This document shows, one piece after another, positions 1 to 40,603 of a stretch of 40,603 bases of DNA (within the stretch, counting starts at the first letter, position 1; each line of letters begins with the position of its first letter). The position numbers and the translations under genes were made by a program. The DNA is from Chitinophagaceae bacterium (GTDB lineage Bacteria > Bacteroidota > Bacteroidia > Chitinophagales > Chitinophagaceae): NCBI GenBank assembly GCA_019638595.1, contig JAHBTJ010000037.1:1-40603 (forward strand), read 5' to 3'. The notes under the pieces were generated by a model. It was not told the origin of the DNA and did no database searches. It worked only from the letters and a program-made list of their open reading frames with translations.

Positions 1-1
1 A

Positions 2-48
2 CCGGCGCGTGTCTCACGCGCCGGAAAGTAAAACCTTTAAGTTGACGC
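2..48. repeat. GTCTC-loop hairpin module, copy 1
   Basis: Bases 2-10 and 16-24 form a perfect 9-bp inverted repeat around the five-base loop GTCTC. It is followed 14 bases later by AAGTTGAC (39-46). The same arrangement, with a different stem sequence but the same GTCTC loop and the same CCTT(T)AAGTTGAC block, occurs at 3411-3448. Keeping the loop and the downstream block while the stem changes by compensating bases points to a structured RNA or a mobile-element end rather than chance. The element touches the left window edge, so its full extent is unknown. Confidence 0.6.
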
Positions 49-300
49 AGTGGTGTCTCACCGACCGGATTACCGCCTATGAAGCGAAAATTTGAACTCT
101 TTTCACCGAAGGTAAATACACCCGAAAAGGTGAAGCCTGGAAAAAGAAAACAGAGTTAACTATATTTGTGAACAGAGAAATGCAACCACGCAGCAGTTGT
201 ATGCGTTTTGAGGATTGCATTTCAATTACCTCCGATTACACACTGGCATTTTTTTCGTACCGGCGATACCTGGCATAATACACTTTAAAACCACTTTACT
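49..300. other. Gene-free leader of the first gene
   Basis: No gene is seen here. A third, weaker GTCTC-loop hairpin lies at 52-62 (GGT/ACC stem), and TTCACC (102-107) can pair with GGTGAA (129-134). TATATTTG at 161-168 fits the Bacteroidota -7 consensus TAnnTTTG but has no recognisable -33 partner, so it is only a weak promoter candidate for the gene starting at 301. Confidence 0.35.
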
Positions 301-2457
301 ATGATCCGTTTCATTGTTGCATTATTTGGCGGCTTTATCGTTCTTTTACCGGGCAAAAATGCAGAAGGACAAACTACGTGGCCATTAAAAATTTCCGGCA
401 CTGATGGCGCTGTAATATCGGTTTATGAACCCCAGCCGGAAAAATATGCCGGTAATACAATATCCGCCAGGGCGGCGGTATCTGTACGCAAAAAAAATAC
501 GGATGAACCCGTTTTTGGCGTAATGTGGTTCAACGCCGGACTGCAGCCCGATAACGAAAATAAAACGCTGCTGGTTAAAACGGCTACAGTATCAAAGTCA
601 AAATTTTCTGATGGAGATGAAGACAACCAGGTGCTTTTAAAAACAGTGGTTGAAAAAGAAGTGCCGGGTATGCATATTCAATTGAACGCGGCACGCCTGA
701 ACGAAATGATAGCCCAGGAAAAAACCGATATGGAGAGTGGTATAAAAACAGATCCCCCGCTTATTTTGTACAGGAACAGGCCCACCACGTTAATTGTGCT
801 GGACGGAGAGCCCATTGAGCAGGAAGATCAGGATATTAAGATGACAAGAGTAGTTAACTCTCCTTACCTGATCATAAAAAACCCCAACGATGGAAAATAT
901 TACCTGTACGGCGGAAGCTTCTGGTATAGCTCAACACAGGTAAAAACAGGTTGGACAAATGTAAAAACACTTCCTTCTGCAATTAAAGCGGTGGATGCCG
1001 CGATAAAAGAAGAAGAAAAAAAAGATACAACAGACAGGAATGAAGCGTCAGCCGGCTTTACTACAGCAACAGATATCGTAGTAAGTACTGTGCCTGCCGA
1101 ACTTATACAAACAGAAGGCAACCCCACTTACAAAGCAGTAGAAGGTTCTACTTTATTGTATGTAGACAATTCGCTCGATGAAATTTTTAAGGATGTAGCA
1201 TCACAGAAAAATTATATACTCATTTCCGGCAGGTGGTATAGCAGTGCAAATATTGAAGGCCCGTGGGAGTATGTACCGTCCGATGCATTGCCCGCGGCTT
1301 TCGCATCTATACCCAAAGGCTCTGAAAAAGACGGAGTACTGGCAAGTGTTGCGGGTACCGATGCGGCGGAAGAAGCGATCATGGACGCCCATCTTCCCCA
1401 AACAGCAAAAGTGGATCGCAGCACGGCTACCTGCACAGTAACCTACGATGGCGAGCCCAGGTTTGCGCCGATACAAAATACGAACCTTGCGCTCGCAGAA
1501 AACAGTAACATTACCGTAATGCTTGCTCCCAATAATCAATATTATGCTTTGGAGAATGGCATCTGGTTTAAAAGCGCTCAGGCTAACGGTCCATGGGAAG
1601 TAGCCAATGAAAGACCGTCTGATGTAGAGAAGATCCCTGCAAGCAGCTCTGCCTATAATACCAAATATGTGTATATATATGAAGCAACACCTCAATACGT
1701 ATATGTAGGTTATACTCCGGGATATTTGGGAAGCTATTATTACCGCCATACAATTGTATGGGGCACGGGCTGGCATTATCATCCCTGGTATGGCCACTGG
1801 TATTACCCAAGGCCTTATACCTGGGGATTCGGGATGCATTATAATCCCTGGACAGGCTGGAACATCAGCTTCGGGTTAAGCTTTAATTACGGCTGGTTTC
1901 ACTTCCATCACTACCATGGATACGGTTACGGCTGGTTTGGTCCTCCTATGTTCCGCCCGCCGTACAGGCCATGGGGTTGGAATGGCGGGTATTACGGACG
2001 ACCCCATCGCCCGGCCCCGGGCCGTCCACCGCACCGCCCTAATGTAACAGCTAACCGGCCGCCTAACTGGAATACCCGCCCGGCAGTAGCGGCCCGCCCT
2101 GCCATACAAAACAATATTTACCAAAACAGGAAGGCCGTAGTTACAAGAGATAAGGTACAACGACCTGTTGTCCGTCCAGCCAATCCTTCAACGAGACCAA
2201 CCAACCCGTCCACAAGACCGGGTGTTACACCCAGACCGACCAATCCTGGTGTGCGGCCAACCCAACCGGGTACTACAAGACCCACACAGCCATCCGCACG
2301 ACCTGCCGCTCCCAAACCCTCCACAAAACCAGCCACGCGACCGTCAACACGGCCTGCTGCACGACCAGCTCCCAAACCCGCAACCCGGCCTGCCGTTAAA
2401 CCGGCGCAGCCATCAAACAGAACACCGGCCAAGCCTCCGGTTCGAAGAAAAGAATAA
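301..2457 (+). CDS. Secreted repeat protein with aromatic/His-rich and Pro/Arg-rich tail
   Basis: This 718-residue protein begins with a signal peptide (about residues 1-24). Residues about 190-465 hold three copies, spaced about 105-110 residues, of a unit in which a (K/Q)xYxLxxGxWY/F core is followed by GPW or a variant and then a short Pro-containing segment; the cores start near residues 197, 301 and 411. Residues about 465-560 are very rich in Tyr, Trp, His and Gly. Residues about 570-718 are a low-complexity Pro/Arg/Thr/Ala tail with repeated RPTxP and TRPxxRPA units, ending in charged residues. The repeat units recall poorly characterised secreted proteins of Bacteroidota and Proteobacteria, but I cannot name a function. 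The basic tail could bind cell-wall polymers or nucleic acid; that is inference. The lipoprotein gene starts 51 bases downstream. Confidence 0.85.
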   Translation: MIRFIVALFGGFIVLLPGKNAEGQTTWPLKISGTDGAVISVYEPQPEKYAGNTISARAAVSVRKKNTDEPVFGVMWFNAGLQPDNENKTLLVKTATVSKSKFSDGDEDNQVLLKTVVEKEVPGMHIQLNAARLNEMIAQEKTDMESGIKTDPPLILYRNRPTTLIVLDGEPIEQEDQDIKMTRVVNSPYLIIKNPNDGKYYLYGGSFWYSSTQVKTGWTNVKTLPSAIKAVDAAIKEEEKKDTTDRNEASAGFTTATDIVVSTVPAELIQTEGNPTYKAVEGSTLLYVDNSLDEIFKDVASQKNYILISGRWYSSANIEGPWEYVPSDALPAAFASIPKGSEKDGVLASVAGTDAAEEAIMDAHLPQTAKVDRSTATCTVTYDGEPRFAPIQNTNLALAENSNITVMLAPNNQYYALENGIWFKSAQANGPWEVANERPSDVEKIPASSSAYNTKYVYIYEATPQYVYVGYTPGYLGSYYYRHTIVWGTGWHYHPWYGHWYYPRPYTWGFGMHYNPWTGWNISFGLSFNYGWFHFHHYHGYGYGWFGPPMFRPPYRPWGWNGGYYGRPHRPAPGRPPHRPNVTANRPPNWNTRPAVAARPAIQNNIYQNRKAVVTRDKVQRPVVRPANPSTRPTNPSTRPGVTPRPTNPGVRPTQPGTTRPTQPSARPAAPKPSTKPATRPSTRPAARPAPKPATRPAVKPAQPSNRTPAKPPVRRKE

Positions 2458-2508
2458 CAATACAGCATTAGCAGAAACAGCTAATCATACAACATAAATA
2501 ATGATCGC

Positions 2509-3261
2509 ATGAAAACCATTCTTATTGCCACTGGCTTTGCAGTATTCCTTATTTCCTGCAGCAATACCAAAACCACTCAACAAAATCAACAAAGTGAGGT
2601 TGTTGTTGATAGTGGGCATAACTCCAGAAATGCTCTGGATTGGAACGGTACTTATACCGGTGTTGTACTATCAGGTTCAGATAGCACGCAGATAGTCGTA
2701 CAATTGCACACCAACAACACTTATGCTTCCGAGAAATCCATAAAAGACAAGGGGCGTCTTCAGCAGGATAGCGGAACCATTGTTTGGAATACCAACGGCA
2801 GCGCCATTACTATAGGAGACGCAACGTATAAGGTAGCAGAAAACGCGCTTGTAGCGCTTAATGCTGATGGCAATCCTACATCTATAAGATTAGAAAAATT
2901 AACAGATGAATTACCGGAAAAATACTGGAAGCTGATTGAACTCAATGGCAAACCCGTAATAACTACAGGGCAGCAGAAAAAGGAGACACATATTATTTTT
3001 AAATCCTTTAACAACCGGTTTAACGGCAATGGCGGCTGCAATAATTTTTCAGGAACTTATACTTTACTTCCCGGTAACAGAATTAAACTCTCGCAGGTGA
3101 TATCTACACAAATGGCATGCGCAGATGGCATGGAAACCGAGACCATGTTTTTCGAAGTTTTGAACAGGATAGATAACTATATCATTACGGGAGATACCTT
3201 GAGTGTAAGCAAAGCAAGAACCGCCCCGCTGGCAAAATTCCAGGCTGTATACCTGCGGTAG
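2509..3261 (+). CDS. NlpE-like / META (HslJ-like) domain lipoprotein
   Basis: The protein has 250 residues. The N-terminus ends in a lipobox (LISC, Cys17), so a lipid-anchored outer-membrane or periplasmic protein is expected. Residues about 43-125 match the NlpE-like pattern (DWNGTYTGVV start and beta-rich body). Residues about 135-245 are a META/HslJ domain, shown by YWKLIELNG, the NGNGGCNNFSGTY core with its Cys, and the MACADGMETE motif. META domains are tied to stress and antibiotic tolerance in Proteobacteria, and NlpE to envelope copper and surface sensing; the role here is not known. It probably shares a transcript with the gene before it. No Shine-Dalgarno sequence is visible before the ATG. 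Confidence 0.88.
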   Translation: MKTILIATGFAVFLISCSNTKTTQQNQQSEVVVDSGHNSRNALDWNGTYTGVVLSGSDSTQIVVQLHTNNTYASEKSIKDKGRLQQDSGTIVWNTNGSAITIGDATYKVAENALVALNADGNPTSIRLEKLTDELPEKYWKLIELNGKPVITTGQQKKETHIIFKSFNNRFNGNGGCNNFSGTYTLLPGNRIKLSQVISTQMACADGMETETMFFEVLNRIDNYIITGDTLSVSKARTAPLAKFQAVYLR

Positions 3262-3410
3262 TTTTGAAGCATGCTTATTACTATTTTACGGGGCATTAAC
3301 TATTATAAAAATATGCCGGCGAGTGTATAACCAGCACCGGAAACAGGGACGCTAAAAAATATACCTGAATATCGACATCCTGCTATTTTCTATTTTTTGT
3401 TCGATCGCCC

Positions 3411-3570
3411 TGGTACGTGTCTCACGTACCAACACCTTAAGTTGACACCTATGCCCGCCGGGATCTTCACAGCCAGGCAACTGTGTAAAGAGTGGGACCC
3501 CGGCGAACCACTCAGCACCAAGGTCTCATAGCTGGCCGCAATAGCCTTAATGAAGACCCTGGTGCGACAG
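3411..3570. ncRNA. Candidate structured RNA joined to GTCTC-loop hairpin (copy 2)
   Basis: The 355-base gap between convergent genes (3262-3616) holds no obvious gene but a dense set of pairings on the plus strand. TGGTACGT/ACGTACCA (3411-3418/3424-3431) closes a GTCTC loop. CGCCGGG/CCCGGCG (3456-3462/3499-3505) encloses CACAG/CTGTG (3468-3472/3481-3485). GCACCA/TGGTGC (3515-3520/3560-3565) encloses GGTCT/AGACC (3522-3526/3554-3558) and a small GGC/GCC hairpin. TATTTTTTG at 3391-3399 could be a promoter. The layout (several stem-loops, each with an internal or apical loop) recalls IS110-family bridge RNAs, but there is no transposase nearby. A 26-codon reading frame (3451-3531) overlaps it. 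The part before 3411 shows nothing I recognise. Confidence 0.5.
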
Positions 3571-3616
3571 AAATAAGTATTTGATATTCAGTTGTAACTT
3601 CTTTTATCACTCCTCT

Positions 3617-6067
3617 TTACCTGGCCGCGCTGATACGTTCCGCTTTTCCAACAGTTTTGAACTCAATTTTCACCGCCGGTGATTGTTCGCCGGATACTAT
3701 ACCATCTATCAAAATCTTGTTGGCTCCCGCAGCTAGAATAGGCAACTGTTGCACAGCGCTTTCATTGATCTTATGCCATTCATGGTCAAACAATATCACC
3801 TGTTTTCCGTCACATACCAGCCGCTGTCCTTTTGTAACAGTAAACGGTATTTCCAGTTTGGCATAATTGTTTATTTCGATAGAAGGTTGTTCCCATGAAG
3901 CAGATACAGATTCGCCGGTAATATGAGCAACAAACTGCAATGGCTGTTCGATAAAGGGATTATTAAAATCGTGTTCAGAATAAACAGGTTCCCCCGGCTG
4001 CCTGATCTTTTTCTGGTGTTGTATTATGGTATTGTTAACCGGAAAAAGATCCCAGTTGCGATCATCTACTTTGGAGAGATGAAATTCCTTATTGATATCC
4101 TGAAGCGTTTCCTTTTGTGTGGACTTAAACGCTCCCGACAATCTCGCCTTCTCCCATTCCGCAATGGTTTGAAGCAATAACTCCATCCGGCCATTCTTCT
4201 TCAATTCAACTAACGATGCAGACAAACCAAAGCCTGCGTCGAAGCCTGCCGCCCTGGCCAGCAGCCACTCAATATCTTCCAATGTGGTTGTGCTTCCTAA
4301 CTGGAACCATCCCAGCATACGGGGCATGAGATTCCTGTAATAATAGTCCTGGTTCCTCAGCCTGTATTGCGTCTGGCTTTCCCGGAAGCCGGCATACCAG
4401 GGTTCACCCCAATTCATCCTCGTGAAGGTATGCCAGAAATAATGACCTGGTCCGCTGGCATCATTGATCACGTGCCCTTTTAATTCAGGCTTGAGCAGGT
4501 CATACCATTTTTTTACAAACAACTGTGTAGCATATTGTCCCATACCGGTTGACCAGCTTCCTTCCAGCCCGTCAAACGATATTTGTTTTAATCCTGTTTG
4601 ATTGAAGAGCCTGGCAATATTGGCCGCCATCTCGTCCTGCAACTCCATATTAGGTAAAAAAACCTTATACCCGTGATCCATCAGCTTCGCAATAGTATCA
4701 CCCTGTTGATGATTTTGTGCTTTCGTTCCAAATGCGCCACGTACACAATCGAGCAATTGCCAGGGCGCTGATGCCGACACATCACGATAGCGGATCAGCT
4801 CACTGCCAAGCATAACTGTTTTAAGGTTGTTATTTTTCATCTGGTTGAAAAAATCTGGCGAGGCTATTGAAACCGTAGTCATTTTATCATCAATAGCAGC
4901 GGCGAGAACAGATGAGCCAACTTTCGCCAATCTTTTGTCCGGCACAGGTGTAACAAAGGGATCGTTGGTTGTGATGAATGACGATAAAGTATGCACCCCC
5001 AGGTCTACGTTTCGTTTAGCGGCAATATCAACACAACGTTTCATACTTTGCCAGTTATCAGGGAACTGTTTTTTGTTGAGCCCGAAATGCCCCCATGTTT
5101 CAAAAGGACCCGGGTGGTATAAATATTTTAGTCCGGCTTTTTGCGTAAGATCAAGCGCTTCTTCTATCGTTTGCTCACCAAAGCCCATGATCAGGTAAGA
5201 GGATGTTGCCAGCGGTGATCTTTTAGCCCATACTCCGTTAATGACAGGATGCGGAAGATTTTCCTGCAGCTCGATCTTTTCGATCACAGAAAGCAATTGT
5301 TCCTGCGGCGCCCCCCACAAAGCAATCTTAGAGCCAGTCACACCGCCATCCTGCGGATACGCGGGAACTACATATTTGTCATGCCCCCAGTTTTCAACAA
5401 TGCGTTGTTTATAACGGTTACGGGTATATGCCTGAATAATGCTTCCAAAACCTGTAAGCTTTGCTGTTTGCCCACGGTATAACACCTTATGTTCAGGAGA
5501 AATATCTTTTAAGCCGCTGCTTTCGGAAAAGATATCAAAAGAAGGGTCTATATCATTGTCATGTGTAGGTGCACCACCCAGTGTTTTTATGTTGAGTGCC
5601 TGCAAACCAATGCCAAAATGATCATCCCACACGGTTCCCACCGTTTCTCCGATTTGCTTACTGATGATAATCGGATACGGTCCCCACATGATATATTCTA
5701 CCGACTCGTTACCCTTTACCTTAACAAGCTCCAATGTGATATAATCCGGCTTTTCCTGTACTTTGATACTGACCTCACCCGTCCAGCCGGGATAAGTCAA
5801 TACAATCGTTTTAGAAGCATTTTGCCAACGCAGCTTTTCAGGATTCAACAGTTTTCCTGCAGTAAACACAGATAACAGAGGGGCAGGTTGTGTGGGAGCG
5901 AGATATTCTTTGCCTGCTTTGTCTTTAAGGCTAACGATATCGCCCTTCGCGCTTAATGCAATATTAAGTTGAGTAGTTTTGAAGTTTACCTGCGCAAACA
6001 CATTTCCAAAATAAACAACAAATGCAATGATCAAAAGGCTATGGGGTAGAATCATTTTTTTTGACAT
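3617..6067 (-). CDS. Secreted putative glycoside hydrolase, TIM-barrel-like, family unassigned
   Basis: The product has 816 residues with a signal peptide cut near residue 26. An N-terminal beta-rich part (about 27-250) precedes a region (about 275-600) that reads like a (beta/alpha)8 barrel: alternating beta strands and helices, a YHPGPFETWGHFG segment near 317-329, and ISFDGLEGSW near 496-505 with Asp499 and Glu502 as candidate catalytic acids. A beta-rich C-terminal part (about 690-816) ends the protein. It is the last gene of locus 1, 34 bases after the GH29 fucosidase, so a role in breaking down the same glycan is likely. I cannot assign it to a numbered GH family. Alternatives are a catalytically inactive glycan-binding barrel or a polysaccharide lyase. 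Confidence 0.75.
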   Translation of the reverse strand: MSKKMILPHSLLIIAFVVYFGNVFAQVNFKTTQLNIALSAKGDIVSLKDKAGKEYLAPTQPAPLLSVFTAGKLLNPEKLRWQNASKTIVLTYPGWTGEVSIKVQEKPDYITLELVKVKGNESVEYIMWGPYPIIISKQIGETVGTVWDDHFGIGLQALNIKTLGGAPTHDNDIDPSFDIFSESSGLKDISPEHKVLYRGQTAKLTGFGSIIQAYTRNRYKQRIVENWGHDKYVVPAYPQDGGVTGSKIALWGAPQEQLLSVIEKIELQENLPHPVINGVWAKRSPLATSSYLIMGFGEQTIEEALDLTQKAGLKYLYHPGPFETWGHFGLNKKQFPDNWQSMKRCVDIAAKRNVDLGVHTLSSFITTNDPFVTPVPDKRLAKVGSSVLAAAIDDKMTTVSIASPDFFNQMKNNNLKTVMLGSELIRYRDVSASAPWQLLDCVRGAFGTKAQNHQQGDTIAKLMDHGYKVFLPNMELQDEMAANIARLFNQTGLKQISFDGLEGSWSTGMGQYATQLFVKKWYDLLKPELKGHVINDASGPGHYFWHTFTRMNWGEPWYAGFRESQTQYRLRNQDYYYRNLMPRMLGWFQLGSTTTLEDIEWLLARAAGFDAGFGLSASLVELKKNGRMELLLQTIAEWEKARLSGAFKSTQKETLQDINKEFHLSKVDDRNWDLFPVNNTIIQHQKKIRQPGEPVYSEHDFNNPFIEQPLQFVAHITGESVSASWEQPSIEINNYAKLEIPFTVTKGQRLVCDGKQVILFDHEWHKINESAVQQLPILAAGANKILIDGIVSGEQSPAVKIEFKTVGKAERISAAR

Positions 6068-6101
6068 GGTAACATAATTGAAGCCGGAGTATCAATAAAA
6101 T

Positions 6102-7463
6102 TTAAAACAATGCAAAGGTTTTGATCTGGGGAACAGAAGATGACTTAACAATACGCAAACGCAGTTGCTGTGCCTGCAGATCCCGCACTTCGTGAATGCG
6201 CTTATGCCCTACCGATATACCCTCGGCTACCGGTTTCCAGGCTCCATCTACCAGGGCTTCTACCACGTATTGTCGCACGCGCTCTCCTTTGGCGATGTCT
6301 TCCTGTATCACAATAAAATGCAGCGCTTTATCAGCGCTCGCTTTTAATATAATTTCGTTTCCTGAACCAGATGCGCTTGCAACAGGTTTTTCAAACCGTC
6401 GTGCAAGCAGGTCACCGAACTCCTTTAAACGGGCTGCATCTTCTTCAGGAACTTTACCACTGGTATCTACCACTATGCCGATCATCATGTTGGCGTTGCG
6501 GCCTACACTGGTATTATAGTTAGTAAGCAACTGGTCTACAGATAACATGCCCTGCCCTTCCGCCTTCCAGAACCAGCCGCCCTGCCAGCCTGTACGTAAA
6601 GGAAAATCGGCTTCGCCAGGGCACCATATTTTTCCTTCGGGATCGCCATTCATATGTTCCACCTTTACCGTACCCGCTGCAGAACTTGTAGTATCCGAAC
6701 GACCCCAGTTGGGATAGGGCGCTACTCCTTCTTCATTACCCACCCACCGGATCAGGTTTTTGGCATCCGACGGACCCTGGAATATAATGGCATCAGGCTG
6801 TAATTTTTTTAATAACGGAGCCAGGTCCGGACCACCTTCCTTTACCGGCAATACGCCACCATCAAACCATATCTCAAATAGTTTTCCATAATTGTTCCAC
6901 AATTCCGTAAGCTGCTGCACTACTATTTTGTTATAGCCTTCCTGTGTAAAGGGACTGCCCGGCTGCACCTTACCCGGGTTATCAACATAACAGTAACCAT
7001 TAGCCGAAGCACTGGCGTAAATGCCGGGCTTCAATCCATACTTTTTACACGAGGCAATGAATTCCGCCACTATATCTCCTTTCCCGTTTTTCCAGGGCGC
7101 ATATTTTACACTGTAGTTGTGCGCTTTGGTAGGCCACAAGCTAAACCCTGAGCAATGTTTGGCAACAAGCACCGCGTATTTTGCACCAGCCGCCTTAGCA
7201 GCCAGTATCCACTGATCTGTATTCAACTGAGACGGATTGAAAACAGAAGCAGGAGGGTGTGTGCCCCATTTTCGCCAATTATAATCGGGCACATAGTTCA
7301 CCAGGTCAAAGTGAAACATGGCGCCGATCTCTGTCTGAGCCCATTCAACCTGCGCTTTGTTGGGTATTACTTCTTCACCCTTTCCTTTTTGGGAAAATGC
7401 AAACAAGGGACTGATAAAATACAACGCAAAAGAAACAACGATCCGGAACGTACTATTTTTCAT
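6102..7463 (-). CDS. GH29 alpha-L-fucosidase, secreted
   Basis: The 453-residue enzyme has a signal peptide (about 1-24) and a GH29 catalytic domain that would release L-fucose from glycans in the periplasm or at the surface. Visible landmarks are GAMFHFD near residue 47, the substrate-binding KHCSGFSLWPT motif (102-112) and EIWFDGG, whose Asp201 matches the GH29 nucleophile. The KHCxGF form and the WNNYGKLFEIWFDGG context resemble the narrow-specificity subgroup (alpha-1,3/1,4-fucosidases), but the subgroup is inferred. A beta-rich C-terminal domain (about 365-453) follows. The 172-base gap upstream contains a terminator-like hairpin, so transcription may come from partial read-through or a local promoter. 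Confidence 0.93.
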   Translation of the reverse strand: MKNSTFRIVVSFALYFISPLFAFSQKGKGEEVIPNKAQVEWAQTEIGAMFHFDLVNYVPDYNWRKWGTHPPASVFNPSQLNTDQWILAAKAAGAKYAVLVAKHCSGFSLWPTKAHNYSVKYAPWKNGKGDIVAEFIASCKKYGLKPGIYASASANGYCYVDNPGKVQPGSPFTQEGYNKIVVQQLTELWNNYGKLFEIWFDGGVLPVKEGGPDLAPLLKKLQPDAIIFQGPSDAKNLIRWVGNEEGVAPYPNWGRSDTTSSAAGTVKVEHMNGDPEGKIWCPGEADFPLRTGWQGGWFWKAEGQGMLSVDQLLTNYNTSVGRNANMMIGIVVDTSGKVPEEDAARLKEFGDLLARRFEKPVASASGSGNEIILKASADKALHFIVIQEDIAKGERVRQYVVEALVDGAWKPVAEGISVGHKRIHEVRDLQAQQLRLRIVKSSSVPQIKTFALF

Positions 7464-7502
7464 GATCAGTATTATTTCAGTTTAACTGCTCCGATACCAA
7501 CA

Positions 7503-7543
7503 TACAAAAAATAACCGGCCTGGCAATCGAGACCCAGACCGGT
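7503..7543 (-). terminator. Terminator-like hairpin between DUF6067 and GH29 genes
   Basis: Bases 7514-7523 and 7534-7543 form a 10-bp stem (one G-U pair on the minus strand) with a 10-base loop. On the minus strand it is followed by TTATTTTTTG, a U-rich tail. It could end the transcript of the DUF6067 gene or lower expression of the two downstream enzymes. Confidence 0.65.
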
Positions 7544-7635
7544 ATTGATCTATAAGCCCAAAACTAACTGCCGAACATTAGATAACAAGCATAAAAAAAT
7601 TTTATTTCATAAGATAAGCATGATATGGTTTCTAA

Positions 7636-10260
7636 TCACTTGTTTTCAGTTATCACTATCAAATACCCTTTTCCACCTGGTATATCCAGAGAGCTTAATG
7701 ACTGCAGCGGTTGCTCCTCCTGGAAATTTTTAACAAAAGGAATACTGATGCTGCAATTAGCGGCATTTAAACCAAGTACATCCCAATCGATCACCAGTGT
7801 TGCAGGCTGATCCTCCTTGCTCCAGTTTGCAACTGCTATGACGCTTTCTTTCTTTCCCTTAAACACAGAACCCATGATCATCTTATTGTTGGTCGTAACG
7901 GGACAATTCTTTTCCCAGTAGCCAATAAGTTCCTTTTCGTTGAATGAATACTTATCCCAGAATTTCCACAACTCATCAGGAGTGCTTCCTGCCCAGCCCG
8001 CACGATTGGTAATGCCATATACCATTCCGCGCCAGGGATTGCCACCATCTTCCAGCATTTGTCCTGGCAAGCCGAACGGAATGCCTGATACTTCGACCAG
8101 CCAATGATCCGGCATCCTGTTATAATCCCGTCCTTCGCCTATCCACACCAGGTCAAAATAAGGAAGCAAATCCATGTAGAGATTCAAACAGCTTGCATAT
8201 CCTGCCCAGCCATTAAAATGATTCCAACTGTGGAGATCGATCCTTCCGTTTGGCCGATACTGATCAATGAGTTTCCTTCCCCGCTTCATCGTAAACCGAT
8301 CCAATGCCGCATCATCGATATACATTCCATCAATTTTTAAGTTCTTCAGCATCCAATCCAAACCACCAATGTAAAAATTATTAAGCCTGCTGTTGGGAGT
8401 GGTAATTACAGAGAGATCAATAGCGCCTTTAAATTTTCCTTCCTTTACAGGATTGTACCAGGCAGGTACATATTTCTCTCTCAAATTTTCTATAAGCCAC
8501 TTGTTCGGACCTTTGGGGTGCAACGCTTCTGTACGGCTGGCATTGCCTGGCCCCGGATACAACAGCTCTCCGTTCAAACTATAGAATGCCTGGAACTCGG
8601 GAATATTCCTGGTAAGTTCACGGGTAGTATAATACAACTTCAATCGTATGCTATCAGCATGTGCGCTTTCTACCAACTTTTTAATTTCGGCTATATTTTC
8701 ATCGAGGTAAGGATAATTGATAAAGGGGTATATATCTTCCGCATGATGGATATTGATGATATTGGCTCCTGCGTTTTTGGCCTTTTCAATTTTTGCAAAA
8801 GCATTTGTGCCGCCACCGTGAAAATACCTGTCACCATACTTAAGTTCGTTGCTGATGGTTCTGAAAGGTGTGACCAGCAATTCAAAATCGTAGTGTAATA
8901 CTGTACCCGGCTGCATAACGCGGTTTCCAGAGTATGCATTCACTAATACCGAATTACCGGTTTCAGTTACATTCACACCACCTTTGTTAGCATTACCCCA
9001 GGATGGAGGAAGATGCAAAGGACCAAAAGCATAGTATATATTAACCAACGGTAAGGTATAGTTGTCAGATTTTAATTTGAGGCGAAGTCCTCCGTTGACA
9101 GCGCCCAGCCAAAGCGCATCCTGGTTTTTGGTAGTATCCCATTGCCATTGCCATAAAGATGGACGTAAACCACCCTCATGATTTAAGCCCATCATATACT
9201 CTGCTTTCTCTTTGTTAATGGGTATTTCTAACCGGATATCTTTCACCTTCAACGGCTTCAACGCTTTTAATGCCAGCTTATAATCAACAAAACCATCAAA
9301 TTCCAGCCGTCCTGAACAAACCAGTTCACATTCAGCGGAAGTATTTTTTACTTTCCATGTTACAGCGCCGGGAGATGCTTCAGTAAATTCAATAGTGCCG
9401 GGTTTTAAAGAAACAATTGTTCCATCTTCTTTTTCTACAACAAAATGAAATGTATTGCTAAGTATCGGCGCTGCTGTCTGCGTTATATTTTGATTTGAAG
9501 GAGCAAAGTAACTGTTTATCTCAGCAGGCAGTCCATTTGATGCGATAGCTATTGATCTCCCCAGGATATTTAAAACATTTCCATTACGAACAACAGGTTG
9601 ATATCCCCTGGTAACCGAATCATTAATACCGAGTGTATTGTTCAACCAATACATTCTCGATAAGCGTTTTCCTTCGTTAACTCCATGGTCTTCTACCGTA
9701 TTGCCATCGGCACTAAGCTGTATTTTGATCGTTTGTGATTTATTGTTAGCGGAAACGGTTACAGTTCCATAATAAGTTCCCGGGGTAACACCTGAAAGAT
9801 CAACACCAATCCATAAAGGCTGTACTTTACTATGTTGTACTATTATCTTTTTAGTGAAGGGCTTGCCGAGATAATTGATGCCTCCGCTATTAAAACAGGA
9901 AACCTGCTTTGACGCAATTATTTTACCATCAGTAGCTTTCAGATCAGAAAACCGAAGCTTAACATCATTTAAATCATTTTTGATTGCCCACAATCCTACC
10001 TGGTAAACAAAATATTCACCCGGTTGCGCTTGTAATATAAAGTTGCTTTTTACATAGTCTTTCTGCAACCAGGCTTCCTGCAAAGAGTCATTCCATTTAA
10101 GAGGCTCTTCTCTTATTTGTGGAAAAATATAAAATGATTGTTTTGCTATAGCAGGAAAACGGTCTGCCGCTGTAGCCGTTGAAATATAGTTGCCGACATT
10201 TTCCTGTCCGTAAGTATTTACTACAAACAAAATCAATATTCCTAAAATAATATTTTTCAT
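7636..10260 (-). CDS. DUF6067 / GH123-like secreted glycosidase
   Basis: The protein has 874 residues from the ATG at 10260; a GTG three codons upstream is possible but unneeded. A signal peptide ends near residue 19. A long N-terminal beta region (about 25-460) is followed by a barrel-like domain (about 470-800) of the DUF6067 type, which is related to GH123 beta-N-acetylgalactosaminidases. The IDGMYIDDAALDRF segment near residue 644 (Asp649/Asp650) is the likely active-site strand, followed by RIDLHSWNHFNG. A beta-rich tail (about 800-874) closes the protein. The place in the locus, after SusD and before a fucosidase, fits removal of HexNAc or a related sugar from a fucosylated glycan; the exact sugar is inference. 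Confidence 0.8.
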   Translation of the reverse strand: MKNIILGILILFVVNTYGQENVGNYISTATAADRFPAIAKQSFYIFPQIREEPLKWNDSLQEAWLQKDYVKSNFILQAQPGEYFVYQVGLWAIKNDLNDVKLRFSDLKATDGKIIASKQVSCFNSGGINYLGKPFTKKIIVQHSKVQPLWIGVDLSGVTPGTYYGTVTVSANNKSQTIKIQLSADGNTVEDHGVNEGKRLSRMYWLNNTLGINDSVTRGYQPVVRNGNVLNILGRSIAIASNGLPAEINSYFAPSNQNITQTAAPILSNTFHFVVEKEDGTIVSLKPGTIEFTEASPGAVTWKVKNTSAECELVCSGRLEFDGFVDYKLALKALKPLKVKDIRLEIPINKEKAEYMMGLNHEGGLRPSLWQWQWDTTKNQDALWLGAVNGGLRLKLKSDNYTLPLVNIYYAFGPLHLPPSWGNANKGGVNVTETGNSVLVNAYSGNRVMQPGTVLHYDFELLVTPFRTISNELKYGDRYFHGGGTNAFAKIEKAKNAGANIINIHHAEDIYPFINYPYLDENIAEIKKLVESAHADSIRLKLYYTTRELTRNIPEFQAFYSLNGELLYPGPGNASRTEALHPKGPNKWLIENLREKYVPAWYNPVKEGKFKGAIDLSVITTPNSRLNNFYIGGLDWMLKNLKIDGMYIDDAALDRFTMKRGRKLIDQYRPNGRIDLHSWNHFNGWAGYASCLNLYMDLLPYFDLVWIGEGRDYNRMPDHWLVEVSGIPFGLPGQMLEDGGNPWRGMVYGITNRAGWAGSTPDELWKFWDKYSFNEKELIGYWEKNCPVTTNNKMIMGSVFKGKKESVIAVANWSKEDQPATLVIDWDVLGLNAANCSISIPFVKNFQEEQPLQSLSSLDIPGGKGYLIVITENK

Positions 10261-10393
10261 TTTTAACACTTCTAAAAATTTAAATTACAACTTATGCTAC
10301 AGCCACCCAGGTAAAACCATTAGCCAGGAAATTCTGCCGTATAATATAATGGAAATACAAGAATCGATTTATGTATTTTATTGTTTTGGCAGG

Positions 10394-11473
10394 TCATTTA
10401 TTTTCTTTTAAGCGACGTGAAATACCTTTCAGGCATTCAAGGTGAGATTTCTCTATCGTGCCATCCCTATACAGGCATATATCAACACTTACCACCCCTC
10501 CTGCCGCGTTACACTTACGGATATAGTCGGCCATAAAATCCGGCTTGAACCTTAAACCCGGTGCGCACCACTCATCACCCAGGTAAGAAAGGATATGCCA
10601 CTGCACACCATCGCGCCAGCGTGATAATGGTATTTCGCCAAACTTGTGCTGCTCTCCGGTAGTATAATCATCTTCCGATGCAGATGAATTAGAACTTGTC
10701 ATTTTAGGATTGTTCAGTGCAATGATCCTTTTTGCATTGCCAGTACGCAATCCCTTAGCAAGAATTGACCATTTTTTTTCGTTGTACCCAAAATAGTCAT
10801 AACAGCCGTCTACCCACCACCCTAACACTTTGTCTTTGTAGCGTTCGCCATATTCTGCTACAACATCCGCCCATTTTTGTACATATGCTTCCGATACTTT
10901 TTCAGTATAATCCATAGCCTTAGCTGCTTTTTCGTCCTGACGCGGGCCATCACCGGTCCAGTATAACATCAACTTAATACCGCGTTTGTTTAGCGATGCA
11001 TACAAATCTTCTACCAGGTCGCGTGTAGAGCAGGCTTCTCCCGGTTTATATCCAGTCAACCGGTCATAAGTTTTATTAGGCGCTATCATATACCGTGTGC
11101 GTTGCATCATGGTAAATATTACGTAAGATGCGCCTGTTGATTTTATTTGTTCAGCAAACTTTTCCGTATCAAATTCATCTACACATTTATTCCAATCCGG
11201 ACCACCATCCATATTATTAATACGATCCCCAACGCATTGCACATCGTACAGGAAGTGTGCAAAAACGCCCCAGCCTGCGGCTTTAAACCAATCTGTATTC
11301 CCTGCTCTTTCGGCAGGAATACGGCTTTTGGTTTCAGGAATACTATCACCAACCCAACATTTTGAACTTGCTGAGAGATTGCTTATTATTACAACATCAC
11401 TATTTCGCTCCTTAACGGGAAGAACAAAAGGGAAAAACAAAAAAAGAAACAACCCACTTAAACTGAAATTCAT
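10394..11473 (-). CDS. Divergent GH29-like (alpha-L-fucosidase superfamily) secreted protein
   Basis: The 359-residue protein has a hydrophobic signal at 1-20 and then a single barrel-like domain. AAGWGVFAHFLYD (about 65-77), FDTEKFAEQIKSTGASYVIFT (about 101-121) and GWWVDGCYD (218-226) follow the GH29 order, with Asp222 at the nucleophile position. The usual KHHDGF or KHCxGF motif is replaced by MMQRTRYMI (122-130), so a substrate-binding His motif is missing. There is no C-terminal beta domain. It could act on a sugar other than fucose or be inactive. It is the first gene after the susD terminator in locus 1 and may depend on read-through. I am sure of the superfamily likeness, not of the activity. 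Confidence 0.78.
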   Translation of the reverse strand: MNFSLSGLFLFLFFPFVLPVKERNSDVVIISNLSASSKCWVGDSIPETKSRIPAERAGNTDWFKAAGWGVFAHFLYDVQCVGDRINNMDGGPDWNKCVDEFDTEKFAEQIKSTGASYVIFTMMQRTRYMIAPNKTYDRLTGYKPGEACSTRDLVEDLYASLNKRGIKLMLYWTGDGPRQDEKAAKAMDYTEKVSEAYVQKWADVVAEYGERYKDKVLGWWVDGCYDYFGYNEKKWSILAKGLRTGNAKRIIALNNPKMTSSNSSASEDDYTTGEQHKFGEIPLSRWRDGVQWHILSYLGDEWCAPGLRFKPDFMADYIRKCNAAGGVVSVDICLYRDGTIEKSHLECLKGISRRLKENK

Positions 11474-11556
11474 ACTATCCTCAATTTAGATTTAGTATCT
11501 TTTTCTTACCTGCCGGTAAGTTACATTTCAAATTAAGCAACAAACAGGTATTCAGT

Positions 11557-11599
11557 AAAAAAAAGGGACATCTACCGATAGCTTAAATGTCCCCTTTTT
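11557..11599 (-). terminator. Terminator after susD of locus 1
   Basis: GGGACAT (11565-11571) pairs with ATGTCCC (11587-11593), extended after one bulged C by A/T pairs, with a run of eight T on the minus strand. It lies 35 bases past the susD stop. As the minus-strand tail is eight U residues, this is the best intrinsic terminator in locus 1; being nearly symmetrical it may work both ways. Confidence 0.8.
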
Positions 11600-11633
11600 A
11601 CGGCAATAAATGCAGGTTAAAATGGTATTGAGG

Positions 11634-13376
11634 TTATTCCAGCGGATTAAAGCTTCCCCCCCAGGTGTTGTTCTGCTCAATTTTGCTGTTGCGGTCCAAT
11701 ACTGATTTAGGTATGCCGAAGAAAGAATATTTATCTTCCTCCTGCACAACAATCTGCCGGTAATCCTGGTTTTCTGTTACAGTAAATTGATTTGCAATCG
11801 TATTAATATCAGTCAGTCCGGTAGGGCGGTTTGCCGCCGTACCATTCCATTCAAACCTTAATCCATGAAAATATTTATCTTTAAAAGCATTGAAGGTTGC
11901 GGCATAAATGCGCCATCTGCGCAGATCCCAAAAACGCTGACCTTCGAAGGCAAATTCCACCAATCGTTCGTCCATGATTGCTTTTCTTACATCGGGAACC
12001 GATGCTGCGGTGATACCATATTTGCCGTTGCCGCCTGGTTCAATGCCTGCCCTGTCGCGAATCCGGTATAACACATCAAGCGCCTCCGGAGTATTGCCGA
12101 TTTCATTGGCAGCTTCGGCCATATTCATTAGTACTTCTGCATAACGGATCTCAATCCAGTCTACCTGTCCGTCTTCCACAGTTGTTCTTGTAATAGTCCT
12201 GTCGAGCATCTTTGCAGGGTAAAAGCCCGAATGAGAATACAGGTTTTCACTGTTATCGGCACGCGCCTCTTTACCATTAATACCGGTGGAGGGATCTCCA
12301 TCTGCATCGTAAAAATAGGTCCACATGTTTTCCTTACCGAACATTTCGGCAAGGAAAGGCACAGCACCATTGTAGGCAATTGAAGCATAGAAACGTTCGT
12401 CCCGGTTTTGAAATAATGTCCTGTAATCCATAGTAGATGGATCGTATTTCGATCCATCCTTCATAGGATAAGCATTTACCAATTCGAGAGAGGGAATATT
12501 TGCACCTACGCAACCACGGGCATATAACAGCGGGCGCATACATGCCTGGGAGTAACCATTGGCAAACCCGGGATACTGAAAGCGTTTAACCATGATCACT
12601 TCTTTATTCATCTCATCTGTCCATAACTCTTTATAGTTTTCATATAATCCTTTACCATGCGCATCCAAATACTCTACCGCCTCCTTATTCGCCTCATAAG
12701 CGGCATTCCAACGGGCTACCTCATTGCTGCGATTGAACTGGGGACTGGCCCAGTACAATAATACCCTTCCTTTAAAAGACATCGCTACCGCCTTGTCAAT
12801 TCTGCCCTCATTACTAAGCGGCTCCAGCAATGGAATCGCATCATTAATATCTTTTAGTATTTGAGTAATGCAGTCCGACGTTTTACTCCTTGGAACAAAA
12901 ATGGATTCGCTATCGTCGGGTGAAGCGGGGCTTAAAATCAATTCTACCCCACCATAAGCTTTTACCATCCGGAAATAGGCCCAGGCTCTCCAAAAGAGGG
13001 CCTGTCCTTTCAGCGACTTCTTAATATTCTCTTCAAAGAGCGCCTGATCAATCTGAGCAAGAAAGATGTTGATCTTCCGGATATTTTCGTATGGAAAATC
13101 ATTGTAGGTATCTGATGTCATTGTACCATTCAGGTATGAACTTAACGATTCTGCATATTCACCGTTTACTACCATAGTCTCATCAGTTATCCTTCCAACT
13201 GCAAAATTGCCGGGCATAAACAAAGCATACAGATCGTTTACATAAGCCTCTGCCACTTTGGGGTTGGTCCATACATCTTCACCGTTCAGCGATTCGAGGT
13301 TGGATTTATCAAGTGGATTACAACCAGCAAGCATCACAACCAGTAATCCTTTTATAATTATTTTATACATTTTCAT
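11634..13376 (-). CDS. SusD/RagB-family nutrient-binding lipoprotein (locus 1)
   Basis: The product is 580 residues from the ATG at 13376 (MKMYKIII); an in-frame TTG nine bases upstream is less likely. The lipobox VMLAGC gives a lipid-anchored outer-membrane protein. The N-terminal part has the SusD-like start (LESLNGEDVWTNPKVAEAYV), TPR-type helices with RAWAYFRMVKAYGGVEL near residue 130, and a C-terminal RagB/SusD domain with RYAEVLMNMAEAANEIG, MDERLVEFAFEGQRFWDLRRW. SusD proteins cap the SusC pore and bind the glycan. The gene follows susC by 33 bases, as expected for a co-transcribed pair. Confidence 0.96.
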   Translation of the reverse strand: MKMYKIIIKGLLVVMLAGCNPLDKSNLESLNGEDVWTNPKVAEAYVNDLYALFMPGNFAVGRITDETMVVNGEYAESLSSYLNGTMTSDTYNDFPYENIRKINIFLAQIDQALFEENIKKSLKGQALFWRAWAYFRMVKAYGGVELILSPASPDDSESIFVPRSKTSDCITQILKDINDAIPLLEPLSNEGRIDKAVAMSFKGRVLLYWASPQFNRSNEVARWNAAYEANKEAVEYLDAHGKGLYENYKELWTDEMNKEVIMVKRFQYPGFANGYSQACMRPLLYARGCVGANIPSLELVNAYPMKDGSKYDPSTMDYRTLFQNRDERFYASIAYNGAVPFLAEMFGKENMWTYFYDADGDPSTGINGKEARADNSENLYSHSGFYPAKMLDRTITRTTVEDGQVDWIEIRYAEVLMNMAEAANEIGNTPEALDVLYRIRDRAGIEPGGNGKYGITAASVPDVRKAIMDERLVEFAFEGQRFWDLRRWRIYAATFNAFKDKYFHGLRFEWNGTAANRPTGLTDINTIANQFTVTENQDYRQIVVQEEDKYSFFGIPKSVLDRNSKIEQNNTWGGSFNPLE

Positions 13377-13409
13377 GTTATTCAATTTTTAAAAACATAA
13401 ATAGCAGCA

Positions 13410-16400
13410 TCAAAGGGAAACATTTGCTCCAAATGTGAATGTTTTCATTGTTGGGTATGAGTTCATTCCGGCCACAGCAGGATCGTGATATTTGTATTTG
13501 GAGAACGTAACCAGGTTAGTGCCCGATGCAAAGAAATTCAATCCTGAAAGCATCAGTCTCTGACAAATATTTTTTGGCAGGGCGTAGCTAATATTTACAT
13601 ATTGTAAACGAAGGAAGCTGCCGTCCTTAAGCCAGAACGTAGAAGGCAAATGGTCTACCGTATAATCCCAGGTTACCGGCTGAGGATATTTGGCATCCAC
13701 ATTATCTGGCGACCATGAATCGAGCCAGAAGGATGGAGGCCTTGCACCATCAAAAAATCTGCGACCATATCCGTCGTCGTAAAGCTTGGAAATACCTGTT
13801 ATCCCCTGGAAGAAAAGTTCAACACCAATGCCCTTCCATCTGGCATTTAAATTCAATCCAAAGGTGTACGGATTCATTGAATGTTTCCCTTTTAATACCT
13901 GTCTGTCATAATCATCAATTTTCCCGTCTGGAGTTCCATCCTGACCATTTACGTCTTCAAAATTCAGTGCTCCTAACATCGGGGCACGTCCATAAATGGT
14001 ATATCCTGCAGGTAAATCATCAATGTCTTTTTGCGTACGGAGAATGTCGGTGGCAACCAGCATTTTTACATAGTCTGTAGGACGCCCATTCGGATTATCC
14101 ACATCTTGTGCATTCTGTGCAACGTCGCGCAATTTAACCTTGTTGGCAGCGTACGAAAAATTACCGCGTATTCCGTATTCAAATTGACCTTCAATACCAT
14201 TGTAGCCGAGCTCAATTTCATACCCTTTTGCATCTACAATACCATAGTTTTCAGGTGGCATGCTTCCGCCAAAAGAAACGGGGAAAGAAGCAATCCTTGA
14301 ATCAAGGATATCGTAATTGTGCCTTTTAAAATATTCGGCAGAAAAATTAAATCCGTTAAAAAGACGTGCATCCAGCCCTAAATTAATCTCCCTGGTTTTT
14401 TCCCATGTGAGCTTAGAATTTACTATTCCATTGTAAGCAACACGTGGCATGGGCGTGGTTCCAAAAACATAGTTACCTGTTACCCCATATGATTCGCTCC
14501 ACTTCCATCCGCCTACGGCATCGTTACCGGCAATACCCCATGAGCCGCGCAGCTTCAGGAAGTCAATATTTTTTGCACGGAAGAAATTTTCTTTTGATAA
14601 CACCCATCCTGCCGATACTGATGGAAATGTTCCCCAACGATAGTCCGGAGCAAACAGCATTGAGCCATCACGCCGTGCAGTAGCATTGATGAAATATTTT
14701 TCATCGTAACTATATACTACTCTGCCAATAAACGAAGCACGACCAAATTCACGTTCTGTTCCATTTACGTATCCATCATTTCTTGCCGCCGAAGTTGCCC
14801 AGTACTGGTCGTTCTGCACAAGCGGAAAGTTTTCTCGTACACCATAGAAGTAGTCATATTTTCCTTCGCTTTGCTCATATACGAGTATTGCATCCACATC
14901 GTGTTTGCCGAATTTCTTTACATAATTAGCTGAAAAGTTCAATTGGTAGTTGTTAGTGGCTTCCTGTATTTTGGCGAGCCTTTCTTTATTGGGATAAGCC
15001 GATTTGATACTGCCCACAATTTCATCTGTATAAATGGCTCCGTTGGTACCCTTTCTTACAACATCATATAGTGTAGTCTTCAACTCATGTAGTTTCATGG
15101 TAGTAGCTACATAGTTGGGACTGTATTTACCTGAAACGGACAACCCGTCAACAAATGGGATTTTATAGTTAAGACCAAGCAGCATTGCTACGTTTCTTTC
15201 AACCCGTGTATTGGTTCCGCCTTCTTCAACAAAGGCCAGAGGGTTACCAATCCAGCCGGGGTTAATAAATTTACCGTCGGAGGTTTTAGGCGGAACGTTG
15301 GGCAGGTAATACAGCAAACGTCCCCACAGGGCTCCAAATGCGGGATTTACATCAAATCCAACCAGGTCTTCCTGCATGGCAAACCTCGTTTTAGTACCCT
15401 GGTTATAAGATACATTAAAAACACCCGAAAGGTTTTTGGTAAAGTTTACATCGAGGTTAGAACGGAAATTATATTTTTTAAAATCTGCATTCTTGATAAA
15501 TGCGGATTGATCGAAATAAGTGCCGCCAAGAAAATATTTTACCTTTTCTGAACCGCCGCTTGCTGAAACGGTGTGGCGTTGCAATACGGGGTCTTTGTAC
15601 GCCAATGTGTACCAGGCTTTAGCCGGATCATTCTGGTTAAAGAACGCTACTTCCTCTTCATCGTACATAGGCGCAATACCGCGGTTGGTACGCGCGTAAT
15701 TATTGAGGCGTACCATATCGCCGGCACCTACATAATCAGGAATTTGTGATGGTTTGTCGAAGCTGTAAGAATAGCTATAGTTAAGCTGGACCTTTCCGGC
15801 TGAGCCCCTTTTGGTAGTAATCAAAATTACACCGTTAGCTGCCCGTGCACCATATACAGCGCCCGAAGCGGCATCTTTCAACACCGTAACATTTTCCACT
15901 TCTGTATAGTCCATTGCATCGAACTGACGTTTTTCGGATATTACTCCATCAATAACATACAGCGGATCATTACCGGTACTTTTCCAGGTGTTTACAGATC
16001 GCACCCGGATGGCAGGGGCATAGCCAGGAGCACCGGAATTCTGATTCACATAAACACCGCTTAACCTACCGGCTAAAGCGCTCGAAAGATTAGGTACAGG
16101 AATGTTTTTTACTTCTTCGGATTTCATGCTGGTGATGGCGCCTGTTACCGACGCCTTCTTTTGCGTACCATAACCCACAACCACCACTTCATTCAATCCC
16201 GCATTGGCCGCTTTAAGGGAAATCTGTAGCGACGTTACATTACCTATTACTACTTCATGAGTCTCAAATCCCACAAATGAAAACTCCAGCCGGTCGCCGG
16301 TATTGGCGTCGATCGTAAATACGCCATCGTCGTTGGCAACCGTCGTTTTATTGGTTCCTTTTATCCTTACGCTTGCGCCCGGGAGCACATTCCCCTGCTC

Positions 16401-16892
16401 ATCCGTTATTTTCCCCCTGATGGTTACCGGCGGGATTTCTACGGGAGCGGTTTCAGGCATTACCACCAAGCGTTCTGCTTTTTTTCGGAGAACCACCGTT
16501 TTATTTACAATGGCGAAGCCGAATGGCTGATTGGCAAAACAGATTTCGATCGCCTTTTCCACGGGAACGGCATTCAGCTCTACCGAAATATTATGGGCAT
16601 TCTTGATAAGCCTCTTGTTGAAGAAAAACTGGTAGCCGCTTTGCCGCGTGATTTCCCTGAAAACGGACTCACAGGGCATGTCTTTCGCCTTGAGCGTGAT
16701 CTGCTGGGCATAGCCTCCGGCACTTACCTCAAGACAGGCAGCCAATACAAGAATAACTGTGAGCCTCATAATCAACAGCATTTTTTTTACCTGCTGAAAC
16801 TGCCGTGCAGGAAGAAACGGCAGGTGTTGGGTTTTGGTCTTTGTACTGTCTCGAACAAAAGAATGACAGTCCAAGTGCGCAGTAAATTGCAT
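13410..16892 (-). CDS. SusC/RagA TonB-dependent transporter with STN domain (locus 1)
   Basis: This is an outer-membrane importer of 1160 residues from the ATG at 16892; the frame stays open further upstream, and an internal ATG at 16781 starts right before the signal peptide (MLLIMRLTVILVLAAC). After the signal come an STN domain (QITLKAKDMPCESVFREITR) that in such systems contacts the FecR anti-sigma factor, a carboxypeptidase-regulatory-like beta domain (GKITDEQGNVLPGASVRIKG), the NEVVVVGYGTQ junction, the plug, and a long beta barrel ending in TFGANVSL. Ligand binding is expected to signal through FecR to the ECF sigma factor to raise transcription of the locus. The start remains the main uncertainty, because a hairpin (16800-16823) lies between the two ATGs. 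Confidence 0.95.
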   Translation of the reverse strand: MQFTAHLDCHSFVRDSTKTKTQHLPFLPARQFQQVKKMLLIMRLTVILVLAACLEVSAGGYAQQITLKAKDMPCESVFREITRQSGYQFFFNKRLIKNAHNISVELNAVPVEKAIEICFANQPFGFAIVNKTVVLRKKAERLVVMPETAPVEIPPVTIRGKITDEQGNVLPGASVRIKGTNKTTVANDDGVFTIDANTGDRLEFSFVGFETHEVVIGNVTSLQISLKAANAGLNEVVVVGYGTQKKASVTGAITSMKSEEVKNIPVPNLSSALAGRLSGVYVNQNSGAPGYAPAIRVRSVNTWKSTGNDPLYVIDGVISEKRQFDAMDYTEVENVTVLKDAASGAVYGARAANGVILITTKRGSAGKVQLNYSYSYSFDKPSQIPDYVGAGDMVRLNNYARTNRGIAPMYDEEEVAFFNQNDPAKAWYTLAYKDPVLQRHTVSASGGSEKVKYFLGGTYFDQSAFIKNADFKKYNFRSNLDVNFTKNLSGVFNVSYNQGTKTRFAMQEDLVGFDVNPAFGALWGRLLYYLPNVPPKTSDGKFINPGWIGNPLAFVEEGGTNTRVERNVAMLLGLNYKIPFVDGLSVSGKYSPNYVATTMKLHELKTTLYDVVRKGTNGAIYTDEIVGSIKSAYPNKERLAKIQEATNNYQLNFSANYVKKFGKHDVDAILVYEQSEGKYDYFYGVRENFPLVQNDQYWATSAARNDGYVNGTEREFGRASFIGRVVYSYDEKYFINATARRDGSMLFAPDYRWGTFPSVSAGWVLSKENFFRAKNIDFLKLRGSWGIAGNDAVGGWKWSESYGVTGNYVFGTTPMPRVAYNGIVNSKLTWEKTREINLGLDARLFNGFNFSAEYFKRHNYDILDSRIASFPVSFGGSMPPENYGIVDAKGYEIELGYNGIEGQFEYGIRGNFSYAANKVKLRDVAQNAQDVDNPNGRPTDYVKMLVATDILRTQKDIDDLPAGYTIYGRAPMLGALNFEDVNGQDGTPDGKIDDYDRQVLKGKHSMNPYTFGLNLNARWKGIGVELFFQGITGISKLYDDGYGRRFFDGARPPSFWLDSWSPDNVDAKYPQPVTWDYTVDHLPSTFWLKDGSFLRLQYVNISYALPKNICQRLMLSGLNFFASGTNLVTFSKYKYHDPAVAGMNSYPTMKTFTFGANVSL
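16800..16823 (-). promoter_or_regulatory. Hairpin in the 5' part of susC (locus 1)
   Basis: CTGCCGT (16800-16806) and ACGGCAG (16817-16823) form a perfect 7-bp stem with a 10-base loop, 19 bases before the internal ATG at 16781 that opens the signal peptide. The susC of locus 2 has a hairpin in the same place (28808-28828). It may affect translation or indicate that the internal ATG is the true start. Confidence 0.45.
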
Positions 16893-16960
16893 AACTTTGG
16901 TTTGTTGGGTGATTAAATAACAGTCTTCGCCGATTGTATATACATTGACCCACATTACCG

Positions 16961-16986
16961 GCCAGCAGTGTTCCACCACTACTGGC
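16961..16986 (-). promoter_or_regulatory. fecR-susC intergenic hairpin (locus 1)
   Basis: Bases 16961-16970 and 16977-16986 form a 10-bp stem with one mismatch and a 6-base loop, 69 bases before the susC ATG. Two bases past it on the minus strand lies GTAATG (16953-16958). Locus 2 has a perfect 9-bp hairpin followed directly by GTAATG at nearly the same distance. A further palindrome TGTATATACA lies at 16935-16944. The T run lies on the plus-strand side, so it is not a good terminator for the locus transcript. Confidence 0.5.
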
Positions 16987-17010
16987 TTTTTTTGTGAGCC
17001 AAATTAAAAA

Positions 17011-18210
17011 CTATTGTTTGCCCGCTATGGCCGGTTTGATCTCTACCACGCCATCCCGGATACTTGCCCGGATATCGCTGTAACGGATAATGTCCAGGAA
17101 TTCCGAGAGCTTCACATCGCGGGAAATTCCTCCATTCAGAGTGTCCCCGGGAACGCCCTGCGGGTATTCCACCCTGATATCATACCATCGCTCTGCCTGG
17201 CGCATTACCGTTGTTACATCCGCATTTTTAAAATTGAATGTCCCGTTCTTCCATGCCATTACCAGCTCAAGGTCCACCTCTTTGTTCACCTCAATCTTAC
17301 TACCCACCTTTGCCTGCTGCCCCGGAAATATCAGCACCGGTTCGGCAGAAGCGGTATTTACTCTCACCGCCCCTTCCAGCAAAGTCACTTTCGTATCGGG
17401 CTCATCATTATATGCATTGATATTAAAATGAGTGCCCAGCACCTGCACTTCGGCAGGAATACCCGATTCAGGATTTATCTTCACGGCAAAAGGGATTTTT
17501 TTCCCCTGCCGGTCCTTTTGTTCCGCTACTTCAAAATAGGCCTCGCCCGAAACCTCCACCTTCCTTGCTCCACCGCTAAAATAAACCGGGTAATGAAGCG
17601 ATGATGCGGCATTCAGCCATACCTTCGTTCCGTCCGAGAGTATGAGCTTATACTGCCTTCCCCTGGGTGTAACAATGGAATTATATGCCACAACACCCGC
17701 AGCATCCCCCATGTCCTGATAACTCAGTGTTCCGTTCTTATTGAGAATGGAAGGACCGCCCTGCACCGCAATCGCTCCATCGGCAGTGGTATCCAGCAAA
17801 ATTTTTTGCCCGTTCGACAAGGTAAGGATGGCCCCGGTTTTTCCCGGCTGAGCATCGTTACTATGCCCCATTACAGCAACGGGCTCTGCCGGTTGCTTTT
17901 TTTCATTATCCCCCGACAATAATACCCATGTAAAAGCGCTGGCTCCCAGCAATAGAACGGCGGCCGCTACTTTCCACCATGACATTCTTTTGGGCATTTG
18001 TATGACCCTATCCTCCCTTTCCCCGGAAATTTCCGCAGATATGCGTTCCAATAATTCTCCTTCAAATAAAGCTTTCTCCTCGTCCGTCCACTCCCATGCC
18101 CCCTTTTCTTCCAGAGATGCATACCATCGTTCTATCGTTTGTTTTTCTTCTTCAGAACACAAACCTTCCCGGTAACGCTGCAATAAAATGATAGCCTGCT
18201 CTTTCGTCAT
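17011..18210 (-). CDS. FecR-family anti-sigma factor (locus 1)
   Basis: The 399-residue protein has an N-terminal cytoplasmic helical region (1-75) that would bind the ECF sigma factor, one membrane segment (about 80-99, WKVAAAVLLLGASAFTWVLL), a FecR domain with the SDGTKVWLNAASSLHYP and VSGEAYFEV signatures, and a C-terminal DUF4974 domain (NGTFNFKNADVTTVMRQAERWYDI) that contacts the STN domain of SusC. The N-terminal EEKQTIERWY is typical of the Bacteroidota form. It directly precedes susC. Its sigma partner is expected immediately upstream but is separated by a fatty-acid-hydroxylase gene and a 461-base repeat region. Confidence 0.95.
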   Translation of the reverse strand: MTKEQAIILLQRYREGLCSEEEKQTIERWYASLEEKGAWEWTDEEKALFEGELLERISAEISGEREDRVIQMPKRMSWWKVAAAVLLLGASAFTWVLLSGDNEKKQPAEPVAVMGHSNDAQPGKTGAILTLSNGQKILLDTTADGAIAVQGGPSILNKNGTLSYQDMGDAAGVVAYNSIVTPRGRQYKLILSDGTKVWLNAASSLHYPVYFSGGARKVEVSGEAYFEVAEQKDRQGKKIPFAVKINPESGIPAEVQVLGTHFNINAYNDEPDTKVTLLEGAVRVNTASAEPVLIFPGQQAKVGSKIEVNKEVDLELVMAWKNGTFNFKNADVTTVMRQAERWYDIRVEYPQGVPGDTLNGGISRDVKLSEFLDIIRYSDIRASIRDGVVEIKPAIAGKQ

Positions 18211-18290
18211 GATTGTAAAAACAAGAACCTTTTACAGGAACTTTTTTAACAGGTTACACGAACAATAAAAAAGTAGTAGATGGTGAGAAG

Positions 18291-18640
18291 AAAATTTATG
18301 GTTTGTGCTGTGAGCAGTCAGCAATGGGCTTTGAGCTATGGGCTATGGGCAGTCAGCTATCAGCCGGTCTTGTCATTCAGAGTGAACAAATAGCTGCCTG
18401 GTTAAAAGTGATACATTTTCGTGAGCGAAGAATCTGCCGGGAGGTGTAAGGTGTAAGCACAAATAGCTGTCAGCTGTGGGCTGTCAGCTATCAGTCGTCA
18501 GCTATCAGCATGGCACAGTGTTTAGGTGTAAGGCATAAGGAGTAGGGCGTAAGATGAGCCGTAAACCTGAAACAATACACTACAAACCCGAAACCTGTAA
18601 CCTGAAACTTGCAACCTGCAACTTTAAACCATAAATCTTT
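18291..18640. repeat. Dispersed degenerate repeat cluster R1
   Basis: The 461-base gap 18211-18671 has no gene. It holds degenerate direct repeats: GTCAGCTATCAG occurs three times exactly (18352-18363, 18483-18494, 18497-18508), GGGCTATGGGC-type units are interspersed, and a second module near 18558-18635 has repeated AACCTG and CTGAAAC words with GCAACCTGCAAC at 18611-18622. A segment near 18375-18440 (GTCATTCAGAGTGA ... GAGCGAAGAATCTGCC) resembles a repeat common in many bacterial genomes. The same words recur at 19646-19749, 21136-21257 and 32488-32870. Confidence 0.75.
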
Positions 18641-18671
18641 GATGCTACTCCCCTTTCTGCTCCAACGTATT

Positions 18672-19625
18672 TCAATTTTTTTTGCGGAACGACCTGTTCT
18701 TCTTTTTAAATGGTGTTGGATGAAAAAGATATTCCTTTATCGTTCTGGGTTGTTCTACATCATCCAGTCCTACTTTCGGGAACTCATCTTTGACAGGGAA
18801 ATGCACGGTACCAAACAACTGATCCCATACAGGAAAGAAAGCTGCAAAATTTTTATTGTAATGTTCCTTTTCAATAGAATGATGCAGCCTGTGATAGACA
18901 TTGTCTGCAAAAATCCGTCGCAACGGGCCCAAACTAACCCTCGAGTTCATATGAATAAATTGACCATAAAAGGCGTAAAAAGAAGAAAGGATAGCAAGTT
19001 GAGGGGCATCAATCCTGATCAATATTGCTAAAGGCAAAGCAACAAAAGGAATACGCCATAGCTCTTCTGAAAAATGATGGTAGGAAACTACTGAATTTAA
19101 ATTCCTGATAGAGTGATGCGTTTTGTGGAACTCCCAAAAAAAGGGCACTGTATGTTGAAGCCTGTGAAACCAATAATAAAAGAAATCAAATATCAAGAGT
19201 GAGGATACGATCAAAAGAATATTCAGTAAAAGAGGCGGTAAAAAAAGACCGGAACTCAATGACTGAAAAGACAAATGAACAACGGGACCTAAATTAAGAT
19301 ATTGAATCAGCATAATAGATAACAATCCAATAAAATAATTTGCCTGAATAGAAATGACCCAAAATAACATACCGCCCTTATGGTCTTCGCTGTCTTTTTC
19401 GTTTGGCAAAACCAGTTCAATTAATACCAGCGGCAAAATCGTGAGCATAAATCCCAAGTATCCGGCAATGTTATTTCGCCAAAATGATGAATCAATAAAG
19501 CCAGGCAGCCAGTTATTGAACAAAAAATTTTTTACCCGAAAGATTATCTCAAAAACGATCAGCAAGACTACCAGGCCAATAGCCAGTACAGCGTAATTAC
19601 TTTTCGATTTTGTCGCAATTTTCAT
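18672..19625 (-). CDS. Fatty acid hydroxylase / sterol desaturase family membrane protein
   Basis: The protein has 317 residues with several membrane segments (about 10-28, 52-75, 86-110, 128-150, 192-220). The di-iron histidine motifs of this superfamily are clear: HRLQH (154-158), HKTHH (167-171), H225 and HRLHH (245-249). Family members hydroxylate or desaturate lipids, sterols, carotenoids or ether lipids; the substrate cannot be told from sequence. The C-terminus is basic (KKKNRSFRKKN). The gene lies between the ECF sigma gene and the fecR gene of locus 1, on the same strand, with degenerate repeats at both ends, which is not the usual arrangement and suggests insertion into an older sigma/fecR pair. 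Confidence 0.9.
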   Translation of the reverse strand: MKIATKSKSNYAVLAIGLVVLLIVFEIIFRVKNFLFNNWLPGFIDSSFWRNNIAGYLGFMLTILPLVLIELVLPNEKDSEDHKGGMLFWVISIQANYFIGLLSIMLIQYLNLGPVVHLSFQSLSSGLFLPPLLLNILLIVSSLLIFDFFYYWFHRLQHTVPFFWEFHKTHHSIRNLNSVVSYHHFSEELWRIPFVALPLAILIRIDAPQLAILSSFYAFYGQFIHMNSRVSLGPLRRIFADNVYHRLHHSIEKEHYNKNFAAFFPVWDQLFGTVHFPVKDEFPKVGLDDVEQPRTIKEYLFHPTPFKKKNRSFRKKN

Positions 19626-19645
19626 ATCGCAATTTAAAATAAATT

Positions 19646-19749
19646 TAGCTTTCAGCCATGGGCTATCAGCAATGAGCCTTGGGCTATGAGCAATTTATGG
19701 TGTATGGTTTTTTATCTATAGTTGAAACTATAAACCAGCAACCTGCAAC
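19646..19749. repeat. Dispersed degenerate repeat cluster R2
   Basis: GGGCTATCAGCAATGAG-type units lie upstream of the hydroxylase gene, followed by TTTATGG/TATGGTTT words and GCAACCTGCAAC (19738-19749), the same 12-mer as at 18611-18622. The cluster overlaps the last codons and the stop of the sigma factor gene. Confidence 0.7.
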
Positions 19750-20324
19750 ATCGTTGCCATGCATACCAGCAGCGATATTGTAAGTTCACTTACGGAAGTA
19801 CGGAGCGATTTAAGGGCGTTGCTTAATTGTTTTCTCACCGTATTTTCAGCAATTCCCAAATGATCTGCAATTTCTTTATACGACATTCTTTCATTCCGGC
19901 TTAAAAGGTATACTTCCTGCATTTTTGGCGGCAGGCTGGCAACAGCCCGGTCTAATTTATGCTGCAGTTCCCTGTATTCACAATGCAGTATAGGGTCGGG
20001 CGCTTCTGCCGCTATACTACCGGATAAAGTTTGTAAATAATTATGGCGGGTTATATTCCTTTCAATATACCGTATAGCCACATTGCGCACGCTTTTCAGC
20101 AGGTAAACAACCAGCGGTCCTCTCAGCTCAATTTCCATCCTGCGCTTCCACACAGAGACAAATACTTCCTGCACAATATCCCGGGCGTCTTCGCGCGAAC
20201 GGGTAATTTTTAGAACCTGCAATGCCAGCCGCTCCCAATGCCTGCGGTATATTTCCGCAAATGCCGCCGCATCGCTGTTGCGCAGCAATTGCATTAATGC
20301 ATCGTCAGTCAGTTGTTGATACAT
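19728..20324 (-). CDS. ECF sigma-70 factor (locus 1)
   Basis: The product has 198 residues from the ATG at 20324 (MYQQLTDDAL); an upstream in-frame TTG would put the start inside the likely promoter. Region 2 is visible in AFAEIYRRHWERLALQVLKI and DARDIVQEVFVSVWKRR, and region 4 in LPPKMQEVYLLSRNERMSYKEIADHLGIAENTVRKQL. A hydrophobic tail follows (LTISLLVCMATMLQVAGL), whose last six residues and stop codon are encoded by a dispersed repeat. It is expected to be held by the FecR protein and to direct transcription of susC and downstream genes. The promoter candidate at 20352-20359 and the palindrome at 20488-20499 lie upstream. Confidence 0.93.
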   Translation of the reverse strand: MYQQLTDDALMQLLRNSDAAAFAEIYRRHWERLALQVLKITRSREDARDIVQEVFVSVWKRRMEIELRGPLVVYLLKSVRNVAIRYIERNITRHNYLQTLSGSIAAEAPDPILHCEYRELQHKLDRAVASLPPKMQEVYLLSRNERMSYKEIADHLGIAENTVRKQLSNALKSLRTSVSELTISLLVCMATMLQVAGL

Positions 20325-20351
20325 GGAATGGCTATTATTAAAAGCAATAGC

Positions 20352-20359
20352 CAAATTTA
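20352..20359 (-). promoter_or_regulatory. Candidate -7 element of sigma gene (locus 1)
   Basis: On the minus strand this reads TAAATTTG, a full match to TAnnTTTG. It lies 27 bases before the ATG at 20324. The -33 element is not clear. Its position supports the ATG over the upstream TTG start. Confidence 0.45.
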
Positions 20360-20487
20360 TACAAAATAAAAATCATAAACTATCATGTACATACATGCAC
20401 CGGCGGTTTGTATGCAATAAAAAGCTATGCATATCCCGGAAAAGCCTTACCCGTAAACAGTTTCATGACGTAAAGTATGCCCATCAC

Positions 20488-20499
20488 GCAAACGTTTGC
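20488..20499. promoter_or_regulatory. LacI-family operator-like palindrome
   Basis: GCAAACGTTTGC is a perfect 12-bp palindrome of the LacI/GalR/PurR type (central CG, AAACGTTT core). It sits in the 238-base gap between the divergent sigma gene and the pentapeptide-repeat gene, 63 bases before the latter. No LacI-type regulator gene is in the window. Near it, CATGTA/TACATG (20384-20397) is a weaker inverted repeat, and TATATTTA (20541-20548) is a near-match to the -7 box for the plus-strand gene. Confidence 0.6.
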
Positions 20500-20562
20500 C
20501 GAAAAATTCCGGGAGGAATAATTTACTGATTTACAAAACGTATATTTAGCGCTGTAAAGCAC

Positions 20563-21135
20563 ATGGCAAACAAATACACAGAAGATAAAACATTCGAAGC
20601 AGGGGATTTTACAACAACGACTATCCAGCCGGGAGAATACGATCACTGCGTTTTTTCCGGCTGCAACTTTTCAAATACCAGCTTTACAGGTATTCATTTT
20701 ATTGAATGCACTTTTACCCACTGCGACCTGAGCCTGGCCAGCCTTGTACAAACCGTTTTCAGGGATGTGCAGTTCAATGATTGTAAGTTGCTGGGATTAC
20801 GGTTCGACGATTGTGACAGCTTTTTGCTTTCCTTTGAATTCAATCGCTGCGTATTAAATTTTTCTTCTTTCTTTACACTCAAATTAAAGAAAACAAAATT
20901 CAGCAGTTGTGAGCTGCAGCAGGTTGACTTTACAGAAGCAGACCTCACGGAAGCGGTTTTCAGTAATTGCGATCTGTCAGGATCAATGTTTGACAATACG
21001 ATCCTGGAAAAAGCCGATCTCGGCACATCATTTAATTATACTATTGACCCGGAAAGAAACCGCATCAAAAAAGCGCGATTTTCACTTGCAGGTTTACCAG
21101 GATTGCTGGGTAAATATGATATTGACATTGTGTAA
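20563..21135 (+). CDS. Pentapeptide-repeat protein (Qnr/MfpA-like fold)
   Basis: The 190-residue protein is built of A(D/N)LXX-type five-residue units from about residue 28 to 155 (for example CVFSGCNFSNTSF, FTEADLTEAVFSNCDLSGSMF), expected to form a right-handed quadrilateral beta helix. There is no signal peptide. Length and layout, with an interruption near the middle (LSFEFNRCVLNFSSFFTL), resemble the Qnr/MfpA group that mimics DNA and protects gyrase, but chromosomal members often have unknown roles, so resistance should not be assumed. It is a single-gene unit; a dispersed repeat begins four bases after its stop. Confidence 0.88.
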   Translation: MANKYTEDKTFEAGDFTTTTIQPGEYDHCVFSGCNFSNTSFTGIHFIECTFTHCDLSLASLVQTVFRDVQFNDCKLLGLRFDDCDSFLLSFEFNRCVLNFSSFFTLKLKKTKFSSCELQQVDFTEADLTEAVFSNCDLSGSMFDNTILEKADLGTSFNYTIDPERNRIKKARFSLAGLPGLLGKYDIDIV

Positions 21136-21257
21136 ACGGGTTGCAGGTTTCAGGTTACAGGTTTGTAGTTTATTGTTTCAAACTACAAACAAAAAACCAT
21201 AAACTGATTGCTGACGGCTGATAGCTGATGACCCACAGCCGATAGCTCACTGCTCAC
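21136..21257. repeat. Dispersed degenerate repeat cluster R3
   Basis: GTTGCAGGTT (21140-21149) starts a module inverted relative to R1, then an 11-bp perfect inverted repeat GTTTGTAGTTT/AAACTACAAAC (21161-21171/21180-21190), CCATAAACTG, CTGATAGCTGA (21218-21228; reverse complement of the R1 word) and GATAGCTCAC (21241-21250). It fills the gap between convergent genes and overlaps the 3' end of the phosphatase gene. Confidence 0.72.
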
Positions 21258-22473
21258 TCCACCTGTTAAGCATATTTTCAGGCGCTTCAATAACGATCTT
21301 ATAAAAAGAAGAAGACTTATTGCTCACATCAATAACCGCTTCCTGCTTTGTAAGCGGCACGGTGGCAACCAGGCTGTATTCATCTTTGCCGCCTTCTTTA
21401 AAACGATTGGTGGTAGCCAGCCATATCTTTGCATTGCCTTTTTTAGCTACTGCTTTCCATGTTACCCGCAGCTTACCGTTCTCCAGTGTAGCATTGGCCG
21501 AAGTGGCTGAAATATTTCCCGTAAGTGGAATGCCGTCTACTTCCATCAACTGCTCTTTTGGGATAGTAATATTTAAGAAAGAAGCGATAGAAGGCATGAT
21601 ATCCACCACGCCCGGGTTACCCGTTTTAAAATAATTATTCAATCCTTTGGCATTGGTAACGATCCAGGTAGCCCGTTCCCTGTCTGACTGCCCGCCATGC
21701 CCTTTACCATTGCTCGCGCTTCTTCCATGATCGGTAGTAATGTATATTACCCAGTCTTCCTTAAAATTCTGCTCACGGTATTGTATGGCTGCCCAAAGCC
21801 TCCCCATCTGGTTATCCATCATTTCAACCGCTTTATAAAACTCCGGGCTGTCGCCATACATATGCCCCATATCATCTGTATATTCTAAATATACCCAGGA
21901 AAGATCAGGCGCTTCTTTTTTAATATAGTCTGTGGCATTATTTACTACTGCCTCATCAATGCGGTGCATAAAATCTCTTTGCTTATCATGCGGATAATTT
22001 ACGGTGTCTAATTCCAGTCCGTCAAAATAATAATCCAGTTTCAGGTTACCGGTAGCAGCAAGATTTTCTCCTACCAGCTTTGTCCGGTTATCTTCCCAAC
22101 TGGAAAATACCGCTGCTTTTTTTTGCGGGTATTGTTCTTTAAAAAACCGGAAGATCGTCCAGTAGCTGTAATTAGGCTCCGCGATATCATTATCCCAAAC
22201 ATTGTGCTTATTCACCCATGTGCCGGTGAGCAGGCTGTTATAGCCAACGGCGGATATAGTAGGCGTTTCAGAATAGCCACCCTTTTCTCCACCTACATGC
22301 GCCCGGGTATACCCGCCTACTTTGGCAATGGCATCGAGGTTAGGTGTATTTAATTTTTCAATTACATCAGATGAAATGCCATCTACTATAACGAAAAGGG
22401 CTTTTTTAGACGATTGCGCTGTACATACACCGGCAAATACAATAGCGGCTAAACAAATAATAAAATGCTTCAT
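21247..22473 (-). CDS. Alkaline phosphatase superfamily protein (type I phosphodiesterase/pyrophosphatase-like)
   Basis: The 408-residue protein has a signal peptide (1-19). Metal and nucleophile motifs of the superfamily are visible: FVIVDG with Asp31, SETPTISAVGYNSLLTG (68-84, nucleophile Thr72 or Ser74), KHNVWDN, YTDDMGHMYG (Asp200/Asp201, His204), TTDHGRS (Asp248, His249) and GHGG (His259). It probably hydrolyses phosphate mono- or diesters in the periplasm with two metal ions. A C-terminal beta-rich part (about 320-408) resembles a small add-on domain. It is the last gene of locus 2, 49 bases past the metallophosphoesterase. Its stop codon lies within a dispersed repeat. Confidence 0.9.
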   Translation of the reverse strand: MKHFIICLAAIVFAGVCTAQSSKKALFVIVDGISSDVIEKLNTPNLDAIAKVGGYTRAHVGGEKGGYSETPTISAVGYNSLLTGTWVNKHNVWDNDIAEPNYSYWTIFRFFKEQYPQKKAAVFSSWEDNRTKLVGENLAATGNLKLDYYFDGLELDTVNYPHDKQRDFMHRIDEAVVNNATDYIKKEAPDLSWVYLEYTDDMGHMYGDSPEFYKAVEMMDNQMGRLWAAIQYREQNFKEDWVIYITTDHGRSASNGKGHGGQSDRERATWIVTNAKGLNNYFKTGNPGVVDIMPSIASFLNITIPKEQLMEVDGIPLTGNISATSANATLENGKLRVTWKAVAKKGNAKIWLATTNRFKEGGKDEYSLVATVPLTKQEAVIDVSNKSSSFYKIVIEAPENMLNRWSEQ

Positions 22474-22522
22474 ACTATTTTTTCTGATCGTTTTAAAAGA
22501 AATATAAACCTAGTGTAAACAA

Positions 22523-23422
22523 TTACTGTCCGTGGGGATAATACTCATTCGTTACCGATCCATCCGCGTATAGCTTCAATATAGCATATCCCGGTGGCGT
22601 TTCGAGATAGTATCCCGGTCCTGCACTTTCCTTATCGCCCTTTCCCCACCAAAATCCGCTCATAGCACCATTGCAGCAATACCACACATTATTGTACAGA
22701 ACCTTATCGTATAGGTGATTGTGCCCGCTTAATACCACACGCACCTTGTCGCGGTGCTGGTAAAAAAGATCTTTTAATTTCTTATTGTCTGAATGATTGC
22801 CGCCCACTAATACAGGTGTTGCGCCAAACACCGGGAAATGCGACATCAGTAAAACAGGTGTGCCGGATGGCAGTGCGGCAAGATCCCGCTCCAGCCATTG
22901 ATACTGCTCATCATCCAGCTTTATACCCGGATTGTTACCATCCAGGATAATAAAATGCCAGCCCTTTTTTGAAAAGCTGTAATAGCGGTGGGGAATATTG
23001 AGTTGTTTTACAACATATTCTTTTCCATACATAGCATCGGTTTTATCCGGCGCGGCCCACCAGGGATCATGATTGCCTATACAACTGTATACTTCATAAC
23101 CCGTAAGCTCCTTCATGCAATCAAGCCACACATTCCATTGTTCATTTACCCTTGCCCTGGTTATATCATTATAATCCGCCGCATGAATGGAATCACCGCC
23201 GTTCAATATAAAATCAATTTTTTGCTGCTTTACAAGCTTCAAACATTTTTTGAAGCGGACGGGAGCTTCTTCATCAGGACGTATATGCACATCCGTTATA
23301 TGAGCAACGGTAAGAACCGGCTTGGGTTGTTTAGCATCTTGTTCATTTGCCTCTGCCGCACCGCCTGTTAAGGCAGTTGCCGCCAGCAAACCAACCTGTT
23401 TTAATACACTTCTTCTTTTCAT
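22523..23422 (-). CDS. Calcineurin-like metallophosphoesterase with Tat-type signal
   Basis: The protein has 299 residues. The N-terminus MKRRSVLKQVGLLAATAL fits a twin-arginine signal (RRSVLK). Calcineurin-type motifs are all present in order: ITDVHI (Asp44, His46), NGGDS (Asp77), IGNHD (116-119), LMSHFP and LSGHNHLYD. A dinuclear-metal phosphodiesterase or phosphatase is expected. Tat export would allow folding and metal loading in the cytoplasm. With the neighbouring alkaline-phosphatase-type enzyme it could act stepwise, diester first and monoester second; that is inference. It follows susD of locus 2 across a strong hairpin. Confidence 0.92.
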   Translation of the reverse strand: MKRRSVLKQVGLLAATALTGGAAEANEQDAKQPKPVLTVAHITDVHIRPDEEAPVRFKKCLKLVKQQKIDFILNGGDSIHAADYNDITRARVNEQWNVWLDCMKELTGYEVYSCIGNHDPWWAAPDKTDAMYGKEYVVKQLNIPHRYYSFSKKGWHFIILDGNNPGIKLDDEQYQWLERDLAALPSGTPVLLMSHFPVFGATPVLVGGNHSDNKKLKDLFYQHRDKVRVVLSGHNHLYDKVLYNNVWYCCNGAMSGFWWGKGDKESAGPGYYLETPPGYAILKLYADGSVTNEYYPHGQ

Positions 23423-23435
23423 ACAATACAGAACA

Positions 23436-23472
23436 AACAGCAGGACCGAAGATCGTTTCCTGTCCTGCTGTT
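23436..23472 (-). terminator. Hairpin after susD of locus 2
   Basis: AACAGCAGGAC (23436-23446) and GTCCTGCTGTT (23462-23472) form a perfect 11-bp stem with a 15-base loop, lying between the susD stop and the metallophosphoesterase start. The minus-strand tail (TGTTCTGTATTGT) is moderately U-rich, so it may be a partial terminator or an RNA-stability element, in the same place as the terminator in locus 1. Confidence 0.6.
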
Positions 23473-23487
23473 ACTGATTAAAATAAT

Positions 23488-25290
23488 TTATTGCCATCCA
23501 AACAACTGTTGCAGCGCAGGGTTTAAAGTAACCTGGTTGAACGGAATAGGACGATAATAATACTTGGGATCAATGAACTGGCGCGCAGTTACCTCGGTAA
23601 CAGTTGTGCCGCCGGCATTACCGTTTTTAAGATAAACAGTAACATCTTCGCCAAAGCTTCCTGCCTTGTAATACACTAATTTTTCACCAAGCGAATTTGT
23701 TTCTTTAGCATCTTCATTGGGTATGGTAGCACCCTTATCTATCAGTTTAATATCGGCTATACCATCACCGGTAAGATCAAAATTGCCCAGGCCTGAAAAA
23801 TACATGCCTTCCGGTATTTTCTCCAGCTCTTTACCGGCAGCCCATCTCATCAAATCATCGAACCTGTAACCTTCCATGGCGAATTCTACTCTCTTTTCAC
23901 GACGTACCTCTAAAATCACACCCTGGTTGGCGCCTGATACATTGGGATATTTTGCCGCCAATACCGGGTCGGGATTGCTGTTCGCCCATGCCATATTTAG
24001 TCCGGGAAGCCCTACCCTCGTGCGTAGTAAATTCACACTCTCATCCAGATCCTGCTGCGTGAGCGTTTCCAGTTCCGCTTTTGCTTCGGCATATATAAGC
24101 AAAGCTTCGGCATAGCGGTATGCGGGAAAATCAACATCAGCAATTGTTTTACTGTCTGTGCTATTGATATACCCTTTCAACTGGTGATATCCTGTAAAGT
24201 TCTTATTCAGTCTTTGAACATAGGGTTTGGGATTGGGAGCATTGGTAGCAAATACAAAACCGGGATATATCAATGTAGCCGACAAGCGCGGGTCGCGGTT
24301 TTGGAACTCCTGCACAAACCCAAATGTTTGATAGCCTGCCTGCGTCGTAAACCTGCTGCCATCTTTCATCAGGTAGGTTTGCACCAGGTCGCGGGAAGGC
24401 GACATTTCATAATCCAGTATGTTGCCGTTGCCACCGCCACGTTTCAGATCCTGGTCGTAAATACTTGCCAGCAATACTTCTTCATTGCCGGTAAGGCTGG
24501 CACTCGTAAATAGCCCTTCATATGAGTCGTGCAACTTGAAGTTGCCTGAACTAATAATTTCTTTTGATACCTGGGCTGCCAGTTGCAATAGTCCGTCAGC
24601 GCTGCTTTCAAGACCAAGCTCGTCATGGTATTTCCTGTAAGTGCCCTCGTACAAAGCAGTTCGTGCCTGCACCAGTTTCATCACCCATATATCGGGCGTA
24701 CCCGAAGGTATGATATCTGCAAATTTGTCTTTCACATTCGCAGCAGCAAAAGCAAGATCAGCCATCACGCTGTCCATCACCAGAGCCCTTGGATCGCGGG
24801 GCTTATACAAATCCACCGTATCAGAAGGGTTAAGTGTTCTTGAATACCAGGGCACATCAGAATAGCGCTTCACCTTGTCTATGTAAAATAAGGCACGGTA
24901 ATACTTCGCTAGTCCCACATAATGGTTTTTTACAGCGTCTGTTACATTGGCTTTGGAATAATTATCAAGAAAGTAGTTGATATTCCTGAGCCGGCCCCAA
25001 CTCCATCCCGATGTAATATTCTGCGAGCTGGGATTGCCGGTCATAATAGATTTAACTTCTACTGCCCCGGTAGTAGCTTTATCATCTGTATCCTGGTCTG
25101 AGAGGTAGTTGCCCCTGCCTGGTATAGTTAAAAGCCCGTTTATATACAATGAAAGGTCTTCTTCAGATTTAAAGAATAATTCAGGCGGTACCTCTGTTTG
25201 CGGGTACCGGTCCATAAAATCCTTTTTACAGGAGGTTGCCAGCAGCACCATACAGGCTAATAAGGTATATATGTTGATGAACTTTTTCAT
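23488..25290 (-). CDS. SusD/RagB-family nutrient-binding lipoprotein (locus 2)
   Basis: The 600-residue product has a lipobox (LLATSC, followed by KKDFMDRYPQTEVP), typical for SusD. Landmarks are FFKSEEDLSLYINGLL, GLAKYYRALFYIDKVKRYSDVPW near residue 135, RYAEALLIYAEAKAELE and VRREKRVEFAMEGYRFDDLMRW. The C-terminus ends YYRPIPFNQVTLNPALQQ, also typical. It would cap the SusC channel and bind the ligand at the cell surface. It starts 38 bases after susC. Confidence 0.96.
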   Translation of the reverse strand: MKKFINIYTLLACMVLLATSCKKDFMDRYPQTEVPPELFFKSEEDLSLYINGLLTIPGRGNYLSDQDTDDKATTGAVEVKSIMTGNPSSQNITSGWSWGRLRNINYFLDNYSKANVTDAVKNHYVGLAKYYRALFYIDKVKRYSDVPWYSRTLNPSDTVDLYKPRDPRALVMDSVMADLAFAAANVKDKFADIIPSGTPDIWVMKLVQARTALYEGTYRKYHDELGLESSADGLLQLAAQVSKEIISSGNFKLHDSYEGLFTSASLTGNEEVLLASIYDQDLKRGGGNGNILDYEMSPSRDLVQTYLMKDGSRFTTQAGYQTFGFVQEFQNRDPRLSATLIYPGFVFATNAPNPKPYVQRLNKNFTGYHQLKGYINSTDSKTIADVDFPAYRYAEALLIYAEAKAELETLTQQDLDESVNLLRTRVGLPGLNMAWANSNPDPVLAAKYPNVSGANQGVILEVRREKRVEFAMEGYRFDDLMRWAAGKELEKIPEGMYFSGLGNFDLTGDGIADIKLIDKGATIPNEDAKETNSLGEKLVYYKAGSFGEDVTVYLKNGNAGGTTVTEVTARQFIDPKYYYRPIPFNQVTLNPALQQLFGWQ

Positions 25291-25328
25291 GCGATTTCTT
25301 TTTCTGTTAATAAACTGTCATGTATCTA

Positions 25329-28300
25329 TCAAAAATCGAGGTTGATGCCGAATGCATATTTACGCTGGTAGGGGTAAGCCCAGCCCCAGCCATCTGCCAC
25401 TGCCTCGGGATCAATGTATTTTTTAATAGAAGAAAATTCATACAGGTTTTCTCCTGTAAAAAATACTCTCAGCCTGCTTACCTTAAAACGTTTGGTAACT
25501 GAATTGGGAATAGTATATCCAAGTGTAAAGTTTTTAATACGCAGGTACGCGGCATTTAAAAGATATTTGGTTTGAGGAATGTCTAACCCCGATCCATAGT
25601 TAGCATCAGCCAGCCAGGACTGTAAAACCGGGAAATAGGAATTTTTGTTTTCATCCGCCAGTCCTGCAGCTATATATGATGCGGAATGCCTGTCTCTGTC
25701 GGCGCCGGTTTCAGAAGCGCCGCGGTAATAATCAAGGTTCCACTCATAAATGCCTGCATATGGCTGCTGGTAAGGTCCCCAGAAAAGATAATGACGGGGA
25801 TAAAAATCCTGTTTGCCAACACCTTGTAAAAACACGGACAGATCAAAATTATTCCAGTCAAAATCGAGGTTAATACCAAACCTGTACCTCGGGCTTTTAT
25901 TACCAATGATCTTCAGGTCTTTGGGGTCAGTGGTTGTATTCCCCTGCTCAATTGCACCATCTTTATTCTGGTCAACATATTTAGGCCATCCCGGCACAAT
26001 ATCCAATGCGCCCCAGGGCACAATGGCAGATTCATCCAATGCATCTATTTCCGCCTGGCTGGTAAAATAACCGTCATTCTCCAGCCCCCATATTTCACCT
26101 ATCTCCTGGCCTGCCCTATAGCTTGAGAGTAATAGCTGATCATTTTTATATTTGGTGATCTTTGATCTTGAATCAGAAATGAACACTTTGGCCCCGAACG
26201 AAAATGGTTTGGAAGCAATATCAAAATTATCCCTGTATCCAACTGTTAACTCCCAGCCTTTGGTGGCAAGATCAGCCACATTTTGGGTAGGCGCTTCAGT
26301 TCCCAATACGCCTGGCAGTTCCGCTACCGGCCCCAGCATGCCGATGGTTTTACGTACAAAATAATCAAAGCCTACCTGTATTTTATTGCTTAACAGTCCT
26401 ATATCCGTACCAACATTAAAGGTGGTTACTCTCTCCCATGTATAAGTATCCGGATCTATACTCAACGGCGGGGCGCTGGTAATAACCGTAGGCATTGACC
26501 CGTTGATCAGGTATGATGATAAACCGGTAGGTAAGGCCTGAATATAACCGTAAACATTCACATTCTGGTTGCCGAGGTCGCCATACGATGCACGGAATTT
26601 TAAGGAAGAAATTTTATCCTGCAAAGATTGAAAGAATGGTTCTTCGCTGGCTATCCACGCTGCAGAAACAGAGGGAAAGAAGCCCCATCGTCTTTCTTTA
26701 GGAAAGCGCGAAGACCCATCATAACGCCCGTTACCTTCAATAATATAACGGCCTTTAAATGTATAGTTTAACCTGCCAAAAACGCTTTGTAACGCATAAC
26801 TGCTATCGTATGCGGTAATTGTTGGATCTTCTCCTGTTGTTAGCCTTATATATGGTAAAGAAGAGGATATAAGCCGTTGGCGGGTTACTCCTTCATAAGC
26901 CCATGTATATTCTTCCTGGTTATAACCGGCAAGTAGTTTAAAAGCATGATCGTTAGCAATGGTTTTGCTATAGGTAGCAAACAGGTCGTATACATTATGT
27001 TTTACAATCCCGTTTCTTACAGATACTGACCCGCTGCCTCCTTCTTCCCGTATATCATTGGGACCGTACCCAATTTTATATTTCTTTACGTCTGTATTGT
27101 ATTTCCACAATTCTCTTTTAAAGCTGGCACTTCCTGTTATCTGCAGATCATTGTTCAAAAAGCTGGCTGTTCCACGTAAAATATTCTGAAAACCAAAACG
27201 TGTTTCAACATTGCGACCGCCATCTGTAAGTTGTGCCCCTAACCAGCCTGCTCCTGTATTAGCCCATGACCCATCGGGGTTTTTAGCCACCTGCGTGGGC
27301 TGCAGGTAATATAAATCGGTGATAGTAAAAGTGGGTGCATCAGTGATTACCTGGTACACATTTAAATTGTTTTCAACCTTCAACCATGAAAGCGGGGTAA
27401 AATTTACTTTAGCCCGCAAGCCATAACGGTTCCAGTCGTCTTTGGCCAGTTTGTTCAGCCCGTTCTCTTTGGTCCAGTCGGCAGATAATAAATAACCAAA
27501 AGGTTTGCCTTTGCCAATATCGGAACCACCGCTAAAGGAAATGCTGTGATTTTGCGAAGTGCTGGCTTTGTTGAAAAAATAATCATTCCAGTTATTATTA
27601 CCCATATAGATCCATTTAGTCGGATCATTGGGATCTACCCGGGTATCTTCCACTGATGGATTTTCAGAACGCTCCTTTGCCCACTGATACTGATAATCGG
27701 AATAATTCACATAATCCCAGGGCGTATTATCGGTAGCCGTTTCCAACACCCTTGAATAAATATAGGGGTCGGTGATCTGATCGGGTAAAACCGTACGTTT
27801 TGACCAGGAGAAATAATTATTGTACGTTACTCTTTGCTTACCGCCGCTGGCACCCGCTTTGGTTGTAATAAGTATTACACCAAAGGCAGCTCTTGCCCCG
27901 TAAATAGCTGCCGAAGCAGCATCGCGTAATACGGACATAGATCCGATATCCTGGGGATTTAAACGAAGAATGTCATCTACACTACCGGCAATACCATCAA
28001 TAATAATAAGAGGTGAAGAGCCGCTTCCTGCCAAAGTAGCAACGCCCCGGATATTAATGGAAGGTGTAGCGCCGGGCTTACCTCCGGGATAAGTAATGTT
28101 CAACCCCGGGCTGATGCCCTGCAGTCCCTGGAATAAATTGGCAATAGGGCGCTCGGCAAGCTTTTTCCCGGATATCTGGTCTACCGCGCCGGTAACATTT
28201 ATTTTTTTCTCCGATCCATATCCCACTACTACCACTTCGTTCAAAGAATTCTCTACTGCGGCTAATGTAATATTGAGGGAGGACCTTCCTTCAACGGCTG

Positions 28301-28853
28301 TTTCCTGTGTTTCGTGCCCGATAAAAGAAAAAACGAGAACAGCATTTTCAGGAACCTTTATTTCGAATTTTCCATTTACATCGGTAGTTACCGCTACATT
28401 GGTATTTTTAAGCTGAACGGTTACACCGGGCAAAGCTTCCCCTAATGCATTTGTAACCACGCCGGTAACGGTTACATCCTTTTTTTCAGTTCCCCTGGGG
28501 GCAATTACGATCAGTTTGTCCGATAACATCCTGAAGCCGAGATTTGTTTCGTTCAGGATGCCGGAAAGCAGCTCCTCAATGCTAAATTCCCGGGCGGTTA
28601 CACTCACCCTGTGATTAAAAGGAATATTATCGTCGTTATAAACAAAACGATAAGTTGTTTGATTTTCAATGATTGAAAACGCCTTTTCAAGCGAAACGCG
28701 GTTGAGATGGAGGGATATTTTTTGTGAATGCACTTTTGCACTTACATGCAAACAGCAAACAAACAAAAACAGGGCTGTTATCTTCATAAACAGGAACAGT
28801 TTTCTTAGTTCCTGCCCGGAGCAGGAACGGTTCAGCAGTAGTAATTTTTGCAT
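25329..28853 (-). CDS. SusC/RagA TonB-dependent transporter with STN domain (locus 2)
   Basis: The outer-membrane importer has 1174 residues. The ATG at 28853 gives a short N-terminal extension before the signal peptide (MKITALFLFVCCLHVSAKVHS); an in-frame ATG at 28787 would start at the signal peptide itself. An STN domain (ISLHLNRVSLEKAFSIIENQ) follows, then a carboxypeptidase-like regulatory domain (GVVTNALGEALPGVTVQL), the NEVVVVGYGSEKK junction, plug (VLRDAASAAIYGARAAFG) and barrel, ending KYAFGINLDF. The STN domain and the fecR and sigma genes upstream point to a cell-surface signalling system that switches the locus on when ligand is bound. Confidence 0.95.
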   Translation of the reverse strand: MQKLLLLNRSCSGQELRKLFLFMKITALFLFVCCLHVSAKVHSQKISLHLNRVSLEKAFSIIENQTTYRFVYNDDNIPFNHRVSVTAREFSIEELLSGILNETNLGFRMLSDKLIVIAPRGTEKKDVTVTGVVTNALGEALPGVTVQLKNTNVAVTTDVNGKFEIKVPENAVLVFSFIGHETQETAVEGRSSLNITLAAVENSLNEVVVVGYGSEKKINVTGAVDQISGKKLAERPIANLFQGLQGISPGLNITYPGGKPGATPSINIRGVATLAGSGSSPLIIIDGIAGSVDDILRLNPQDIGSMSVLRDAASAAIYGARAAFGVILITTKAGASGGKQRVTYNNYFSWSKRTVLPDQITDPYIYSRVLETATDNTPWDYVNYSDYQYQWAKERSENPSVEDTRVDPNDPTKWIYMGNNNWNDYFFNKASTSQNHSISFSGGSDIGKGKPFGYLLSADWTKENGLNKLAKDDWNRYGLRAKVNFTPLSWLKVENNLNVYQVITDAPTFTITDLYYLQPTQVAKNPDGSWANTGAGWLGAQLTDGGRNVETRFGFQNILRGTASFLNNDLQITGSASFKRELWKYNTDVKKYKIGYGPNDIREEGGSGSVSVRNGIVKHNVYDLFATYSKTIANDHAFKLLAGYNQEEYTWAYEGVTRQRLISSSLPYIRLTTGEDPTITAYDSSYALQSVFGRLNYTFKGRYIIEGNGRYDGSSRFPKERRWGFFPSVSAAWIASEEPFFQSLQDKISSLKFRASYGDLGNQNVNVYGYIQALPTGLSSYLINGSMPTVITSAPPLSIDPDTYTWERVTTFNVGTDIGLLSNKIQVGFDYFVRKTIGMLGPVAELPGVLGTEAPTQNVADLATKGWELTVGYRDNFDIASKPFSFGAKVFISDSRSKITKYKNDQLLLSSYRAGQEIGEIWGLENDGYFTSQAEIDALDESAIVPWGALDIVPGWPKYVDQNKDGAIEQGNTTTDPKDLKIIGNKSPRYRFGINLDFDWNNFDLSVFLQGVGKQDFYPRHYLFWGPYQQPYAGIYEWNLDYYRGASETGADRDRHSASYIAAGLADENKNSYFPVLQSWLADANYGSGLDIPQTKYLLNAAYLRIKNFTLGYTIPNSVTKRFKVSRLRVFFTGENLYEFSSIKKYIDPEAVADGWGWAYPYQRKYAFGINLDF
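28808..28828 (-). promoter_or_regulatory. Hairpin in the 5' part of susC (locus 2)
   Basis: GTTCCTGC (28808-28815) and GCAGGAAC (28821-28828) form a perfect 8-bp stem with a 5-base loop, 21 bases before the internal ATG at 28787. It matches in position the hairpin at 16800-16823 in locus 1. Confidence 0.5.
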
Positions 28854-28929
28854 TACTTTTGATTTGTAGGTTGAAAGAATATTTGTTTAAATCACCTTTG
28901 GACAAAGCATTTTCTCAAACCTTCATTAC

Positions 28930-28956
28930 GCGGGAAATGTTGACTCCATTTCCCGC
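28930..28956 (-). promoter_or_regulatory. fecR-susC intergenic hairpin (locus 2)
   Basis: GCGGGAAAT (28930-28938) and ATTTCCCGC (28948-28956) form a perfect 9-bp stem with a 9-base loop, 77 bases before the susC ATG. GTAATG (28924-28929) follows directly on the minus strand, as in locus 1. Sequence of the stem differs between loci, so only form and position are shared. Confidence 0.55.
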
Positions 28957-29054
28957 TTTAGCTTGAAAAATATGCCTGGTACTTTTTTTAAGTTGTATCA
29001 GGAAAAATCATACAGTTAATTTTGGTTGTATATATAAATGTTCTTGTAACGAGT

Positions 29055-30182
29055 TCAATATATCAACAGCTTTCCGCTGCTGTCTTTTTTAAAAGAAAAA
29101 GATTCGCTGCCGGTAGCCCTGAAAGCGTTTAATATCTCTTCCAGGCTTTCTCCTTCAAAAGTGCCGCTTAACCTCAGCTTCTTTTTAGCTTCATTCCTGA
29201 ACTGTATTTCCACCGCGAACCATTTTTCAAGCGATTGGGCTATCTGCACGAACGACATATTCTTGAAAGCCAGCTTGTTTTCCATCCAGGCGGTTTCTAC
29301 AACCGTGTTTTTTTTATCGGTAGTAACCACTGTCTTTTTAATTTCAGGAACAGTTTTTTTCTCAATATCCACATTTGAGTTTCCTTTCAATTCCTCCTGG
29401 TTACCGGTTTGAGCTACCGGCACTGTAAGTTTTTCATTTGCATGGAGCCTCACTGTATTTTTTTTATTAGCGGTCAGCTCCACTTCCACCGCGCCCCTGA
29501 TCAGTGAAGTAGCGGCGCTATCTTCATCCGCATACGCCCTTATATTAAAAGCCGTGCCTATTACCTTAACGGTAAAAGCCCTTGTATGTACCCAAAAGGG
29601 CTGTTGTTTGTTAGCAGTTACATCAAAATAGGCTTCCCCTTCCAGTGTCACTTCCCGAATGGCGCCTGTGAACTGTTTAGGATAGTCGAGCCTGCTTCCG
29701 GCATTCAGCCAAACCTTAGTACCATCCGGCAACACCAGTTGCGATTTCGATCCGTATTGTGTGGCCAGTTGCTGTAAAACCTCCGGCTGCAACCCCGGTT
29801 GCTTTAATTCATTCTTTTTAAAAACAAAAAAAGCCACTATCATACAGGCAACAGCAACTGAAGCCCGGCGCAAAATCATTTTCCTGTATATAACCGGCTT
29901 GTTTGGCAGTATATCTTCTTCAATATCAGCAGTTTTCGATTCCTGGAAAGCATGTTGTAAACGGGACTTGTGTTTTTCAAAAGCAGCATCTGTATCAGTT
30001 TCACTGAATCGTTTGTAGCTGTCATGCCACTCCTGCAACATTATTTCCTGCGCATATAATGCATCAGGGTGCTGCTGTAATAACTTTGACAATTCAATAC
30101 TTTCCTCGCCTGTTATTTCATTAGCGGTTTTCCTTGCAAGAAGTTGCCATAGCCTGCCATTATCCTTGTGATCTATATCCAT
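29055..30182 (-). CDS. FecR-family anti-sigma factor (locus 2)
   Basis: The protein has 375 residues from the ATG at 30182 (MDIDHKDNGRLW); an upstream in-frame TTG is less likely. The N-terminal cytoplasmic domain includes ESIELSKLLQQHPDALYAQ, a single membrane segment lies near residues 108-122 (ASVAVACMIVAFFVF), the FecR domain shows PDGTKVWLNAGSRLDYP and LEGEAYFDV, and the C-terminal DUF4974 domain (ENKLAFKNMSFVQIAQSLEKWF) follows a Thr/Lys/Val-rich linker that is longer than usual. It would hold the ECF sigma factor encoded 56 bases upstream and receive a signal from the STN domain of SusC. Confidence 0.95.
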   Translation of the reverse strand: MDIDHKDNGRLWQLLARKTANEITGEESIELSKLLQQHPDALYAQEIMLQEWHDSYKRFSETDTDAAFEKHKSRLQHAFQESKTADIEEDILPNKPVIYRKMILRRASVAVACMIVAFFVFKKNELKQPGLQPEVLQQLATQYGSKSQLVLPDGTKVWLNAGSRLDYPKQFTGAIREVTLEGEAYFDVTANKQQPFWVHTRAFTVKVIGTAFNIRAYADEDSAATSLIRGAVEVELTANKKNTVRLHANEKLTVPVAQTGNQEELKGNSNVDIEKKTVPEIKKTVVTTDKKNTVVETAWMENKLAFKNMSFVQIAQSLEKWFAVEIQFRNEAKKKLRLSGTFEGESLEEILNAFRATGSESFSFKKDSSGKLLIY

Positions 30183-30238
30183 GTGCTGTAAGGACAGTAA
30201 AGGCGGGAAAAGTTCCCTAAAGAAAATCAAAGTTTTTT

Positions 30239-30823
30239 TCAGGATTTCAGAAAACTGTTAACCAGGTGAGTGGGGGTATGCAGCTTGATGGCGAGGGTTA
30301 TCTTTTTTACGGCAATGGCCAATTGGGCATCAACGGTTTTGGGCGAAATATCCATAAGTTCTGCGGCTTCTTTATAAGTGAACCCGTCTATTTTGATCAG
30401 CCGGAATACCAGTTGGCACCGTTCCGGCAGTTCACGTATTGTTTTTTCAATGATCAATGCTACTTCTTTCGATACCAGCCTTTCTTCAACATCGGGTATG
30501 ATCGCAAGTGCGTCTGTATCAAGATTTTCGAAAGAGATATTGCGTGCTTTACGCTGTTGCAAAGCATTTAATGAAGCATTTCGGGTACATACGTATATAT
30601 ATACTACAGGGTTTTTAACAGGCGAAAGCTGTTGCCTTTTTTGCCACAACGCGATAAACACATCCGAAACAATTTCTTCAGCAAGTTGAAATGATCCCGC
30701 AATGGCGGCGGAGAAATGAACAAGCTTTCCATATAACATTTTATAAAGCTGCTCATAAGCTTTCATGTTGTTATTGGTGCAAACCTCAAAGAATAAAGAG
30801 TTGATCAGCTCATTATTTCTCAT
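30239..30823 (-). CDS. ECF sigma-70 factor (locus 2)
   Basis: The 194-residue protein shows region 2 (AYEQLYKMLYGKLVHFSAAI, LAEEIVSDVFIALWQKRQQL, VVYIYVCTRNASLNAL) and region 4 (LPERCQLVFRLIKIDGFTYKEAAELMDISPKTVDAQL), as in Bacteroidota FecI-like sigma factors. It is the first gene of locus 2 and lies directly upstream of fecR. The box TACATTTG ends only four bases before the ATG, so the mRNA may be nearly leaderless. Confidence 0.94.
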   Translation of the reverse strand: MRNNELINSLFFEVCTNNNMKAYEQLYKMLYGKLVHFSAAIAGSFQLAEEIVSDVFIALWQKRQQLSPVKNPVVYIYVCTRNASLNALQQRKARNISFENLDTDALAIIPDVEERLVSKEVALIIEKTIRELPERCQLVFRLIKIDGFTYKEAAELMDISPKTVDAQLAIAVKKITLAIKLHTPTHLVNSFLKS

Positions 30824-30827
30824 ATCA

Positions 30828-30835
30828 CAAATGTA
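30828..30835 (-). promoter_or_regulatory. Candidate -7 element of sigma gene (locus 2)
   Basis: The minus strand reads TACATTTG, a full match to TAnnTTTG, four bases before the ATG at 30823. Further upstream are the palindromes GGGTATACCC (30917-30926) and GTATATAC (30928-30935), possible regulator sites. The -33 box is not clear. Confidence 0.5.
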
Positions 30836-30956
30836 ATAAACTACGGTAAAAACCAGTACCGTTAACAGGGATTTCGCTTTTAGAAAAAAATAATGGAAGA
30901 AGCTATCTCAACTTCCGGGTATACCCCGTATATACAGGATCCACAAAGAGGGCTTA

Positions 30957-31512
30957 TTGTTTTTGCCATCAGCATTAAAGCAAGGCATACATTCACTCAA
31001 CTTCTCACGCGTCATTGGCAGCCCGCCTGCATCAAAACCTAAGCTGGAGCAATGTTACGGCGGGAGCTTGTCCGCCGGGGTGGGAAGCCATCCTCGTGTG
31101 TATGCATCTTTCAAACTGCGGACCCGCCGCCATATACCTTTAATTCCATGTAAGCTGTGGGCGGGTTGCCAATGACGTATTTGGTTTTGCAATCAGCATT
31201 AAAAAGAGATACCCTGTTACTCAACCACTTGCCGTCTTTGCGAGACCGCCCGCATCGAAATTTAAATTGGAACAATGTTACGGCGGGCGAAGCAATCCTC
31301 GTGCGTATGCAGCTTTCAAACTGCGGACCCGCCGCGATATACCTTACATTCAAAGCAACAAGCGGGCGGGTTCGCAGTGACCTCAAGAGTGTTTTGATAT
31401 TACAACCAGCACTGCATTTCATTGCTATCAATTCAACGTCATCACCTCATTGATTTAGACCCCTAATTTTCCACTCGCAGTGACCTTCGAGCGTGTTTGT
31501 GTTTTACAACCA
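30957..31512. repeat. Tandem array of about 2.5 diverged repeats
   Basis: The 840-base gap 30824-31663 has no gene. Two near-complete units start at 30957 and 31181, and a truncated third at about 31393. Shared words include CAATGTTACGGCGGG (31050-31064 and 31273-31287) and TTTCAAACTGCGGACCCGCC (from 31109 and 31314). Unit ends share ATCAGCATTAAA or ACAACCAG and GCAGTGACCT (31374-31383, 31476-31485). Inside each unit GCCCGC and GCGGGC face each other, and CGTCTTTGCGAG ... CGAAGCAATCC recalls a repeat common in bacterial genomes. The stretch 31513-31663 shows nothing I recognise. Confidence 0.8.
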
Positions 31513-31663
31513 GTTAAGCAGCAAATACGGATAGCTTTTAAAGCATTGCGATACACAATGGCTGAAAATCCACAAGAAAACCGGTATTAAATACAAAAAT
31601 ATAGTTCGCACTTTTTGCTGTGGAATTCACACAAACCATCATCTCAAATACAAAACATTGTTT

Positions 31664-32497
31664 ATGGAAAAAAATAAAATTTTAAGCGCCAGCTTTATGG
31701 ACATTCTTTTTGAAGGAAGAAATAAAAGCTATGGGGCGTATGAGCTCAGGCAAAAATATGGCTCCCGGTTGTCTTCCGCCATTATTGGTACGATAGCCCT
31801 TGCCTCGCTTATTGTGCTTGCTTCGTTTGTAAGCGGCCGGTTTAATAAACAGGGAATTGCAGGGCCTTTGAAAATTGATTCTGTAAAGCTGGTTGATTTT
31901 ATTAATGATCCCCCGGTTGTTGAGCCGCCGCCCCCTGTTATACAGAAGCCCATTGAACAACCCCGGCTTGAAATGTCAAAACTGGTATCGCCCAAAGTTG
32001 TAAAAGATGAACTGGTAACGCCCGATGATGAAATAAAAGATATAGAGGAGCTGCAAAATACCATTATTGGTGCGGCAAACACGGAGGGAGATAAAGACAT
32101 CGGGATCGTAGCGCCACCCGTGGATGATAATAAAAGCGGAGTAATTGTTGCGCCAAAAACCGACCCAAAGGAGGAAATATTTACATCGGTACAGATACAG
32201 GCTAAATTCCCGGGTGGAGAGGCAGAATGGGCAAAATATATTTCAAAGCAGATACACCGGTATATAGACGAACTGGAGGAAGAAGGCAAAGCCGGCACCT
32301 GTACCGTACAGTTTATTGTTGACCAGGACGGTAATATAAGCGACGTGGAAGTATTGACCATGAAAGGAACCAAGCTGGCAGAAATTTGCGCCAATGCCAT
32401 CCGCAAGGGTCCTAACTGGACCCCCGCAGAAAATAATGGTAAAAAGGTAAAAGCCTGGAGAAAACAACCGGTTACGTTCAGGATAGACGGGCTGTGA
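31664..32497 (+). CDS. TonB-family energy transducer
   Basis: The product has 277 residues from the ATG at 31664 (MEKNKILSASF); a TTG six bases upstream is unneeded. The N-terminus carries the Bacteroidota-type motif DILFEGRNKSYGAYELRQ, followed by one membrane segment (about 40-60), a Pro-rich periplasmic spacer (PPVVEPPPPVIQKP) and a C-terminal TonB domain (about 170-277) with QIQAKFPGGEAEWAKYI, TCTVQFIVDQDGNISDVEV and a final FRIDGL. It would pass proton-motive energy from an ExbB/ExbD pair (not in this window) to transporters such as the two SusC proteins. Its stop codon lies in the first unit of a dispersed repeat cluster. Confidence 0.93.
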   Translation: MEKNKILSASFMDILFEGRNKSYGAYELRQKYGSRLSSAIIGTIALASLIVLASFVSGRFNKQGIAGPLKIDSVKLVDFINDPPVVEPPPPVIQKPIEQPRLEMSKLVSPKVVKDELVTPDDEIKDIEELQNTIIGAANTEGDKDIGIVAPPVDDNKSGVIVAPKTDPKEEIFTSVQIQAKFPGGEAEWAKYISKQIHRYIDELEEEGKAGTCTVQFIVDQDGNISDVEVLTMKGTKLAEICANAIRKGPNWTPAENNGKKVKAWRKQPVTFRIDGL

Positions 32498-32870
32498 GCG
32501 GTGGGCGGTGGGCTTTGGGCGGTCAGTCTATCAGCCATGGACTATCGGCTTTTCAGTGGCGCAGGTTGGGGCTTACAGGTTGCAGGTTCCAGGTTTGTTG
32601 TTTATAGTTTGTAGTTTATGGTTCCATAAGTGTTCGAAACGTTATTTTGAAGGCTGCCATATCAACAATTTTATAGCGTCATGGACGCGAAAGTTTGGTG
32701 GCAATTATGAAGTAACGTATTGACAAAGCTCCGTAGGAGCGGCATTTTCGCAGGTTTCGAACGTTTATGGTTCCCAGCTATAAACAAAAAACCATAAACT
32801 ATAAATTGCTGATAGCTCACCGCCCCAAGCCGATAGACTGATAGCTCAAAGCTGACAGCTATCAGCTTTT
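32488..32870. repeat. Dispersed degenerate repeat cluster R4
   Basis: The 405-base gap 32498-32902 holds no gene. GCTGTGAGC (32491-32499) contains the TonB gene stop and equals R1 bases 18307-18315. GTTGCAGGTT (32579-32588), GTTTATAG and GTTTATGG words, GATAGCTCAC (32811-32820) and CAGCTATCAGC follow. A MITE-like insertion (32626-32768) interrupts the cluster. The repeats reach to within about 15 bases of the mnmA promoter box. Confidence 0.72.
32626..32768. mobile_element. MITE-like element with terminal inverted repeats
   Basis: GTTCGAAAC (32632-32640) and GTTTCGAAC (32754-32762) are perfect 9-base terminal inverted repeats; extending outward, 13 of 15 bases match (32626-32640 against 32754-32768). 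The element is about 143 bases long, has no reading frame of note and contains CTCCGTAGGAGCGG. GTTTATGGTTCC occurs at 32614-32625 and again at 32763-32774, i.e. at both ends. The direct repeats could be a target duplication or part of the surrounding repeat cluster. Confidence 0.5.
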
Positions 32871-32875
32871 CTCCG

Positions 32876-32883
32876 TATTTTTG
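32876..32883 (+). promoter_or_regulatory. Candidate -7 element of mnmA
   Basis: TATTTTTG is a full match to the Bacteroidota TAnnTTTG box, with 19 bases to the ATG at 32903. It lies immediately after repeat cluster R4. Confidence 0.5.
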
Positions 32884-32902
32884 CAGGCTAATATTGTATT
32901 AC

Positions 32903-33997
32903 ATGAGCCGTAAGGGAAAAGTTTTGGTGGCGATGAGCGGCGGTATAGACAGTACCGTTACGGCGCTTATGCTGAATGACGAAGGTTACGAAGTGGTAGG
33001 CATTACCATGAAAACATGGGACTATGCCAGCGCGGGCAGCAGTAAAAAGGAAACCGGCTGCTGTAATGTAGACAGCTTTAACGACGCGAGGATGGCCGCG
33101 GTAGAACATGGCTTCCCGCATTTTATACTGGATATACGCAGCGAATTTGGCGATGCCGTAATAGAGAACTTTGTGGAAGAATACCTAGCAGGGCGAACTC
33201 CCAACCCCTGTGTAATGTGTAATACACATATCAAATGGCGGGCATTATTAAAACGCGCCGACGCGTTGGGCTGTGATTATATTGCCACCGGTCACTACGG
33301 AAATATCCACCAGCATACAAATGGCAGGTATTATATCAGCAAGGGACTGGATGAACTGAAAGACCAGAGTTATGTGCTGTGGGGGTTGCAGCAGGACCTG
33401 CTAAGCCGCACGTTATTGCCTCTCGGAAAATATCGCAAAACAGAGATCCGCCAGATGGCGCTCGACTACGGGTATCCCGAACTGGCTAAAAAAAGTGAAA
33501 GCTACGAAATATGCTTTGTGCCGGACAATGATTATCGCGGGTTCCTGAAAAGAAGAGTGGAAGGACTGGAAGAAAAAGTAAATGGGGGAAATTTTGTTGA
33601 TACGAACGGCAGGATCCTTGGAAAGCACAAAGGCTATCCCTTTTATACCATAGGCCAAAGAAAAGGGCTGGATATTGCATTAGGCAAACCCGCCTTCGTT
33701 ACACATATAAACCCCGATACCAACACCGTAACACTGGGCGATGAAGCAGACCTGAACCGGCAGGAGATGGGAGTAAGTAAGCTTAACTGGCTGAAATACA
33801 ATGGCATAACCGATGGAATGGAAGCTATTACCAGGATCAGGTACAAAGATAAAGGCGCATTGAGTGCCCTGTACAACCACGAAAAAGGCATCCGGGTTCG
33901 CTTTTACGAAGAAGTGAAAGGCATTGCGCCGGGACAAAGCGCCGTTTTTTATGAAGGCGACGATGTAATTGGCGGAGGTATCATAATGCGCTATTAA
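32903..33997 (+). CDS. mnmA: tRNA-specific 2-thiouridylase MnmA
   Basis: This cytoplasmic enzyme thiolates U34 of tRNA-Lys, -Glu and -Gln with ATP. It has 364 residues from the ATG at 32903; a TTG nine bases earlier is possible. The PP-loop SGGIDST (12-18), the catalytic Cys103 in NPCVMCN, ATGHYG (128-133), and the second Cys204 in YEICFVPD are all present, as is YTIGQRKGLDIA in the C-terminal half. Length is typical. It appears to be transcribed alone: promoter box just upstream and terminator at 34088-34121. Confidence 0.97.
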   Translation: MSRKGKVLVAMSGGIDSTVTALMLNDEGYEVVGITMKTWDYASAGSSKKETGCCNVDSFNDARMAAVEHGFPHFILDIRSEFGDAVIENFVEEYLAGRTPNPCVMCNTHIKWRALLKRADALGCDYIATGHYGNIHQHTNGRYYISKGLDELKDQSYVLWGLQQDLLSRTLLPLGKYRKTEIRQMALDYGYPELAKKSESYEICFVPDNDYRGFLKRRVEGLEEKVNGGNFVDTNGRILGKHKGYPFYTIGQRKGLDIALGKPAFVTHINPDTNTVTLGDEADLNRQEMGVSKLNWLKYNGITDGMEAITRIRYKDKGALSALYNHEKGIRVRFYEEVKGIAPGQSAVFYEGDDVIGGGIIMRY

Positions 33998-34087
33998 TAC
34001 GCTTTCCCGGCAGGCAATAAGTGGAATCGCTTAAGCACCGGCAGAATGGCAATTCTTTTGCAATAAAAAGTAAATCAAACCGTTATG

Positions 34088-34121
34088 AATCGGGAGGCTT
34101 TTAGCTTTCCGATTTAATTTT
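34088..34121 (+). terminator. Terminator of mnmA
   Basis: AATCGGGAGGC (34088-34098) and GCTTTCCGATT (34104-34114) form an 11-bp stem with two G-U pairs and a 5-base loop TTTTA, followed by TAATTTTG. The same tail (TAATTTTG, 34115-34122) fits the -7 promoter consensus and may start the next gene. Confidence 0.7.
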
Positions 34122-34185
34122 GTTCCGCCAGGCAACATACAGGTTACCCTTGCTGCCTGATATCCCGGTATCACAATTTTGTAGG

Positions 34186-35052
34186 ATGACCACATCAAAA
34201 AAATATTTTTCGCTCGTAATTGTTGTAACACTGCTGTGTTTGGGTTTCCAGTTTTGTAAAAAACAAACAGACAGCTTTACTATTGACTCCTATAAAGAAT
34301 ATTACCCGCTGGAAGTGGGAAAGTATATTATCTACCGGCTCGATTCTACCGTATTTGTAAACTTTGATACGGAAAAGGAAATACACAGCTACCAGGTTAA
34401 AGACATGGTAGACGCCGAGATAACAGATGCAGCGGGCCAACAGGCTTACCGGATCAGGCGTATGATCAGGAACCTGGACGGCACCGGGGAATGGAAAGAC
34501 AATGCCACATTTATGGTAACGCCGCTTAACCGGTCGCTTGAGGTAGTGGAAGACAACCTGCGTTATATTAAACTAACCAACCCGGTTAAAGAAAATTATT
34601 ACTGGGAAGGAAACAGCTACATACAGGCGATAGAAGACCTGAGCTATTTGCAATACTGGGAATACAACTATCAAAATGTAGCGCAGCCATACATTGTTAA
34701 TGACAATACTTTTGAAAATACCATTACGGTTCAGCAGATAGATGAAAGCTCCGGCGATCCTGAGCTATACCCCAATAGCTTTGCCTCAAAAGATTACAGT
34801 ACCGAAGTGTATGCTAAAAATACAGGATTGATATACAAGGAATTTATTCACTGGACATACCAGCGGCACATTGTTGTGGAAAGGTGCAGGATCAAATTTA
34901 CTTCAAGCCCCGACTCTGTTCAATGCCCACCGGATGTTGTATGTACCACATTGGCAGATTCCATGAACGGATATGTGCGATGCGACACTGTACGCAACTC
35001 ATTTTCCTATAGCGGCTATGGCATAAAGCTTACTGCTATTGAGCATAACTGA
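34186..35052 (+). CDS. Hypothetical lipoprotein
   Basis: The 288-residue protein starts at the ATG at 34186 (MTTSKKYF), preceded by GTAGG; the frame stays open upstream but crosses the promoter box. A hydrophobic N-terminus ends in FQFC (Cys24) followed by KK, a plausible though not canonical lipobox. The mature part is beta-rich and acidic, starting YKEYYPLEVGKYIIYRLDSTVF, a pattern seen in small secreted Bacteroidota lipoproteins with no known role. The last part carries a cluster of Cys (VERCRIKF, SVQCPPDVVCTTL, YVRCDTV). The S8 protease gene starts 32 bases downstream, so the two are probably co-transcribed and may work together at the cell surface. Confidence 0.85.
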   Translation: MTTSKKYFSLVIVVTLLCLGFQFCKKQTDSFTIDSYKEYYPLEVGKYIIYRLDSTVFVNFDTEKEIHSYQVKDMVDAEITDAAGQQAYRIRRMIRNLDGTGEWKDNATFMVTPLNRSLEVVEDNLRYIKLTNPVKENYYWEGNSYIQAIEDLSYLQYWEYNYQNVAQPYIVNDNTFENTITVQQIDESSGDPELYPNSFASKDYSTEVYAKNTGLIYKEFIHWTYQRHIVVERCRIKFTSSPDSVQCPPDVVCTTLADSMNGYVRCDTVRNSFSYSGYGIKLTAIEHN

Positions 35053-35083
35053 TGAATGTTAAAACCGGGATAACCTTTTATCT

Positions 35084-36772
35084 ATGAAAACGTTTTTACA
35101 GCTACTCTTAACAGCTTTGCTGTGCCTGCCGGGCAAAATACAGGCGCAGCTCAACAGGCATATTGTTGTGTTTACCGATAAACATAACAACCCGTTTTCC
35201 ATACAACAACCCAACGCGTATCTTTCAAACAAGGCTATTGAAAGAAGGAACCGGCAGCAGCTTTCGGTAGACAGCACCGATCTTCCCGTAAATCCATCTT
35301 ACCTCGACAGCTTGCGCAATGCGGGGGATGTAACCATTGTAAATACTTCAAAATGGCTGAACCAGGCGTTGATCCAAACCAGCGATGCCGCCGCTCTTAA
35401 TACAATAAAAAGCTTTTCATTCGTAAAAAAAGTGTCCGAAGCCGCACCGCGTACCCGTCAAAGAAATACAGAAAGGCAGGATAAGCTAAGATATGAAATG
35501 AGCCCTGTACGCAAATCGGCTAAAACAATGGATGCCGGGAACAATTATTTTAACTATGGGAATAATTACGCCCAGGTAAATATACACGAGGGGCAGTTCC
35601 TCCATAACAAAGGCTACCGGGGAGAAGGAATGACCATCGCGATACTGGATGCGGGATTTTATAAATACGATACAAACCCGGCCTTTGACAGTATACGATT
35701 AAACAACCAGGTGCTGGGCACATGGGATTTTGTAAAAAATAAAGAAAGTGTTACGGAAGAGCACGATCATGGTATGGTATGTTTTTCTATCATGGCGGCC
35801 AACAGGCCGGGGAAGATAGTAGGTACCGCACCTAAAGCGAAATATTATCTTTTCCGTACCGAAGACGCGGCTACCGAATACCAGGTAGAAGAGCAAAACT
35901 GGGTAGCTGCCGCTGAAAGGGCCGACAGTCTTGGAGTAGACCTCATTAGCTCTTCGTTAGGATATTATGAATTTGACGACGCGGCTACCAGTTATTCCTA
36001 TAACGATATGGATGGCAAAACTTCCATTATTACAAGAGGGGCGGAATACGCCGCCCAAAAAGGCATTTTTGTTACCAACAGCGCCGGTAACTCAGGAGGC
36101 GATGCCTGGCATTATATTATAGCGCCTGCCGACGGAGCGCATGTAATGGCGGTAGGCGCTGTAGATGTAAGCGGCAACCCGGCCTGGTTTTCAAGCTACG
36201 GACCTGCTTCAGACAACAGGGTCAAACCGGATGTGGCATCGGTAGGCGCGGCAACTGTAATGGCGGGTTACGACGGAAATCCCGTTACCGGTAATGGCAC
36301 TTCTCTTTCCAACCCTAATATGGCCGGATTAATTACCTGCCTGTGGCAGGCTTTTCCTGAATTTACAAACGCCGAAATTTTTGATGCCGTTAAAAAAAGC
36401 GCCAACAGGTATAATAGCCCTAACGACCGGGTAGGATATGGCATTCCCAATATGCGGATCGCTTATGAAATACTGAGCGGTCAAAAACTTCAAAATCATG
36501 CTGAGCAAATTCTTGGCAATGACTGGCTGAAAGCATATCCCGTTCCGTTCACAAGCGGGCTTACATTGCTGCTAAACCCCCAAACAACAGGCAATGCCAC
36601 CCTGCAACTGTTCAGCGATGCGGGACGGCTGGTATATACAAAAAATATTACGGTCAATGCCGGCGTTATTCAATATCTGCCGCTCAACAACCTGGGGATC
36701 CTGCCACCGGGCGTGTACTGGATAAAGTACAACGATGGTAAAAACAAGCGGCTGCTGAAAATAGTGAAATAA
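35084..36772 (+). CDS. S8 family (subtilisin-like) serine protease with T9SS sorting domain
   Basis: The protein has 562 residues. A signal peptide (1-21) and propeptide-like region (about 25-145) precede the subtilase domain. The catalytic triad is visible: Asp189 in IAILDAGF, His229 in EHDHGMV, and Ser407 in GNGTSLSNPNMAG, with Asn336 in NSAGNSGG as oxyanion residue. The last 80 residues (WLKAYPVPFTSGLTLLLNP ... GVYWIKYNDGKNKRLLKIVK) form a type IX secretion sorting domain of the Por_Secre_tail type, so the enzyme should be carried across the outer membrane and attached or released. It follows the lipoprotein gene closely. Confidence 0.95.
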   Translation: MKTFLQLLLTALLCLPGKIQAQLNRHIVVFTDKHNNPFSIQQPNAYLSNKAIERRNRQQLSVDSTDLPVNPSYLDSLRNAGDVTIVNTSKWLNQALIQTSDAAALNTIKSFSFVKKVSEAAPRTRQRNTERQDKLRYEMSPVRKSAKTMDAGNNYFNYGNNYAQVNIHEGQFLHNKGYRGEGMTIAILDAGFYKYDTNPAFDSIRLNNQVLGTWDFVKNKESVTEEHDHGMVCFSIMAANRPGKIVGTAPKAKYYLFRTEDAATEYQVEEQNWVAAAERADSLGVDLISSSLGYYEFDDAATSYSYNDMDGKTSIITRGAEYAAQKGIFVTNSAGNSGGDAWHYIIAPADGAHVMAVGAVDVSGNPAWFSSYGPASDNRVKPDVASVGAATVMAGYDGNPVTGNGTSLSNPNMAGLITCLWQAFPEFTNAEIFDAVKKSANRYNSPNDRVGYGIPNMRIAYEILSGQKLQNHAEQILGNDWLKAYPVPFTSGLTLLLNPQTTGNATLQLFSDAGRLVYTKNITVNAGVIQYLPLNNLGILPPGVYWIKYNDGKNKRLLKIVK

Positions 36773-37072
36773 AGGCTGCCCGTTGGTGGCGCAACACGCT
36801 GTAATACGTTTCCGCCCCCGGGTCCGGGAACTAAGTTTAATGCAAGGAAAGATAATGCCGTGCACCACGCCCCTCCATATGCATGAACGATGACATTGCT
36901 GACCGTAGAAAGCTGCCGCCGGCATTCGTTGCACCGGCATACAATAGTGCTCCTTTCTCTTTTTTATGTATTCTTCACCCATTCCCGCACCGTATTTTTA
37001 CGATGTGGATAACTTCTAAAACAAATATATTCAACCAGTTATACGATAACACCCCTGCGTTGTAAAAAAATA
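36773..37072. other. Gap without a recognised gene
   Basis: This stretch follows the protease stop. GCCGG/CCGGC (36918-36922/36934-36938) can form a 5-bp hairpin, with a T run about 20 bases later, a poor terminator candidate. Nothing else is recognised. The remainder of the gap, to the start at 37137, holds the operator-like palindrome listed separately. Confidence 0.4.
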
Positions 37073-37105
37073 TTTTAACAAATGTTAAAAACTTGTGTAG
37101 CTTAG
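37073..37105 (+). promoter_or_regulatory. Operator-like palindrome and candidate promoter
   Basis: TTTTAACAAATGTTAAAA (37073-37090) is an 8-bp inverted repeat with a 2-base spacer. TAGCTTAG (37098-37105) matches TAnnTTTG at all but one fixed position. The ATG of the next gene is 32 bases further on. A regulator binding the palindrome would overlap the -33 region. Confidence 0.5.
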
Positions 37106-37136
37106 AAGTGCAAATAAGATTTTGAAAAACGCTACC

Positions 37137-37793
37137 ATGAAACACCTGTTTACAATAATCTTACTATTAAATATACTGCTGCTACAAGCGCAGGATAGCC
37201 AATTCATTACAGTTGCAGAACTTCCTCCCGGCTACACTTCTCATATTGATAAAAAGCTGAACGGCTTAGACAACCGGCTTTCCCAACAATTCAACAATGC
37301 CGGCAGCAGGATGGACAGGCTGCTCAGCGGCAGGTACCTGCCGGGAATAGATTCGCTGGCTACTTCACTCGGGTTTTTAAAAGATGCCGGGAACATTGTT
37401 TCAAAAACCCCGGGCATACAACAGAAACCCGGTAGTTCCCTGCAAAACCTGCAGCAACTGCAAAGCAAGCTCAACGAAGCCGAAGCCATTCAGCAGTTCG
37501 TACAGCAGCGGCGGCAGCAGCTCAAACAGTTGTTGAGCAACTACAGCAACCTGCCTCAAAACATCCACAAATACCTGGGTAAATATCAACAGCAGGTCTT
37601 TTACTATAGCTGGCAATTAAATGAGTTAAAAGAAATTTTAAATGAACCCGATAAGCTGGTAGCAAAAACACTGGCTGTACTGAAAAAGGAGAAGAAGATG
37701 CAGGGAGCTGTTTCTTTTTTATATGATTTCTTACATAAAAAATCCGTTCCGCCTGCTCCCGCTTTTATGTGGAGGGTGGGGTATGAGTTTTAG
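37137..37793 (+). CDS. Secreted coiled-coil protein of unknown function
   Basis: The 218-residue protein starts at the ATG at 37137 (MKHLFTII); a TTG 15 bases upstream is in frame. A signal peptide ends near residue 19. The middle (about 90-180) is very rich in Gln and Leu with heptad-like spacing (LQNLQQLQSKLNEAEAIQQF), suggesting a long coiled coil. A basic stretch (VLKKEKKM) and the final FMWRVGYEF follow. I do not recognise a family. It sits 88 bases before an RHS/YD-type gene on the same strand, and such pairs suggest a partner or accessory role; this is inference. Confidence 0.82.
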   Translation: MKHLFTIILLLNILLLQAQDSQFITVAELPPGYTSHIDKKLNGLDNRLSQQFNNAGSRMDRLLSGRYLPGIDSLATSLGFLKDAGNIVSKTPGIQQKPGSSLQNLQQLQSKLNEAEAIQQFVQQRRQQLKQLLSNYSNLPQNIHKYLGKYQQQVFYYSWQLNELKEILNEPDKLVAKTLAVLKKEKKMQGAVSFLYDFLHKKSVPPAPAFMWRVGYEF

Positions 37794-37881
37794 TGATTGA
37801 CAGAGGAAACGATGTTTGAATCAGAAGATGAGTAGCGGGCAAACTACTTAATAATATTATTCAATTAATCATAGTTGTGAT

Positions 37882-40603
37882 ATGCGTTATTTTCTTTGGA
37901 TTATAATATCAACAATATTGCCGCGCTTGTCATATGGGCAACAAACTATTAATACAAATGGAAATAAATCATTTGTAAATATCAATTTCCCCAAATCTCC
38001 TGAATCAACGGGATTTGAAAAATTTGGTAATTATAATATCAATGAATTAACAGGTTTACCGGACATTTCTATTCCCATCCATACTGTTAATAGCCGGTTT
38101 TTAACCGCTCCTATTACGTTATCCTATCATGCAAGCGGAATTAAGGTTAGCCAGGAAGCCACATGGGTTGGATTGGGTTTTGACCTAATGGTAGCGGGTA
38201 GGATTACTGCTGAAGTAAAAGGGTGCCCGGATTATTATATCCCATCCTACGGAGTTTCGCAATTTAAAAATGGCTGGTCCCGATTAATGAACCGAATTGG
38301 GAATGTTCTAACTCAATCGAATCAGGTATATACCTATGCATCAACATTTGACGGGGCAGGTGATCAGTTTACAAATCCACAGTATGATAATAACTATTTT
38401 ATTGCGGATGCAGCGTGGTACGGAATGGCAGAGCCTGATATATACTATGCTAATTTTATGGGATTTTCACTCACATTTTATTATGATAAGTATACAGATT
38501 CTCTTTCCTTTATTGGAGAAAACAGCCTTTTTGCTATAACCAGTACAAAGGATAGTTTTGGACGAATTACAGCATGGTATCTTACCGATAATAACGGGGT
38601 AAAATATTTTTTTGAACAAAGAGAAATTACCAGGATAAGCCCTCAAAATCAAAATGCATATACTATGTATCCATTTACGGTGGGAGATGCAAATTCTTCC
38701 TGGTTACTAACAAAAATATTGCACCCATCTGGTGATTATATTAACTTTCAATATACCAATTATGGTACCATTCTCCCTGCCTTCGACTATCAAACTTCTA
38801 TTGAGTGTACGGATGGAGTTGTTACATCCACACCTAATTATATTTCATCTTTGCAGCCGCAATGTGAGATTCTCCCGGCATACCTTACCCAGGTAGAAAC
38901 TATTAATGAATTACTACAATTTAACCTCGGCAACAGAGTAGATATTGGCGGTACCGGTGCTAAAAAATTAGAATCTATTATTGTTACCGACAAAATAACT
39001 GGTTCGGTAAGAAAGAAGATATTATTTGGCTATGATTATTTTGTTGCAAATACTGTGGAACCCAATTCGCCGGTATCATCAATAAATGCTACTATTCCGG
39101 CCACTTATCGGCTAAAGCTTAATACGGTTACATTTAATGATTCCACCATACAACCACCATATAAGTTTTTCTATTACAGCAATAACGGCATAATACCCAA
39201 TAAGTACTCAGTTGCCCGGGATTATTGGGGAATGTATAATGGTAATACTACTAATCTGAATTTTATCCCTACCTTATCATCTGCCATAGCCGATGGGTTA
39301 ATAGATGCTAACCTTACCGCTTATAGTAATACAGCAAATGCCAGTAGTTTTACTGGAAATGCCATAAGAAGTTGTCAACCCTTGCTGACACCGACTTTAA
39401 CAATGGACAGTATTGTGTATCCTACCGGCGGCAGTACTAAGCTTATTTATCAACCGCATGTTTCTTTGTACCGAAATAAAATATTAACAGGCGGAGGGTT
39501 AAGAATAGAATCAATTAAAAATTATTCTGCAACAGGTAATAGAACCAATGAAACTGATTATAGTTATACTACTGGCATTTACCTGGGCACGCTTAATTTT
39601 TTTACCAATACTTTTCGGGCAGCTATGGTTCCACAAGGTCAACCAAGCTGTACTTCTGCCTCTTTTCACAAAATGTCAGGGCTTTCTTCTTTAGGAGCTG
39701 CTAACAATTATGATTATCTGATTGGATATTCCAGTGTTACCGCTAATAAAGTAGACGCTAATAATATTGCCGCCAACGGCTCTGTAACTAAAATATACGA
39801 CTTCCCCTCTGTTCAGGATCTGGGGCCGTCCAGTTTAAGCTCCCTGTTTTTAATGCCTTCTGTTATTGTTTCTTCTTCCGGGGGCAGCGGGCTTCCGTCA
39901 GATATGCGCTCTGTATCATTCTCTCAATTTACTCCATCTGTAAGAGCGCAAATTGATGGTAAGTTGCAAAAAGAAATATATTATGATAATATCGGAAATA
40001 TAATAAAACAAATAGAGTACTATTATACTCAAAAGGGTTATGCAAGAAAGCCTTATAGTGTTAGAGCTGAGGATATGTTATCTGGTGGCATTCAAGCGGG
40101 CATTAACGCAAATGTTGGCAGCGCTCTTGCTATATCTTGCTATGGTATTGGTATCCGAAGGTATTCGCTTTGGATTTATGTTGCAAAATCTTACTATACC
40201 GTTATAGATAGTGTGATAGAAAAAACATTTACGGGTGCTACTCCCATCGTAGGGAAAAAGCTGAACACTTACGACAATTATTACCAACTTAAAACAGAGC
40301 AGGCTCTTAATTCTGACGGAACTTATACGACCGCAGTATATACCCATCCATACGATTATAGTGTTAGTCCCTATACAGCAATGATAGGCGCACACATTTA
40401 TTCACCTATTGTATCTACTACCATTTCCAGAAATAATAATTTAGTAACCATTGCTACCAATAATTATTATAATCCTTCCGCAGGTGTTTATGTTCCTCAG
40501 AATGCGCAAATCCAGATAGGTACTAATCCTCCTGAAATAAGAGAACGCTATACTGCATATGACAGTTATGGACATTTGCTAGAAAAACAAAAAGCAGACG
40601 GCA
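37882..40603 (+). CDS. RHS/YD-repeat-type secreted protein, 3' end beyond the window
   Basis: The frame is open from the ATG at 37882 to the window edge (907 full codons seen), so the C-terminus is missing. The protein begins with a signal peptide (MRYFLWIIISTIL ... SYGQ, about 1-20). Residues about 55-110 hold the conserved RHS N-terminal pattern GLPDISIPIH, PITLSYHASGIKV and ATWVGLGFDLMVAGRIT. A long beta-rich stretch follows, and the last residues seen (YTAYDSYGHLLEKQKADG) read like a YD repeat. In Bacteroidota such proteins often have variable C-terminal toxin or adhesin tips. The coding sequence is visibly richer in A+T than its neighbours. Confidence 0.88.
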   Translation, partial: MRYFLWIIISTILPRLSYGQQTINTNGNKSFVNINFPKSPESTGFEKFGNYNINELTGLPDISIPIHTVNSRFLTAPITLSYHASGIKVSQEATWVGLGFDLMVAGRITAEVKGCPDYYIPSYGVSQFKNGWSRLMNRIGNVLTQSNQVYTYASTFDGAGDQFTNPQYDNNYFIADAAWYGMAEPDIYYANFMGFSLTFYYDKYTDSLSFIGENSLFAITSTKDSFGRITAWYLTDNNGVKYFFEQREITRISPQNQNAYTMYPFTVGDANSSWLLTKILHPSGDYINFQYTNYGTILPAFDYQTSIECTDGVVTSTPNYISSLQPQCEILPAYLTQVETINELLQFNLGNRVDIGGTGAKKLESIIVTDKITGSVRKKILFGYDYFVANTVEPNSPVSSINATIPATYRLKLNTVTFNDSTIQPPYKFFYYSNNGIIPNKYSVARDYWGMYNGNTTNLNFIPTLSSAIADGLIDANLTAYSNTANASSFTGNAIRSCQPLLTPTLTMDSIVYPTGGSTKLIYQPHVSLYRNKILTGGGLRIESIKNYSATGNRTNETDYSYTTGIYLGTLNFFTNTFRAAMVPQGQPSCTSASFHKMSGLSSLGAANNYDYLIGYSSVTANKVDANNIAANGSVTKIYDFPSVQDLGPSSLSSLFLMPSVIVSSSGGSGLPSDMRSVSFSQFTPSVRAQIDGKLQKEIYYDNIGNIIKQIEYYYTQKGYARKPYSVRAEDMLSGGIQAGINANVGSALAISCYGIGIRRYSLWIYVAKSYYTVIDSVIEKTFTGATPIVGKKLNTYDNYYQLKTEQALNSDGTYTTAVYTHPYDYSVSPYTAMIGAHIYSPIVSTTISRNNNLVTIATNNYYNPSAGVYVPQNAQIQIGTNPPEIRERYTAYDSYGHLLEKQKADG

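What the first reader, a model, noticed from the sequence alone, without database searches (positions are those of the whole stretch)
3411..3570. Densely paired candidate RNA in a gene-free gap
Three separate stem-loop systems occupy 160 bases with about 30 paired positions, several of them perfect, preceded by TATTTTTTG. Two stems have internal loops flanked by further helices, as in guide-like RNAs such as the IS110 bridge RNA, yet no transposase is close by. It could be a solitary regulatory RNA, a stranded mobile-element RNA, or a new family.
Basis: partly seen in the sequence, partly recalled or inferred. Interest (0 to 1): 0.72.

Follow-up and report, generated by a model that had tools for sequence, protein, structure and literature searches.

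The report
Mobile-DNA hairpin repeats, not guide RNA
The hairpins in this gap are two scattered families of short palindromic DNA repeats whose relatives flank small "REP-associated" transposase genes, a known kind of bacterial repeat found here in a little-studied group, rather than a new guide RNA.

Summary
The three hairpins are real and more stable than chance: z -3.7 on the + strand, -5.3 on the - strand. They are not one RNA but two dispersed repeats side by side. Element A (3402-3453) is a perfect palindrome plus tail; 45 bases of it recur exactly on contig C13, and 9 of 12 genomes of the genus carry A-type palindromes. Element B (3454-3568, - strand) is a pair of inverted hairpins; 8 of 12 genomes match it. 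Both show compensating base changes. In two relatives B hairpins flank a REP-associated tyrosine transposase (RAYT) gene; A-type palindromes flank a second RAYT clade. Of 26 RAYTs in a tree, the 11 with a recognised palindrome type fall into four clades, one per type. In B's wider RAYT clade, 68 of 73 Bacteroidota loci share a repeat between the two flanks (mispaired controls 9-12 of 71-73). The genome has no IS110 transposase match; Rfam gives nothing. So these are stranded REP/BIME-like mobile DNA: a new member of a known kind, without the canonical GTAG foot. Side result: some B copies bound gene segments as near-identical direct repeats.

The parts
3402..3453 (+). Element A: head (C)GATCGCCC, perfect palindrome TGGTACGTG-TCT-CACGTACCA (3411-3431), tail CTTAAGTTGACACCTATG (3436-3453)
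   Evidence: 3402-3446 is 100% identical to G000:C13:15895-15939; partial copies elsewhere in the genome; 12 palindromes at <=1 mismatch in G000, 9 of 12 genus genomes positive; compensating changes; related palindromes flank a RAYT clade
3454..3568 (-). Element B: two inverted hairpins (BIME/REPIN-like), H1 + H2
   Evidence: blastn copies in own genome; H1 model: 13 matches in G000, 8 of 12 genus genomes at E<=0.1; B hairpins flank RAYT genes in G147 and G155
3515..3568 (-). Hairpin H1 of element B: foot GTC, 15-bp stem with an extrahelical T, partly conserved 20-nt inner part
   Evidence: model R1, 74 bits; 61 distinct rows, 93.6% of cells paired, 7 of 15 pairs with changes on both sides
3456..3505 (+). 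Hairpin H2 of element B (CGCCGGG...CCCGGCG), the inverted partner of H1
   Evidence: fold; alignment with L002, L003, L021; H2-type copies beside RAYT in L102 and L103
4..22 (+). Second A-type palindrome (GGCGCGTGTCTCACGCGCC), at the contig start
   Evidence: pattern search: 4 matches (two palindromes, each on both strands) against 0.14 expected; conserved in G150 at the colinear place
2509..3261 (+). Flanking gene with META and NlpE domains
   Evidence: Pfam PF03724, PF04170
3617..6067 (-). Flanking gene, 816 aa, no Pfam or NCBIfam match at E<=0.01; its 3' end is 48 bp from element B
   Evidence: relatives at 85, 84, 75 and 69% identity in G150, G123, G028, G147

Best explanation
The region is a small island of two repetitive extragenic palindromes (REPs) that belong to two lineages of RAYT transposase, HUH/tyrosine enzymes related to IS200/IS605 TnpA. 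Element A is a REP of one lineage. Element B is an inverted pair of longer, bulged hairpins (a BIME- or REPIN-like unit) of another. Inferred mechanism, by analogy with E. coli TnpA-REP: when the strand is single-stranded during replication, the palindrome folds, the RAYT reads the hairpin and the few bases at its foot, cleaves with its tyrosine, and the element is copied or moved in trans to a new intergenic site. Shown here: the repeats, their dispersal, hairpin conservation, the pairing of repeat type with RAYT clade in relatives, and presence/absence between relatives. Inferred: that the RAYT cleaves and moves them, and that the window copies are now non-autonomous relics.
For: Dispersed copies in own genome and genus. 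In G147, H1 hairpins at 1334-1388 and 2084-2139 of L102 lie on either side of the RAYT gene at 1501-2061; in G155 an 89%-identical RAYT has an H2 hairpin upstream and B units downstream. That protein passes NCBIfam NF047646 REP_Tyr_transpos (85.7 bits, cut-off 80); the profile of its clade finds solved TnpA-REP 4er8 as its only hit, weakly (23.1 bits, E 0.00055). A-type palindromes flank RAYTs L109 and L130 on both sides (2 mismatches each), L115 (3 and 4 mismatches), and L124 on one side (4), with half a palindrome on the other. Four palindrome types fall on four RAYT clades: 11 labelled rows among 26, three label changes, the least possible, 0 of 200 shuffles as low. In 68 of 73 loci of B's RAYT clade the flanks share a repeat, against 9/71, 9/73, 12/73 with mispaired flanks; 48 of the 68 repeats hold a perfect stem of 8 bp or more, 1.7 expected from shuffles. 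Compensating changes: A fully Watson-Crick at three variable pairs in 34 of 50, re-paired mean 15.1, maximum 25; H1 7 of 15 pairs. Presence/absence: G150 is colinear with window 2-3311 and 3599-6856 but has 2243 bp of other sequence and no A or B between; G123 has B without A.
Against: Neither element has the canonical GT[AG]G foot. The window's genome has no intact close relative of either cognate RAYT: the nearest B-side homologue is split between two frames on C8 without B beside it, and the A-side lineage appears only as a 24-codon match on C9. Copy number and enzyme do not go together neatly: G150 has many B copies but only RAYTs of about 32% identity or less, G149 has 11 and no RAYT match (a fragmented assembly), while G148 and G153 have 44-45%-identical RAYTs and no B. 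The RAYT-flanking palindromes of the A clade read GGTTCG/CGAACC, GGCTCG/CGAGCC and the like, not exactly the window's GGTACG/CGTACC. The B clade in the tree is only two rows (34 of 500 label shuffles as low). The locus is not a clean empty site, because a gene differs there too, and a 53-bp B-like fragment lies elsewhere in the same G150 stretch (L224:518-570). Many copies are near relatives, so the covariation counts are not independent events.
Confidence: 0.88

Rival explanations
1. A transcribed structured RNA (3'-UTR stabiliser, terminator-like element, or solitary regulatory RNA) for which the hairpins are kept at the RNA level.
For: Strong folding, best on the - strand, which is the coding strand of the adjacent gene 3617-6067; convergent placement; compensating changes. 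B orientation goes with local gene strand over 20 kb (p 0.007, 40 regions).
Against: No Rfam match; no promoter-like or terminator-like site inside the elements. Of 45 B copies with an ORF on both sides (7 more at edges), >H1> 17, >H1< 10, <H1> 9, <H1< 9, so convergent and divergent places are about equal (ORFs chosen by length, not by a gene caller). A and B recur separately. REPs can be co-opted as RNA, so this could be a secondary role.
Confidence: 0.07
2. IS110/IS1111 bridge-RNA remnant.
For: Only the general look: hairpins with internal loops in a gap.
Against: No match to PF01548 in the genome (0 of 1 at E<=0.001; the same search rings in 4 of 14 control genomes); relatives' copies sit beside RAYTs.
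Confidence: 0.01
3. Recombination sites of an integron-type cassette system (attC-like), with the RAYT merely one of the cassettes.
For: 38 of 39 neighbouring B copies within 20 kb have the same orientation. Of 11 neighbouring pairs under 2.5 kb, 4 are 85-96% identical where at most 1.2% of distant pairs in the same genome are as alike. B pairs bound a ParE-like toxin, a PIN/DUF2281 (VapBC-like) pair, RAYT and others. The G154 PIN/DUF2281 segment is 91% identical to G000 and G150 over 677 bp, and that stretch stops within about 20 bp of the two B copies.
Against: No integron integrase over the curated cut-off in 12 of 12 genomes. B ends read GTCGCACC/GGTGC without GTTRRRY/RYYYAAC core sites (alignment A7; core consensus recalled). 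68 of 73 RAYT loci across Bacteroidota share a repeat between their flanks, so the RAYT link is not peculiar to one array. Orientation goes with gene strand (p 0.007), weakly with GC skew (p 0.12). No clean empty cassette site was found.
Confidence: 0.03

Closest known systems
REPs / BIMEs / REPINs with RAYT (TnpA-REP), as in E. coli and Pseudomonas (PMC6006769: sections 12 and 13 and passages seen; PMC3733652: abstract, sections 6 and 16 and passages seen)
   Same: Short imperfect palindromes, dispersed between genes, often as inverted pairs, each family tied to a RAYT gene that it flanks; several families with several RAYTs in one genome
   Different: No GT[AG]G foot; B hairpins are long (about 55 nt, 15-bp stem with extrahelical T and a partly conserved 20-nt inner part)
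TnpA-Y1 subclass 2.6 (Bertels group 5) of Bacteroidetes with 'atypical secondary structures' (PMC6006769)
   Same: Same phylum, atypical flanking structures without GT[AG]G, copies elsewhere in the genome. A-clade proteins carry NHIH or NHLH and WQ (read by eye), like the subclass
   Different: B-clade proteins have NHMH, 'SFD' where the subclass has WQ, and YIHYNP; assignment to 2.6 was not tested because the paper's supplementary alignments could not be read here
CGTC-tagged REPs (PMC3733652 section 6)
   Same: Short palindromes in several phyla including Bacteroidetes
   Different: CGTC elements have a CGTC tag, 8-9 bp stems, 4-5 nt loops and no associated transposase; A has a 9-bp stem but a 3-nt loop and no such tag, B has a 15-bp stem and long loop, and both are linked to RAYTs
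TIRYT/TIRtrons (PMC3733652 section 16)
   Same: RAYT-like genes flanked by inverted repeats other than GTAG REPs, some of them dispersed
   Different: Their shared motif is given as GGGGWSAS; B has GGGGTCTT; their sequences are in figures not held, so no comparison was possible
IS110 bridge RNA
   Same: Hairpins with internal loops
   Different: No IS110 match in the genome; relatives lie beside RAYTs

Membership tests
RAYT-associated REP/BIME | Dispersed palindrome in many, mostly intergenic copies | tested here: met
   intergenic placement seen for the B copies
RAYT-associated REP/BIME | Flanks a RAYT gene | tested here: met
   B: (two genomes); A-type: (four loci in three genomes). Met in relatives, not in the window's own genome
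RAYT-associated REP/BIME | Cognate enzyme is a HUH/tyrosine RAYT | tested here: met
   NF047646 over cut-off; NHMH and YIHYNP in P0001; Pfam Y1_Tnp 22.8 bits is just under its cut-off of 23
RAYT-associated REP/BIME | 5' GT[AG]G foot (canonical REP) | tested here: not met
   H1 begins GTC or TTC, A head CGCC; in the wider clade often (G)TCC(C) by eye
RAYT-associated REP/BIME | Intact cognate RAYT in the same genome | tested here: not met
   Only a two-frame homologue (C8) and a 24-codon match (C9); intact RAYTs of other clades on C14 and C19
RAYT-associated REP/BIME | Binding, cleavage and movement by the RAYT | not testable with these tools
   Only presence/absence between genomes
CGTC REP | CGTC tag, 8-9 bp stem, 4-5 nt loop, no transposase | tested here: not met
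   against the description
IS110 bridge RNA | IS110 (DEDD) transposase in the genome | tested here: not met
Integron attC | IntI integrase | tested here: not met
   0 of 12 genomes over the TIGR02249 cut-off
Known structured RNA | Match to an Rfam family | tested here: not met

The most novel reading that the evidence does not exclude
Element B is the end-sequence of a cassette-like mobile system: a RAYT, or recombination at the hairpins, mobilises [gene + B] units, among them toxin-antitoxin modules, and strings them in same-orientation arrays in this genus. B would then be a functional counterpart of integron attC sites built from REP hairpins, and the window copy an empty landing site.
Probability: 0.12. 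Interest if true: 0.72.

Novelty: new member of a known kind. Interest (0 to 1): 0.36.

Why it matters
It removes a candidate 'new guide RNA' and replaces it with defined REP/RAYT pairs in Bacteroidota, where the survey I could read reports only atypical, hand-found structures (PMC6006769, sections 12-13). It gives matched RAYT-repeat pairs without the GTAG foot, which makes it testable how such RAYTs recognise DNA. The near-identical B copies around single genes raise the question whether REPs can carry passengers.

Tried and rejected
Rejected: IS110 bridge RNA; known RNA family; promoter/terminator inside the elements; integron; plasmid or phage element (blastn at E<=1e-5, no match; records very near the window's genome may be left out). 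The palindromes beside the RAYT-like gene on C19 (L033) are of another type, so that gene is not the source of A or B. The IS200-like genes L029-L032 have no convincing A or B at their ends (blastn hits only at E above 0.5; pattern hits with 3-4 mismatches in L029 and L032).

Led nowhere: 3'-end preference as proof of an RNA role; replichore explanation of uniform orientation by GC skew (p 0.12); a clean empty site for the window copy or for the PIN/DUF2281 segment.

Dropped rows and limits: one search kept the best 80 of 166 relatives; searches used 75 of those 80 (L189, L199, L204, L206, L222 not entered), of which 73 had at least 150 bases on both sides; 5 of 73 shared nothing, and of the 68 shared repeats 20 lack a perfect 8-bp stem, among them G147's own, whose stem has a bulge. 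One search used 26 of 29 RAYT frames (three partial or frame-broken left out); 15 of the 26 have no palindrome label. One search had 7 of 52 copies at an edge. One search used 121 of the matches printed, which scored at most 150 candidates per genome and did not list every match. One search used 56 of 62 hits. One search looked at 33 chosen loci, and its automatic stem choice missed the shared hairpin in several. Alignment A6 was fitted to the model's own structure and includes some H2-type rows, so its pair counts lean towards that structure.

Full report
What is there. Window 3262-3616 is a gap between two convergent genes. Folding confirms three hairpins, more stable than shuffles on both strands and best on the - strand. 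Searching the window's own genome (7.06 Mb, 52 contigs; the window is the whole of contig C31) with 3330-3620 showed at once that the region is repetitive: 3402-3446 is present without a mismatch on C13, and 3454-3568 recurs at 81% on C15 and C25 and in pieces elsewhere. The two halves occur independently.

Element A. A degenerate pattern of the palindrome, free to be non-complementary at three positions on each arm, found 50 matches at up to one mismatch in 9 of 12 genomes of the genus, and none for the reversed control pattern. In 34 of 50 all three variable positions pair by Watson-Crick rules, against 15.1 on average and 25 at most in 2000 re-pairings (many copies are near relatives). Several copies come as inverted pairs around GGGCGATCGCCC or close variants, like REP doublets. 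One more copy is at window 4-22.

Element B. Nine copies gave model R1 of hairpin H1. It finds 13 matches in the own genome and matches in 8 of 12 genus genomes, 33 in each of three of them (a candidate cap applies). In 61 distinct rows 93.6% of pair cells are standard and 7 of 15 pairs show double changes, against a shuffled mean of 2.7 reached in 3 of 500 shuffles at the observed value (the alignment was fitted to the model). In 44 copies aligned without structure the extrahelical T is invariant and several positions of the 20-nt inner part nearly so. H2 is the inverted partner, so B is a two-hairpin unit of about 115 bases.

What it belongs to. In G147, whose contig C1 has the length and places of NZ_VOHQ01000001 of Agriterribacter humi (so the genus is most likely Agriterribacter), B hairpins sit on both sides of a 187-aa gene. 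That protein passes NCBIfam's curated RAYT cut-off and has NHMH and YIHYNP motifs; Pfam's Y1_Tnp is just missed (22.8 against 23 bits). An 89% identical gene in G155 has an H2 hairpin upstream and, downstream, two full B units and a weaker third. A-type palindromes flank RAYTs of a different clade in G028, G148 and G155. In a tree of 26 RAYTs the 11 rows with a recognised palindrome fall on four clades, one per type (A 4 rows, TCGGAGAC type 3, B 2, GTGTGTCTTCACACAC type 2): three changes in all, the least possible, 0 of 200 shuffles as low, though the two two-row groups are weak alone. The labels of the TCGGAGAC and GTGTGTCTTCACACAC types rest on patterns with up to 3 mismatches and on reading by eye. 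Outside the genus, the single genome scan kept the best 80 of 166 relatives of the B-type RAYT. In 68 of 73 usable loci the two flanks share a repeat, 50 inverted and 18 direct, against 9 of 71, 9 of 73 and 12 of 73 when flanks of different loci are paired. In 48 of the 68 the repeat holds a perfect stem of 8 bp or more, against 1.7 expected from shuffled letters. Many read like GTCTC...GGGAC hairpins (by eye). The H1 model itself matches firmly (E below 1e-8) only the G147 and G155 loci among the 80, so the wider clade has related but different hairpins. The protein profile finds TnpA-REP 4er8 as its one hit among solved structures, weakly.

State of the window copy. The own genome holds RAYT genes of other clades (C14, C19), a two-frame homologue of the B side on C8, a partial gene on C3 and a 24-codon match to the A side on C9. 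So A and B here look like relics without their enzyme. In G150 the neighbourhood is colinear up to 3311 and from 3599, with 2243 bases of other sequence and neither repeat between; a 53-bp B-like piece lies outside the colinear part. In G123 the alignment runs from 3454, so B is shared and A is not. The repeats are therefore variable between sister species, but the site also differs in gene content. Copy number and enzyme are not tightly linked: G150 has many B copies and only distant RAYTs, G148 and G153 have moderately close RAYTs and no B.

How it most likely works. By established knowledge of TnpA-REP, the substrate is the single-stranded hairpin with its foot; the enzyme cuts with a tyrosine in trans. 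I infer the same here. The foot is not GT[AG]G but, in the wider clade, often (G)TCC(C) (by eye). PMC6006769 (sections 12 and 13 and passages seen) reports Bacteroidetes subclass 2.6 genes flanked by atypical structures without GT[AG]G, copies of which occur elsewhere in the genome. That is the closest description I found. Searches for RAYT/REP papers with Bacteroidetes, toxin-antitoxin, Pedobacter, Chitinophagaceae and Agriterribacter listed no paper whose title or abstract start describes A or B. They cover open-licence papers only; the two papers opened were read in part.

Unexpected. B copies close together share orientation (38 of 39 adjacent pairs within 20 kb). Eleven neighbouring pairs under 2.5 kb were measured. 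Two in G154 are 96% identical, with none of 165 distant pairs in that genome as high. One in G147 is 85% and one 81%, with none of 86 distant pairs as high. One in G154 is 88%, reached by 1.2% of distant pairs. The other six are reached by 7% to 84% of distant pairs. The alike pairs bound a ParE-like toxin (21.2 bits, just under Pfam's cut-off of 23) and proteins that by eye look like a lipoprotein, an IS200-like transposase and a thioredoxin-like protein. The pair around the PIN/DUF2281 genes is less striking (85%, reached by 7.3%). G000 and G150 carry the same PIN/DUF2281 segment (91%) without B, and the homology ends close to the B copies. Strand-biased insertion with local duplication explains this as well; a passenger system is the bolder reading. 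No integron integrase passes its cut-off in any of the 12 genomes.

Verdict. A real and well-conserved feature, but of a known kind: RAYT-associated palindromic DNA repeats. The guide-RNA reading is not supported.

Noticed in passing
L005, L006, L007 (G000 C17 and C7); L033:1000-1185: A roughly 150-bp element with ends like CATAAGTGTTCGAA/TTCGAACGTTTATG sits inside B copies, flanked by GTCTCACYC on both sides like a target duplication, and also lies beside the C19 RAYT (by eye).
   Followed up: partly
L095:7512-8386, L096:7268-8236, L263:9133-10027, L268:9987-10825, L273:8638-10033: Single genes or modules lie between direct B copies: PIN/DUF2281 pair, ParE-like toxin, and by eye an IS200-like transposase, a lipoprotein and a thioredoxin-like protein; four of these five pairs are unusually alike.
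   Followed up: partly
G147:C1:33975-78186, G154:C25:89989-226959: B copies cluster with uniform orientation; orientation agrees with local gene strand (p 0.007) more than with GC skew (p 0.12).
   Followed up: partly
window 3436-3453; G000 C17, C30, C51, C49, C23, C41, C10, C3: The tail TTAAGTTGACRCCTATG(CCCG) matches places in the genome where no A palindrome was matched, so it may be a third dispersed repeat.
   Followed up: no
window 1-22; G000 C5:4-22, C25:85-196, C37:1-46: Several contigs of this assembly begin at or close to A or B copies, as expected if these repeats break the assembly.
   Followed up: no
L033 (G000:C19) and L229 (G000:C3): Two more RAYT-type palindrome families: TCCGAAGTCGGAGACTTCGGA beside the C19 RAYT, and GTTGGGTG-type palindromes around a partial RAYT gene on C3.
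   Followed up: partly
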